DNA of 46,739 nucleotides from an uncultured Chromatiales bacterium. GTDB lineage: Bacteria > Pseudomonadota > Gammaproteobacteria > Steroidobacterales > BM003. Positions within the stretch are counted from its first letter, which is position 1. Each line of letters opens with the position of its first letter. This document shows, in pieces, positions 1 through 46,739 of the stretch. The notes below the pieces were generated by a model, which worked only from the letters and a program-made list of their open reading frames with translations, was not told the DNA's origin and ran no database searches. Location: assembly GCA_937128475.1 (NCBI GenBank), contig CAKZML010000188.1, forward strand, positions 1-46,739, given 5' to 3'. The translations under genes and the position numbers were made by a program.

Positions 1-26
1 ACATTGATGAGAATTTCCCTGTTCAT
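1..26 (-). CDS. rng: Ribonuclease G, first 8 codons (cut by window edge)
   Basis: An ATG at 24-26 overlaps the maf stop as ATGA and reads MNREILIN before the window ends. RNase G proteins begin with a closely similar (M/S)xEILIN-type stretch, and maf-rng is a conserved gene pair in gammaproteobacteria. RNase G is a cytoplasmic endoribonuclease that matures 16S rRNA and decays some mRNAs. With only eight residues visible, the call rests on this short match plus gene order. Confidence 0.6.
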
Positions 27-631
27 TTACGCGTCACCATAGAAGCCAACCCGGCCTCCGACAGCAGTTGGGCAGTCTCGAAAAGAGGCAGGCCCATTAC
101 GCCAGAATAGCTACCCTGCAAGTGTTTCACAAAAACCGCACCCATACCCTGTATACCGTAGGCTCCGGCCTTGTCGGCCGGCTCACCGGTGTTCCAATAC
201 GCCTCGGCCTCCCCGGGGCTGAAGGTTTTGAATTCGACTTTGCTCTCACTCACTACGAACCGGGTCGTTCCCTCTACATACAAGGCAACGGCGGTAAAAA
301 CACGATGTTCGCGTCCGGATAATTTAGCCAACATGGCCAGCGCATCATCCCGATCAAGTGGCTTGCCAAAAATCTCATCACCCAGCACCACCGCTGTATC
401 CGCCGCCAGCACCGCTGAACCGGCGGGCACCAGGTGTTCACCGGCAAACTCGGCTTTCTCTTTTGCGATGCGCACGACGTAGTCCTCTGGCAGCTCTCCG
501 GTCAGGGGAGTCTCATCCAGGTCAGGAATCAGTGTTGAAAACCGAACACCGATTTGTCCCAGCAACTCCGCTCGTCTGGGGGAGGCGGATGCCAGGTAGA
601 TAAAGTCTTGATTCATATATGGAAGTGTCAT
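23..631 (-). CDS. maf: Maf-family nucleotide pyrophosphatase (YhdE type)
   Basis: Predicted dTTP/UTP pyrophosphatase that hydrolyses canonical and modified pyrimidine nucleoside triphosphates to monophosphates in the cytoplasm. About 202 residues from the chosen ATG. The family signature LASASPRRAELL lies near the N-terminus, LAADTAVV carries the conserved Asp, and DKAGAYGIQG is the conserved C-terminal loop; these resemble the YhdE branch more than the YceF (m7GTP) branch. The open frame extends to a TTG at 661, but the ATG at 631 follows purine-rich GGAAGAG/GGAAAAG; another ATG at 616 is possible. Its stop overlaps the rng start, so the two are probably co-translated. Confidence 0.9.
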   Translation of the reverse strand: MTLPYMNQDFIYLASASPRRAELLGQIGVRFSTLIPDLDETPLTGELPEDYVVRIAKEKAEFAGEHLVPAGSAVLAADTAVVLGDEIFGKPLDRDDALAMLAKLSGREHRVFTAVALYVEGTTRFVVSESKVEFKTFSPGEAEAYWNTGEPADKAGAYGIQGMGAVFVKHLQGSYSGVMGLPLFETAQLLSEAGLASMVTRK

Positions 632-703
632 CTTTTCCGACTCTTCCCGCAAGCCGCGCAAATATCAACTAACGGGTGGCCGCCACAGCGACTGTCGGAC
701 CCT

Positions 704-1174
704 TCAGGCCCGGTGATAGGGATGGCCCTTCATCACCGACCAGGCCCGATACAATTGCTCGGCCAGCATCACACGGACCAAACCATGAGGCATGGTAAGC
801 CTGGATAGGGACCAACTCATGTCGGCCCGTTCGATACACGGCGGCGCTAATCCATCCGGGCCGCCTACCAACAGGCATACATCACGGCCATCGCCCATCC
901 AGTTCTCAAGATGGCCTGCCAGCACCTCGGTGCTAAACGACTTGCCATTCACTTCCAGGGCCACCACCCAATCACCTGGCTTGATGGCAGCGAGCATGCG
1001 CTCGCCCTCCGCCTCAATGGCTCTGTCCACCGGAATACCCCGGGCACGTTTGCCCAGGGGAATTTCCAGCAATTCCAGCTTGCACTCCCGGGGCATACGT
1101 TGGGCATATTCGGCAAATCCCTGCTGTATCCACGCAGGCATCTTTTGTCCTGGAGAAAGCAGGCGCAAACGCAT
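704..1174 (-). CDS. rlmH: 23S rRNA (pseudouridine1915-N3)-methyltransferase RlmH
   Basis: SPOUT-class methyltransferase that methylates pseudouridine 1915 in helix 69 of 23S rRNA on assembled 70S ribosomes, using S-adenosylmethionine. The 156 residues match the usual 155. The knotted SAM site is visible as LLVGGPDGL (about 101-109), and the C-terminus LYRAWSVMKGHPYHR is nearly invariant in the family. The frame is open far upstream, but ATG 1174 gives the family N-terminus MRLRLL and sits one base after the rsfS stop, indicating translational coupling. Confidence 0.96.
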   Translation of the reverse strand: MRLRLLSPGQKMPAWIQQGFAEYAQRMPRECKLELLEIPLGKRARGIPVDRAIEAEGERMLAAIKPGDWVVALEVNGKSFSTEVLAGHLENWMGDGRDVCLLVGGPDGLAPPCIERADMSWSLSRLTMPHGLVRVMLAEQLYRAWSVMKGHPYHRA

Positions 1175-1175
1175 G

Positions 1176-1532
1176 CTAGTCAGTACCGTCAGTTTTCCCG
1201 CGGCGCTGTGCCACCACATCCCACAACTTTTCAAGGTTGTAGAAATCGCGTACACGAGGCTGCATGACATGCACAAGAACGTCGTACAAATCCACCAGGA
1301 TCCACTCTCCGCCCTCGGTGCCTTCCACCCCCAGGGGGCGTAATCCGGATTCCTTGGATGCATCAACCACCCGATCCGCCAGCGACTTGCAGTGGCGATC
1401 CGAGGTGCCGGTCGCAAGCACCATGTAATCGGCAATACTGGTCCGGCCACGAACGTCTATGACCTTGATATCGTGAGCTTTTCCATCCTCAAGAGCAGTT
1501 ACTGCCAGGGCCTGCAATGTCTTGCTATCCAT
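1176..1532 (-). CDS. rsfS: Ribosomal silencing factor RsfS
   Basis: 118-residue Iojap/RsfS-family protein. In characterised bacteria it binds ribosomal protein L14 (rplN, also in this window) and blocks 30S-50S joining in stationary phase. Visible family motifs are DIKVIDVR, SIADYMVLATG, GTEGGEWILVDLYDVLVHVM and the C-terminal YNLEKLW. The start is ATG 1532, which shares one base with the nadD stop (TGATG); an upstream in-frame TTG at 1535 is less likely. It belongs to the nadD-rsfS-rlmH string found in many gammaproteobacteria. Confidence 0.95.
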   Translation of the reverse strand: MDSKTLQALAVTALEDGKAHDIKVIDVRGRTSIADYMVLATGTSDRHCKSLADRVVDASKESGLRPLGVEGTEGGEWILVDLYDVLVHVMQPRVRDFYNLEKLWDVVAQRRGKTDGTD

Positions 1533-2206
1533 CAACGGTTTGTATCCTCTGTTTTAGCGCGGTCTGCGTAGCAACCGCTACGCTTGATAATTTCACATGT
1601 CTCATCGGGAACCAGGAAACGCGGTTCCTGTCCTGCCGATACCATCTGCCTGATCGCCGTGCTGGATATCTCCAACTGGGTCACGGCATGTATATAAATC
1701 CGTCCTGACACTGCCTCATGCAGGTCTCTCACCCTCGCGGTTTCCCGCTGCGACAAAACCCCATCCAGCTCACCCATATCCGGTGCGCTCCAGCCGGGTC
1801 GCTTCGCCACCACCACATGGGCGAGCTCGAAAATCTGCTGCCAGCGCGACCAGTCCGGAAACCCCAGGAAGGCGTCCATTCCCACGATCAGACACAGGGA
1901 ACGATCCGGGAAATCCTTACGAAGGTCTTGCAAGGTATCCACCGAATACGATGGACCGTCGCGATGCAATTCCCGATCGTCCACCACCAACCCAGGTCGA
2001 CCAGCCACCGCGGCACGAACCATTTCAAGTCGCGCCTGCCCCGAAGCAACCGGCACTCCCCGGTGGGGCGGCAGTCCGCAAGGAAGGTAACGCACCTCGT
2101 CCAGCCTGAGTAGTTGCAGCAATTCGTAGCCGGTACGCAGGTGGCCAAAGTGAATCGGATCGAAGGTTCCACCGAACACACCAATAGGAGCCTGTTGTCG
2201 CTCCAT
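1532..2206 (-). CDS. nadD: Nicotinate-nucleotide adenylyltransferase NadD
   Basis: Transfers AMP from ATP to nicotinate mononucleotide, giving deamido-NAD, the penultimate step of NAD synthesis. The 224 residues show the nucleotidyltransferase signature GGTFDPIHFGHL (about 11-22) and the second ATP-binding motif SSTAIR near residue 181. A GTG at 2209 is directly upstream, but the GGA of the Shine-Dalgarno stretch is spaced better for ATG 2206. It lies 43 bp downstream of holA and overlaps rsfS by one base. Confidence 0.96.
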   Translation of the reverse strand: MERQQAPIGVFGGTFDPIHFGHLRTGYELLQLLRLDEVRYLPCGLPPHRGVPVASGQARLEMVRAAVAGRPGLVVDDRELHRDGPSYSVDTLQDLRKDFPDRSLCLIVGMDAFLGFPDWSRWQQIFELAHVVVAKRPGWSAPDMGELDGVLSQRETARVRDLHEAVSGRIYIHAVTQLEISSTAIRQMVSAGQEPRFLVPDETCEIIKRSGCYADRAKTEDTNR

Positions 2207-2249
2207 CACGGATTCCGGGGTGGTTTTACTTTGAGGGTGATCGAAAATC

Positions 2250-3272
2250 TCAACCTGCGGCCTTCAATCTAAGATTGGTACCCGCCAATTTTGCCACGAT
2301 AAGGGCCAGTTCGTCCCAAATTGCGCCACTTGCCTGGCCCTTGACCACGCGATCTGCCCGGGCCAACTGGAGTTGCAGGGCATGAATCGACCCCGATGAA
2401 TGGCGCTGCAAGGCGGCAGAAACCAGTGGTTTGCGCCTCGCCCAGACTTTATTCAGGACTTGACCGGGAGCGTCCCCATGGCTGATTTGCCACGCCAGGG
2501 GCGACAAGGTGCGCGCCTCGCGGCTCAGGGCCCAGCAAATCAGGACCGGCTCCACGCCCTCCTGACGCAGACCCTGGAGAATTCTCAGTGCCCTGGAAGA
2601 GTCGCCCAGCAAGGCGGCATCCACCAGGTCAAAAATATCGAACCGGGAGCTGTCTGAAACCGCTGCCTGGATCATGTCGGCATTGAGTTTCCCGCTACCG
2701 TGCAGCAATACCAGCTTGTCAATTTCCTGCTGGGCGGCCATCAGGTTGCCCTCAACCCGGGTGGCCAGTAGCCGCACCGCCTCCTCGTCCGCCTGCAATC
2801 CGCTGGCCCTCAGGCGCTGCTTGATCCAACCCGGCATCTGGGACTCTTCCACCGGCCAGATTTGAACCACCAGGCCGGCAGCGTCGATGGCCTTGGCCCA
2901 GCTTGTACCCAGGCTGCGCTTGTCCAGCTGGGGAGCCACCACCAGTAGCAGAGTATCCGGATCGGCATGACCGACCATTTCACTGATTGCCTTGCCGCCC
3001 TTATCGCCGGGCTTCCCGGTAGGCAGGCGCAACTCGACAATCTTTCGGCTGGCAAACAATGACAGGTTGCTGCCAGAGGCAATCAAGCCATCCCAGTCAA
3101 AGCCACGCTCGGCCACGTGCAGGTCACGCTCATCGAAACCCTGGGCACGAGCGGCTGCGCGAATCGCATCGCAGACCTCTCCCACCAGCAAGGGCTCGTC
3201 GCCACTGACCAGGTAGGCCCCGGCCAGGCCGCTCTTGAGCTTTTGTGCCAGTGCATTGGCCGGTACTTTCAC
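2250..3272 (-). CDS. holA: DNA polymerase III subunit delta
   Basis: Clamp-loader delta subunit, which opens the beta sliding clamp during replication. About 340 residues, compared with 343 in E. coli. Recognisable pieces are the N-terminal GAYLVSGDEPLLVGE, a central TLLLVVAPQLDKR block and the helical C-terminal collar domain. The start is GTG 3272, which shares its G with the TAG stop of the upstream permease gene (TAGTG); the extra 50 residues of open frame upstream overlap that permease and are not delta-like. Normally holA follows lptE directly; here it follows a metal-transport gene and may depend on that gene's translation. Confidence 0.94.
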   Translation of the reverse strand: MKVPANALAQKLKSGLAGAYLVSGDEPLLVGEVCDAIRAAARAQGFDERDLHVAERGFDWDGLIASGSNLSLFASRKIVELRLPTGKPGDKGGKAISEMVGHADPDTLLLVVAPQLDKRSLGTSWAKAIDAAGLVVQIWPVEESQMPGWIKQRLRASGLQADEEAVRLLATRVEGNLMAAQQEIDKLVLLHGSGKLNADMIQAAVSDSSRFDIFDLVDAALLGDSSRALRILQGLRQEGVEPVLICWALSREARTLSPLAWQISHGDAPGQVLNKVWARRKPLVSAALQRHSSGSIHALQLQLARADRVVKGQASGAIWDELALIVAKLAGTNLRLKAAG

Positions 3273-4030
3273 TAGTTGGCATTCCTCTTGCGCAGTAGAC
3301 CCACAATCACCGCCACGACGGCCATGGACCAGACAATCACCGGGCCGGTGGGAAGATCCATCAGGGCCGACAACAGCATACCCAGGATATATCCGGCTAG
3401 CCCGACGGCGTAAGCCGCCCACAAGCCCTTGCTACCCAGGTTGCGGGTCGGCAGGGCAGGGATAATCAGGCTGGAAAACACCAGGTAGACCCCTACCAGC
3501 TGCACCGAAACCGTGACACTCAGTGAGAACAGTATATAGAACCCGATGCGTTGAATTTTGTGGCGCAGGAAAAACCATGCAACCAGCACCACCAACGACA
3601 TCACCGCAGCCGGACCCAGGGCCGCCAGGTCCACCCATAGAATCTGGCCTACAAGCAATTCCTTGAGTTCATCGCCACCACGGGGATTGTTGGCCAGCAG
3701 CACCATGCTTGCGGTTGCCGCCAGGACAAACATCACACCAATAATGGCTTCCTGCACATCCTTGAGGTTGCGCTCTACCCAGGTCAGGAAGATGGCGCCG
3801 GCAATAGCCGCAGTGAAAGCCGCAGCCTGGGCTGGATAGCCATGGATTTCCCAACCCAGGGTGCTGGCCAGGATGACACCCAGGCCGGCCAACTGGGCAA
3901 CGGCCAGGTCGATAAAAATAATGCCCCGTTTGAGGACTTCCCTGCCCAGGGGTACGTGGGTGGACAACACCAGCACGCCCGCCAGCAAGGCCGGACCAAG
4001 AATGCTGATATCCAGCGCATTCCAGTTCAT
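3272..4030 (-). CDS. ABC-3 family metal (Zn/Mn-type) transporter permease
   Basis: 252-residue very hydrophobic protein of the ZnuB/MntB permease family, the inner-membrane channel of zinc or manganese ABC importers. Seven to eight membrane segments are apparent. Family hallmarks are GIIFIDLAVAQLAGLG after the second segment and VGVYLVFSSLIIPAL in the C-terminal half. Its ATG overlaps the stop of the binding-protein gene (ATGA), and its stop overlaps the holA start. No ATP-binding subunit is encoded beside it. Zinc specificity is inferred from the family only, so I leave the symbol blank. Confidence 0.85.
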   Translation of the reverse strand: MNWNALDISILGPALLAGVLVLSTHVPLGREVLKRGIIFIDLAVAQLAGLGVILASTLGWEIHGYPAQAAAFTAAIAGAIFLTWVERNLKDVQEAIIGVMFVLAATASMVLLANNPRGGDELKELLVGQILWVDLAALGPAAVMSLVVLVAWFFLRHKIQRIGFYILFSLSVTVSVQLVGVYLVFSSLIIPALPTRNLGSKGLWAAYAVGLAGYILGMLLSALMDLPTGPVIVWSMAVVAVIVGLLRKRNAN

Positions 4031-4926
4031 TTAGCTGCCCCTTCAAGGGTACTTACCAGTACCTCGAACATGCTGAACAAGTCTGTTACCTGGGGCGTGC
4101 TGCCCACGGTATGGGGAAGCAACAGAACCGGGATGCCGGTGCGTTCTGAAAGCCATTCAGAGGGACGTGAATCCTGGTAGGAAGCATGCACGATACCCAG
4201 TATTTCCTGGCCCTTGAGCGTGGCCAGTAACTCCGACAAGTAACTGCTGCTCGGTGGCACACCCGGCTTGGGCTCCAGGGTCCCCGCCTCAACCAGCCCG
4301 GCCCAGGTAAACAGGTACACCCAACTGCGGTGGTAAGTCACAAGCCTTGAGCCCTGCAAGGCCTCCAGTCGCGTTGCCCAGTCCTGGACAGCTGAATTCC
4401 ATCGTCCCTGGAAATCTGCGGAGCGAGCGGCGTAGGCCTCTGCATTGGCTGAATCCAGAACTTGCAGGCGCTTGCCCAACTCTGCGGCAACCAGGCCAAT
4501 ATTGCGTGGGTCCATCTGGATATGAGGATTGCCAAATGGGTGAATATCTCCGGCCGCCCTGTCCAGCACCTGGGGCTTTTCAAGCAGTGTGACAAATTCC
4601 GATGCGGCAAGAAAACCCGGCTGACCAGGCAGCACATCCCGGTTATTCGCCTTGCGCAACAACAATGGCAACCAGCTGGCTTCCAGGTCGGCGCCGGTGC
4701 AAATCACCAGGTCAGCATTTCTCACCCGGGCAATCAGGCTGGGCCTGGCCTGGATGTAATGCACGTCCTGCAAACCCGTGGTGGCACTTTCCACCTTTAC
4801 TTGTTCGCCACCGAGTTCTCTCGCCAGATCAGCCCATTCGGCTTCGCAGGCAAACACATTCAACTCGGCATGAACCAATCCGGGACTGGCAAGCATCGCA
4901 ACGATCAAAACCATCAATTTTTTCAT
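4027..4926 (-). CDS. Periplasmic metal-binding protein of ABC importer (ZnuA-like)
   Basis: 299-residue solute-binding protein of the ZnuA/TroA cluster. Signal peptide 1-20 ends LVHA before ELNVFA. The usual metal-ligand positions are recognisable but drifted: DVHYIQARPS with His56 (the family usually has DPH), GNPHIQMDP with His135, TYHRSW with His199, and HASYQDSRPS with His247. A further His129 precedes the second site. There is no long His/Asp-rich loop as in E. coli ZnuA. The gene starts 10 bp after the outer-membrane barrel stop and overlaps the permease start. It may bind zinc, but manganese or another metal cannot be excluded from sequence. Confidence 0.83.
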   Translation of the reverse strand: MKKLMVLIVAMLASPGLVHAELNVFACEAEWADLARELGGEQVKVESATTGLQDVHYIQARPSLIARVRNADLVICTGADLEASWLPLLLRKANNRDVLPGQPGFLAASEFVTLLEKPQVLDRAAGDIHPFGNPHIQMDPRNIGLVAAELGKRLQVLDSANAEAYAARSADFQGRWNSAVQDWATRLEALQGSRLVTYHRSWVYLFTWAGLVEAGTLEPKPGVPPSSSYLSELLATLKGQEILGIVHASYQDSRPSEWLSERTGIPVLLLPHTVGSTPQVTDLFSMFEVLVSTLEGAAK

Positions 4927-4936
4927 GATGCAGGCC

Positions 4937-6142
4937 TCAGAACTGATGGGCGCCATGGGCGCCGATGCTCATGATGTACTGAAGCATGACCTGGCTATCA
5001 CTGCTTCGACCATTGTCCAACGTGGCAACTTGAAAACGCAGACGGCTGAACTCGCTGCGGGAGTAATCAAGCATGGCGGTTATCCGGCTTGGGGATCCCG
5101 CGGTTTCCAGCAATCCCTCCAGCGGAGGCAACAAGGCCGCGTTATCGGCACTCACGCGATCGTAGCGAAGTCCCACTCGCCAACTCGGTCGAAACTGATA
5201 GGCACCCTGGATGTAAAAACCGTCCTGGGAAATATCGTAGGGACTGGTGCCATTAAAATTGTCACCGCCCATTTCCAGCAAGCCATCCTCCTGGCGTACC
5301 AGGTATTCAGCCTGTACCACCAGGTTGCGCTGCCGAGGGTTTCCGTTTTCCGCCCACTTCCACACCGCATCCACGATGGCCACCGAACTGTCCCCGGTAA
5401 ACGCACCCAGGTCAGAACCCGGACCCACTGCAGGGTCGTACTCCCGGTCTACTACTTTCCCCGACAGGTAAGACAGGCCGACACGCCAGCTCTGGCTATC
5501 ACCCAGGTCGCCGCCCAGGTGAGCGAAGGCGGTCCATGCACCGGTGCCACTGTTACCTGCGCCAGATGCAGGATAGCTTTCACCGCGCAGTACTTCAGCG
5601 CCCATTTCCAGCATCAGGTCTGTGGGCGCCAGCCAGCGAAGCTGGACACCGGTATCGGAAAAATTCCCACCCAGCATGACTGCATAGGGCAAGGGAGCAT
5701 CCACGAAGTCCCAGGAATGCGGGTGACGAGAATTCTGGTAGCCGATTTCCGAATACATCGCACCGGCTTTTACTCCCAGTCCAGCCGGCAGCGACAAGGT
5801 CTCTATCCAGGCTTCCTCCAATTCCACCTCGGTGCTGCCCTCGTCCTGGTGCAGCGCCACGGTCATGAATCCGTAAAACAGGTCGTCCACGTTGGCGCTT
5901 AACACCAACTCGCTTTCACCCAGGGACAATCCCTCGGGTGGCGGGGAAACCTCGGCATCCAGGGGGAAGCCAGCAAAATCATAGCCGGCGAAATCGCCAG
6001 AATAGGCGGCAAATTTACCGTCCAGAATCAGGCTCATCGCCGGATTGAACGCATTATTGGACATCTGTACCTGGCCGACCGAGGGGTTGCTAAAACCCGC
6101 CAGACCCAGGGCAATCAAGACAATCAGGGTGTATCGATTCAT
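4937..6142 (-). CDS. Outer-membrane beta-barrel protein linked to metal uptake
   Basis: 401 residues with a signal peptide (cleavage near SVGQ, residue 24), alternating hydrophobic strands throughout and a C-terminal Phe (HGAHQF), as expected for a BAM-assembled barrel. No plug domain or TonB box is evident, so it looks porin-like rather than a TonB-dependent receptor. The segment SRHPHSWDFVDAPL is striking and could be a functional loop. Its position directly upstream of the binding protein and permease suggests it brings the metal ion or a chelate across the outer membrane; that role is inferred from context only. I do not recognise a named family. Confidence 0.75.
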   Translation of the reverse strand: MNRYTLIVLIALGLAGFSNPSVGQVQMSNNAFNPAMSLILDGKFAAYSGDFAGYDFAGFPLDAEVSPPPEGLSLGESELVLSANVDDLFYGFMTVALHQDEGSTEVELEEAWIETLSLPAGLGVKAGAMYSEIGYQNSRHPHSWDFVDAPLPYAVMLGGNFSDTGVQLRWLAPTDLMLEMGAEVLRGESYPASGAGNSGTGAWTAFAHLGGDLGDSQSWRVGLSYLSGKVVDREYDPAVGPGSDLGAFTGDSSVAIVDAVWKWAENGNPRQRNLVVQAEYLVRQEDGLLEMGGDNFNGTSPYDISQDGFYIQGAYQFRPSWRVGLRYDRVSADNAALLPPLEGLLETAGSPSRITAMLDYSRSEFSRLRFQVATLDNGRSSDSQVMLQYIMSIGAHGAHQF

Positions 6143-6171
6143 TATAAAAGTTCCACAGTCTATTCACATTG

Positions 6172-6193
6172 CGCGTTCATGATGAACAACGCG
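6172..6193. promoter_or_regulatory. Nested palindromes upstream of the barrel gene
   Basis: Thirty bases upstream of the barrel ATG lies a perfect 13-base palindrome, GTTCATGATGAAC (6175-6187), nested in a wider inverted repeat CGCGTT...AACGCG (6172-6177 with 6188-6193). It could be a dimeric repressor site or an mRNA hairpin. It does not match the GTTATANNATAAC form known for Zur. Confidence 0.25.
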
Positions 6194-6244
6194 TCACCTG
6201 GTAAAGCTCCCGGCAGGTGCAAAGCCCTGCGTGGAGTCATGGCA

Positions 6245-6523
6245 TCACGCAGGAGGGCCGCGAGATTCCGGAACCAGGGCCTGTGCCACGGGCAACTTGT
6301 GAATAGCGGGAACCACCAGAGCCACCCACACCCAGGGCAAGGGAGCTAGCTGAGGCGATTGAGCCAGGGCGGAACCAGTTCGATCAAACTTGAGGCAAAA
6401 TTCGCACTGCTGTCCCGACTCATGAGCAGGCGTAGTGACTTCATGCACCAGGTTTAATGCTTGCAGGCACAACAGTGCTGCGACCAGCGGTCCTGCTAAC
6501 AATTGTATAAGTCGATTTGGCAA
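6245..6523 (-). CDS. Small membrane-anchored CxxC protein of the metal cassette
   Basis: No ATG is available. From TTG 6523 it is 92 residues; the frame is open to TTG 6574 (109 residues). I prefer 6523 because a promoter-like sequence overlaps the longer N-terminus, though its Shine-Dalgarno is weak. An N-terminal hydrophobic segment (RLIQLLAGPLVAALLCLQAL) is followed by HEVTTPAHESGQQCEFCLKFD, in which two His and a CxxC could bind metal, then a second hydrophobic stretch. This resembles small proteins annotated beside zinc ABC importers as putative zinc chaperones (family recalled, not searched). It is 100 bp upstream of the barrel gene. Confidence 0.6.
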   Translation of the reverse strand: MPNRLIQLLAGPLVAALLCLQALNLVHEVTTPAHESGQQCEFCLKFDRTGSALAQSPQLAPLPWVWVALVVPAIHKLPVAQALVPESRGPPA

Positions 6524-6548
6524 AACGTTAACCCAGCATGGTGAAGAC

Positions 6549-6587
6549 GTTATCCGTAATCTATATCTATCCAATAACCTTTCGCAA
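6549..6587 (-). promoter_or_regulatory. Candidate promoter of the metal cassette
   Basis: On the minus strand TTGCGA (6582-6587) and TATAGA (6560-6565) are separated by 16 bases, a plausible sigma-70 promoter just downstream of lptE. It is overlapped by an inverted repeat GTTAT (6549-6553) / ATAAC (6574-6578). Zur operators use GTTAT/ATAAC half-sites but with far shorter spacing, so regulator identity is open. Confidence 0.3.
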
Positions 6588-6631
6588 CGTGCCGTGTTCC
6601 CCGGGAATCCGCTGCGCTGCGATTAAAAAGG

Positions 6632-7135
6632 TTATTCCTCTGGCAATTTCAGAGTGGCAATGCGTCGCATCATCAGCCTGACCAGGTCATTAGCCAGGTC
6701 TGCACGCAGGAACTCTTCTTCACGGCGCTTGGCCAGTACATCTGTGGGGTCAAACGTATAGTCCCGGGTCAGGGTCCTGGAATCCACTTCCAGCAGCACC
6801 GTCCCATCCACCAGCACCTGGTAGGCAATCGTGTAATAGACCTCAAATTCCTGGGGCACGTTCTCAGCCGACACCGAGAGCAAGCGCTGGCCAAACTCAT
6901 CCTTGTTCAATCGCAATACCGCGGTAGCCCCTTCCGGAGAGCGAGTCGTCTCGACTCCCGCCGCTCTCAATCTACGCTCCAGGGAAAGAGCCAGGTCACT
7001 GTACTGGTTGCCGGTCTGGATATAGGTCACTGCCATGAAATCCGGTAAACGCTCATTACCTTGCAACTGATAGCCGCACGCCGACAGCGAAGCAGCCAGC
7101 AACACGGTGAGCAGTATTTTGCAGGGAAATTTCAT
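6632..7135 (-). CDS. lptE: LPS-assembly lipoprotein LptE
   Basis: Outer-membrane lipoprotein that plugs the LptD barrel and helps deliver lipopolysaccharide to the cell surface. 167 residues with a lipoprotein signal peptide whose lipobox LSAC places the lipidated Cys at 20, followed by the family's GYQLQG start. Its start is 3 bp after the leuS stop, the conserved leuS-lptE arrangement. In most relatives holA follows directly; here a 3.3-kb metal-uptake cassette intervenes. Confidence 0.93.
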   Translation of the reverse strand: MKFPCKILLTVLLAASLSACGYQLQGNERLPDFMAVTYIQTGNQYSDLALSLERRLRAAGVETTRSPEGATAVLRLNKDEFGQRLLSVSAENVPQEFEVYYTIAYQVLVDGTVLLEVDSRTLTRDYTFDPTDVLAKRREEEFLRADLANDLVRLMMRRIATLKLPEE

Positions 7136-7138
7136 CGA

Positions 7139-9655
<2,517 letters not shown>

Positions 9656-11143
9656 TCAGCGAGGTTTATGCTGCCGAAATCGGGCTGGCAGTGTGCCGGC
9701 CACAATCGCCAGCAACAGCAGGCCAAGCAGCGGCAGGGTTCCGCCGGAGACGAATGGTGTGGCACCGGTCAACGGCTGAACCGTGGCCTTGAGGGTCGCC
9801 ACCTGGAACTGGGGAGATCGCGCCACCACCCGGCCCTTGGAATCCACCACGGCCGAAACACCGGTATTGGTGCTGCGGATCAGGTAGCGTTCTGTCTCAA
9901 GAGCCCGCATTCGGGCAATTTGCAGGTGCTGATGAGGCGCCACTGAATCCCCGAACCACGCATCATTGCTGACATTCACCAGCAGGTTCGCCTCGGGGAG
10001 GAATAGTCGCTGCTCGGCCCCGAACGCATCCTCGTAACAAATCGTGGGTGCGATACGAAAACGCCCGGCCTTGAGAACTTCCTGATCATCAGTGCCGGGC
10101 TCAATATCAGAATACGGCAGGCTCATCAGGCGCAACCAGTTACGTACAAAATCCGGCACCGGGAAATATTCGCCAAAGGGCACCAGGTGTCGCTTGTCGT
10201 AGAAACTCGGTTCTTCACCCAGTGCCAGTAGCGAGTTGCGAACTTCCCAGTCGTAACTGTCCAGCCGGAGCACCCCAAGGACCAGCACCCCGCCGGCTTC
10301 CTGCACCTGGGTCCAGACCTCCGAAAGGTAGCCCGTCTCTTCGGAAACCAAGGCAGGGATCGCCGCCTCGGGCCAGACGATCAACTCGCTGTCCAGGTTC
10401 GCCAGGGTAAGGTCGCGATACAGGTCCAGGGTGGGCTGACGCTGCTCGGGAAGCCACTTCCGATCCTGGGATATATTCCCCTGGGCCAGCATCACCTGGG
10501 CGGGCTCACCCTCGGCCACGGTCCAGGAGACTGTGCGTAATACTGCGCCTCCCAGCCAGACCGCAAGGGCTGCGAAAATTCCCAGCCACCTGGATTTTGC
10601 CGAGCCACGCAGGAACAATACGATTCCGCCTGCCACCAGCACAGTGGCCCAACTCACCCCGTACACGCCGGCCAGCGGCGCGAACCCGGCAAGAGGACTG
10701 TCCACCTGGCTGTAACCCAGGCTCAGCCAGGGAAATCCCGATCCGACCCAGCCCCGAAGCCATTCACCGATCACCCAGGCGGCCGGCCAACTCAACAACC
10801 AGCGGGTACTTGCAGAGCCCGTCAACCATCGAGCGCAAACCCAGGCCAGCAGGGAATACCAGGCCGCCATGACGGCGATCAGGCTCATCATCACAGGCAG
10901 GGCGATATACAAAGGCGCCTTGCCGAAGTGATGAACGCTGATGTATAGCCAGTAGGTGCCAAAAACAAACATGCCGAAGCCAAAGGCAAATCCACATCGG
11001 GCGGCAAACCCTGGACGCTGCCCGTCTATCAGAAGAAAAAGCAGGGCCGGCGCGGCAAGCGCCAGGGGATAGGCAGACAGCGGAGCGAATGCCAGGGGCA
11101 GGATAGCCCCGGCCATTGCGGACAATCCTATCCGCCAGTGCAA
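9656..11143 (-). CDS. lnt: Apolipoprotein N-acyltransferase
   Basis: Inner-membrane enzyme that adds the third acyl chain to the N-terminal Cys of lipoproteins, the last maturation step before Lol export. 495 residues: six or so N-terminal membrane segments, then a periplasmic nitrilase-like domain (about 215-470) and a final membrane helix. The catalytic triad is intact: Glu259 in WPEAAIP, Lys317 in DKRHLVPFGE, Cys369 in PTICYED. The start is uncertain: the frame runs on upstream to the corC end without ATG; TTG 11143 gives the best N-terminus and ATG 11116 is an alternative. It follows corC, as in many gammaproteobacteria. Confidence 0.95.
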   Translation of the reverse strand: MHWRIGLSAMAGAILPLAFAPLSAYPLALAAPALLFLLIDGQRPGFAARCGFAFGFGMFVFGTYWLYISVHHFGKAPLYIALPVMMSLIAVMAAWYSLLAWVCARWLTGSASTRWLLSWPAAWVIGEWLRGWVGSGFPWLSLGYSQVDSPLAGFAPLAGVYGVSWATVLVAGGIVLFLRGSAKSRWLGIFAALAVWLGGAVLRTVSWTVAEGEPAQVMLAQGNISQDRKWLPEQRQPTLDLYRDLTLANLDSELIVWPEAAIPALVSEETGYLSEVWTQVQEAGGVLVLGVLRLDSYDWEVRNSLLALGEEPSFYDKRHLVPFGEYFPVPDFVRNWLRLMSLPYSDIEPGTDDQEVLKAGRFRIAPTICYEDAFGAEQRLFLPEANLLVNVSNDAWFGDSVAPHQHLQIARMRALETERYLIRSTNTGVSAVVDSKGRVVARSPQFQVATLKATVQPLTGATPFVSGGTLPLLGLLLLAIVAGTLPARFRQHKPR

Positions 11144-11187
11144 CCATCGCTGGATGGTCTCGACAGCGCGTTGCTTACCCGGGCGAC

Positions 11188-12066
11188 TCAGGCGGAATCC
11201 CCCTGGGGCTCAACATGGTCTTCTGCAAGGGTGACCTGGACAGTCTCAATCCTGCGACGATCGGCCCGGGTGACACGCATTTCCATATCGCCCAATTTCA
11301 GCACCTCTCCGCGGCGGGGCAGGCGCCCCAACTGGTGCATGATCATGCCGGCCACGGTATCAAACTCTTCATCAAGAAATTTGGAGCCGAAATAGTCGTT
11401 GAAATCCCATACCTTGGTATAGCCCTTGACCAGGAAGCGCCTGGCGCTCTCCCGCACAATTTCAACATCTTCCTCGATGTCATGTTCGTCGCCAATTTCA
11501 CCGACGATTTCCTCGAGCACGTCTTCAATGGTCAACAGACCCGACACGCCACCGTACTCATCCACCACGATTGCCATGTGATTGTGGCTGACCCGGAAAT
11601 CCTTAAGCATGGTATTCAAGCGCTTGCTCTCGGGAATAAACACCGCAGGTCTCAAGCACTCGCGAATATCAAAACGCCCTTCCTCGCTTTCAGCGAAAAA
11701 GCGCAGCAAATCTTTTGCCAACAAAACGCCAATCACCTCGTCACGGTCTTCACCGATCACAGGGAAGCGCGAGTGACCAGAGGCATTAATGACCTCAAGC
11801 ATTTTCTGGGGCTCATCATCACGATCAAGCACCACCATCTGGGAACGCGGAATCATGATATCCCTCACCTGGGACTCCGATACCTCGAGCACGCCACGAA
11901 TCATGCCCAGTTCCTGCACATCCAGAATTCCAGACCCGGCAAGTTCATCAAGAACCTGGGTCAACTCCTCCCGATTACGGGGAAGATTACCAAGGCGCCA
12001 AAGTAACTGGCGCAACCAGCCCGGTTTCCCGAGACCGTTGCTACTTGGAGGTTGGTCATCTGACAT
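11188..12066 (-). CDS. corC: CorC/HlyC-type CBS-domain protein
   Basis: 292-residue cytoplasmic protein with two CBS modules (about 64-125 and 132-190) and a C-terminal transporter-associated CorC_HlyC domain (about 205-285). Members are linked genetically to magnesium/cobalt efflux, probably sensing nucleotides rather than transporting, since no membrane segment is present. Conserved stretches include RDIMIPRSQMVVL, VIGVLLAKDLLR and HMAIVVDEYGGVSGLLTIED. It lies between ybeY and lnt in the conserved ybeZ-ybeY-corC-lnt string, 41 bp after ybeY. Confidence 0.93.
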   Translation of the reverse strand: MSDDQPPSSNGLGKPGWLRQLLWRLGNLPRNREELTQVLDELAGSGILDVQELGMIRGVLEVSESQVRDIMIPRSQMVVLDRDDEPQKMLEVINASGHSRFPVIGEDRDEVIGVLLAKDLLRFFAESEEGRFDIRECLRPAVFIPESKRLNTMLKDFRVSHNHMAIVVDEYGGVSGLLTIEDVLEEIVGEIGDEHDIEEDVEIVRESARRFLVKGYTKVWDFNDYFGSKFLDEEFDTVAGMIMHQLGRLPRRGEVLKLGDMEMRVTRADRRRIETVQVTLAEDHVEPQGDSA

Positions 12067-12107
12067 TAGGGTAATCTCCTGAAGTAATGCGAATCCGGCT
12101 CGTCTAC

Positions 12108-12596
12108 TTAATCGGCCGGCGTATAAGGGTCAGCGAAACCGAAGTCAGAAAGTATTTTACGCTCTCTGTTCTCCATGACTTCCGCCAGTGAATCATCAAT
12201 GTGGTCGTAGCCAAGCAGGTGCAGCACTCCGTGCACCACCATGTGCGCCCAGTGCGCCTCCGGTGTCTTGCCCTGCTCGGCAGCTTCCGCAGCCACCACC
12301 GCAGCACAAATCACCAGGTCGCCCAACAAGGGAAGCTCAACGTAATCGGGTATATCCGCCGGGAAGGACAACACATTGGTCGCATAGTCCTTGCCACGAT
12401 ATTGCAGGTTCATCGCCCTGGCTTCTTCGGCGTCGACCACGCGAATACTCAGCTCTGCCTGGTCACGCTCACCGACCAGGGCCGCCTCGGCCCAGGTAGC
12501 AAACTGTGCCACCTCGGGAATTCCCGGAAGTGCATCACAAGCCAGCTGGAAATCCAGCTCCAGGGCCTGGCCGGATACATGACCCGTATCAGTCAT
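12108..12596 (-). CDS. ybeY: Endoribonuclease / rRNA maturation factor YbeY
   Basis: Zinc-dependent RNase needed for 16S rRNA 3'-end maturation and 70S quality control. About 162 residues. The metal site [11 protein letters not shown] contains His122, His126 and His132, preceded by the family motifs [14 protein letters not shown] and [11 protein letters not shown] 12596 overlaps the end of phoH by 8 bp and is used here; ATG 12611 and TTG 12623 lie further upstream and neither has a clearly better Shine-Dalgarno. Functionally and genetically paired with the upstream phoH-like gene. Confidence 0.95.
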
Positions 12597-13554
12597 CCTG
12601 GTGTCGCTCATAGGCCTGGACAATGCGCTGCACCAGCGGGTGGCGCACCACGTCCCGGGCGGAGAAATGAGTAAATCCGACGCCGCTTACGTCGTGGAGA
12701 ACTTCCAGGGCGTGACGCAGACCCGAGAGTTGGCTGCGAGGCAGGTCAGTCTGGGTTATGTCCCCGGTCACCACGGTATGGGAACCAAATCCGATACGGG
12801 TGAGAAACATCTTCATCTGTTCAACAGACGAATTCTGGGCCTCATCCAGGATCACGAAAGATTCATTCAGGGTGCGGCCGCGCATGAACGCCAGGGGAGC
12901 AATTTCAATAACGTGAGCTTCCACCAGCCTGGCTACCCGGTCGAAACCGAGCATCTCGTATAGCGCGTCATACATGGGGCGAAGATAGGGGTCCACCTTC
13001 TGGGCAAGGTCACCGGGCAGGAAACCGAGGCGTTCACCCGCCTCCACCGCCGGCCTGACCAGTATGATTCGGCGCACCTTTTCCGTGTCCAGGGCCTCCA
13101 CCGCCGCAGCCACCGCCAGGTAAGTCTTACCTGTACCCGCCGGTCCCACGCCAAATGTCAGGTCCTGCTCGCGCATCTGCGTTATATAGCTGCGCTGATT
13201 GACGCCCCGGGCACGAATAGTGCGTTTGCGCGTCTTGACGATCAGTTCCATCTCGGCCGATTCACCGCTCGCACCGCTTTCCATTCCTGCTTCCTGAATA
13301 GCCATATGAACGCGCTCCGGGTTCAAATGTTCTCTCGACGCCAGCTCGTAGAGCTGGGTCAGGACCTTGCCAGCGGCCTCAACGGCCACCTGCTCACCAG
13401 ACAACACAAAGTGATTACCGCGATTACTGATACCCACGCTCAGGCGCCGTTCCAGCAAGCGGAGATTCTCGTCAAATTGTCCGCATACCTGTGCAAGGCG
13501 AGTATTGTCTGCCGGCTCCAGCACCAGGTCTGTCTTGGCAATTTCAGCGTTCAA
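12589..13554 (-). CDS. ybeZ: PhoH-like ATPase YbeZ
   Basis: P-loop ATPase of the PhoH family, reported to partner with YbeY in RNA metabolism. 321 residues with an N-terminal KH-like RNA-binding region (about 12-75), Walker A GPAGTGKT (137-144), Walker B FVILDEAQ (233-240) and the conserved [18 protein letters not shown] between them. The only sensible start is TTG 13554, whose bases overlap the miaB stop as TTGA, an analogue of the common ATGA coupling. It is shorter than E. coli YbeZ (346), lacking the charged C-terminal tail. Confidence 0.93.
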
Positions 13555-14900
13555 GATTGTTCCGTTGTTTGCAGGCGGCCACGCAGGGAGTTCGGCAAGC
13601 CTTCAGTAATAAGCACCGTGGCAAACTGGTTAATTAACTCTGGCGGGCCATCGAAATTTACCCAGCGATTGTTTTCAGTCCGCCCGGCAAGCTGCTTTGA
13701 GTCTTTCTTCGAATTCCGCTCCACCAACACGCGCTGCACACTTCCCACCATACCCTCGCTAATCTCCCGGGCCTTCTGGTTAATACGTTGCTGCAGGATA
13801 GACAGACGCTTGTGCTTCTCGTCCTGGTCCACGTCATCAGGAAGCGACGCAGCAGGGGTTCCCGGGCGCGCGCTATAAATAAAACTGAACGACTGGTCAA
13901 AACCGATTTCGCCAATCAGGTCCATGGTGGCCTGGAAATCTTTTTCGGTTTCCCCCGGGAAGCCGATAATGAAGTCTGAGGAAATGCTCAGGTTCGGACG
14001 GGCCTCACGCAAACGACGTATCTTTTGCTTGTATTCAAGTACGGTGTGCCCACGCTTCATCAGCGACAAGATACGGTCCGAGCCTGACTGCACGGGCAAG
14101 TGCAGGAAGCTGGCCAACTCAGGCACTTCCGCATAGGCCTCGATCAGGCTGTCGGTAAATTCAACCGGATGGGAGGTTGTAAAACGAATGCGTTCAACGC
14201 CCTCTACCGCCGCCACGTAGTGAATCAGGGTAGCCAGGTCGGCCTGGGTGCCATCGTGCATCTCACCACGAAAAGCGTTCACATTCTGACCGAGCAAATG
14301 AATTTCTTTCACCCCTTGCTGGGTGAGCTTCACCACCTCGGTAATCACGTCGTCAAAGGGACGACTGACTTCTTCACCGCGGGTATAGGGCACTACACAG
14401 AAGGTGCAGTATTTACTGCAACCTTCCATGATGGATACGAACGCGGTGGCGCCTTCGGCCCGGGGTTCGGGCAGGCGATCGAACTTCTCGATTTCCGGAA
14501 AACTGATATCCACCTGGGCCTTGCGCTGGGCACGGGCGTTTTCCAGCATTTCCGGCAGGCGGTGCAAAGTCTGGGGACCAAAGACCAGGTCAACATAGGG
14601 AGCGCGCTTGGTGATGGCCTCGCCTTCCTGGCTGGCGACACAACCGCCAACACCGATCACCACACCCGGACGCAATTCCTTGAACGGACGCCAGGTGCCC
14701 AACAGGGAGAAAACCTTCTCCTGGGCTTTTTCACGCACTGAACAGGTATTTACCAGCAATACATCGGCTTCCGACGGATCATTGGTCACCGTCAGCCCAT
14801 GCGATTCAGCCAGCACATCTGCCATCTTGGACGAGTCGTACTCGTTCATCTGGCATCCGAACGTCTTGATATAGAGCTTTCCGCTCATCCCCTGATTCAT
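13551..14900 (-). CDS. miaB: tRNA-2-methylthio-N6-dimethylallyladenosine synthase MiaB
   Basis: Radical-SAM methylthiotransferase that converts i6A37 to ms2i6A37 in tRNAs reading UNN codons. 449 residues with three parts: the N-terminal UPF0004 domain whose Cys16, Cys53 and Cys87 hold the auxiliary Fe-S cluster, the radical-SAM core with CSKYCTFC (Cys161, Cys165, Cys168), and a C-terminal TRAM RNA-binding domain. ATG 14900 is used; ATG 14888 also fits. It is first of the miaB-ybeZ-ybeY-corC-lnt series. Confidence 0.97.
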
Positions 14901-15215
14901 TGATTACCGAACCGTTAAATTAGCCGTTATTACCGGGAATTACTATGATTCCCACCCATTCGCCCTTGAGCATCACGGGTAAGATGCCCGCTTCCGGTAC
15001 CACGCAGACACGATGAATTCTTGTTCAGGAAACCTCTCGCCAGGACTCTCCCACAGCGATCATTTCCAGGCCGCCATGGCCTGAGATGGTGGGCATGACA
15101 AGGGCCATTTTCCCCCGCAATCCCCTCACCACCTGAAATGCAAACGGCGCGCCCTGTCCAGGCGCGCCGAATTTTTGCGTCAGTTTTCTCCGGGAAATCC
15201 CGGTTCAAGCATTGG
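14901..15215. other. 315-bp gap between ssb and miaB, no recognised gene
   Basis: No convincing coding region. On the minus strand one short frame, ATG 15108 to a TGA at 15025-15027, could encode 27 residues (MALVMPTISGHGGLEMIAVG and seven more); I recognise nothing in it and its Shine-Dalgarno-like GGGGGA lies only about two bases from the ATG. The stretch should hold the miaB promoter, but I cannot pick a clear -35/-10 pair. A strong hairpin lies at the ssb-proximal end. Confidence 0.5.
15145..15176 (+). terminator. Hairpin downstream of ssb, T-run on the plus strand
   Basis: A 9-bp perfect stem, CGGCGCGCC (15145-15153) with GGCGCGCCG (15161-15169), has a 7-base loop and is followed on plus by AATTTTT. 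On the minus strand, where ssb would need it, the same stem is followed only by TTTGCATTT, a poor U-tract. It probably still marks the ssb mRNA 3' end, but the orientation is odd because no plus-strand gene precedes it. Confidence 0.45.
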
Positions 15216-15665
15216 CTAGAATGGGATATCGTCGTCAAAATCACCATCCGAGGCGCTGCTCGCCGGAGCGGGACTGCTTCGTCTGGATTCCTGGGACGGA
15301 GCGCTGGCAGGCGCTGATCCACCACCTGAACGTCCACCAAGCATCTGCATTTCACTAGCGACGGTCTCGGTGGTGTAGCGTTCTACGCCATCCTTGCCTT
15401 CCCATTTACGGGTACGCAGGCTGCCTTCCACATAAACCTGGGAGCCCTTGCGCAGATATTCCGCAGCAATCTCAGCCAGGCGTCCGAAAAACACAATATT
15501 GTGCCATTCAGTGCGTTCCTGCTGCTCACCGGAGGTTTTGTCTTTCCAACTCTCGGAAGTGGCAATTCGGATATTCGTCACAGCAGAACCGCTGGGCAAG
15601 TAACGGGTTTCCGGGTCTGCGCCCAGGTTGCCTACCAAAATGACCTTGTTTACGCCTCGAGCCAT
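15216..15665 (-). CDS. ssb: Single-stranded DNA-binding protein
   Basis: 149-residue SSB. The OB-fold occupies about residues 1-110 (starting [19 protein letters not shown], with [12 protein letters not shown] in the core). A Gly/Ser/Pro/Ala-rich linker leads to the acidic tip DDDIPF, which docks partner proteins such as RecQ, RecO and PriA. Protects single-stranded DNA in replication and repair. The order ssb-MFS-divergent uvrA is the one known from Pseudomonas. I saw no CTGT-N8-ACAG LexA box upstream. Confidence 0.98.
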
Positions 15666-15750
15666 AACTACACCATCACGTTATCGGGTTTGCCGGGAAA
15701 ATCCCCGGGCTGGAAAAGGTCGTCAATTGTATGACGAGCCGACAAAAATC

Positions 15751-16968
15751 TCACCCTTCATTATTGGCTTTATCGCCTGAAATGCCGGATTTCCCACCCA
15801 GGGCAAGCAGCAACCACACTGCCGCCAGGCTCGCGGTGACCGCAAACACGCCCTCAAGACCCCAGCTGCCGCGCAGCCAACCGCCCATAGTGCCGCCCAC
15901 GAAGGCCCCCATGAACTGGGAACTGGCGAAGATACCCAGGGCCGCGCCGCGCCTTTCGGGCGTCGCCAACTGGGATAACAAGGACGGCAAACGGGCCTCA
16001 AGGAAGTTGAAACCGGCGAAAAACACCACCAGGGCAAAAGAGATGGCCAGGGTGCTGCCATGCTGCCATCCCAGCAACAGCTGGCCCACCAGCAATATGC
16101 AGATTCCGATAATCAGGCTCTTGCGGGGATCGCCCTGTCTCTCTGACATCATGATCAGCGGGACGGTGCCCAGCAATGAGATCAGGATCACCGGCATATA
16201 TACCTTCCAGTGCTCTGCAGCGACCAGTCCGGCCACATCCCGCAGGGCGAAGGGTACCGCCACGAACAGGGCGGTCACCGCGGCGTGGAGCAAAAATACT
16301 CCGGTATACAGGCGCAGTAACTCGGCATCCTTGAGGGTGTCCAGGAAACGCGGCTTTTCAGCGTGATGAACGACTTCCTGCTCAGGAGCCTTGGGTAACA
16401 CCACCAGCAACAGGACCAGGGCGCCCACACCCAGGGCAGCCGAGAACCAGAACAGACTCGAAACTCCGGCCACGCCGGCCAGGGCCGGGCCCAGGATCAT
16501 GGAGAGCATGAAGGTAGTGCCAATGCTGATACCGATGATCGCCATAGCCCGGGTACGCACGATGTCACGGGTCCGATCCGCCAGCAATGCGGTAACCGCT
16601 GCGGAAATCGCGCCGGCACCTTGCAATACACGGCCCCCGATCAGGGTCCATATGTCCGTGGCGAACGCTGCCACCACGCTTCCGGCAATAAAGATCAGCA
16701 ACCCGAAAGCAATCACCGGAATCCGGCCAAATCGATCAGACATCAAGCCAAATGGAATCTGCAAACCGGCCTGGGTCACCCCATAGGCGCCCACAGCAAG
16801 CCCCGACAACGTTGGGGTTGCTCCCTCCAGGCCCGAGGCGAACAGCGCCAGCACCGGAAGAAGCATGAATAGTCCCAGCATGCGCACGGCATAGATTCCC
16901 GCAAGGACGCTTACCGCGCTCTTTTCATCGTGTGTCATGGCAATGCCACTGGCGGACTGTCGTCTCAC
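15751..16968 (-). CDS. MFS transporter (YajR-like drug exporter family)
   Basis: 405 residues with 12 predicted membrane segments. The major-facilitator signature GLMSDRFGRIPVI lies in the loop between helices 2 and 3, and GRVLQGAGAI in the fourth helix resembles the antiporter motif. Substrate unknown; the conserved place between ssb and uvrA in relatives gives no functional clue. GTG 16968 is preferred because GGA lies a normal distance upstream; ATG 16938 is the alternative. The 85-bp gap to ssb holds its promoter. Confidence 0.88.
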   Translation of the reverse strand: MRRQSASGIAMTHDEKSAVSVLAGIYAVRMLGLFMLLPVLALFASGLEGATPTLSGLAVGAYGVTQAGLQIPFGLMSDRFGRIPVIAFGLLIFIAGSVVAAFATDIWTLIGGRVLQGAGAISAAVTALLADRTRDIVRTRAMAIIGISIGTTFMLSMILGPALAGVAGVSSLFWFSAALGVGALVLLLVVLPKAPEQEVVHHAEKPRFLDTLKDAELLRLYTGVFLLHAAVTALFVAVPFALRDVAGLVAAEHWKVYMPVILISLLGTVPLIMMSERQGDPRKSLIIGICILLVGQLLLGWQHGSTLAISFALVVFFAGFNFLEARLPSLLSQLATPERRGAALGIFASSQFMGAFVGGTMGGWLRGSWGLEGVFAVTASLAAVWLLLALGGKSGISGDKANNEG

Positions 16969-17037
16969 TTGTTCCGATCCTTTGCTCGTCGCTTTGGAAA
17001 CGGCGTATATTAGCAGGTTGATTCAAGGATAAGCGAA

Positions 17038-19902
<2,865 letters not shown>

Positions 19903-21900
19903 TCAGTCAGCCTCGAATTCCACCAGGTCCACGCCCTCGTCTATCAGGTCGCCTGCCGCGTAATTGATTCGGGTCACCGTGCCATCGGCAGGCGCAACAA
20001 TCGTGTGTTCCATTTTCATGGCTTCAAGGATGATCATGGGCGTGCCACGCTGCACCTTGTCGCCTTCGGATACCAGCACATCCAGGACCTTGCCAGGCAT
20101 GGGTGAACGCAAGCTCCCCGGACCGGCTTCATCCTCGAGTCCAGCCTCCAGGGGATCATGCATCAGCAGCGCCTGGCGCTCGCCATCAAGCAGGACAACC
20201 AACTCCTTGTCATGCTGCACCACCCTCGCCCGAACCCGCAATCCGTCCAGGCTGGCAACCAGCATTCCATCCCGATTCAGCCGGGCTTCGCCGCGAACAC
20301 TGCCGCCAGGTAAATCCAGAAGGTAATGCTCACCGCGGTAGTGGGCCTTCACTGCCACCCGTTCCCCGCCGATTTCAAACTCCAGCACGGTGTAGCTGTC
20401 ATCATTCATGCGCCAACCGTCACCGCGTTGCCAGGGTGACCAGGGATCTTCCGAGGCCATGGCCTGGCTGGTGGTCAGCCGTTTTCGCTGCACCAGAAGG
20501 AACAAGCTTGCCAGCCCCAGTCCACGGTCAGGATCAGTATTCAAACTCGTGGTGAGTTCACTGCGATGGCGATCAATGAATCCGGTATCGACCTTGCCCT
20601 TGCGGAACCCGGGGTGGGCAATCACGCTGAACAAGAAATCCACGTTGGTGGTGACACCGACAATTTCTGTTTCGGACAAGGCCTGCAACATCCTGCGAAT
20701 GGCAGCATCCCGGTCATGATCCCAGACTATCAACTTGGCAATCATCGGATCGTAGTGCACGGAGATCACATCGCCCTCGCGAACTCCCGAGTCCACCCGT
20801 ACGTGTTTGCTCTCCCGAGGGAAGCGCAAATGCTTCAGGGCGCCGGTGGCCGGCAGGAAATCCCGCTCCGGGTCTTCGGCATAAATTCGGACTTCTATGG
20901 AGTGTCCGTTGATACCCAGGGCGTCCTGGGCCAGGGGCAGTAACTCACCCGAGGCAACCTGCAACTGCCACTGCACCAGGTCCTGGCCGGTGATGCATTC
21001 GGTAACCGGATGCTCCACCTGCAGGCGGGTATTCATTTCCATGAAATAGAATTCGTCATCAGCGGAGACAATGAACTCAACCGTTCCAGCGCCGGTGTAG
21101 CCAATAGCCTGGGCTGCCGCCACCGCGGCCTTACCCATTTGTTCGCGACGTGCCGGTTCCATGCCCGGACCCGGAGCCTCTTCCACCACTTTCTGGTGGC
21201 GACGCTGCAAGGAACAATCACGCTCAAACAGATGCACGCAGTTACCCTGGCCATCCGCAAAAACCTGGATTTCAATGTGCCGGGGCTGGAGCAGGTATTT
21301 TTCAATCAATACCCGGTCATCAGCGAATGACGCCATGGCCTCGCGTTTCGCGGCTGCCAGGCCGGTGGCAAATTCACCGGCGCTGTTCACCACTCGCATA
21401 CCCTTTCCGCCACCACCGGCAGAGGCCTTGATCAGGACTGGATAACCGATGGCATCAGCCTGCTGGGCCAGCAGGCCTGCATCCTGGTCCTCGCCGTGAT
21501 AACCGGGCACCAGGGGTACGCCGGCGGCTTCCATAATTCGCTTGGCCTCGCTCTTGGAACCCATAGCCTGGATGGCAGATACCGGGGGCCCGATAAACAC
21601 CAGGCCGGCATCCTTACAGGCACGGGCAAACTCGGCGTTCTCCGAAAGAAATCCATAACCGGGATGTATGGCCTGGGCGCCGGTGCGCCGGGCTGCATCC
21701 ACCAGCCGGTCCACTCGCAGGTAGGACTCCGCCGCAGATGCAGGTCCCAGCAGTACAGCTTCGTCAGCCAGGGCCACGTGACGCGCACTGGCATCGGCCT
21801 CCGAGTACACCGCTACTGTGGAAACACCCATGCGGCGCGCCGTGTGAATAATCCGGCAGGCAATTTCGCCACGGTTGGCAATTAAAATCTTATCGAACAT
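19903..21900 (-). CDS. liuD: Methylcrotonoyl-CoA carboxylase, biotin-carrying alpha subunit
   Basis: ATP-dependent carboxylation of biotin, then of 3-methylcrotonyl-CoA with the beta subunit, in leucine catabolism. 665 residues: biotin carboxylase N-terminal domain (FDKILIANRGEIACRI), ATP-grasp domain with the glycine loop ASAGGGGKGM, MEMNTRLQVEHPVTE active-site segment, C-terminal BC domain, a middle linker, and the biotinyl domain with Lys629 in EAMKMEH. Length and partner (liuB, 26 bp upstream) favour methylcrotonyl-CoA over propionyl- or acetyl-CoA carboxylase. Confidence 0.93.
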   Translation of the reverse strand: MFDKILIANRGEIACRIIHTARRMGVSTVAVYSEADASARHVALADEAVLLGPASAAESYLRVDRLVDAARRTGAQAIHPGYGFLSENAEFARACKDAGLVFIGPPVSAIQAMGSKSEAKRIMEAAGVPLVPGYHGEDQDAGLLAQQADAIGYPVLIKASAGGGGKGMRVVNSAGEFATGLAAAKREAMASFADDRVLIEKYLLQPRHIEIQVFADGQGNCVHLFERDCSLQRRHQKVVEEAPGPGMEPARREQMGKAAVAAAQAIGYTGAGTVEFIVSADDEFYFMEMNTRLQVEHPVTECITGQDLVQWQLQVASGELLPLAQDALGINGHSIEVRIYAEDPERDFLPATGALKHLRFPRESKHVRVDSGVREGDVISVHYDPMIAKLIVWDHDRDAAIRRMLQALSETEIVGVTTNVDFLFSVIAHPGFRKGKVDTGFIDRHRSELTTSLNTDPDRGLGLASLFLLVQRKRLTTSQAMASEDPWSPWQRGDGWRMNDDSYTVLEFEIGGERVAVKAHYRGEHYLLDLPGGSVRGEARLNRDGMLVASLDGLRVRARVVQHDKELVVLLDGERQALLMHDPLEAGLEDEAGPGSLRSPMPGKVLDVLVSEGDKVQRGTPMIILEAMKMEHTIVAPADGTVTRINYAAGDLIDEGVDLVEFEAD

Positions 21901-21926
21901 TTTCAGCTCCAGCCGACCCTTGGGCT

Positions 21927-23534
21927 CTACATCCTGAACACGCCGAAACGCGTGGATTTAATGGGCGCATTCAGCGCTGCGGAAATGGACAGGCCCAACA
22001 CGGTCCGGGTATCCGCCGGATCAATGATGCCGTCGTCCCACATCCGGGCACTGGCGTAATAGGGGTTACCCTGGGTTTCGTATTGATCCTGAACCGGTTG
22101 CTTGAACGCCTGCTCGTCCTCGGCGCTCCAGCTTTCACCCCGTGCTTCCATGTTGTCCCGCTTCACCTGGGCCAGGACATTGGCGGCCTGTTCACCACCC
22201 ATCACGGAAATCCTGGAATTCGGCCAACTCCACATCATTCGCGGACTGTATGCACGGCCACACATGCCGTAGTTTCCAGCACCAAAACTACCGCCAATAA
22301 TCACCGTGAACTTGGGGACGCTGGAACTGGCCACCGCGGTCACCATCTTGGCTCCGTCCTTGGCAATGCCCCCAGACTCATACTTTCGGCCCACCATAAA
22401 GCCAGTGATGTTCTGCAGGAAAACAAGGGGTATTCCCCGTTGACTGCACAACTCGATGAAGTGGGCGCCCTTGAGCGCAGACTCGGAAAACAGGATGCCG
22501 TTGTTGGCGACGATGCCCACCGGGTAGCCAAATATATGAGCGAATCCACAGACCAGTGTGTTGCCGTAAAGCTGTTTGAATTCATCGAATTCACTGCCGT
22601 CAACAATCCGGGAAATGATCTCTCTGACATCAAAGGGCTTGCGTGAATCACGCGGCACGATGCCGTAGATATCATCCACCGGATACAGGGGATCACGGCT
22701 TTCGCGCATGGCCAGTTGAGGCCGCTTGACCCGGTTGAGATTAGAAACGCAGCGACGGGCCATACCCAGTGCATGGGTGTCATTCTGCGCGTAGTAGTCG
22801 GTTACCCCGGAAGTGCGTGAATGCACATCGGCCCCGCCCAGGTCTTCGGCGCTGACCACCTCGCCGGTTGCCGCTTTCACCAGCGGCGGACCACCCAGGA
22901 AGATGGTTCCCTGGTTGCGTACGATGATGCTCTCGTCAGACATTGCCGGAACATAGGCGCCGCCTGCGGTACACGAACCCATCACCACGGCAATCTGGGG
23001 AATGCCCTCGGCAGACATGTTGGCCTGGTTGTAAAAAATGCGTCCGAAGTGATCCCGGTCCGGAAACACCTCGTCCTGCATGGGCAGAAATGCGCCGCCG
23101 GAGTCCACCAGGTAAATACAGGGAAGATTATTCTCCCGGGCAATTTCCTGGGCCCGCAAATGCTTCTTTACCGTGGCGGGATAATAGGTGCCACCTTTGA
23201 CCGTGGCGTCATTGGCCACCACCATGCATTCCTGGCCATCAATCCTGCCTATGCCGGTGATGATCCCCGCCGATGAAATTCCACCGCCATACATGTCGTA
23301 GGCGGCGAACTGGCCGATCTCAAGAAACGCAGAACCCATATCCAGCAGGGTGCGAATTCGATCCCGGGGCAGCAATTTACCCCTGGACAGATGCTTGTCC
23401 CTTGCACGTTCGCCACCACCGAGTTTTATCACCGCGGCCCGCTCGCGCAGTTCCCGGACCAGGGACTCCATCGCCTCGCGGTTCTCGGCAAACTCACCGG
23501 AACGCTTGTCGATACCTGATTTCAATACCGTCAT
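21927..23534 (-). CDS. liuB: Methylcrotonoyl-CoA carboxylase, carboxyltransferase beta subunit
   Basis: 535-residue crotonase-fold carboxyltransferase that moves CO2 from biotin on LiuD to 3-methylcrotonyl-CoA, forming 3-methylglutaconyl-CoA. The N-terminal half has [16 protein letters not shown] and [11 protein letters not shown]; the C-terminal half has [20 protein letters not shown] and [16 protein letters not shown], the acyl-CoA and oxyanion-hole segments typical of MCC beta. It lies between liuA (31 bp) and liuD (26 bp), clearly one operon. Confidence 0.95.
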
Positions 23535-23565
23535 ACCTGACTCCCAAGCCAGCCCCGAAGAGGCA

Positions 23566-24741
23566 CTAGATCGATTCCTGGAATAGTTCGCGTCCGATCA
23601 GCATCCGACGCACCTCGCTGGTGCCGGCACCAATTTCATAAAGCTTTGCATCGCGCAGCAGACGGCCTGCGGGATAATCATTGATGTATCCGTTTCCACC
23701 CAGGATCTGGATCGCATCCAGGGCCATCAGGGTCGCCTTCTCTGCCGAGTAAAGGATCACACCGGCGGCGTCCTTGCGAGCTGATTGACCACGATCACAC
23801 GCGGCTGCTACCGCATACACGTATGCCCTGCAGGCATTCATGGTGGTGTACATGTCCGCCAGCTTGCCCTGGATCAACTGGAACTGGCCGATAGATTTAT
23901 TGAACTGCTTGCGCTCGTGCACATACGGAACAACCAGGTCCATGCAAGCCTGCATGATTCCCAGGGGGCCACCCGAAAGCACCACCCTCTCGTAGTCCAG
24001 CCCACTCATCAGAACGCCGACGCCGTTATTCAGGGTCCCCAGGATGTTCGCCACAGGCACTTCACAATCCTCGAACACCAGTTCGCAGGTCTGGGATGAA
24101 CGCATGCCCAGCTTGTCGAGCTTCTGTGCGGTGGAGAAACCCTTGAACCCGCGCTCAATAATAAACGCCGTGATGCCACGGGAATTCGCCTCGGGGTCGG
24201 TCTTCGCATAGACCACCAGGGTCTCGGCTTCCGGGCCATTGGTGATCCACATCTTGGTGCCATTGAGAATGTAATGGTCACCCTTGAGTTCCGCCTTCAG
24301 ACGCATACTCACCACGTCAGAACCGGCTCCAGCCTCACTCATGGCCAGGGCTCCAACATGCTCACCCGAACACAATGCAGGAAGGTAGCGAGCCTTCTGG
24401 GCCGGCGTGCCGTGACGGGCAATCTGGTTAATACACAGATTCGAGTGCGCGCCGTAAGACAAGCCTACACCTGCCGAGGCACGGGAGATTTCTTCCATGG
24501 CCACCACATGCGCAAGGTAGCCCAATCCGGTGCCACCGAATTCCTCATCCACCGTCATACCCAGCAAACCCATGTCACCCAGTTTTCGCCACAGGTCCTG
24601 GGGAAAGCTGTTGCTCTCATCCATCTCGGTGGCCCGAGGTGCAATCTCGCCAGCGGAAAATTCATACACCGTCTGGCGCAACATTTCGATGGTTTCGCCC
24701 AGGCCGAAGTCCAGGGTTGGGTAGGCACTGTTGATACTCAT
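23566..24741 (-). CDS. liuA: Isovaleryl-CoA dehydrogenase
   Basis: FAD-dependent acyl-CoA dehydrogenase oxidising isovaleryl-CoA to 3-methylcrotonyl-CoA and passing electrons to ETF. 391 residues. Glu251 in [14 protein letters not shown] corresponds to the unusual catalytic Glu of isovaleryl-CoA dehydrogenases, which separates it from straight-chain enzymes. Other family stretches are [13 protein letters not shown] and the C-terminal [23 protein letters not shown] 24741 is preceded by AGAGGA; the longer open frame runs into liuR. First enzyme gene after the regulator. Confidence 0.95.
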
Positions 24742-24775
24742 GCGTTGTCCTCTTACTCCGCTAATCCACCAGGGA

Positions 24776-25180
24776 TCAGGAATTATTGTCCGGTGAATTA
24801 TTCGATTTCGTGGCCATGTGCTGCTCGCACAAGGCCTCAATTTCGGCCATATTTTTCAGCGTGGCGTCGATGTCGTCCCGCTTGCTCAACAACACCTGGC
24901 GATGCTCACGAATCTTGTCCTGCAGGCGTTTTAGCTGGCGCAACTTGTTACCGGCGATGGGGTCGTACATCTCGATGATTTCACGACAATCATCCAGCGA
25001 AAAGCCCAGTCGTTTTCCGCGCAGGGCCAGCCGTAACCGGACCTTGTCTCGCTCGCCGTAGACTCTCACCGTTCCCTTGCGCTGGGGACTCAGTATGCCC
25101 TTGTCCTCGTAAAACCGCAGGGTACGAGTGGTGACATCAAACTCCTCGGCAAGTTCAGATATGCTGTAGGTTCGATTCAA
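24776..25180 (-). CDS. liuR: MerR-family regulator of leucine/isovalerate catabolism
   Basis: 134-residue MerR-type regulator: N-terminal winged helix-turn-helix ([20 protein letters not shown] and [12 protein letters not shown]) followed by a long coiled-coil dimerisation helix to about 120. LiuR-type members control liu operons and are thought to respond to pathway CoA-esters. No ATG fits; TTG 25180 gives [11 protein letters not shown] and has GGAG eight bases upstream, while TTG 25195 lacks a Shine-Dalgarno. First gene of liuRABD and divergent from aacS, with a MerR-type operator between them. Confidence 0.9.
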
Positions 25181-25202
25181 GGTTCGACTCCGCAAGGAAA
25201 AC

Positions 25203-25218
25203 CGGAGGCAAGCCTCCG
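25203..25218 (-). promoter_or_regulatory. CUUG-tetraloop hairpin in the liuR leader
   Basis: Read on the minus strand, CGGAGG-CTTG-CCTCCG is a perfect 6-bp stem closed by a CUUG tetraloop, followed by GGTTTTCCTT, 22 bases before the liuR TTG. It resembles a short attenuator or a translation-modulating hairpin. The T-run is interrupted, so termination would be partial at best. Confidence 0.35.
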
Positions 25219-25261
25219 TCGAGAAACAAAAACCCGGACTGGCATACAGGCCGGATTTGCA

Positions 25262-25291
25262 TTGACCTTTACGTTAACGTCAAGCTAGTAT
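25262..25291 (+). promoter_or_regulatory. aacS promoter with LiuR-type operator in the spacer
   Basis: TTGACC (25262-25267) and TAGTAT (25286-25291) are separated by 18 bases, and the spacer is almost filled by TTTACGTTAACGTCAA (25268-25283) with a perfect ACGTTAACGT core. An operator inside a slightly long spacer is the classic MerR-family design. The ACGTnnACGT core resembles the published LiuR operator type as I recall it. On the minus strand the same site offers TTGACG as a -35 for liuR, but the -10 is weak. Confidence 0.65.
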
Positions 25292-25347
25292 CGGTGTCAA
25301 TGCACTTTTTAAGTGGAACGGGTTTGTTTGTCCTGGAGACCTCAGAT

Positions 25348-27303
25348 ATGACCACCCCGCTATGGCAACCGGATGCCGGGCAACTGGAACAAACCAATAT
25401 GTCGGCATTCATCCGGCATGTAGAGAGCACCCATGATTTCCCGATAGGTGGCTTTGAAGAGCTGTATCACTGGTCGGTGAATCAATCCGAGGATTTCTGG
25501 AATAGCCTCTGGGACTTTACCGATGTGCTGGCGAGCAAGCGGGGCGACAGAATTCTTGAAAATCCCGAGGCCATGCCCGGGGCCCGCTGGTTCCCCGATG
25601 CCCGCCTGAATTTCGCCGAAAACCTGCTGCGCCATCGCGGCCCCGAGACCGCCCTGCGGTTTAACGGTGAAAGCCAGGTCCAGCGCAGCATGAGCCGGGA
25701 TGAGCTGTACACGCACGTCTCCCAGGTAGCCCAGGCAATGCGTGCACTGGGGGTTAAACCCGGCGACCGCATCGCTGCCTATCTTCCGAATATGCCAGAG
25801 GCAATCATCGCCATGCTGGCCAGCTCCAGCATCGGAGCGATCTTTTCATCCTGCTCACCAGACTTCGGCTTGCGCGGCGTTATTGATCGCTTCGGCCAGA
25901 TAGAACCCAAGGTGCTGTTCGTCGCCGATGGCTATTTTTACAACGGTAAGTGGTTCGACTCCCTGGCCGTGGCCCGGGAAATGCTGCAGCAATTACCCAG
26001 CGTTAAACAGGTCGTTGTCGCCCAGTACGCGGGCGAGGAAAACGGCAAGGCGCAGCAAATTCCCGGCGCCTTGAGTTGGCAGGAATTCACTGGTGACCAC
26101 ACGCCAAAAGAAATCGAATTCGAACAACTGCCCTTCGATCATCCGCTGTACATCATGTATTCCTCTGGCACGACAGGCGCGCCCAAGTGCATCGTCCACG
26201 GCGCTGGCGGCACCTTGCTGCAACATCTGAAAGAACATCGCCTGCACGCAAACATCAAACCAGGCGACAAGTTTTTCTACTTCACGACCTGTGGCTGGAT
26301 GATGTGGAACTGGTTGGTAACCGGACTGGCCAGCGGCGCCGAATTACTGCTTTACGATGGCTCTCCTTTCCATCCCGACGGCAACACCCTGTTCGACTAC
26401 GCCCAAAGTTCCCAGATGAACGTCTTCGGCACCTCGGCCAAGTTTATTGAAGCGCTCAACAAGGCCGGTCTTGCTCCAGCCCGAACCCACGACCTGGGCA
26501 GTCTTCGCACCATGCTCTCCACCGGCTCTCCCCTGGTACCCGAAGGCTTCGACTTCGTATACCAAAATATCAAGCAGGACCTGTGCCTGTCCTCCATCGC
26601 CGGCGGCACCGACATCATTTCCTGTTTCGCACTGGGCAACCCCAACCTGCCGGTGTGGCGAGGTGAACTGCAGTGCCGGGGCCTGGGCATGAAAGTCGAG
26701 GTATATAACGAGGACGGTCACCCGGTCACCGAACAACGTGGTGAGCTGGTTTGCAGTGCCCCCTTCCCTTCCATGCCGGTGGGGTTCTGGAACGACCCGG
26801 ATGGCAGCCGTTATCACGCGGCCTATTTCGAACACTTCCCGAATGTCTGGTACCACGGCGATTTCGTGGAACTGACACGCCACCATGGAATGGTTTTCTA
26901 CGGCCGTTCCGATGCCACATTAAACCCGGGGGGCGTGCGCATAGGCACGGCGGAGATCTATCGCCAGGTCGAGCAAATGGATGAGGTCCTGGAAAGCCTG
27001 GTTATCGGACAGGACTGGCAGGACGATGTCAGGGTCGTATTGTTTGTCCGCCTCAGAGATGGCGTTGAACTGGATGAGGCCCTGCAGAACAGCATTCGGC
27101 TGCGGATTCGCCAGAACACCACACCCCGGCACGTGCCGGCGAAAATCGTTGCCGTGGCGGATATCCCCCGCACCAAGAGCGGCAAGATTGTGGAACTGGC
27201 CGTACGCAACGTGGTGCACGGCCGTCCCATCAAGAATCGCGAGGCACTGGCAAACCCGGATGCCCTGGAGCTATACAAGAACCTGCCCGAGCTAGACAGC
27301 TAG
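25348..27303 (+). CDS. aacS: Acetoacetyl-CoA synthetase
   Basis: Acyl-adenylate-forming enzyme: acetoacetate + ATP + CoA to acetoacetyl-CoA, AMP and PPi. 651 residues from ATG 25348, which has GGAG nine bases upstream and gives MTTPLWQPD, the family N-terminus; upstream GTG 25294 and ATG 25300 are less likely. AMP-binding P-loop YSSGTTGAPK (271-280), FYFTTCGWMMWNW, SGGTD-like AGGTDIISCF, YGRSDATLNPGGVRIG, and the C-terminal catalytic Lys613 in RTKSGKIVE. It closes leucine catabolism, whose end product is acetoacetate, and also supports ketone-body or PHB recycling. Shares the intergenic operator with liuR. Confidence 0.95.
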   Translation: MTTPLWQPDAGQLEQTNMSAFIRHVESTHDFPIGGFEELYHWSVNQSEDFWNSLWDFTDVLASKRGDRILENPEAMPGARWFPDARLNFAENLLRHRGPETALRFNGESQVQRSMSRDELYTHVSQVAQAMRALGVKPGDRIAAYLPNMPEAIIAMLASSSIGAIFSSCSPDFGLRGVIDRFGQIEPKVLFVADGYFYNGKWFDSLAVAREMLQQLPSVKQVVVAQYAGEENGKAQQIPGALSWQEFTGDHTPKEIEFEQLPFDHPLYIMYSSGTTGAPKCIVHGAGGTLLQHLKEHRLHANIKPGDKFFYFTTCGWMMWNWLVTGLASGAELLLYDGSPFHPDGNTLFDYAQSSQMNVFGTSAKFIEALNKAGLAPARTHDLGSLRTMLSTGSPLVPEGFDFVYQNIKQDLCLSSIAGGTDIISCFALGNPNLPVWRGELQCRGLGMKVEVYNEDGHPVTEQRGELVCSAPFPSMPVGFWNDPDGSRYHAAYFEHFPNVWYHGDFVELTRHHGMVFYGRSDATLNPGGVRIGTAEIYRQVEQMDEVLESLVIGQDWQDDVRVVLFVRLRDGVELDEALQNSIRLRIRQNTTPRHVPAKIVAVADIPRTKSGKIVELAVRNVVHGRPIKNREALANPDALELYKNLPELDS

Positions 27304-27320
27304 GGCAGTTTCCCCGGTGT

Positions 27321-28556
27321 CTAGCCGGCCACCGCCGCCAGGGATGCCAGCAGGCGATCGACTTCTTCTGCGGTGTTGTACATGGAGAAACCCGTGCGCA
27401 ACAAACCACCCTGGTCATCCAGGCCAAGGGTCGACACCACCTTGTGAGCGTAGAAATGCCCGTCCCAAACCAGGTGTCCGGACTTGGCCAACTCCGCTGC
27501 AAGTTTGTCAGCGGTGACCCCTTCCATAGTGATGGAGATCGTCGGGGATCGTTTCACCGACGAGAAGTCAGGTCCCCATGTTTTAACGCCAGGAATTGAG
27601 GCCAGCCCGTTCCAGTAACGCACGGCGACTTCCCTCTCGTAGGCGGCGATATCATTCTTGGCTGACTGGATGCGTGCCCGCAGGGTGTCGCCACTGCCCA
27701 GATCCGCCACGTATTCCACCGCAGCCGTGACACCTGCAATCGCTGCATGATTCAGGGTGCCGGTCTCTATACGCCAGGGCGCCGCTGCCTCGGCAGTGCA
27801 CAACCTGTCAGTTTCCAGTTCATCAAGGAGACCGGGCCGGGAATACAGGATGCCTACATGGGGGCCATAGAATTTATAGGCGGAACACAGCAGGAAATCA
27901 CACTCCAGGGCCTGCACGTCCAGCGGGAAATGAGGCGCGTAATGGACCGCATCCAGCACCAGCCAGGCACCCACTTTCCGGGACAGGCTGCGGGCCAGGG
28001 CAATCTCTTCCAGGCTGACCGTTCCCAGGGCATTGGAGGCCATACCCATAGCCACCACCCGGGTACGCTCGCTTATCTTGGCTGCCAGGTCGTCACGATC
28101 CAGGGTTCCACCGGCGGTCATCCGGACTTCCTTGACGATGATTCCGCGCTCGCGCAGGTTCAGCCAGGGACCGCGGTTTGCCTCGTGATCCAGCTCAGTG
28201 ATGACGATCTCGTCGCCGGGTGACATCTTGCGCACCAGGGCGTGGCTCAAGGCGAAATTCAAGGTAGTCATGTTGGCGCCGAAAGAGACCTGGCCTGCGG
28301 ACTCCGCACCCAGGAATGCCGCCATGGTTTCCCGTGCATGGTCCATGACCACGTCTGTCTCACTGGAAGTAATGAACGCGCCATGAGTATTGGCGTTGCA
28401 ACGACTGTAATAATCGCTGACCGCATCAATCACTCGCTGGGGAACCTGGGTACCACCGGGTCCATCCAGGTACGACAGGGGAATTCCGTTCAGTTCACGG
28501 GCCAGAGCGGGAAAATCGCCGCGGCAGGCCATGGCTTCCTTCGAGGTATACGACAT
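27321..28556 (-). CDS. Class V aminotransferase-fold protein (cysteine desulfurase-like, VC1184 type)
   Basis: 411-residue PLP enzyme of the SufS/NifS-like fold. The PLP Lys228 sits in CSAYKFYGPHVGILY, with Asp202 and His205 in LVLDAVHYAPH. In place of the catalytic Cys loop of SufS (HHCAQP) it has WDGHFYAHK, so it lacks the desulfurase nucleophile. This matches a group often named cysteine desulfurase-like (VC1184 subfamily) whose true reaction is unknown. ATG 28556 follows AAGGA; the longer frame has no support. Last gene of the nitroreductase-ggt-this string. Confidence 0.85.
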   Translation of the reverse strand: MSYTSKEAMACRGDFPALARELNGIPLSYLDGPGGTQVPQRVIDAVSDYYSRCNANTHGAFITSSETDVVMDHARETMAAFLGAESAGQVSFGANMTTLNFALSHALVRKMSPGDEIVITELDHEANRGPWLNLRERGIIVKEVRMTAGGTLDRDDLAAKISERTRVVAMGMASNALGTVSLEEIALARSLSRKVGAWLVLDAVHYAPHFPLDVQALECDFLLCSAYKFYGPHVGILYSRPGLLDELETDRLCTAEAAAPWRIETGTLNHAAIAGVTAAVEYVADLGSGDTLRARIQSAKNDIAAYEREVAVRYWNGLASIPGVKTWGPDFSSVKRSPTISITMEGVTADKLAAELAKSGHLVWDGHFYAHKVVSTLGLDDQGGLLRTGFSMYNTAEEVDRLLASLAAVAG

Positions 28557-28587
28557 GTTCAACAGTCCTTTTCGGGTTGTTTCACAA

Positions 28588-28601
28588 GGGGGCATTCCCC
28601 C
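28588..28601 (-). other. Small GC hairpin between ggt and the class V aminotransferase gene
   Basis: GGGGG (28588-28592) and CCCCC (28597-28601) form a 5-bp stem with a 4-base loop in the 117-bp gap; no useful T-run follows on minus. It could set relative expression of the two genes or be incidental. Confidence 0.2.
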
Positions 28602-28673
28602 AGGTTCGGGCCCGCTGGAACAGTGTCCGGCAGACCCGGTGATGCTATCAGAACAAGCCCTCCAGAGGGGACC

Positions 28674-30383
28674 TCAGTAACCGGCTGCCTGGCCATCCTT
28701 GCGTGATTCAGACGCGCCGATGTAGACCCCTGATTCCGGATCTTTGGCGATAGCCTGGTAACCCCCGTAGCCGCCTCCGGCCTTACTCAAGGTGTGCCCG
28801 CGGCGCTCCAGTTCCTGCCAGGTTTCCTGGCTGAATCCGCTTTCCATACGCAGCACGCCGCCATTAGCCAGGCTGCCACCGGTTGGCTCGCTGGACCCGT
28901 CATGACGAATCCTCGGGGCGTCGCCGGCTTGCTGCAAATTCATTCCAAAATCGATGATATTGACCAGCACTTGCGCGTGACCCTGGGGCTGCATGGCGCC
29001 GCCCATTACGCCGAAACTCAGCCAGGGCTTCCCATCCCGGGTAACAAACGCCGGAATGATCGTATGAAATGGGCGTTTACCCGGTGCAAAAACATTGGGA
29101 TGACCTTTTTCCAGACTGAATAGTTCACCACGATTTTGCAGGATGAACCCCAGCCCGGGAGGCGTCATGCCCGACCCCATGCCGCTGTAGTTACTCTGGA
29201 TCAGAGACACCATGTTGCCCTGGGCATCCGCGACAGTCAGGTAAATCGTGTCCCCCGACTCAAGGGCCTGGGGATCGCCGTGAGTCGCTGTCCTGGCCGC
29301 TTTCTTCAGGTCGATCAGAGCGCGGCGTTGCTTCGCGTACTCATCTGAAAGCAGTGCCTCCACCGGGGTCTTGTAGAAATCCGGATCGGCATAAAACCTG
29401 GCCCGGTCCTCGAAGGCCAGCTTCTTCGCCTCGACAAGCATGTGCAGATAATCGGCGCTGCCAAACCCGGCAGCGGCAAGGTCAAATCCCTCGAGTATTT
29501 TCAGGATTTGTAGCGCAGCAATTCCCTGGCCGTTGGGCGGCAACTCCCAAACCTGGTAGCCACGGTAGTCCACCGAGACCGGCTCCACCCACTCCGAGTG
29601 ATGGGCCGCCAGGTCCTCGTAGGAAAGGAACCCACCCTGCTTCTTCATGTACTCGGCGATCACCCGGGCGATCTCTCCCCGGTAAAAGACATCCGGACCC
29701 TCGGCCGCAAGCCGCTCGTAGGTACTGGCCAACTGGGGATTACGAAAGACCTCGCCCTTGCGGGGCGCATGACCCTTGGGCATGAACACCGGTGCAAACC
29801 CTTCAAATTCTGACAAGGCCTGGGCGTTGCGCTCCCAGTAATACGCAATGACCTCGCTGACCGGGAAGCCTTCCCGGGCATATTTGATGGCCGGAGCCAG
29901 GACCTGCTTCATAGGCAGCTTGCCCAGCTTCTCGTGCAAGGTGAACCAGCCATCCACGGCGCCGGGTACCGAAACTGGCAAGGCGCCTCTTTCGGGAATT
30001 ACTGTCATGCCCCGTTCGAGAAAGTACTCCAGGCCAAGCCCGCGGGGTGAACGGCCGCTGCCATTCAAGCCCAGTAATTTCCCCTGCTCGGCATCCCAGA
30101 CGATGGCAAACAAGTCACCACCAATGCCACTTCCGGTGGGCTCCATCAGCCCCAGGGTGGCATTAGCGGCGATCGCTGCATCCACCGCACTACCGCCCGC
30201 TTTAAGGATATCCAGCGCCACCTGGGTCGCCAGGGGCTGGCTGGTGGCGGCCATGGCATGGGGGGCATACACCTCTGAACGTGATGAATACGGGTCGTTG
30301 CCCAGTCGATCGAATCCGTCTGCCATGTTGCTCACCCCTGTTATCAGCAAAGCCGCTAAACCGGCTCCTCGCCACATATTCAT
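28674..30383 (-). CDS. ggt: Gamma-glutamyltransferase family protein
   Basis: Ntn-hydrolase that is made as a precursor and self-cleaves before the catalytic Thr; it removes or transfers gamma-glutamyl groups from glutathione and related compounds. 569 residues from ATG 30383, with a hydrophobic N-terminal segment (GAGLAALLITGV) suggesting export. The cleavage site is Asp-Thr379 in GDTIYLTVAD; SNYSGMGSGMTPPGLGFILQNRG and GKRPFHTIIPA are typical of the YwrD-like GGT branch, some of which prefer other amides. It begins 13 bp after the nitroreductase gene. Confidence 0.88.
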   Translation of the reverse strand: MNMWRGAGLAALLITGVSNMADGFDRLGNDPYSSRSEVYAPHAMAATSQPLATQVALDILKAGGSAVDAAIAANATLGLMEPTGSGIGGDLFAIVWDAEQGKLLGLNGSGRSPRGLGLEYFLERGMTVIPERGALPVSVPGAVDGWFTLHEKLGKLPMKQVLAPAIKYAREGFPVSEVIAYYWERNAQALSEFEGFAPVFMPKGHAPRKGEVFRNPQLASTYERLAAEGPDVFYRGEIARVIAEYMKKQGGFLSYEDLAAHHSEWVEPVSVDYRGYQVWELPPNGQGIAALQILKILEGFDLAAAGFGSADYLHMLVEAKKLAFEDRARFYADPDFYKTPVEALLSDEYAKQRRALIDLKKAARTATHGDPQALESGDTIYLTVADAQGNMVSLIQSNYSGMGSGMTPPGLGFILQNRGELFSLEKGHPNVFAPGKRPFHTIIPAFVTRDGKPWLSFGVMGGAMQPQGHAQVLVNIIDFGMNLQQAGDAPRIRHDGSSEPTGGSLANGGVLRMESGFSQETWQELERRGHTLSKAGGGYGGYQAIAKDPESGVYIGASESRKDGQAAGY

Positions 30384-30396
30384 TCCTGTCCCCTCA

Positions 30397-31068
30397 TCAA
30401 ATTCCCTTGAAGGTTGCGAAACCGTCAAGTGGCTCGCGGTCCGCCGTGAAGCTGTTTATCGGGTGCTGGGTATCGGCATACCCCACTGCCATGCCGCAAA
30501 ACAGGATTTGCTCATCGGGAATACCCAACTCCTCTCGCACCAGTTCATGCCAGGATGCCCAGGATTCCTGGGCGCAGGTATCCAGGCCCGACTCCCTGGC
30601 CAGCAACATGAAGTTCTGCATAAACATACCCACGTCCGCCCATTGGCCCTGTTGCATGTCCCTGTCCAGGGTAAAAAACAAGCCTATTGGCGCGCCGAAG
30701 AATTCCCAGTTCCTGGCGAACTGACGCAGCCGGCCCTCCCTGTCCTCCCGACCAATTCCGATGGCGGCGTACATGTCTTCGCCCAGTTTGAAGCGTCTTG
30801 CCCGGTACGGGTCCTGGAGTTTCGGAGGATAAACATGGTATTCGGGATGCTTGCCCATGGGATTCAGTGGCAGTTGCTCGGCAACCCTGCGCACCAGTTT
30901 GTCGCGAACCTCGCCACCTGCCACATACACGTGCCAGGGCTGGAGATTACCGCCGGTGGGCGCACGACTGGCCGTTTCCAGCATCGTCTCAAGCAATTTC
31001 TTCGGAACAGGCTTGTCCAGAAAGGCACGCACGCTGCGTCTGGACAGGATGGCATCGCTGACATTCAT
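30397..31068 (-). CDS. Nitroreductase family flavoprotein
   Basis: 223-residue FMN-dependent oxidoreductase. N-terminal FMN phosphate-binding RRSVRAF and the GGNLQPWHVYV segment are characteristic; the C-terminal part has QESWASWHELVREELGIPDEQILFCGMAVGY. Such enzymes reduce nitroaromatics or quinones with NAD(P)H; the true substrate here is unknown. ATG 31068 has GAGG upstream; the TTG at 31095 is not needed. Divergent from pepQ (109-bp gap). Confidence 0.9.
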   Translation of the reverse strand: MNVSDAILSRRSVRAFLDKPVPKKLLETMLETASRAPTGGNLQPWHVYVAGGEVRDKLVRRVAEQLPLNPMGKHPEYHVYPPKLQDPYRARRFKLGEDMYAAIGIGREDREGRLRQFARNWEFFGAPIGLFFTLDRDMQQGQWADVGMFMQNFMLLARESGLDTCAQESWASWHELVREELGIPDEQILFCGMAVGYADTQHPINSFTADREPLDGFATFKGI

Positions 31069-31177
31069 TACTCGGACTACCTCTGCAATGGGCAATTCTT
31101 TAGACTACAGGGAATCCATTCTTGTCCATGAACCTCGGACATACAACCGCGGAAAATGCCCACACGGGAATACCAAC

Positions 31178-32509
31178 ATGACAGACAAAATCGCCAGTGC
31201 CTACAGCGCACATTTTCAGACCATTTTGACTCAGACCGAATCTGCGTTAACAGCGACCGGGCACCAGGCCTGCGTGATCGCGGCCGGATCTGCCCACGGC
31301 ATGTTCCTGGACGACATGGACTACCCGTTCAAGACCAACCCGCACTTCCAGCGCTGGATCCCGGTATCCGATGCCGCGCACTCTGCACTGGTTATCGAAA
31401 TCGGCAAAACGCCTCGCCTGCTTCACTATCGTCCCGATGATTACTGGCACAAGGCGCCTGAGGCGCCCACCGGATTCTGGGTTGATCACTTCGACATCGT
31501 CTCGATCAGCGATCTCGACAACATGCGCGATGCCTTGCCCGCGGGGGCTGCAGGGGCTGCGTTGATTGCCGAGAAGCAAGATCAATTCAAGGATTGGGGG
31601 TTGGGCGTACAAAATCCGGAAGGCCTGTTAAATCAACTGCATTTTCACCGGGCCTGGAAAACCGACTATGAAATCGCCTGTATGGAGGTCGCCACCGTAA
31701 AGGGCGTCAAGGCACACCGGGCCGCACTGAACGCCTACAAGCAGGGCGCATCCGAATATGAAATTCACCAGGCGTACTTGTTGGCAGCAGGCCATGTTGA
31801 ACCCGAACTGCCTTATGGAAACATTATTGCGTACGGAGAAAATGCGGCGGTGTTGCATTACACCCACCTGCCACGGCAACGCCCGAAGAGCCTTCCCCTT
31901 TCGTTCCTGATCGACGCCGGCGCCACCCATAATGGTTATGCCAGCGACATCACCCGCACCTATACCGCACACGACGGCGAGTTCGCAGAGATGATCGAGG
32001 CCATGGACAGCGCCCAGCGTCGCCTGTGCGAGACGATCAAGCCCGGAGTGAATTTTGCGGACCTGCACCTCCAGGCACATGCAGAGGTCGCCACCATGTT
32101 GAACCAATTCAAAATCGTGAAATGCTCCGCAGACGCGGCACTTGAGTCAGGCATAACCCGGACGTTCCTGCCCCATGGACTGGGACACCTGCTGGGACTC
32201 CAGGTGCATGACATGGGTGGGCTGCAGGCCGTACCCGAGGGCGGCATGATAGAGCGCCCGGAGGGCCATCCCTACCTGCGCCTGACCCGAACACTGGAGG
32301 CCGGATGGGTAACCACGGTTGAACCAGGGCTATATTTCATTCCCAGTCTTCTGGAAAAGCTCGCCAAGACCCCTGCTGGCTCAGATGTGAACTGGGACAA
32401 GGTGGAAAGCCTGAAGCCCTTCGGCGGCATCCGGATCGAAGACAATGTGCTCGTCACCGAGAATGGCCAGCGGAATCTGACTCGAGAGGAAGAGGCTAGA
32501 ACAGCCTGA
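31178..32509 (+). CDS. pepQ: Xaa-Pro dipeptidase (prolidase)
   Basis: Cytoplasmic dimetal (usually Mn) peptidase that splits dipeptides with C-terminal proline; some members also hydrolyse organophosphates. 443 residues, the same length as E. coli PepQ. All five metal ligands are visible: Asp246 (DAGATHNG), Asp257 (SDITRTY), His337 (LPHGLGHLLG), Glu382 (VEPGLYF), Glu421 (GGIRIEDN). ATG 31178 follows GGGA; an upstream extension of the frame overlaps the nitroreductase gene and is rejected. Ends in the terminator shared with the ribosomal operon. Confidence 0.96.
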   Translation: MTDKIASAYSAHFQTILTQTESALTATGHQACVIAAGSAHGMFLDDMDYPFKTNPHFQRWIPVSDAAHSALVIEIGKTPRLLHYRPDDYWHKAPEAPTGFWVDHFDIVSISDLDNMRDALPAGAAGAALIAEKQDQFKDWGLGVQNPEGLLNQLHFHRAWKTDYEIACMEVATVKGVKAHRAALNAYKQGASEYEIHQAYLLAAGHVEPELPYGNIIAYGENAAVLHYTHLPRQRPKSLPLSFLIDAGATHNGYASDITRTYTAHDGEFAEMIEAMDSAQRRLCETIKPGVNFADLHLQAHAEVATMLNQFKIVKCSADAALESGITRTFLPHGLGHLLGLQVHDMGGLQAVPEGGMIERPEGHPYLRLTRTLEAGWVTTVEPGLYFIPSLLEKLAKTPAGSDVNWDKVESLKPFGGIRIEDNVLVTENGQRNLTREEEARTA

Positions 32510-32540
32510 TCCAGCTCAAGCTTTCAGGAACAGCAGAAAC

Positions 32541-32570
32541 GAAAAAGGCCGGGGAAACCCGGCCTCTTTC
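32541..32570. terminator. Bidirectional intrinsic terminator between pepQ and rplQ
   Basis: AGGCCGGG (32546-32553), loop GAAA, CCCGGCCT (32558-32565) form an 8-bp stem. On minus it is followed by TTTTTCGTTT, a good end for the rplQ transcript; on plus by CTTTCATTT, weaker, for pepQ. Confidence 0.8.
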
Positions 32571-32592
32571 ATTTGGCTTACGCTGAAGTGGC

Positions 32593-32967
32593 TTATTCGG
32601 CCTTTTCAGGAGCCTTTTCAACCAGCTGGACGATTGCCATGGGAGCATTATCGCCCGCACGCATGCCCATTTTCAGGATACGCACATAACCACCGGGACG
32701 GGTCTTGTTACGAGGACCCAGGTCGGTGAACAACTTGCCAACCACTTCCTTGTCACGCAGCCGATCAAAGGCCAGGCGGCGATGGGCCACGCTGTCTTCC
32801 TTGGCGATGGTGATCAGGGGCTCCACTACCCGACGAAGTTCCTTCGCCTTGGGCACGGTGGTCTTAATGGTCTCATGCTTCAGCAGCGATGCGGCCATGT
32901 TGCGGAACATCGCGTGACGATGTGAGCTGTTACGGCCTAATTGGCGTCCAGATTTTCTGTGGCGCAT
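32593..32967 (-). CDS. rplQ: 50S ribosomal protein L17
   Basis: 124 residues starting [20 protein letters not shown], the nearly invariant L17 N-terminus. Binds 23S rRNA on the solvent side of the large subunit near the tunnel exit. Last gene of the alpha operon, 46 bp after rpoA, and followed by a strong intrinsic terminator. Confidence 0.98.
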
Positions 32968-33013
32968 GACTCTATATTCCTAAAATAATATTGCGGTGGC
33001 TCAGGCGACAGCT

Positions 33014-34003
33014 CTAGTCGTCCTGGCGAAGTGAGGCCGGCGGCCAGTTCTCAAGGATCATTCCAAGAGCAAGACCGTGTGCATCCAGCACTTCCTTGAT
33101 TTCAGTCAACGACTTCTTACCCAGATTCGGGGTACGCAGCAGTTCAACTTCGGTACGCTGCACGAGATCGCCAATGTAGTTAATGCTCTCAGCCTTCAGG
33201 CAGTTAGCAGAACGCACGGTGAGCTCAAGCTCGTCAACCGGGCGCAACAGCACTGGATCAACCTGAGACTCTTCAGCACCGGCTTCGCCATCGTCCTGAC
33301 CCTGCAGGTCGACGAATACGCTCAGCTGATCCTTAAGAATGCTACCCGCACGACGAATGGCATCTTCAGCATCAATCGTACCGTTGGTCTCGATGTCGAT
33401 GATCAACTTGTCCAGGTCAGTACGCTGTTCCACACGAGCGGCTTCAACGTTGTAGCTCACACGACGGACCGGGCTGAAAGAAGCATCCAGCTGCAGTACA
33501 CCAATCGGACGAGTTGCCTCATCAAAGGAGTTCTGACGTGAAGCCGGGCGGTAGCCACGACCACGCTGAACCTTCAGGCGCATGTTCAATTCGCCAGCCT
33601 TTGTCAGGTGTGCAATGACCAACTCGGGGTTGACCACTTCAACGTCCTGGGGGCACTGGATGTCAGCCGCAGTAACCACACCCGGTCCTTTTTTGGACAG
33701 GGTCAGTTCCACTTCATCACGACCATGGACCTTGATAGCCAACAGCTTCAGATTCAGAAGCATGTCAACCACGTCCTCCTGGACGCCTTCGATGGTGGTG
33801 TACTCATGGAGCACGCCTTCAATCTCGGCCTCTACCACGGCAGCACCGGGCATTGAGGACAGCAGGATACGGCGCAGGGCATTGCCCAGCGTGTGTCCAA
33901 AACCGCGCTCAAATGGCTCAATGATTACCTTGGCCTTTTGATCCGTGTCCGGCTGAACCTTAACAACACGGGGCTTCAGAAATTCGCTAACTGATTCGTG
34001 CAT
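33014..34003 (-). CDS. rpoA: RNA polymerase alpha subunit
   Basis: 329-residue alpha subunit. The N-terminal domain (about 1-230, with [20 protein letters not shown]) dimerises and nucleates beta/beta' assembly. An acidic linker ([11 protein letters not shown]) leads to the C-terminal domain (about 248-329), where Arg264, Asn267, Cys268 and Lys270 match the residues that contact UP-element DNA and activators. ATG 34003 has AAGG eight bases upstream and gives the usual N-terminus; GTG 34012 is less likely. Lies between rpsD and rplQ. Confidence 0.98.
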
Positions 34004-34022
34004 GTCTTGCACCTTCTAAGCG

Positions 34023-34646
34023 TTACTTGGAGTACAACTCGACCACGAGATTCTCATTGATATCAGGGAGAATCTCTTGACGATCGGGCAGGGCCTTCAT
34101 CACACCAGACAGTTTCTTCTCGTCAACCTGGACCCACTCGGGCAGACCAACTTGCGTAGCCATCTGAAGTGCGCTTTGGATGCGCTGCTGCTTCTTTGCT
34201 TTCTCGCGGATAGCAATAATGTCACCCGCTGAAACCTGGAAAGACGGAATGTTCACGACCTGCTCGTTCACCACGATACCCTTGTGGCTGACCAGCTGAC
34301 GGGCTTCTGCACGAGTTACGGCAAAGCCCATACGGTAGACAACATTGTCCAGACGACCTTCCAGAAGCTTCAACAGGTTTTCACCGGTCGAGCCTTTCTT
34401 GAGGGCCGCCTTCTTATAGTAGTTGCGGAACTGACGCTCAAGCACGCCGTACATACGACGGAGCTTTTGCTTCTCACGCAGCTGCAGACCGTAGTCTGAC
34501 ATGCGAGCACGACGTGCACCGGCTGTTCCGCCAGGCGTGACTTCCAGTTTGCACTTGGAATCGAGAGAGCGCGCACCGCTCTTCAGGAACAGATCAGTAC
34601 CCTCGCGACGCGAGAGTTTGCACTTTGGTCCCAGATATCTAGCCAT
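34023..34646 (-). CDS. rpsD: 30S ribosomal protein S4
   Basis: 207 residues, primary 16S rRNA binder at the 5' domain. [21 protein letters not shown] start, and the S4 RNA-binding domain around 97-160 ([20 protein letters not shown]). In E. coli S4 represses translation of the alpha operon by binding the rpsM leader; whether the site exists here is untested. Located between rpsK and rpoA. Confidence 0.98.
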
Positions 34647-34658
34647 TCTGCAGTACCT

Positions 34659-35042
34659 CTACACGCGACGCTTTTTAGGCGGGCGGCAACCGTTATGCGG
34701 GATAGGAGTCACGTCTTCAATCTGGCTTACGCGAAAACCTACAGCGTTCAGTGCACGTACAGAGCTTTCACGGCCCGGGCCGGGGCCCTTCACGCGCACT
34801 TCAACATTCTTAACACCGAATTCAGCGGCAGCACGGCCGGCCTTTTCGGCGGCAACCTGGGCTGCAAAGGGCGTGCTCTTACGAGAGCCGCGGAAACCGC
34901 AGCCACCGGAGGTCGCCCACGACAGGGCATTACCCTGACGATCGGTGATCGTAATAATTGTGTTGTTAAAAGACGCGTGTACGTGCGCAATTGCGTCCGT
35001 AACGTGTTTCTTAACCTTTTTCTTAGTCTTTGGCTGTGCCAT
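34659..35042 (-). CDS. rpsK: 30S ribosomal protein S11
   Basis: 127 residues; platform protein lining the mRNA path near the E site. Contains the family block [20 protein letters not shown] and the basic C-terminus [12 protein letters not shown]. The Asn-Gly in PHNG is a known isoaspartate-prone site in S11. 54 bp after rpsM. Confidence 0.98.
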
Positions 35043-35096
35043 ATATCCAGTCCCGCGCTTTAGCGCTAAACGTTGAGCTAATTCTTGTTGATCGGA

Positions 35097-35453
35097 CTAC
35101 TTGCGAATCGGACGACGCGGGCCCTTACGGGTCCGTGCATTAGTCCGGGTACGCTGACCACGCAGGGGAAGACCCCGACGATGGCGAATGCCACGGTAGC
35201 AACCCAGGTCCATCAAACGCTTGATGTTCATGGAGTTTTCGCGACGGAGGTCACCCTCTACCACGATTTTGGCAACTGCCGAACGCAGTGATTCAACTTC
35301 AGGTTCGGACAAGTCCTTCACCTTCACATCTGGCGCAATCCCAGCTGCCTCGCAGACCTTGGCTGAAGTGTTCCGGCCAATGCCAAAAATCGAGGTCAAC
35401 GCGATCACGATGTGTTTATGAGTGGGGATGTTTATCCCTGCAATACGGGCCAT
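35097..35453 (-). CDS. rpsM: 30S ribosomal protein S13
   Basis: 118 residues; head protein that contacts the A/P-site tRNAs and the L5/L31 bridges through its basic C-terminal tail ([11 protein letters not shown]). N-terminus [20 protein letters not shown]. First gene of the alpha operon after rpmJ; the 81-bp gap upstream carries a promoter-like element and, in E. coli, would hold the S4-binding pseudoknot. Confidence 0.98.
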
Positions 35454-35472
35454 CTAAGCCGTCTCCTGAGTA

Positions 35473-35519
35473 GGCCGCGAAAAGCCGGCCATTTTAACTG
35501 ATTCGTCTGGTAAAACCAA
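35473..35519 (-). promoter_or_regulatory. Promoter-like element and hairpin upstream of rpsM
   Basis: On minus, TTGGTT (35514-35519) and TAAAAT (35491-35496) are 17 bases apart. Just downstream, GGCCG...CGGCC (35473-35477 with 35486-35490) can form a hairpin ending near the rpsM Shine-Dalgarno. The -35 is weak and no start site is known. Confidence 0.3.
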
Positions 35520-35534
35520 ATCTAACGACAGGGA

Positions 35535-35648
35535 TTAACCCTGGCGTTGCTTGTGACGTGCATCTGAACAAATCACCCGAACCACACCTTTGCGGCGGAC
35601 GACCTTGCAGTTGCGACACATTTTCTTAACTGATGCTCTAACTTTCAT
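35535..35648 (-). CDS. rpmJ: 50S ribosomal protein L36 (zinc form)
   Basis: 37 residues ([20 protein letters not shown], then a 17-residue remainder). The zinc ligands Cys11, Cys14, Cys27 and His32 are all present, so this is the C+ form whose paralogue is replaced under zinc starvation in some bacteria. 30 bp after secY, the usual end of the spc operon. Confidence 0.97.
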
Positions 35649-35678
35649 TGCTCTCGCTCCCGAGCTGGCGGACCGACC

Positions 35679-37016
35679 TTATCGAACCTGGCCAGGTCTG
35701 CCCATACCTTTAAGATTAGCTTTCTTCAGCATTCCATCGTACTGATGGGACATCATATGAGCCTGCATTTGCGCCATGAAGTCCATCACTACCACAACCA
35801 TGATCAGCAAGGAGGTGCCACCGAAATAGAACGGTACCTTGAGGTACAGGATCATGAATTCCGGCAGCAGACACACTGCTGTCACGTAAATACCACCCCA
35901 GAAGGTCATCCTGGTCAGTACCTTGTCAATGTACTCGGCCGTCTGCTGGCCGGGACGAATACCCGGGATAAAGGCACCCGAGCGTTTCAGATTGTCTGCA
36001 GTTTCCCGCGAATTGAACACCAAGGCGGTGTAGAAGAAGCAGAAAAACAGGATCATGCCGGCGTACAACATGATGTAAACAGGCTGTCCCGGGCCGAGGC
36101 TCGCGGCAATGTCCTGGAGCCAGCCAAAACCGGCGCTGGTTCCGAACCACTGGGCGATGGTCGCCGGGAACAGAATGATACTGGAGGCAAAAATCGGAGG
36201 AATAACACCCGACATATTCAGCTTGAACGGCAGGTGGCTGCTTTGGGCAGCAAACATCTTCCGTCCCTGCTGACGCTTGGCGTAGTTCACCGGGATGCGA
36301 CGTTGGCCGCGTTCCACGAAGACTACAAAAGCGGTAACCGCCAGAATCAGGATAATCAGGACCAGCGCCATGGCGGGGTTCATTTCACCGGTAGTTACCA
36401 GTTCAAGTGTTCCACCAATTGCTGCCGGCATACCAGCCACGATGCTCGACAGAATGATCATCGAGATACCGTTACCAATGCCACGTTCAGTAATCTGCTC
36501 ACCCAGCCACATCAGGAAAACCGTACCTGTCACAAGCGTGACGGCCGCGGTAAACACAAAATGCGGACCCGGGTTAATCACAACACCCTGGTTCTGCAAG
36601 GCCATTGCAGCACCCAGTGACTGGAACGAAGCCAGCAGCACGGTGCCGTAACGGGTGTACTGGGTAATCTTGCGACGACCAGCTTCACCTTCTTTCTTCA
36701 TCGCCTGCAGAGTAGGCAGAACATGCCCGGCCATCTGGATAATAATCGAGGCCGAAATATAAGGCATGATGCCCAGGGCAAAAATACTCAGACGAGACAG
36801 CGCGCCACCAGAGAACATGTTGAACATGCTCAGGATAGTTCCTTCCTGCTGCTCGAACATGCGAGCAAGGGCCATCGGATCGATACCGGGAACCGGAATA
36901 AAAGTTCCGATACGGTAGACGATCAGGGCACCGATCAGGAAGAACAGACGATGACGGAGCTCGGTAAAACGGCCCGTCTCCCCTGTTGTCATCCCTGTTG
37001 CTGAACCTTTAGCCAC
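35679..37016 (-). CDS. secY: Protein translocase channel subunit SecY
   Basis: 445 residues, ten membrane segments, the pore of the SecYEG translocon in the inner membrane. Family stretches include [41 protein letters not shown] and [18 protein letters not shown]; the cytoplasmic loop with [19 protein letters not shown] contacts SecA and the ribosome. Start is GTG 37016 with GAGG upstream, giving the expected MAKG-type N-terminus; ATG 36992 is the alternative. Between rplO and rpmJ. Confidence 0.98.
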
Positions 37017-37050
37017 TATAACGCGCCTCTATTGAGATCTACTGCAGTCT

Positions 37051-37485
37051 TTATTCTGCGATTGTGCCGCCGGCTGCTTCAATAGCAGCACGTGCACCCG
37101 CGGTAACCTTGATGCCAGTCAACTTCACGGCCGACTGCAATTCACCAGAGGCAATAATTTTAACTTGCTTTGCGAAATGAGGGATCACACCCACAGCCTT
37201 CAGGCTATCAAGGGTAATCTCGCCACCTTCAACCTTGGTCAGCTCGTGCAAACGAACTTCCACGGAATACTTGGCAATACGTGACTTGAAGCCAACTTTC
37301 GGCAGACGACGCTGCAGGGGCATCTGGCCACCTTCAAAGCCGACCTTGTGGAAACCACCCGAACGAGCTTTCTGACCCTTTACGCCACGACCCGCGGTTT
37401 TACCCTGGCCGGCAGAATGGCCACGACCCAGTCGCTTGCCTTCTTTCTTGCTGCCCTCAGCGGGCTTCAATGTATTCAGTCGCAT
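37051..37485 (-). CDS. rplO: 50S ribosomal protein L15
   Basis: 144 residues; late 50S assembly protein with a long extended Gly/Lys-rich N-terminal tail ([20 protein letters not shown]). ATG 37485 begins one base after the rpmD stop; the TTG at 37500 overlaps rpmD and is unnecessary. Confidence 0.97.
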
Positions 37486-37486
37486 C

Positions 37487-37681
37487 TTAAGCGTCCTCAA
37501 CCTTCAACAGGTATGAAACCTTGTTGATCATTCCGCGGTTCTCAGGCGTATCCAATACCTCAACGGTATGTCTAATGCGCCTCAGACCCAGACCGGCAAT
37601 ACAGGCCCTGTGGGCCGGCAGTCTGCCACTCTTGCTCTTTACCAGAGTTACCTTAACGGTATTAGGTTTTGCCTTGGCCAT
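37487..37681 (-). CDS. rpmD: 50S ribosomal protein L30
   Basis: 64 residues, slightly longer than E. coli L30 (59) because of an N-terminal KAKPNT extension. Core [20 protein letters not shown] and [20 protein letters not shown] are typical. Bacteria-specific compact L30, between rpsE (3-bp gap) and rplO. Confidence 0.97.
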
Positions 37682-37684
37682 GAT

Positions 37685-38191
37685 TTACCCCAGGATCTCT
37701 TCTACAGTCTTGCCACGCTTGGCCGCAATGGCCTTCGGCGACTTCATAGCAGCCAAACCCTCTACGGTCGCACGCACGACGTTAATCGGGTTGCGCGACC
37801 CATAGCTCTTGGCGAGCACATTACGTATGCCAGCTGCTTCGAATACAGCACGCATGGCACCACCAGCAATAATGCCGGTACCGTCAGAGGCAGGCTGCAT
37901 GTAAACCTTGGTGGCGCCGTGGCGGCCAATGGTTACGAAGTGCAGGGTATCGCCTTTAAGGCTGATGGCACGCATGTTCTTGCGCGCGGCCTGCATAGCC
38001 TTCTGAATAGCAATCGGCACTTCACGGGCCTTACCGTAACCGAAGCCAACACGACCGTTGCCATCACCAACCACGGTCAGTGCGGTGAAGCCAAACTGAC
38101 GGCCACCTTTGACCACCTTGGCGACACGATTAACGGTAACCAGTTTCTCAACCAGTTCTTCGGTGTCTGCAGATTTCTGAACTCTTGCCAT
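37685..38191 (-). CDS. rpsE: 30S ribosomal protein S5
   Basis: 168 residues; S5 lines the mRNA entry and affects decoding accuracy and helicase activity. N-terminal dsRNA-binding-like fold with [20 protein letters not shown], the loop where spectinomycin-resistance changes arise in other species, then [15 protein letters not shown]. 27 bp after rplR. Confidence 0.98.
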
Positions 38192-38218
38192 GACTTATCG
38201 TCTCTTAAATTGGTTCGC

Positions 38219-38572
38219 TTAAAATTCGAGGCCGGCTTCACGTGCTGCATCGGCGAGAGCCTTGACGCGACCGTGATACTTAAAGCCGGAACGATCGAAT
38301 GCCACCTTGGTCACGCCTGCTTCCTTAGCGCGCTCAGCGATGAGCTTGCCAACAACAGCAGCTGCGGCAACATTACCTGTACCGGTCAGCTCTTTACGCA
38401 CGTCTTCCTGCAAAGTGGAAACGCTGGCCAGAACCTTGTCCCCATTGGGGTCAATGACCTGGGCGTAAATGTGCCTCGGTGTACGGTGCACACTCAGTCG
38501 GTTAAACCGCAGTTCGCGAATCTTGGCACGCGTTTTCTTAGCGCGACGCAAGCGACTCGTTTTCTTGTCCAT
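38219..38572 (-). CDS. rplR: 50S ribosomal protein L18
   Basis: 117 residues; binds 5S rRNA with L5 and L25 and brings it into the central protuberance. Basic N-terminus [19 protein letters not shown] and C-terminal [26 protein letters not shown] are diagnostic. Its Shine-Dalgarno (AGAGGA) lies in a perfect 5-bp hairpin (38574-38588) directly before the ATG, suggesting restrained translation initiation. Confidence 0.98.
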
Positions 38573-38686
38573 CCGAGACGTCCTCTCGATACTCGTACTG
38601 CGACTCGTCCAGCCGCAAATACCTGTTGATTTACGATCCGATCCGTTATCCAGGGGATAACCAACCGGTTAAACGCCGAAGCGTTC
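38573..38686 (-). promoter_or_regulatory. Structured 114-nt gap between rplF and rplR
   Basis: Minus-strand RNA would form: AACGC-UUCG-GCGUU (38672-38685) right after the rplF stop, a cUUCGg tetraloop hairpin; GUUAUCC-CCU-GGAUAAC (38645-38661); and CGAGA-GGACG-UCUCG (38574-38588), which traps the rplR Shine-Dalgarno. In E. coli this junction is very short. A ribosomal-protein control element is possible. No ORF in it. Confidence 0.45.
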
Positions 38687-39220
38687 TTACTTCTTCTTGG
38701 CTTCTTTGATGACTACGTGTTCATCAGCGTAACGCACGCCCTTGCCCTTATAGGGTTCCGGCGGACGGTAAGCACGAATCTCTGCTGCCACCTGACCAAC
38801 ACGCTGCTTGTCGTTACCCTTAACCAAAACCTCGGTCTGCGTAGGCGTCTCAATAGTGATGCCCTCAGGAACCGCATAGTTAACGGGATGCGAAAAGCCC
38901 AGCGTCAGATTAAGTACGTTGCCCTGTGCGGCAGCGCGATAACCAACGCCGACCAGCTGCAGCTTGCGCTCGAAACCCTCAGCAACACCGATGGCCATAT
39001 TGGCCAACAGCGCACGGGTGGTTCCAGCCATGGCGACCAACGGACGATCATCACGGGCAGTCTTAATCAACAATTCCTGTCCTTCCTGTGCAACTGAAAT
39101 ATCAGCCTGCAAATCCAGGGACAAAGAACCTTTAGGACCCTTCAGGGTCACGGTGTTTCCGGACTGGGAGAAATCTACTCCCTTGGCCAGAACTACCGGC
39201 ATTTTTGCTACTCTTGACAT
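38687..39220 (-). CDS. rplF: 50S ribosomal protein L6
   Basis: 177 residues; two similar alpha/beta repeats, next to the factor-binding site and sarcin-ricin loop. Recognised by [36 protein letters not shown] and the C-terminal [20 protein letters not shown]. 41 bp after rpsH. Confidence 0.98.
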
Positions 39221-39261
39221 GGTCTCAACCTGTCCAATAATTCAGTTACAAACGTGTCCGG

Positions 39262-39657
39262 TTAGGACACGATGCAGAGCACTTCGCCACCTTCACCAAG
39301 TTCACGGGCCTTGCGATCGCTCATTACACCTTTAGAGGTGGAAATCACTGCGACGCCAAGTCCACCCTGAACGCGGGGAAGCTCGTCTTTGCCCTTATAC
39401 AGACGCAAGCCGGGACTGCTACTGCGCTGAAGGCTGGAAATAACCGGCTGACCTTCGAAGTACTTCAGACGAATCTTAAGAGTCGCCTTACCTTCGTTGG
39501 TCTCGGTGGTCACTTCTTCAAGATAACCCTCGTCCTTAAGGACGTTGGCCACTGCCAGCTTCCCTTTGGAGCCGGGCATAGAAACTTCCATCTTGCCAGA
39601 ACCCTGCGCATTGCGGATTCGAGTCAACATGTCAGCGATAGGATCGGTCATGCTCAT
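39262..39657 (-). CDS. rpsH: 30S ribosomal protein S8
   Basis: 131 residues; central-domain 16S rRNA binder and, in E. coli, the spc-operon repressor acting on rplE mRNA. N-terminus [16 protein letters not shown] and C-terminal [20 protein letters not shown] are typical. MSM start; ATG 39657 or 39651 both possible. 26 bp after rpsN. Confidence 0.98.
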
Positions 39658-39683
39658 TGCAATTACCCGTTAATAGTTACTGT

Positions 39684-39989
39684 TTACCAACTGGCCTTGC
39701 GAAGACCGGGTATCTCACCGCGCATGGTCAACTCGCGCAGCTTGTTTCGGCTCAGACCAAACTTCCGATAGTAGCCGTGAGGCCGACCGGTGATGCTGCA
39801 ACGATTACGCTGTCTCGCAGGACTGGAATCGCGCGGCAGGCTAGCCAATTTAGTAACAGCAGCCGCACGATCTTCATCGCTAGACTCCATGTTGCTAATA
39901 ATTGCCTTGAGCTTTTCACGCTTGGCCGCAAATCGAGCCACAAGCTTGGCCCTCTTTACTTCACGCTGAACCATCGATGTTTTAGCCAT
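39684..39989 (-). CDS. rpsN: 30S ribosomal protein S14 (zinc-free form)
   Basis: 101 residues, the long C- form: the zinc-ribbon CxxC pairs of the short form are absent, with a single Cys in [20 protein letters not shown]. Located in the 30S head, assembled late. Start [16 protein letters not shown]. 9 bp after rplE. Confidence 0.98.
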
Positions 39990-39998
39990 GAATCTATC

Positions 39999-40538
39999 TC
40001 ACTTCTTGAACGGGAAGTTGAAAGCTTCCAGCAATGCACGACCTTCACGATCGTCCTTTGCATTAGTGGTAATCGTAATATCCATTCCGCGGATCGCGTC
40101 GATCTTGTCGTAATCCACTTCAGGGAAGATGATCTGTTCTTTCACGCCCATGCTGTAGTTGCCACGACCGTCAAATGATTTCGGGCTCAGGCCACGGAAG
40201 TCACGGATACGCGGAATCGCTATTCCCACCAGGCGATCAAGGAACTCATACATGCGTTCGCGACGCAGGGTTACCTTGCAACCGATAGGGTAGCCGTCGC
40301 GGATCTTGAAGCTGGCGACTGACTTGCGAGACAGGCAGACCTGGGGCTTCTGACCGCTAATCGCAGTCATGTCGCTTACGGCATGATCCATAATCTTCTT
40401 GTCAGCCAGCGCTTCACCAACACCCATGTTAATGGTGATCTTGGTGATCTTCGGCACTTCCATGACGTTTTCCAGGCCAAGTTTTTCCTTGAGCTGGTTC
40501 ACCACGGTCTCAGTATAATATTGCTGCAGTCTTGCCAT
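39999..40538 (-). CDS. rplE: 50S ribosomal protein L5
   Basis: 179 residues; binds 5S rRNA and forms intersubunit bridges to S13. Diagnostic stretches: [38 protein letters not shown] and [20 protein letters not shown]. In E. coli the start of this gene is the S8 target for spc-operon feedback; I have not verified a similar fold here. 12 bp after rplX. Confidence 0.98.
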
Positions 40539-40550
40539 CGTAATTCTCGC

Positions 40551-40868
40551 TTAGACGTCCACGACTTCGCCGTTCGACTTGAAAAAGCGGACTTTTTTGC
40601 CGCCCTCAAGCGTCTTGATGCCAACCCGGTCACCCTTCTTGGTGACGGGATTCCAAAGCATCACATTAGAGCCATCCAGGGGCATCTCTTTTTCAATAAT
40701 GCCGCCCTGCACGCCCGCATTCGGGTTCGCACGCACATGCTTTCGGGCCATATTCACGCCCTCAACCAGAACCTTCCCAAAATCCAGGATGCTGGTAACT
40801 GTGCCACGACGGCCCTTATCTTTGCCGGCGACCACGACGACTTCGTCGCCCTTTTTGATCCTATTCAT
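40551..40868 (-). CDS. rplX: 50S ribosomal protein L24
   Basis: 105 residues; early 50S assembly initiator near the tunnel exit. The N-terminal KOW motif is clear ([20 protein letters not shown]), followed by [20 protein letters not shown]. 14 bp after rplN. Confidence 0.98.
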
Positions 40869-40882
40869 GTTCTTCTCCGCCC

Positions 40883-41251
40883 TTACAGCACTTCTGGCGC
40901 AAGCGATACGATCTTCATGAACTGACCTGTACGCAGTTCACGCGTGACCGGGCCAAAAATACGGGTGCCGATCGGCTCCAGACGGGCATTCAGCAATACT
41001 GCTGCGTTTCCGTCAAACCTGATCAGTGAACCGTCGGGACGACGCACACCCTTACGGGTCCGCACCACCACGGCGTTATACACTTCACCCTTCTTTACTT
41101 TGCCCCGCGGGATCGCGTCTTTTACGCTCACCTTGATGACGTCTCCAACACCGGCATACCGACGTTTCGAGCCACCCAGCACTTTGATGCACTGAATGCG
41201 ACGTGCACCGCTGTTATCGGCCGCGTCCAGGACTGTCTGCATCTGAATCAT
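40883..41251 (-). CDS. rplN: 50S ribosomal protein L14
   Basis: 122 residues; sits at the subunit interface and is the docking site of the silencing factor RsfS (gene at 1,176-1,532). [21 protein letters not shown]-terminus and the basic [20 protein letters not shown] loop are typical. First gene of the spc operon, 49 bp after rpsQ. Confidence 0.98.
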
Positions 41252-41282
41252 GGTTGCACTTCCGTACCGCTAATCCATACCA

Positions 41283-41294
41283 CTCCCGAAGGAG
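41283..41294 (-). promoter_or_regulatory. UUCG-tetraloop hairpin between rpsQ and rplN
   Basis: On minus CTCC-TTCG-GGAG, extendable by one G-U pair, lies 6 bases downstream of the rpsQ stop. cUUCGg loops are exceptionally stable; no T-run follows. It marks the S10/spc boundary and may cap or process mRNA ends. Confidence 0.35.
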
Positions 41295-41300
41295 CATTAA

Positions 41301-41591
41301 TTATTCGCCTGAGGTTTCCAAAACCTGGACCACGGTCCAAGATTTACGTTTGGAAATCGGACGACACTCGGAAATCTCCACCAGGTCACCTTCGCGGCAC
41401 TCATTGGCCTCGTCGTGAACCATATACTTGGTGGTTCGGCGAATATACTTGCCGTAAACCGGGTGCTTCTCTTTACGCTCCACGGCTACCGTAATTGACT
41501 TGTCCGCCTTGTTACTCACAACACGGCCAGTCACGTTACGGGTTTTGTTTTCGCCAGTTTCCACAGCTTTTACCTTTTCGCTCTCGCTCAT
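41301..41591 (-). CDS. rpsQ: 30S ribosomal protein S17
   Basis: 96 residues, about 12 longer than E. coli S17 owing to a charged N-terminal extension ([19 protein letters not shown]). OB-fold core with [18 protein letters not shown] and [20 protein letters not shown]. Early 16S 5'-domain binder. ATG overlaps the rpmC stop (ATGA). Confidence 0.98.
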
Positions 41592-41794
41592 GACTGTTCA
41601 CCCGCCTGCTTTTCAACTTCACGGATCACAGTCTTCACGCGCGCAATGCTCTTACGCACCTTGTTAAACTGATCGGGACGCGCCAGCTGGCCAGTCGCTT
41701 GCTGCATACGCAGGCTGAACTGCTCTTTACGCAGGTTCAAAAGCTCTTCCTGCAGCTCGGCACGAGACTTCTGTCTCAGATCACTCGCCTTCAT
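41588..41794 (-). CDS. rpmC: 50S ribosomal protein L29
   Basis: 68 residues, two-helix protein beside the tunnel exit that, with L23, contacts SRP and trigger factor. [21 protein letters not shown]-terminus. ATG 41794 shares one base with the rplP stop (TGATG); the longer upstream frame lies inside rplP and is rejected. Overlaps rpsQ. Confidence 0.97.
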
Positions 41795-42207
41795 CACATC
41801 ACCTGACGGGTAACAAACGTTGTGGCAATCGGCAGTTTCGCTGCGGCCAGGCGGAACGCCTCGCGCGCAATAACTTCCGATACACCTTCCATTTCGTAAA
41901 GCACGCGACCTGGCTGAATCTGGGCCACCCAATATTCCACGTTACCTTTACCTTTACCCTGACGTACTTCCAGGGGCTTGGTGGTAATGGGCTTATCGGG
42001 GAAAATCCGAATCCAGATCTTGCCACCACGCTTCACGTGACGGGTCATGGCACGACGAGCCGCTTCGATCTGGCGAGCAGTAAGACGCCCACGACCAACG
42101 GCTTTCAGTCCAAACTCACCGAAAGAGACAGAGCCTCCACGGTTAGCAATACCACGATTACGTCCCTTGAACTGTTTGCGGAATTTCGTCCGCTTAGGCT
42201 GCATCAT
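41794..42207 (-). CDS. rplP: 50S ribosomal protein L16
   Basis: 137 residues; organises the A-site tRNA region of the 50[21 protein letters not shown] and the [20 protein letters not shown] block are characteristic; usual relatives start MLQPKR, so ATG 42207 is used. Between rpsC (11 bp) and rpmC. Confidence 0.98.
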
Positions 42208-42218
42208 GACCGTTACTC

Positions 42219-42902
42219 CTACTTGCCAGCCTGTTCGGCAGCGGCAGCACCGCTCGTGCTGAGGCTTTCAAAAACCTCACCACGGAACACCCAAACTTTT
42301 ACACCAATGATTCCGTATGTGGTATTCGCCTCGGCGAATCCATAGTCGATCTCAGCACGGAAAGTGTGCAGAGGAACCCGACCTTCCCGGTACCACTCCG
42401 ACCTGGCAATTTCAGCGCCGTTCAAACGACCGCCAACCTTGACCTTGATGCCCTCAGCACCGGCCCGCATGGTGTTCTGCACCGAGCGCTTCATGGCACG
42501 GCGGAACATCACACGACGCTCCAGCTGCTGTGCCAGACTCTCGGCCACCAACTGGGCATCCAGTTCAGGCTTACGAATCTCTGCAACATTGATGCGCACA
42601 TCACCCAGGGGCATCTTCAGCAAACGCGACACTTCTGTGCGCAGCTTTTCAATGTCCTCACCCTTCTTGCCGATCACCACACCCGGACGAGCCGTGTGCA
42701 CAGTGATATGGGCCTTCTTGGCCGGGCGCTCAATCTGAATCCTGCTCACCGAAGCTTCTGCAAGCTTCTTCTTCAGGTATTCGCGAACTACATAATCAGT
42801 TTCTACATGACCGGGGAAGGTGCGCTTGTCGGCGTACCATTTCGACGACCAGTCCCGGGTGATTCCCAGGCGGATACCGATTGGATTTACTTTCTGACCC
42901 AT
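42219..42902 (-). CDS. rpsC: 30S ribosomal protein S3
   Basis: 227 residues; forms the mRNA entry channel with S4 and S5 and has helicase function. [20 protein letters not shown] start, KH domain around 40-110 with [17 protein letters not shown] (GxxG loop), C-terminal domain with [20 protein letters not shown]. 11 bp after rplV. Confidence 0.98.
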
Positions 42903-42913
42903 CGTGGCCTCTC

Positions 42914-43246
42914 TTACTGGTCCGAAACCAACACGGTGATGTGACTGTTACGCTTGATAATCCGCGCACCGCGACCCTTTGCACGCGCCCGGAAACGGCG
43001 CAGCGAGGGTGCTTCATCCACAAAAATCGTGCTTACTTTTAATTCATCAACGTCAGCACCGTGATTGTGCTCTGCGTTGGCAATTGCCGACTCCAGAACC
43101 TTCTTCACGATGTGCGCAGCCTTTTTCGGGCTGAACGCCAGCGTCTGCAGCGCACTACCCACACCCTGTCCGCGGACCTGGTCCGCAACGAGGCGGCATT
43201 TCTGGGGGGAAATGCGCGCGTATTTCAATTTCGCGGCTACTTCCAT
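42914..43246 (-). CDS. rplV: 50S ribosomal protein L22
   Basis: 110 residues; its long beta-hairpin lines the nascent-peptide tunnel, where macrolide-resistance changes arise. Typical [19 protein letters not shown] and the hairpin region [20 protein letters not shown]. 11 bp after rpsS. Confidence 0.98.
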
Positions 43247-43257
43247 GGTTAGTGCTC

Positions 43258-43530
43258 CTACTTAGACTTCTTGTCAGCCGCGTGACCTTTAAAGGTACGC
43301 GTCATGGCAAATTCACCGAGTTTATGTCCTACCATGTTCTCGGAAACCAACACAGGTACGTGCTGGCGACCGTTATGAACAGCAATAGTCAAACCCACCA
43401 TTTCCGGGGAAACCATTGAACGCCGAGACCAGGTTTTGATCGGGCGGCGATCGTTACTCTCTACAGCGGCCTGCACCTTTTTAATAAGGTGCGAGTCGAT
43501 GAAAGGACCTTTCTTAACCGAACGAGGCAC
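43258..43530 (-). CDS. rpsS: 30S ribosomal protein S19
   Basis: 90 residues; 30S head protein beside S13. [20 protein letters not shown] and [20 protein letters not shown] are diagnostic. The start is GTG 43530 with GGAG eight bases upstream; no ATG is available at the conserved position. 14 bp after rplB. Confidence 0.98.
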
Positions 43531-43544
43531 AGTCTTTCTCCCGC

Positions 43545-44375
43545 TTACTTCTTGTTACGCCGGCGAACAATAAACGCATCAGTGCGCTTGTTCGAGCGAG
43601 TTTTGTAACCCTTAGTGGGCGTACCCCAGGGGCTGACCGGATGACGTCCACCCGAAGTCCTGCCCTCACCACCACCATGCGGGTGATCGATGGGGTTCAT
43701 GGCCACACCACGAACGGTGGGTCGTACACCGCGCCAACGCTTGGCACCGGCTTTACCCAACTTCTGCAAGTTGTGCTCAATGTTGCCGACTTCACCAACG
43801 GTGGCCCGACATTCAATGTGCACCTTACGCATTTCACCTGAACGAAGACGCAAGGTTGCATACGAACCTTCACGGGCAACGATCTGTACCGTGGCACCGG
43901 CGCTACGTGCGATCTGACCACCCTTACCGGGCTTCATTTCGATGTTGTGCACCTGGGTACCAACCGGAATGCTGCGCAAAGGCAGGGCATTACCCGGTTT
44001 GATCGGGGCTGCACTGCCGGACATCAATTCCATGCCGGAGGCTGCACCGCGCGGGGCCAGGATGTAACGACGTTCGCCGTCTGCATACAGGACCAGGGCC
44101 AGGTTGGCGCTACGGTTAGGATCGTATTCGATGCGCTCAATGCGCCCGACGATCCCATCCTTGTCTCTCTTGAAGTCAACGATGCGGTAACGACGCTTGT
44201 GACCACCACCCTTATGACGGGTAGTAATACGGCCAGCATTGTTACGACCGCCGGTAGACTTGCGACTAGCCAGCAGCGGACCGTAAGGCTCGCCCTTATG
44301 CAGGTCGTCTCGCTTGACCTCGACAACAAACCGGCGTCCGGCTGACGTTGGTTTTGCTTTGTGCAGATATGCCAT
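43545..44375 (-). CDS. rplB: 50S ribosomal protein L2
   Basis: 276 residues; needed for subunit association and near the peptidyl-transferase centre. The conserved C-terminal [20 protein letters not shown] contains the essential His; the N-terminal [20 protein letters not shown] binds 23S rRNA. 29 bp after rplW. Confidence 0.98.
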
Positions 44376-44404
44376 TTCAGTAGCTCTCTAGTTCCGCTGG
44401 TCGC

Positions 44405-44701
44405 TTATTCGGCGCCCATGAAATCAATATCCTGACCTTCAGCCAGACGAACATAGGCCTTCTTCCAGTCGGAACGCTTACCCTGATGTCCACCAAAACG
44501 CTTGCGCTTACCAATCTGGTTCAGTGTCTGAACTTTCTCCACCTTGACTTCGAACATCAGTTCTACAGCCTGGCGAATTTCAGCCTTGGTCGCGTCTTTG
44601 CGTACTTTGAAGATAATCTGGTTGCTTTGTTCCGCTGCGGCCGTGCTCTTTTCAGAAACATGGGGGCCGAGCAGGACAGTCATTAATCTTTCCTTGCTCA
44701 T
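44405..44701 (-). CDS. rplW: 50S ribosomal protein L23
   Basis: 98 residues; tunnel-exit protein that docks trigger factor and [23 protein letters not shown] and the loop [20 protein letters not shown] are typical. ATG overlaps the rplD stop by four bases. Confidence 0.98.
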
Positions 44702-45309
44702 GCCAATCTCTCCTCAACGCGCTTAACGGCAGCTACGGTAATAAGCACATGCTCAAAACGAGCAAGACTGACCGGATCAACACCAGTTGCCTCGATCACT
44801 TCGACGTGAGGCAGGTTGCGCGAAGCCAGGAACAACTTCTCGTCAAAGCCTTCAACGACGATCAGCACGCTCTTCACGCCCAAATCCTTAAGCTTGCCAG
44901 CCAACTGCTTGGTCTTCGGCTCATCAACGCCGAATTCCTCAACAACCAGCAAACGCTCCTGGCGAACCAGTTCGGAGAACATCGACTGCATGGCGGCGCG
45001 GTACATCTTGCGATTGACCTTCTGGCCATAATCGCGGGGCTGCGCAGCGAAAGCGCGACCACCACCAACCCAGATCGGGCTGCGGATCGTACCAGCTCGT
45101 GCACGACCGGTGCCTTTCTGACGCCAGGGCTTGATGCCACCACCGCGAACAGCGGCGCGGTTCTTCTGAGCCTTGGTGCCTGAACGTGCCTGCGCCATAT
45201 AGGCGGTCACGACCTGGTGAACCAGTGCTTCGTTAAATTCTTTACCAAAGGCGTCTTCAGATACTTCTACCTGGCCTCCGGCACCATGTAACTTGAGGGT
45301 CATGGCCAT
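44698..45309 (-). CDS. rplD: 50S ribosomal protein L4
   Basis: 203 residues; its extended loop ([20 protein letters not shown] and following) reaches into the exit tunnel. In E. coli L4 also represses the S10 operon by stimulating attenuation in the S10 leader and blocking translation; the leader-like region 45,973-46,158 upstream of rplC is the candidate target here. ATG 45309, or 45303 for the second Met. 3 bp after rplC. Confidence 0.98.
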
Positions 45310-45312
45310 GGG

Positions 45313-45972
45313 TTAGCTCTCCGACTTCGGCTGGCGGGCCTTCACTGCGGAGCGAATAACCACGCTGCCGCCCTTGGAGCCCGGAACCGCTCCCTTCACC
45401 AGAATCAGGCTACGCTCTGCATCGACCCTGACAACCTCGAGGTTCTCAGCGGTGACACGAACGTGACCCATGTGTCCGGCCATCTTCTTGCCCTTGAACA
45501 CACGACCAGGGGTCTGGTTCTGACCGATAGAACCGGGGGCACGATGGGAAACAGAGTTACCGTGAGTGGCATCCTGCATGGCGAAGTTATGACGCTTCAC
45601 ACCACCCTGGAAGCCCTTACCAATAGAGGTGCCGATCACGTCAACAATCTGACCTGATTCGAACAACTCAACGGTAATAGCACTGCCAACTTCCAGATCT
45701 GCGCCTTCTTCGGCAGCCAGGCGGAATTCACGCAAGCCACGACCGGGCTCTGCGTTTGCCTTGGCAAAATGGCCGATCTGCGGCTTGCTCAGACGGGAAG
45801 GCTTCACCGCGCCGGAGGTAACCTGTACAGCACGATAACCATCGCACTCTTCGGTTTTCACCTGCGTAACACGGTTAGGTAGAGCCTCGATCACGGTGAC
45901 CGGGATTGACTCACCGGCGTCCGTAAACACGCGGGTCATACCGCATTTGCGGCCCACTAGACCAATTGCCAT
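45313..45972 (-). CDS. rplC: 50S ribosomal protein L3
   Basis: 219 residues from ATG 45972 ([16 protein letters not shown]). Early assembly protein reaching toward the peptidyl-transferase centre. The extended loop [20 protein letters not shown] contains the Gln methylated by PrmB in E. coli. The longer frame to 46014 runs into the leader and is rejected. Unlike E. coli, it is separated from rpsJ by 238 bp with a promoter. Confidence 0.98.
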
Positions 45973-46158
45973 CTTTTCTATCCTCGTAACACCACGTCGA
46001 CTTCGATTGGCCAACGTTGCAACTAAGTTCTCAAACCCGATCTATCAAAAGGTCGCTTTTAACGACCCGGCGCCTGCAAACGCCAAAAATCTGGTCCGAG
46101 ACTTGAAACTCAAGACCCGGCGTAGGTTATTCCTGCACCGGGCCCAAAAGAGCCGAAA
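45973..46158 (-). promoter_or_regulatory. Hairpin-rich leader upstream of rplC (S10-type candidate)
   Basis: About 180 nt of 5' leader expected from the adjacent promoter. Hairpins on minus: an 11-bp stem with one U-U mismatch and a GUU loop (46096-46120); GGCG/CGCC (46069-46084); and GGTCG...CGACC (46051-46067) followed by TTTTG (46047-46050), an attenuator-like end about 75 nt before the ATG. Size and layout resemble the E. coli S10 leader, which lies upstream of rpsJ instead. Confidence 0.5.
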
Positions 46159-46186
46159 ATTATAACACTGATTTTTATTCTGTCCA
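46159..46186 (-). promoter_or_regulatory. Strong sigma-70 promoter upstream of rplC
   Basis: On minus TGGACA (46181-46186), 16-base spacer, consensus TATAAT (46159-46164) with an extended TGT before the -10. One of the best promoter matches in the window. It would start transcription near 46152, between rpsJ and rplC. Confidence 0.65.
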
Positions 46187-46206
46187 GCACCAATTGGGTG
46201 CTTTTT
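46186..46206 (+). terminator. Hairpin with plus-strand T-run downstream of rpsJ
   Basis: AGCACC (46186-46191), loop AATTG, GGTGCT (46197-46202), then TTTT to 46206 on plus. On minus, the direction of rpsJ, the stem has A's before it and no T-run after it, and it touches the rplC promoter -35. It may mark the rpsJ mRNA end or stop antisense transcription. Confidence 0.35.
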
Positions 46207-46210
46207 CGAA

Positions 46211-46525
46211 CTAATTCAGTTTAATCTGGACATCAACACCGGCGGGAAGCTCAAGCTTCATCAGGGCGTCAACAGTCTTGTCAGTCGGATCCACAATATC
46301 CATAAGGCGTTTGTGGGTCCGGATCTCGTACTGATCCCGCGCATCTTTGTTAACGTGCGGAGAAATAAGGATGGTAAACCGCTCCATTTTGGTGGGCAGC
46401 GGAATCGGACCACGCACCTGGGCGCCGGTGCGCCGGGCAGTTTCTACGATTTCACGCGCGGAAGTATCGATCAGTCGGTGATCGAAAGCCTTCAGGCGAA
46501 TGCGAATAGTCTGATTGGTGGCCAT
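46211..46525 (-). CDS. rpsJ: 30S ribosomal protein S10
   Basis: 104 residues; 30S head protein, also the NusE transcription-antitermination factor. [20 protein letters not shown] and [20 protein letters not shown] are diagnostic. AGGAG lies eight bases before ATG 46525. It lies between tuf and the rplC leader, so it may be transcribed mainly with the str operon. Confidence 0.98.
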
Positions 46526-46686
46526 TGGACCTGCTCCTGGTACCCCTAGAGGGGCCGCCCCACCCGGGACGTGATTCGTTCATTAATACTCACAACTGGA
46601 AACGACTCCAGCTGGATTCTATTCAATCTTGTTTCGGGTCGAATGACGGGCTGACCAACCGGTCAACCCGCCTTCCAGATCCTGTC
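46526..46686 (-). promoter_or_regulatory. Structured 161-bp region between tuf and rpsJ
   Basis: Three structures on minus: a 12-bp stem with two G-U pairs and loop GGTT (46645-46672) after tuf; CAGCTGGA/TCCAGTTG (46593-46614) with a 6-base loop; and GGGG-CGG-CCCC-TCTA-GGGG (46543-46561), where CCCC can pair with either GGGG, the inner one only 4 bases from the rpsJ Shine-Dalgarno. No T-run follows any, and no clear promoter was seen. Confidence 0.4.
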
Positions 46687-46739
46687 TTAAGCGATGATCT
46701 TTGCAACGACGCCGGCGCCAACGGTACGGCCACCTTCAC
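46687..46739 (-). CDS. tuf: Elongation factor Tu, C-terminal end (cut by window edge)
   Basis: Only the last 17 codons are present, reading EGGRTVGAGVVAKIIA before TAA; this is the signature EF-Tu C-terminus. EF-Tu delivers aminoacyl-tRNA to the ribosome. Position upstream of rpsJ fits the str-S10 order of gammaproteobacteria. Confidence 0.95.
   Translation of the reverse strand, partial: EGGRTVGAGVVAKIIA

Follow-up and report, generated by a model that had tools for sequence, protein, structure and literature searches.

The window, by which we mean the whole stretch of 46,739 bases analyzed here, is contig 188 of an assembly (G000) that comprises 3,060,892 bases in 307 contigs and is 96% complete. 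It carries a run of leucine-degradation genes that share one direction with liuR, the gene for a MerR-family regulator. liuR adjoins these genes, as is characteristic of LiuR regulons, and the acetoacetate-CoA ligase gene aacS diverges from it:

19903-21900, minus strand: liuD, methylcrotonyl-CoA carboxylase biotin carboxylase subunit, including a BT domain (PF21139, 53.3 bits, cut-off 31)
21927-23534, minus strand: liuB, methylcrotonyl-CoA carboxylase carboxyltransferase subunit by context (Carboxyl_trans, 536.9 bits)
23566-24741, minus strand: ivd (liuA), acyl-CoA dehydrogenase, by context isovaleryl-CoA dehydrogenase
24776-25180, minus strand: liuR, MerR-family regulator (Pfam MerR_1, 63.9 bits, cut-off 21.6; MerR-DNA-bind, 39.8 bits, cut-off 25.4)
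25348-27303, plus strand: aacS, acetoacetate-CoA ligase (TIGR01217, 966.5 bits, cut-off 520.9), with an ATG at 25348

LiuR passes the curated cut-offs for MerR DNA-binding domains, and its closest solved structures by sequence are CueR, followed by MerR and others. The open reading frame listing starts liuR at 25195; a TTG at 25180 with a well-spaced GGAG is common to the three genomes of the genus and is the probable start. In those relatives' loci for which ivd is listed, the gene follows liuR in the same orientation. Acetoacetate and acetyl-CoA are the end products of the leucine pathway, according to excerpts of PMC9636800, and an HMGL-family protein encoded by a 302-aa frame on contig 245 of the same assembly is probably the acetoacetate-making HMG-CoA lyase. 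The gap between liuB and liuD is 26 nt (21900-21927), so there is no methylglutaconyl-CoA hydratase gene (liuC) between them. The frame at 27321-28595, convergent with aacS, is cysteine desulfurase-like and falls in the TIGR01976 group (410.3 bits, cut-off 352.35). A plasmid search returned one short match of 78%.

Promoters and palindrome between liuR and aacS

The first-pass annotation had placed a TTGACC-N18-TAGTAT promoter with a palindrome in its spacer upstream of aacS, and inspection of the intergenic region bore this out. The following elements were assigned:

25262-25267, plus strand: aacS promoter, -35 element TTGACC, from a consensus scan and kept in the genus
25268-25283, no strand: predicted LiuR operator core, the inverted repeat TTTACGTTAACGTCAA, assigned on comparative evidence and the sole site with 0-1 mismatch in the assembly
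25286-25291, plus strand: aacS promoter, -10 element TAGTAT, invariant in all three genus genomes; the spacer to the -35 element is 18 bp
25271-25300, minus strand: candidate liuR promoter, TTGACA (25300-25295), N18, TAACGT (25276-25271)

The inverted repeat lies inside the aacS spacer (25268-25285). Its dyad axis, between 25275 and 25276, falls 8 bp beyond the last base of the -35 element (25267) and 1 bp off the center of the spacer, and the repeat contains one asymmetric pair. Six bp outward of the operator core, the end of the -35 element and T25268 form a degenerate third half-site (ACCT, 25265-25268). In a sigma-70-like consensus scan the aacS promoter scored 9 of 12 consensus matches, with a mean of 0.2 in shuffles, and no second promoter of this type was found on either strand of 25150-25400. 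The candidate liuR promoter is interleaved with that of aacS, and both its hexamers are invariant in the three genus genomes; its weak -10 element (3/6) places it under the threshold of the scan, which thus did not report it. An alternative liuR promoter, TTGACG (25283-25278), N17, GCAAAT (25260-25255), is not conserved in the genus genome G032. On the minus strand, the liuR leader (25203-25254) contains two possible hairpins, the first of which is followed by a U-rich run (GUUUUUGUUU) and is terminator-like. The hairpin sequence is similar in G018 and not in G032; the folding z-score is -1.87, and 8 of 200 shuffles fold equally well.

ACGTNNACGT is present once in the whole window. Since ACGTTAACGT with up to one mismatch turns up in 39 of 100 shuffles, window statistics alone are insufficient, and the support for an operator is comparative.

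Conservation of the box and its occurrence in other genomes

The genome set comprised three genomes of the genus (the window's own, G018 and G032) and four of the family. The divergence of liuR and aacS, which had been proposed at the outset, was confirmed with the same site between the genes in 3/3 genus genomes, a small set whose member G018 is a near relative of the window (LiuR 91% identical). Alignment of these three genomes revealed that 29 of the 30 positions of 25262-25291 and all 16 positions of the palindrome are invariant, compared with 25/78 in the liuR-side flank, 21/43 in the aacS leader and 51/70 at the 5' end of the aacS coding sequence. The conserved stretch extends to 25304, with 40/44 positions kept from 25261, and includes the minus-strand TTGACA of the candidate liuR promoter.

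Relatives of LiuR came from two sources: the order, where 6 of 196 genomes (counting the window's own) have one at E <= 1e-20, and named genomes, which yielded at least 586 relatives, the best 80 of which were used. An exact copy of ACGTNNACGT stands within 250 nt upstream of liuR at 77 of the 86 loci. Among the other nine it is found with one mismatch in four, two in four and three in one, and removal of the three genus genomes leaves 74/83 exact. In the remainder of the 80 named loci, 874,742 nt in all, the core occurs 68 times, a background of 0.019 per 250 nt. The locus set is rich in Pseudomonas; once near-duplicates were removed, 58 sites remained (56 without the genus), with the consensus TTDACGTWAACGTMAA. 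Within the 56 non-redundant relatives, 33 have a third half-site six bp outward (upstream in 27, on the opposite side in 6), and in 22 of the third half-sites the sequence is exactly ACGT; the background is about 0.01 per position. A locus from a delta-proteobacterial MAG (L061) has four ACGTNNACGT cores upstream of liuR, and several further loci have two or three, forming half-site arrays that are mostly six bp apart. Because of its position, its exactness and its conservation with liuR across relatives, the palindrome at 25268-25283 is very probably a LiuR box, as the first-pass annotation had predicted. The locus resembles the LiuR regulon as it appears in excerpts of PMC3223726, PMC5343134 and PMC7238569: a MerR-family regulator gene adjoins the leucine-degradation genes and has a conserved palindromic box in its promoter. 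It differs from that regulon in that the divergent partner here is aacS.

A scan of the genome for similar sites, which had been suggested together with an extended regulon, did not yield further targets. The liuR-aacS site is the single exact match to TTKACGTNNACGTMAA in the 3.06-Mb assembly, and there is no one-mismatch match anywhere in this 96% complete sequence. With up to two mismatches there were 27 matches per strand versus 32 for the reversed pattern, which is chance level, and a three-mismatch pattern gave 18 matches genome-wide versus 25 for its reversed control, with no enrichment. A subset of the weak sites, 24 loci of this assembly, was surveyed together with four loci of G003 and G032. 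Within those 24 loci, 21 sites fall within reading frames of 120 aa or longer, and three fall outside (L004, L006 and L189); the reading-frame verdicts are void for L193 and L136 of G003. We propose no further LiuR targets in the assembly, the near matches being at control level and mostly inside reading frames. With no other site of 0-1 mismatch present, the box seems to form a switch with a single operator, and LiuR appears, as judged from predicted sites, to act at one place in this genome. The box was not found at several operons. A multi-operon box is usual, perhaps not defining, in excerpts of PMC5343134, where LiuR has on average over 10 target genes in each genome, as against the one good site here.

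Among the matches listed, G018, G032 and the family relative G003 have one exact match each, adjoining liuR, and further one-mismatch sites number one in G032 and three in G003. One of the three G003 sites, a second LiuR-like site with one mismatch, lies between liuR and ivd (C328:13752-13767, L018). No match to aacS was found in G003 at E <= 1e-100. The intergenic one-mismatch site of G032 (C430) was rejected as a leucine-pathway target, its neighbors being glycanase-like and TonB-receptor-like; both flanking genes match their families below the curated cut-offs.

aacS and LiuR boxes in other lineages

Thirty of the 80 named LiuR loci were chosen and their genomes searched for aacS, which is present in 24 of them in 25 copies. 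One copy (L232), in which the contig ends inside aacS and the upstream region is missing, was left out, so that 24 copies in 23 genomes were considered; a second, 42% copy in G587 (L233) may be no aacS. The exact core was absent from the 300 nt upstream of aacS in all 24 copies of these LiuR-bearing genomes. It was likewise absent from the 300 nt upstream in 29 non-genus loci of the class, taken as the best from 78 genomes that gave a match in a search of 369; the presence of LiuR is established for G404 alone among them, and two of these loci (L112 and L116) have a one-mismatch core. aacS is thus not a core LiuR target, and a predicted LiuR box of its own is uncommon at this gene.

Examination of 40 aacS loci with wider flanks revealed liuB (at least 50% identity) in nine, with the exact core in one of the nine, G404. 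There the order is box, ivd, liuB, liuD and aacS, followed by a thiolase-like frame, and the same genome has a 44% LiuR homologue with the core upstream. The core also occurs without liuB nearby in eight other loci of the 40, which we took as chance. A second arrangement is seen at L054/L227, where box, liuR, ivd, liuB, liuD and aacS lie on the same strand and the liuD stop and aacS start are one nt apart. L227 is one of the 24 copies without a box of its own, yet it stands behind liuD in a boxed run. Within the 80 named loci, aacS beside liuR was seen in L054, at the end of the stretch, a count that misses genes at or beyond the flank. The gene order suggests that the runs in G404 and L054/L227 are LiuR-boxed operons, each presumably a single transcript, and two other lineages apparently bring aacS under a LiuR box by gene order, independently of the genus. 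Sharing one operator between liuR and aacS is a lineage-specific arrangement; the switch is of a known type, and what is uncommon is the pair of genes it joins.

The LiuR regulon and 'ILV box' of proteobacteria were reportedly described by Kazakov et al. in 2009, and acetoacetate-activating genes are said to appear in LiuR regulons there or in RegPrecise. A shared liuR/aacS operator was not found in the literature searched, with the founding LiuR-regulon study outside that search, and none of the papers listed names LiuR together with aacS or acetoacetyl-CoA synthetase. Excerpts of papers that name both LiuR and acetoacetate draw no link between LiuR and acetoacetate activation, and the stems 'acetoacet' and 'aacS' are absent from the main texts of PMC5343134 and PMC3223726.

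Spacer geometry and mode of regulation

The first-pass annotation had called the site a textbook case of MerR-family geometry, a description that holds in part. MerR-family promoters have spacers of 19-20 bp (excerpts of PMC5045206, PMC8113463 and PMC1526738), and for 22-bp MerR sites a distance of 8 bp from axis to -35 element is given in a passage of PMC5045206. The aacS promoter shares the palindrome within the spacer and an axis in the MerR-type range of 7-8 bp from the -35 element, but its spacer of 18 bp falls short of 19-20 bp and is one bp from both 17 and 19.

Spacers were also counted in the 56 non-redundant relatives, by scoring -10 matches of at least 4/6 at each distance from two possible -35 half-sites, and the resulting statistics concern liuR promoters and not those of aacS. 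A spacer of 17 bp was found in 9/55 and 9/24 of the relatives' liuR promoters, versus 1.14 and 0.48 after shuffling of the downstream part. Under this strict rule, which leaves out Pseudomonas TAGCTT sites at 18 bp, spacers of 18 bp (2 and 0), 19 bp (0 and 1) and 20 bp (1 and 0) were near the shuffled means. A spacer of 23 bp from the outer half-site, the same place as 17 bp from the inner one, occurred three times versus 0.47. A laxer, 17-weighted scoring of all 58 sites gave 24 at 17 bp, 21 at 18, one each at 19 and 21, and 11 at 15-16 bp; as it favors 17 bp by design, we relied on the unweighted strict count. Enrichment at 17 bp and not at 19-20 bp, together with the naming of LiuR as a MerR-family repressor in an excerpt of PMC3223726, fits steric repression, and LiuR probably works by occlusion rather than by promoter twisting.

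Taken with the gene order, these observations make it probable, in our judgment, that 25262-25291 is a LiuR-controlled promoter-operator at which one site represses both aacS and liuR-ivd-liuB-liuD. A LiuR dimer would bind the inverted repeat at 25268-25283. As the repeat fills the aacS spacer and overlaps the candidate liuR promoter, one bound dimer could keep RNA polymerase off both promoters. Leucine breakdown would make an inducer that causes LiuR to let go or change shape, upon which aacS and liuR-ivd-liuB-liuD, the latter presumably transcribed as an operon, would be expressed jointly. Leucine carbon exiting as acetoacetate could then be converted to acetoacetyl-CoA by AacS. The earlier suggestion that one site could control leucine degradation and acetoacetate activation together is supported by this placement and makes clear pathway sense.

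The mer operator-promoter invites comparison, having, as outlined in part of PMC1526738, two divergent promoters side by side, a single site between them and a palindrome in the spacer. By analogy, LiuR could be a classical activator-repressor that stays on the aacS promoter and untwists its spacer with inducer. LiuR is a MerR-family protein, its palindrome lies between the -35 and -10 elements with the axis at the distance given for the 22-bp sites in the passage of PMC5045206, and the 18-bp spacer exceeds the 17-bp optimum. We nevertheless regard such activation, the foremost competing reading, as unlikely, given the 19 or 20 bp of the MerR-family promoters in the published excerpts, the relatives' preference for 17 bp at liuR, and the description of LiuR as a repressor in the PMC3223726 excerpt. 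The mer system differs further in its 19-bp spacer, activation by distortion and mercury inducer, as against 18 bp, catabolic genes and probable repression at the site described here. A MerR-type protein described as a repressor has a parallel in CvkR of CRISPR-associated transposons (PMC9938897); its target is unrelated, and the likeness lies in that description.

The absence of an own box at aacS in the LiuR-bearing genomes tested and in the class sample would also agree with an operator that serves liuR-ivd-liuB-liuD exclusively, aacS being a bystander with its promoter elsewhere. Against this stand the aacS -35 and -10 hexamers flanking the core, invariant in three genomes, the fact that they form the sole promoter-like site the scan found in 25150-25400, and the position of aacS in apparent LiuR-boxed operons of two other lineages; we consider it quite improbable that aacS is unconnected to the site. 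That the palindrome arose by chance or belongs to another regulator is scarcely credible: one-mismatch copies of the core 10-mer are not unusual, but position, exactness and conservation with liuR speak strongly against such an origin.

Beyond dual repression at this locus, we tentatively suggest a broader scheme, which we hold to be conceivable and still rather doubtful. The LiuR group may have abandoned activation by distortion and may bind 6-bp-phased arrays of ACGT half-sites over promoters of 17-18 bp; in this genus, one such array would hold the interleaved, opposite aacS and liuR promoters, so that polymerase choice and repression would both be set at a single 40-bp site.

From the spacing result, the mer promoter appears to be the wrong template for LiuR promoters, a point that bears on any MerR-family site prediction that requires a 19-20 bp spacer. 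For the organism, dual repression by LiuR would place acetoacetate activation and the earlier steps of leucine breakdown under one switch, and more than one gene arrangement appears to place aacS under a LiuR box.
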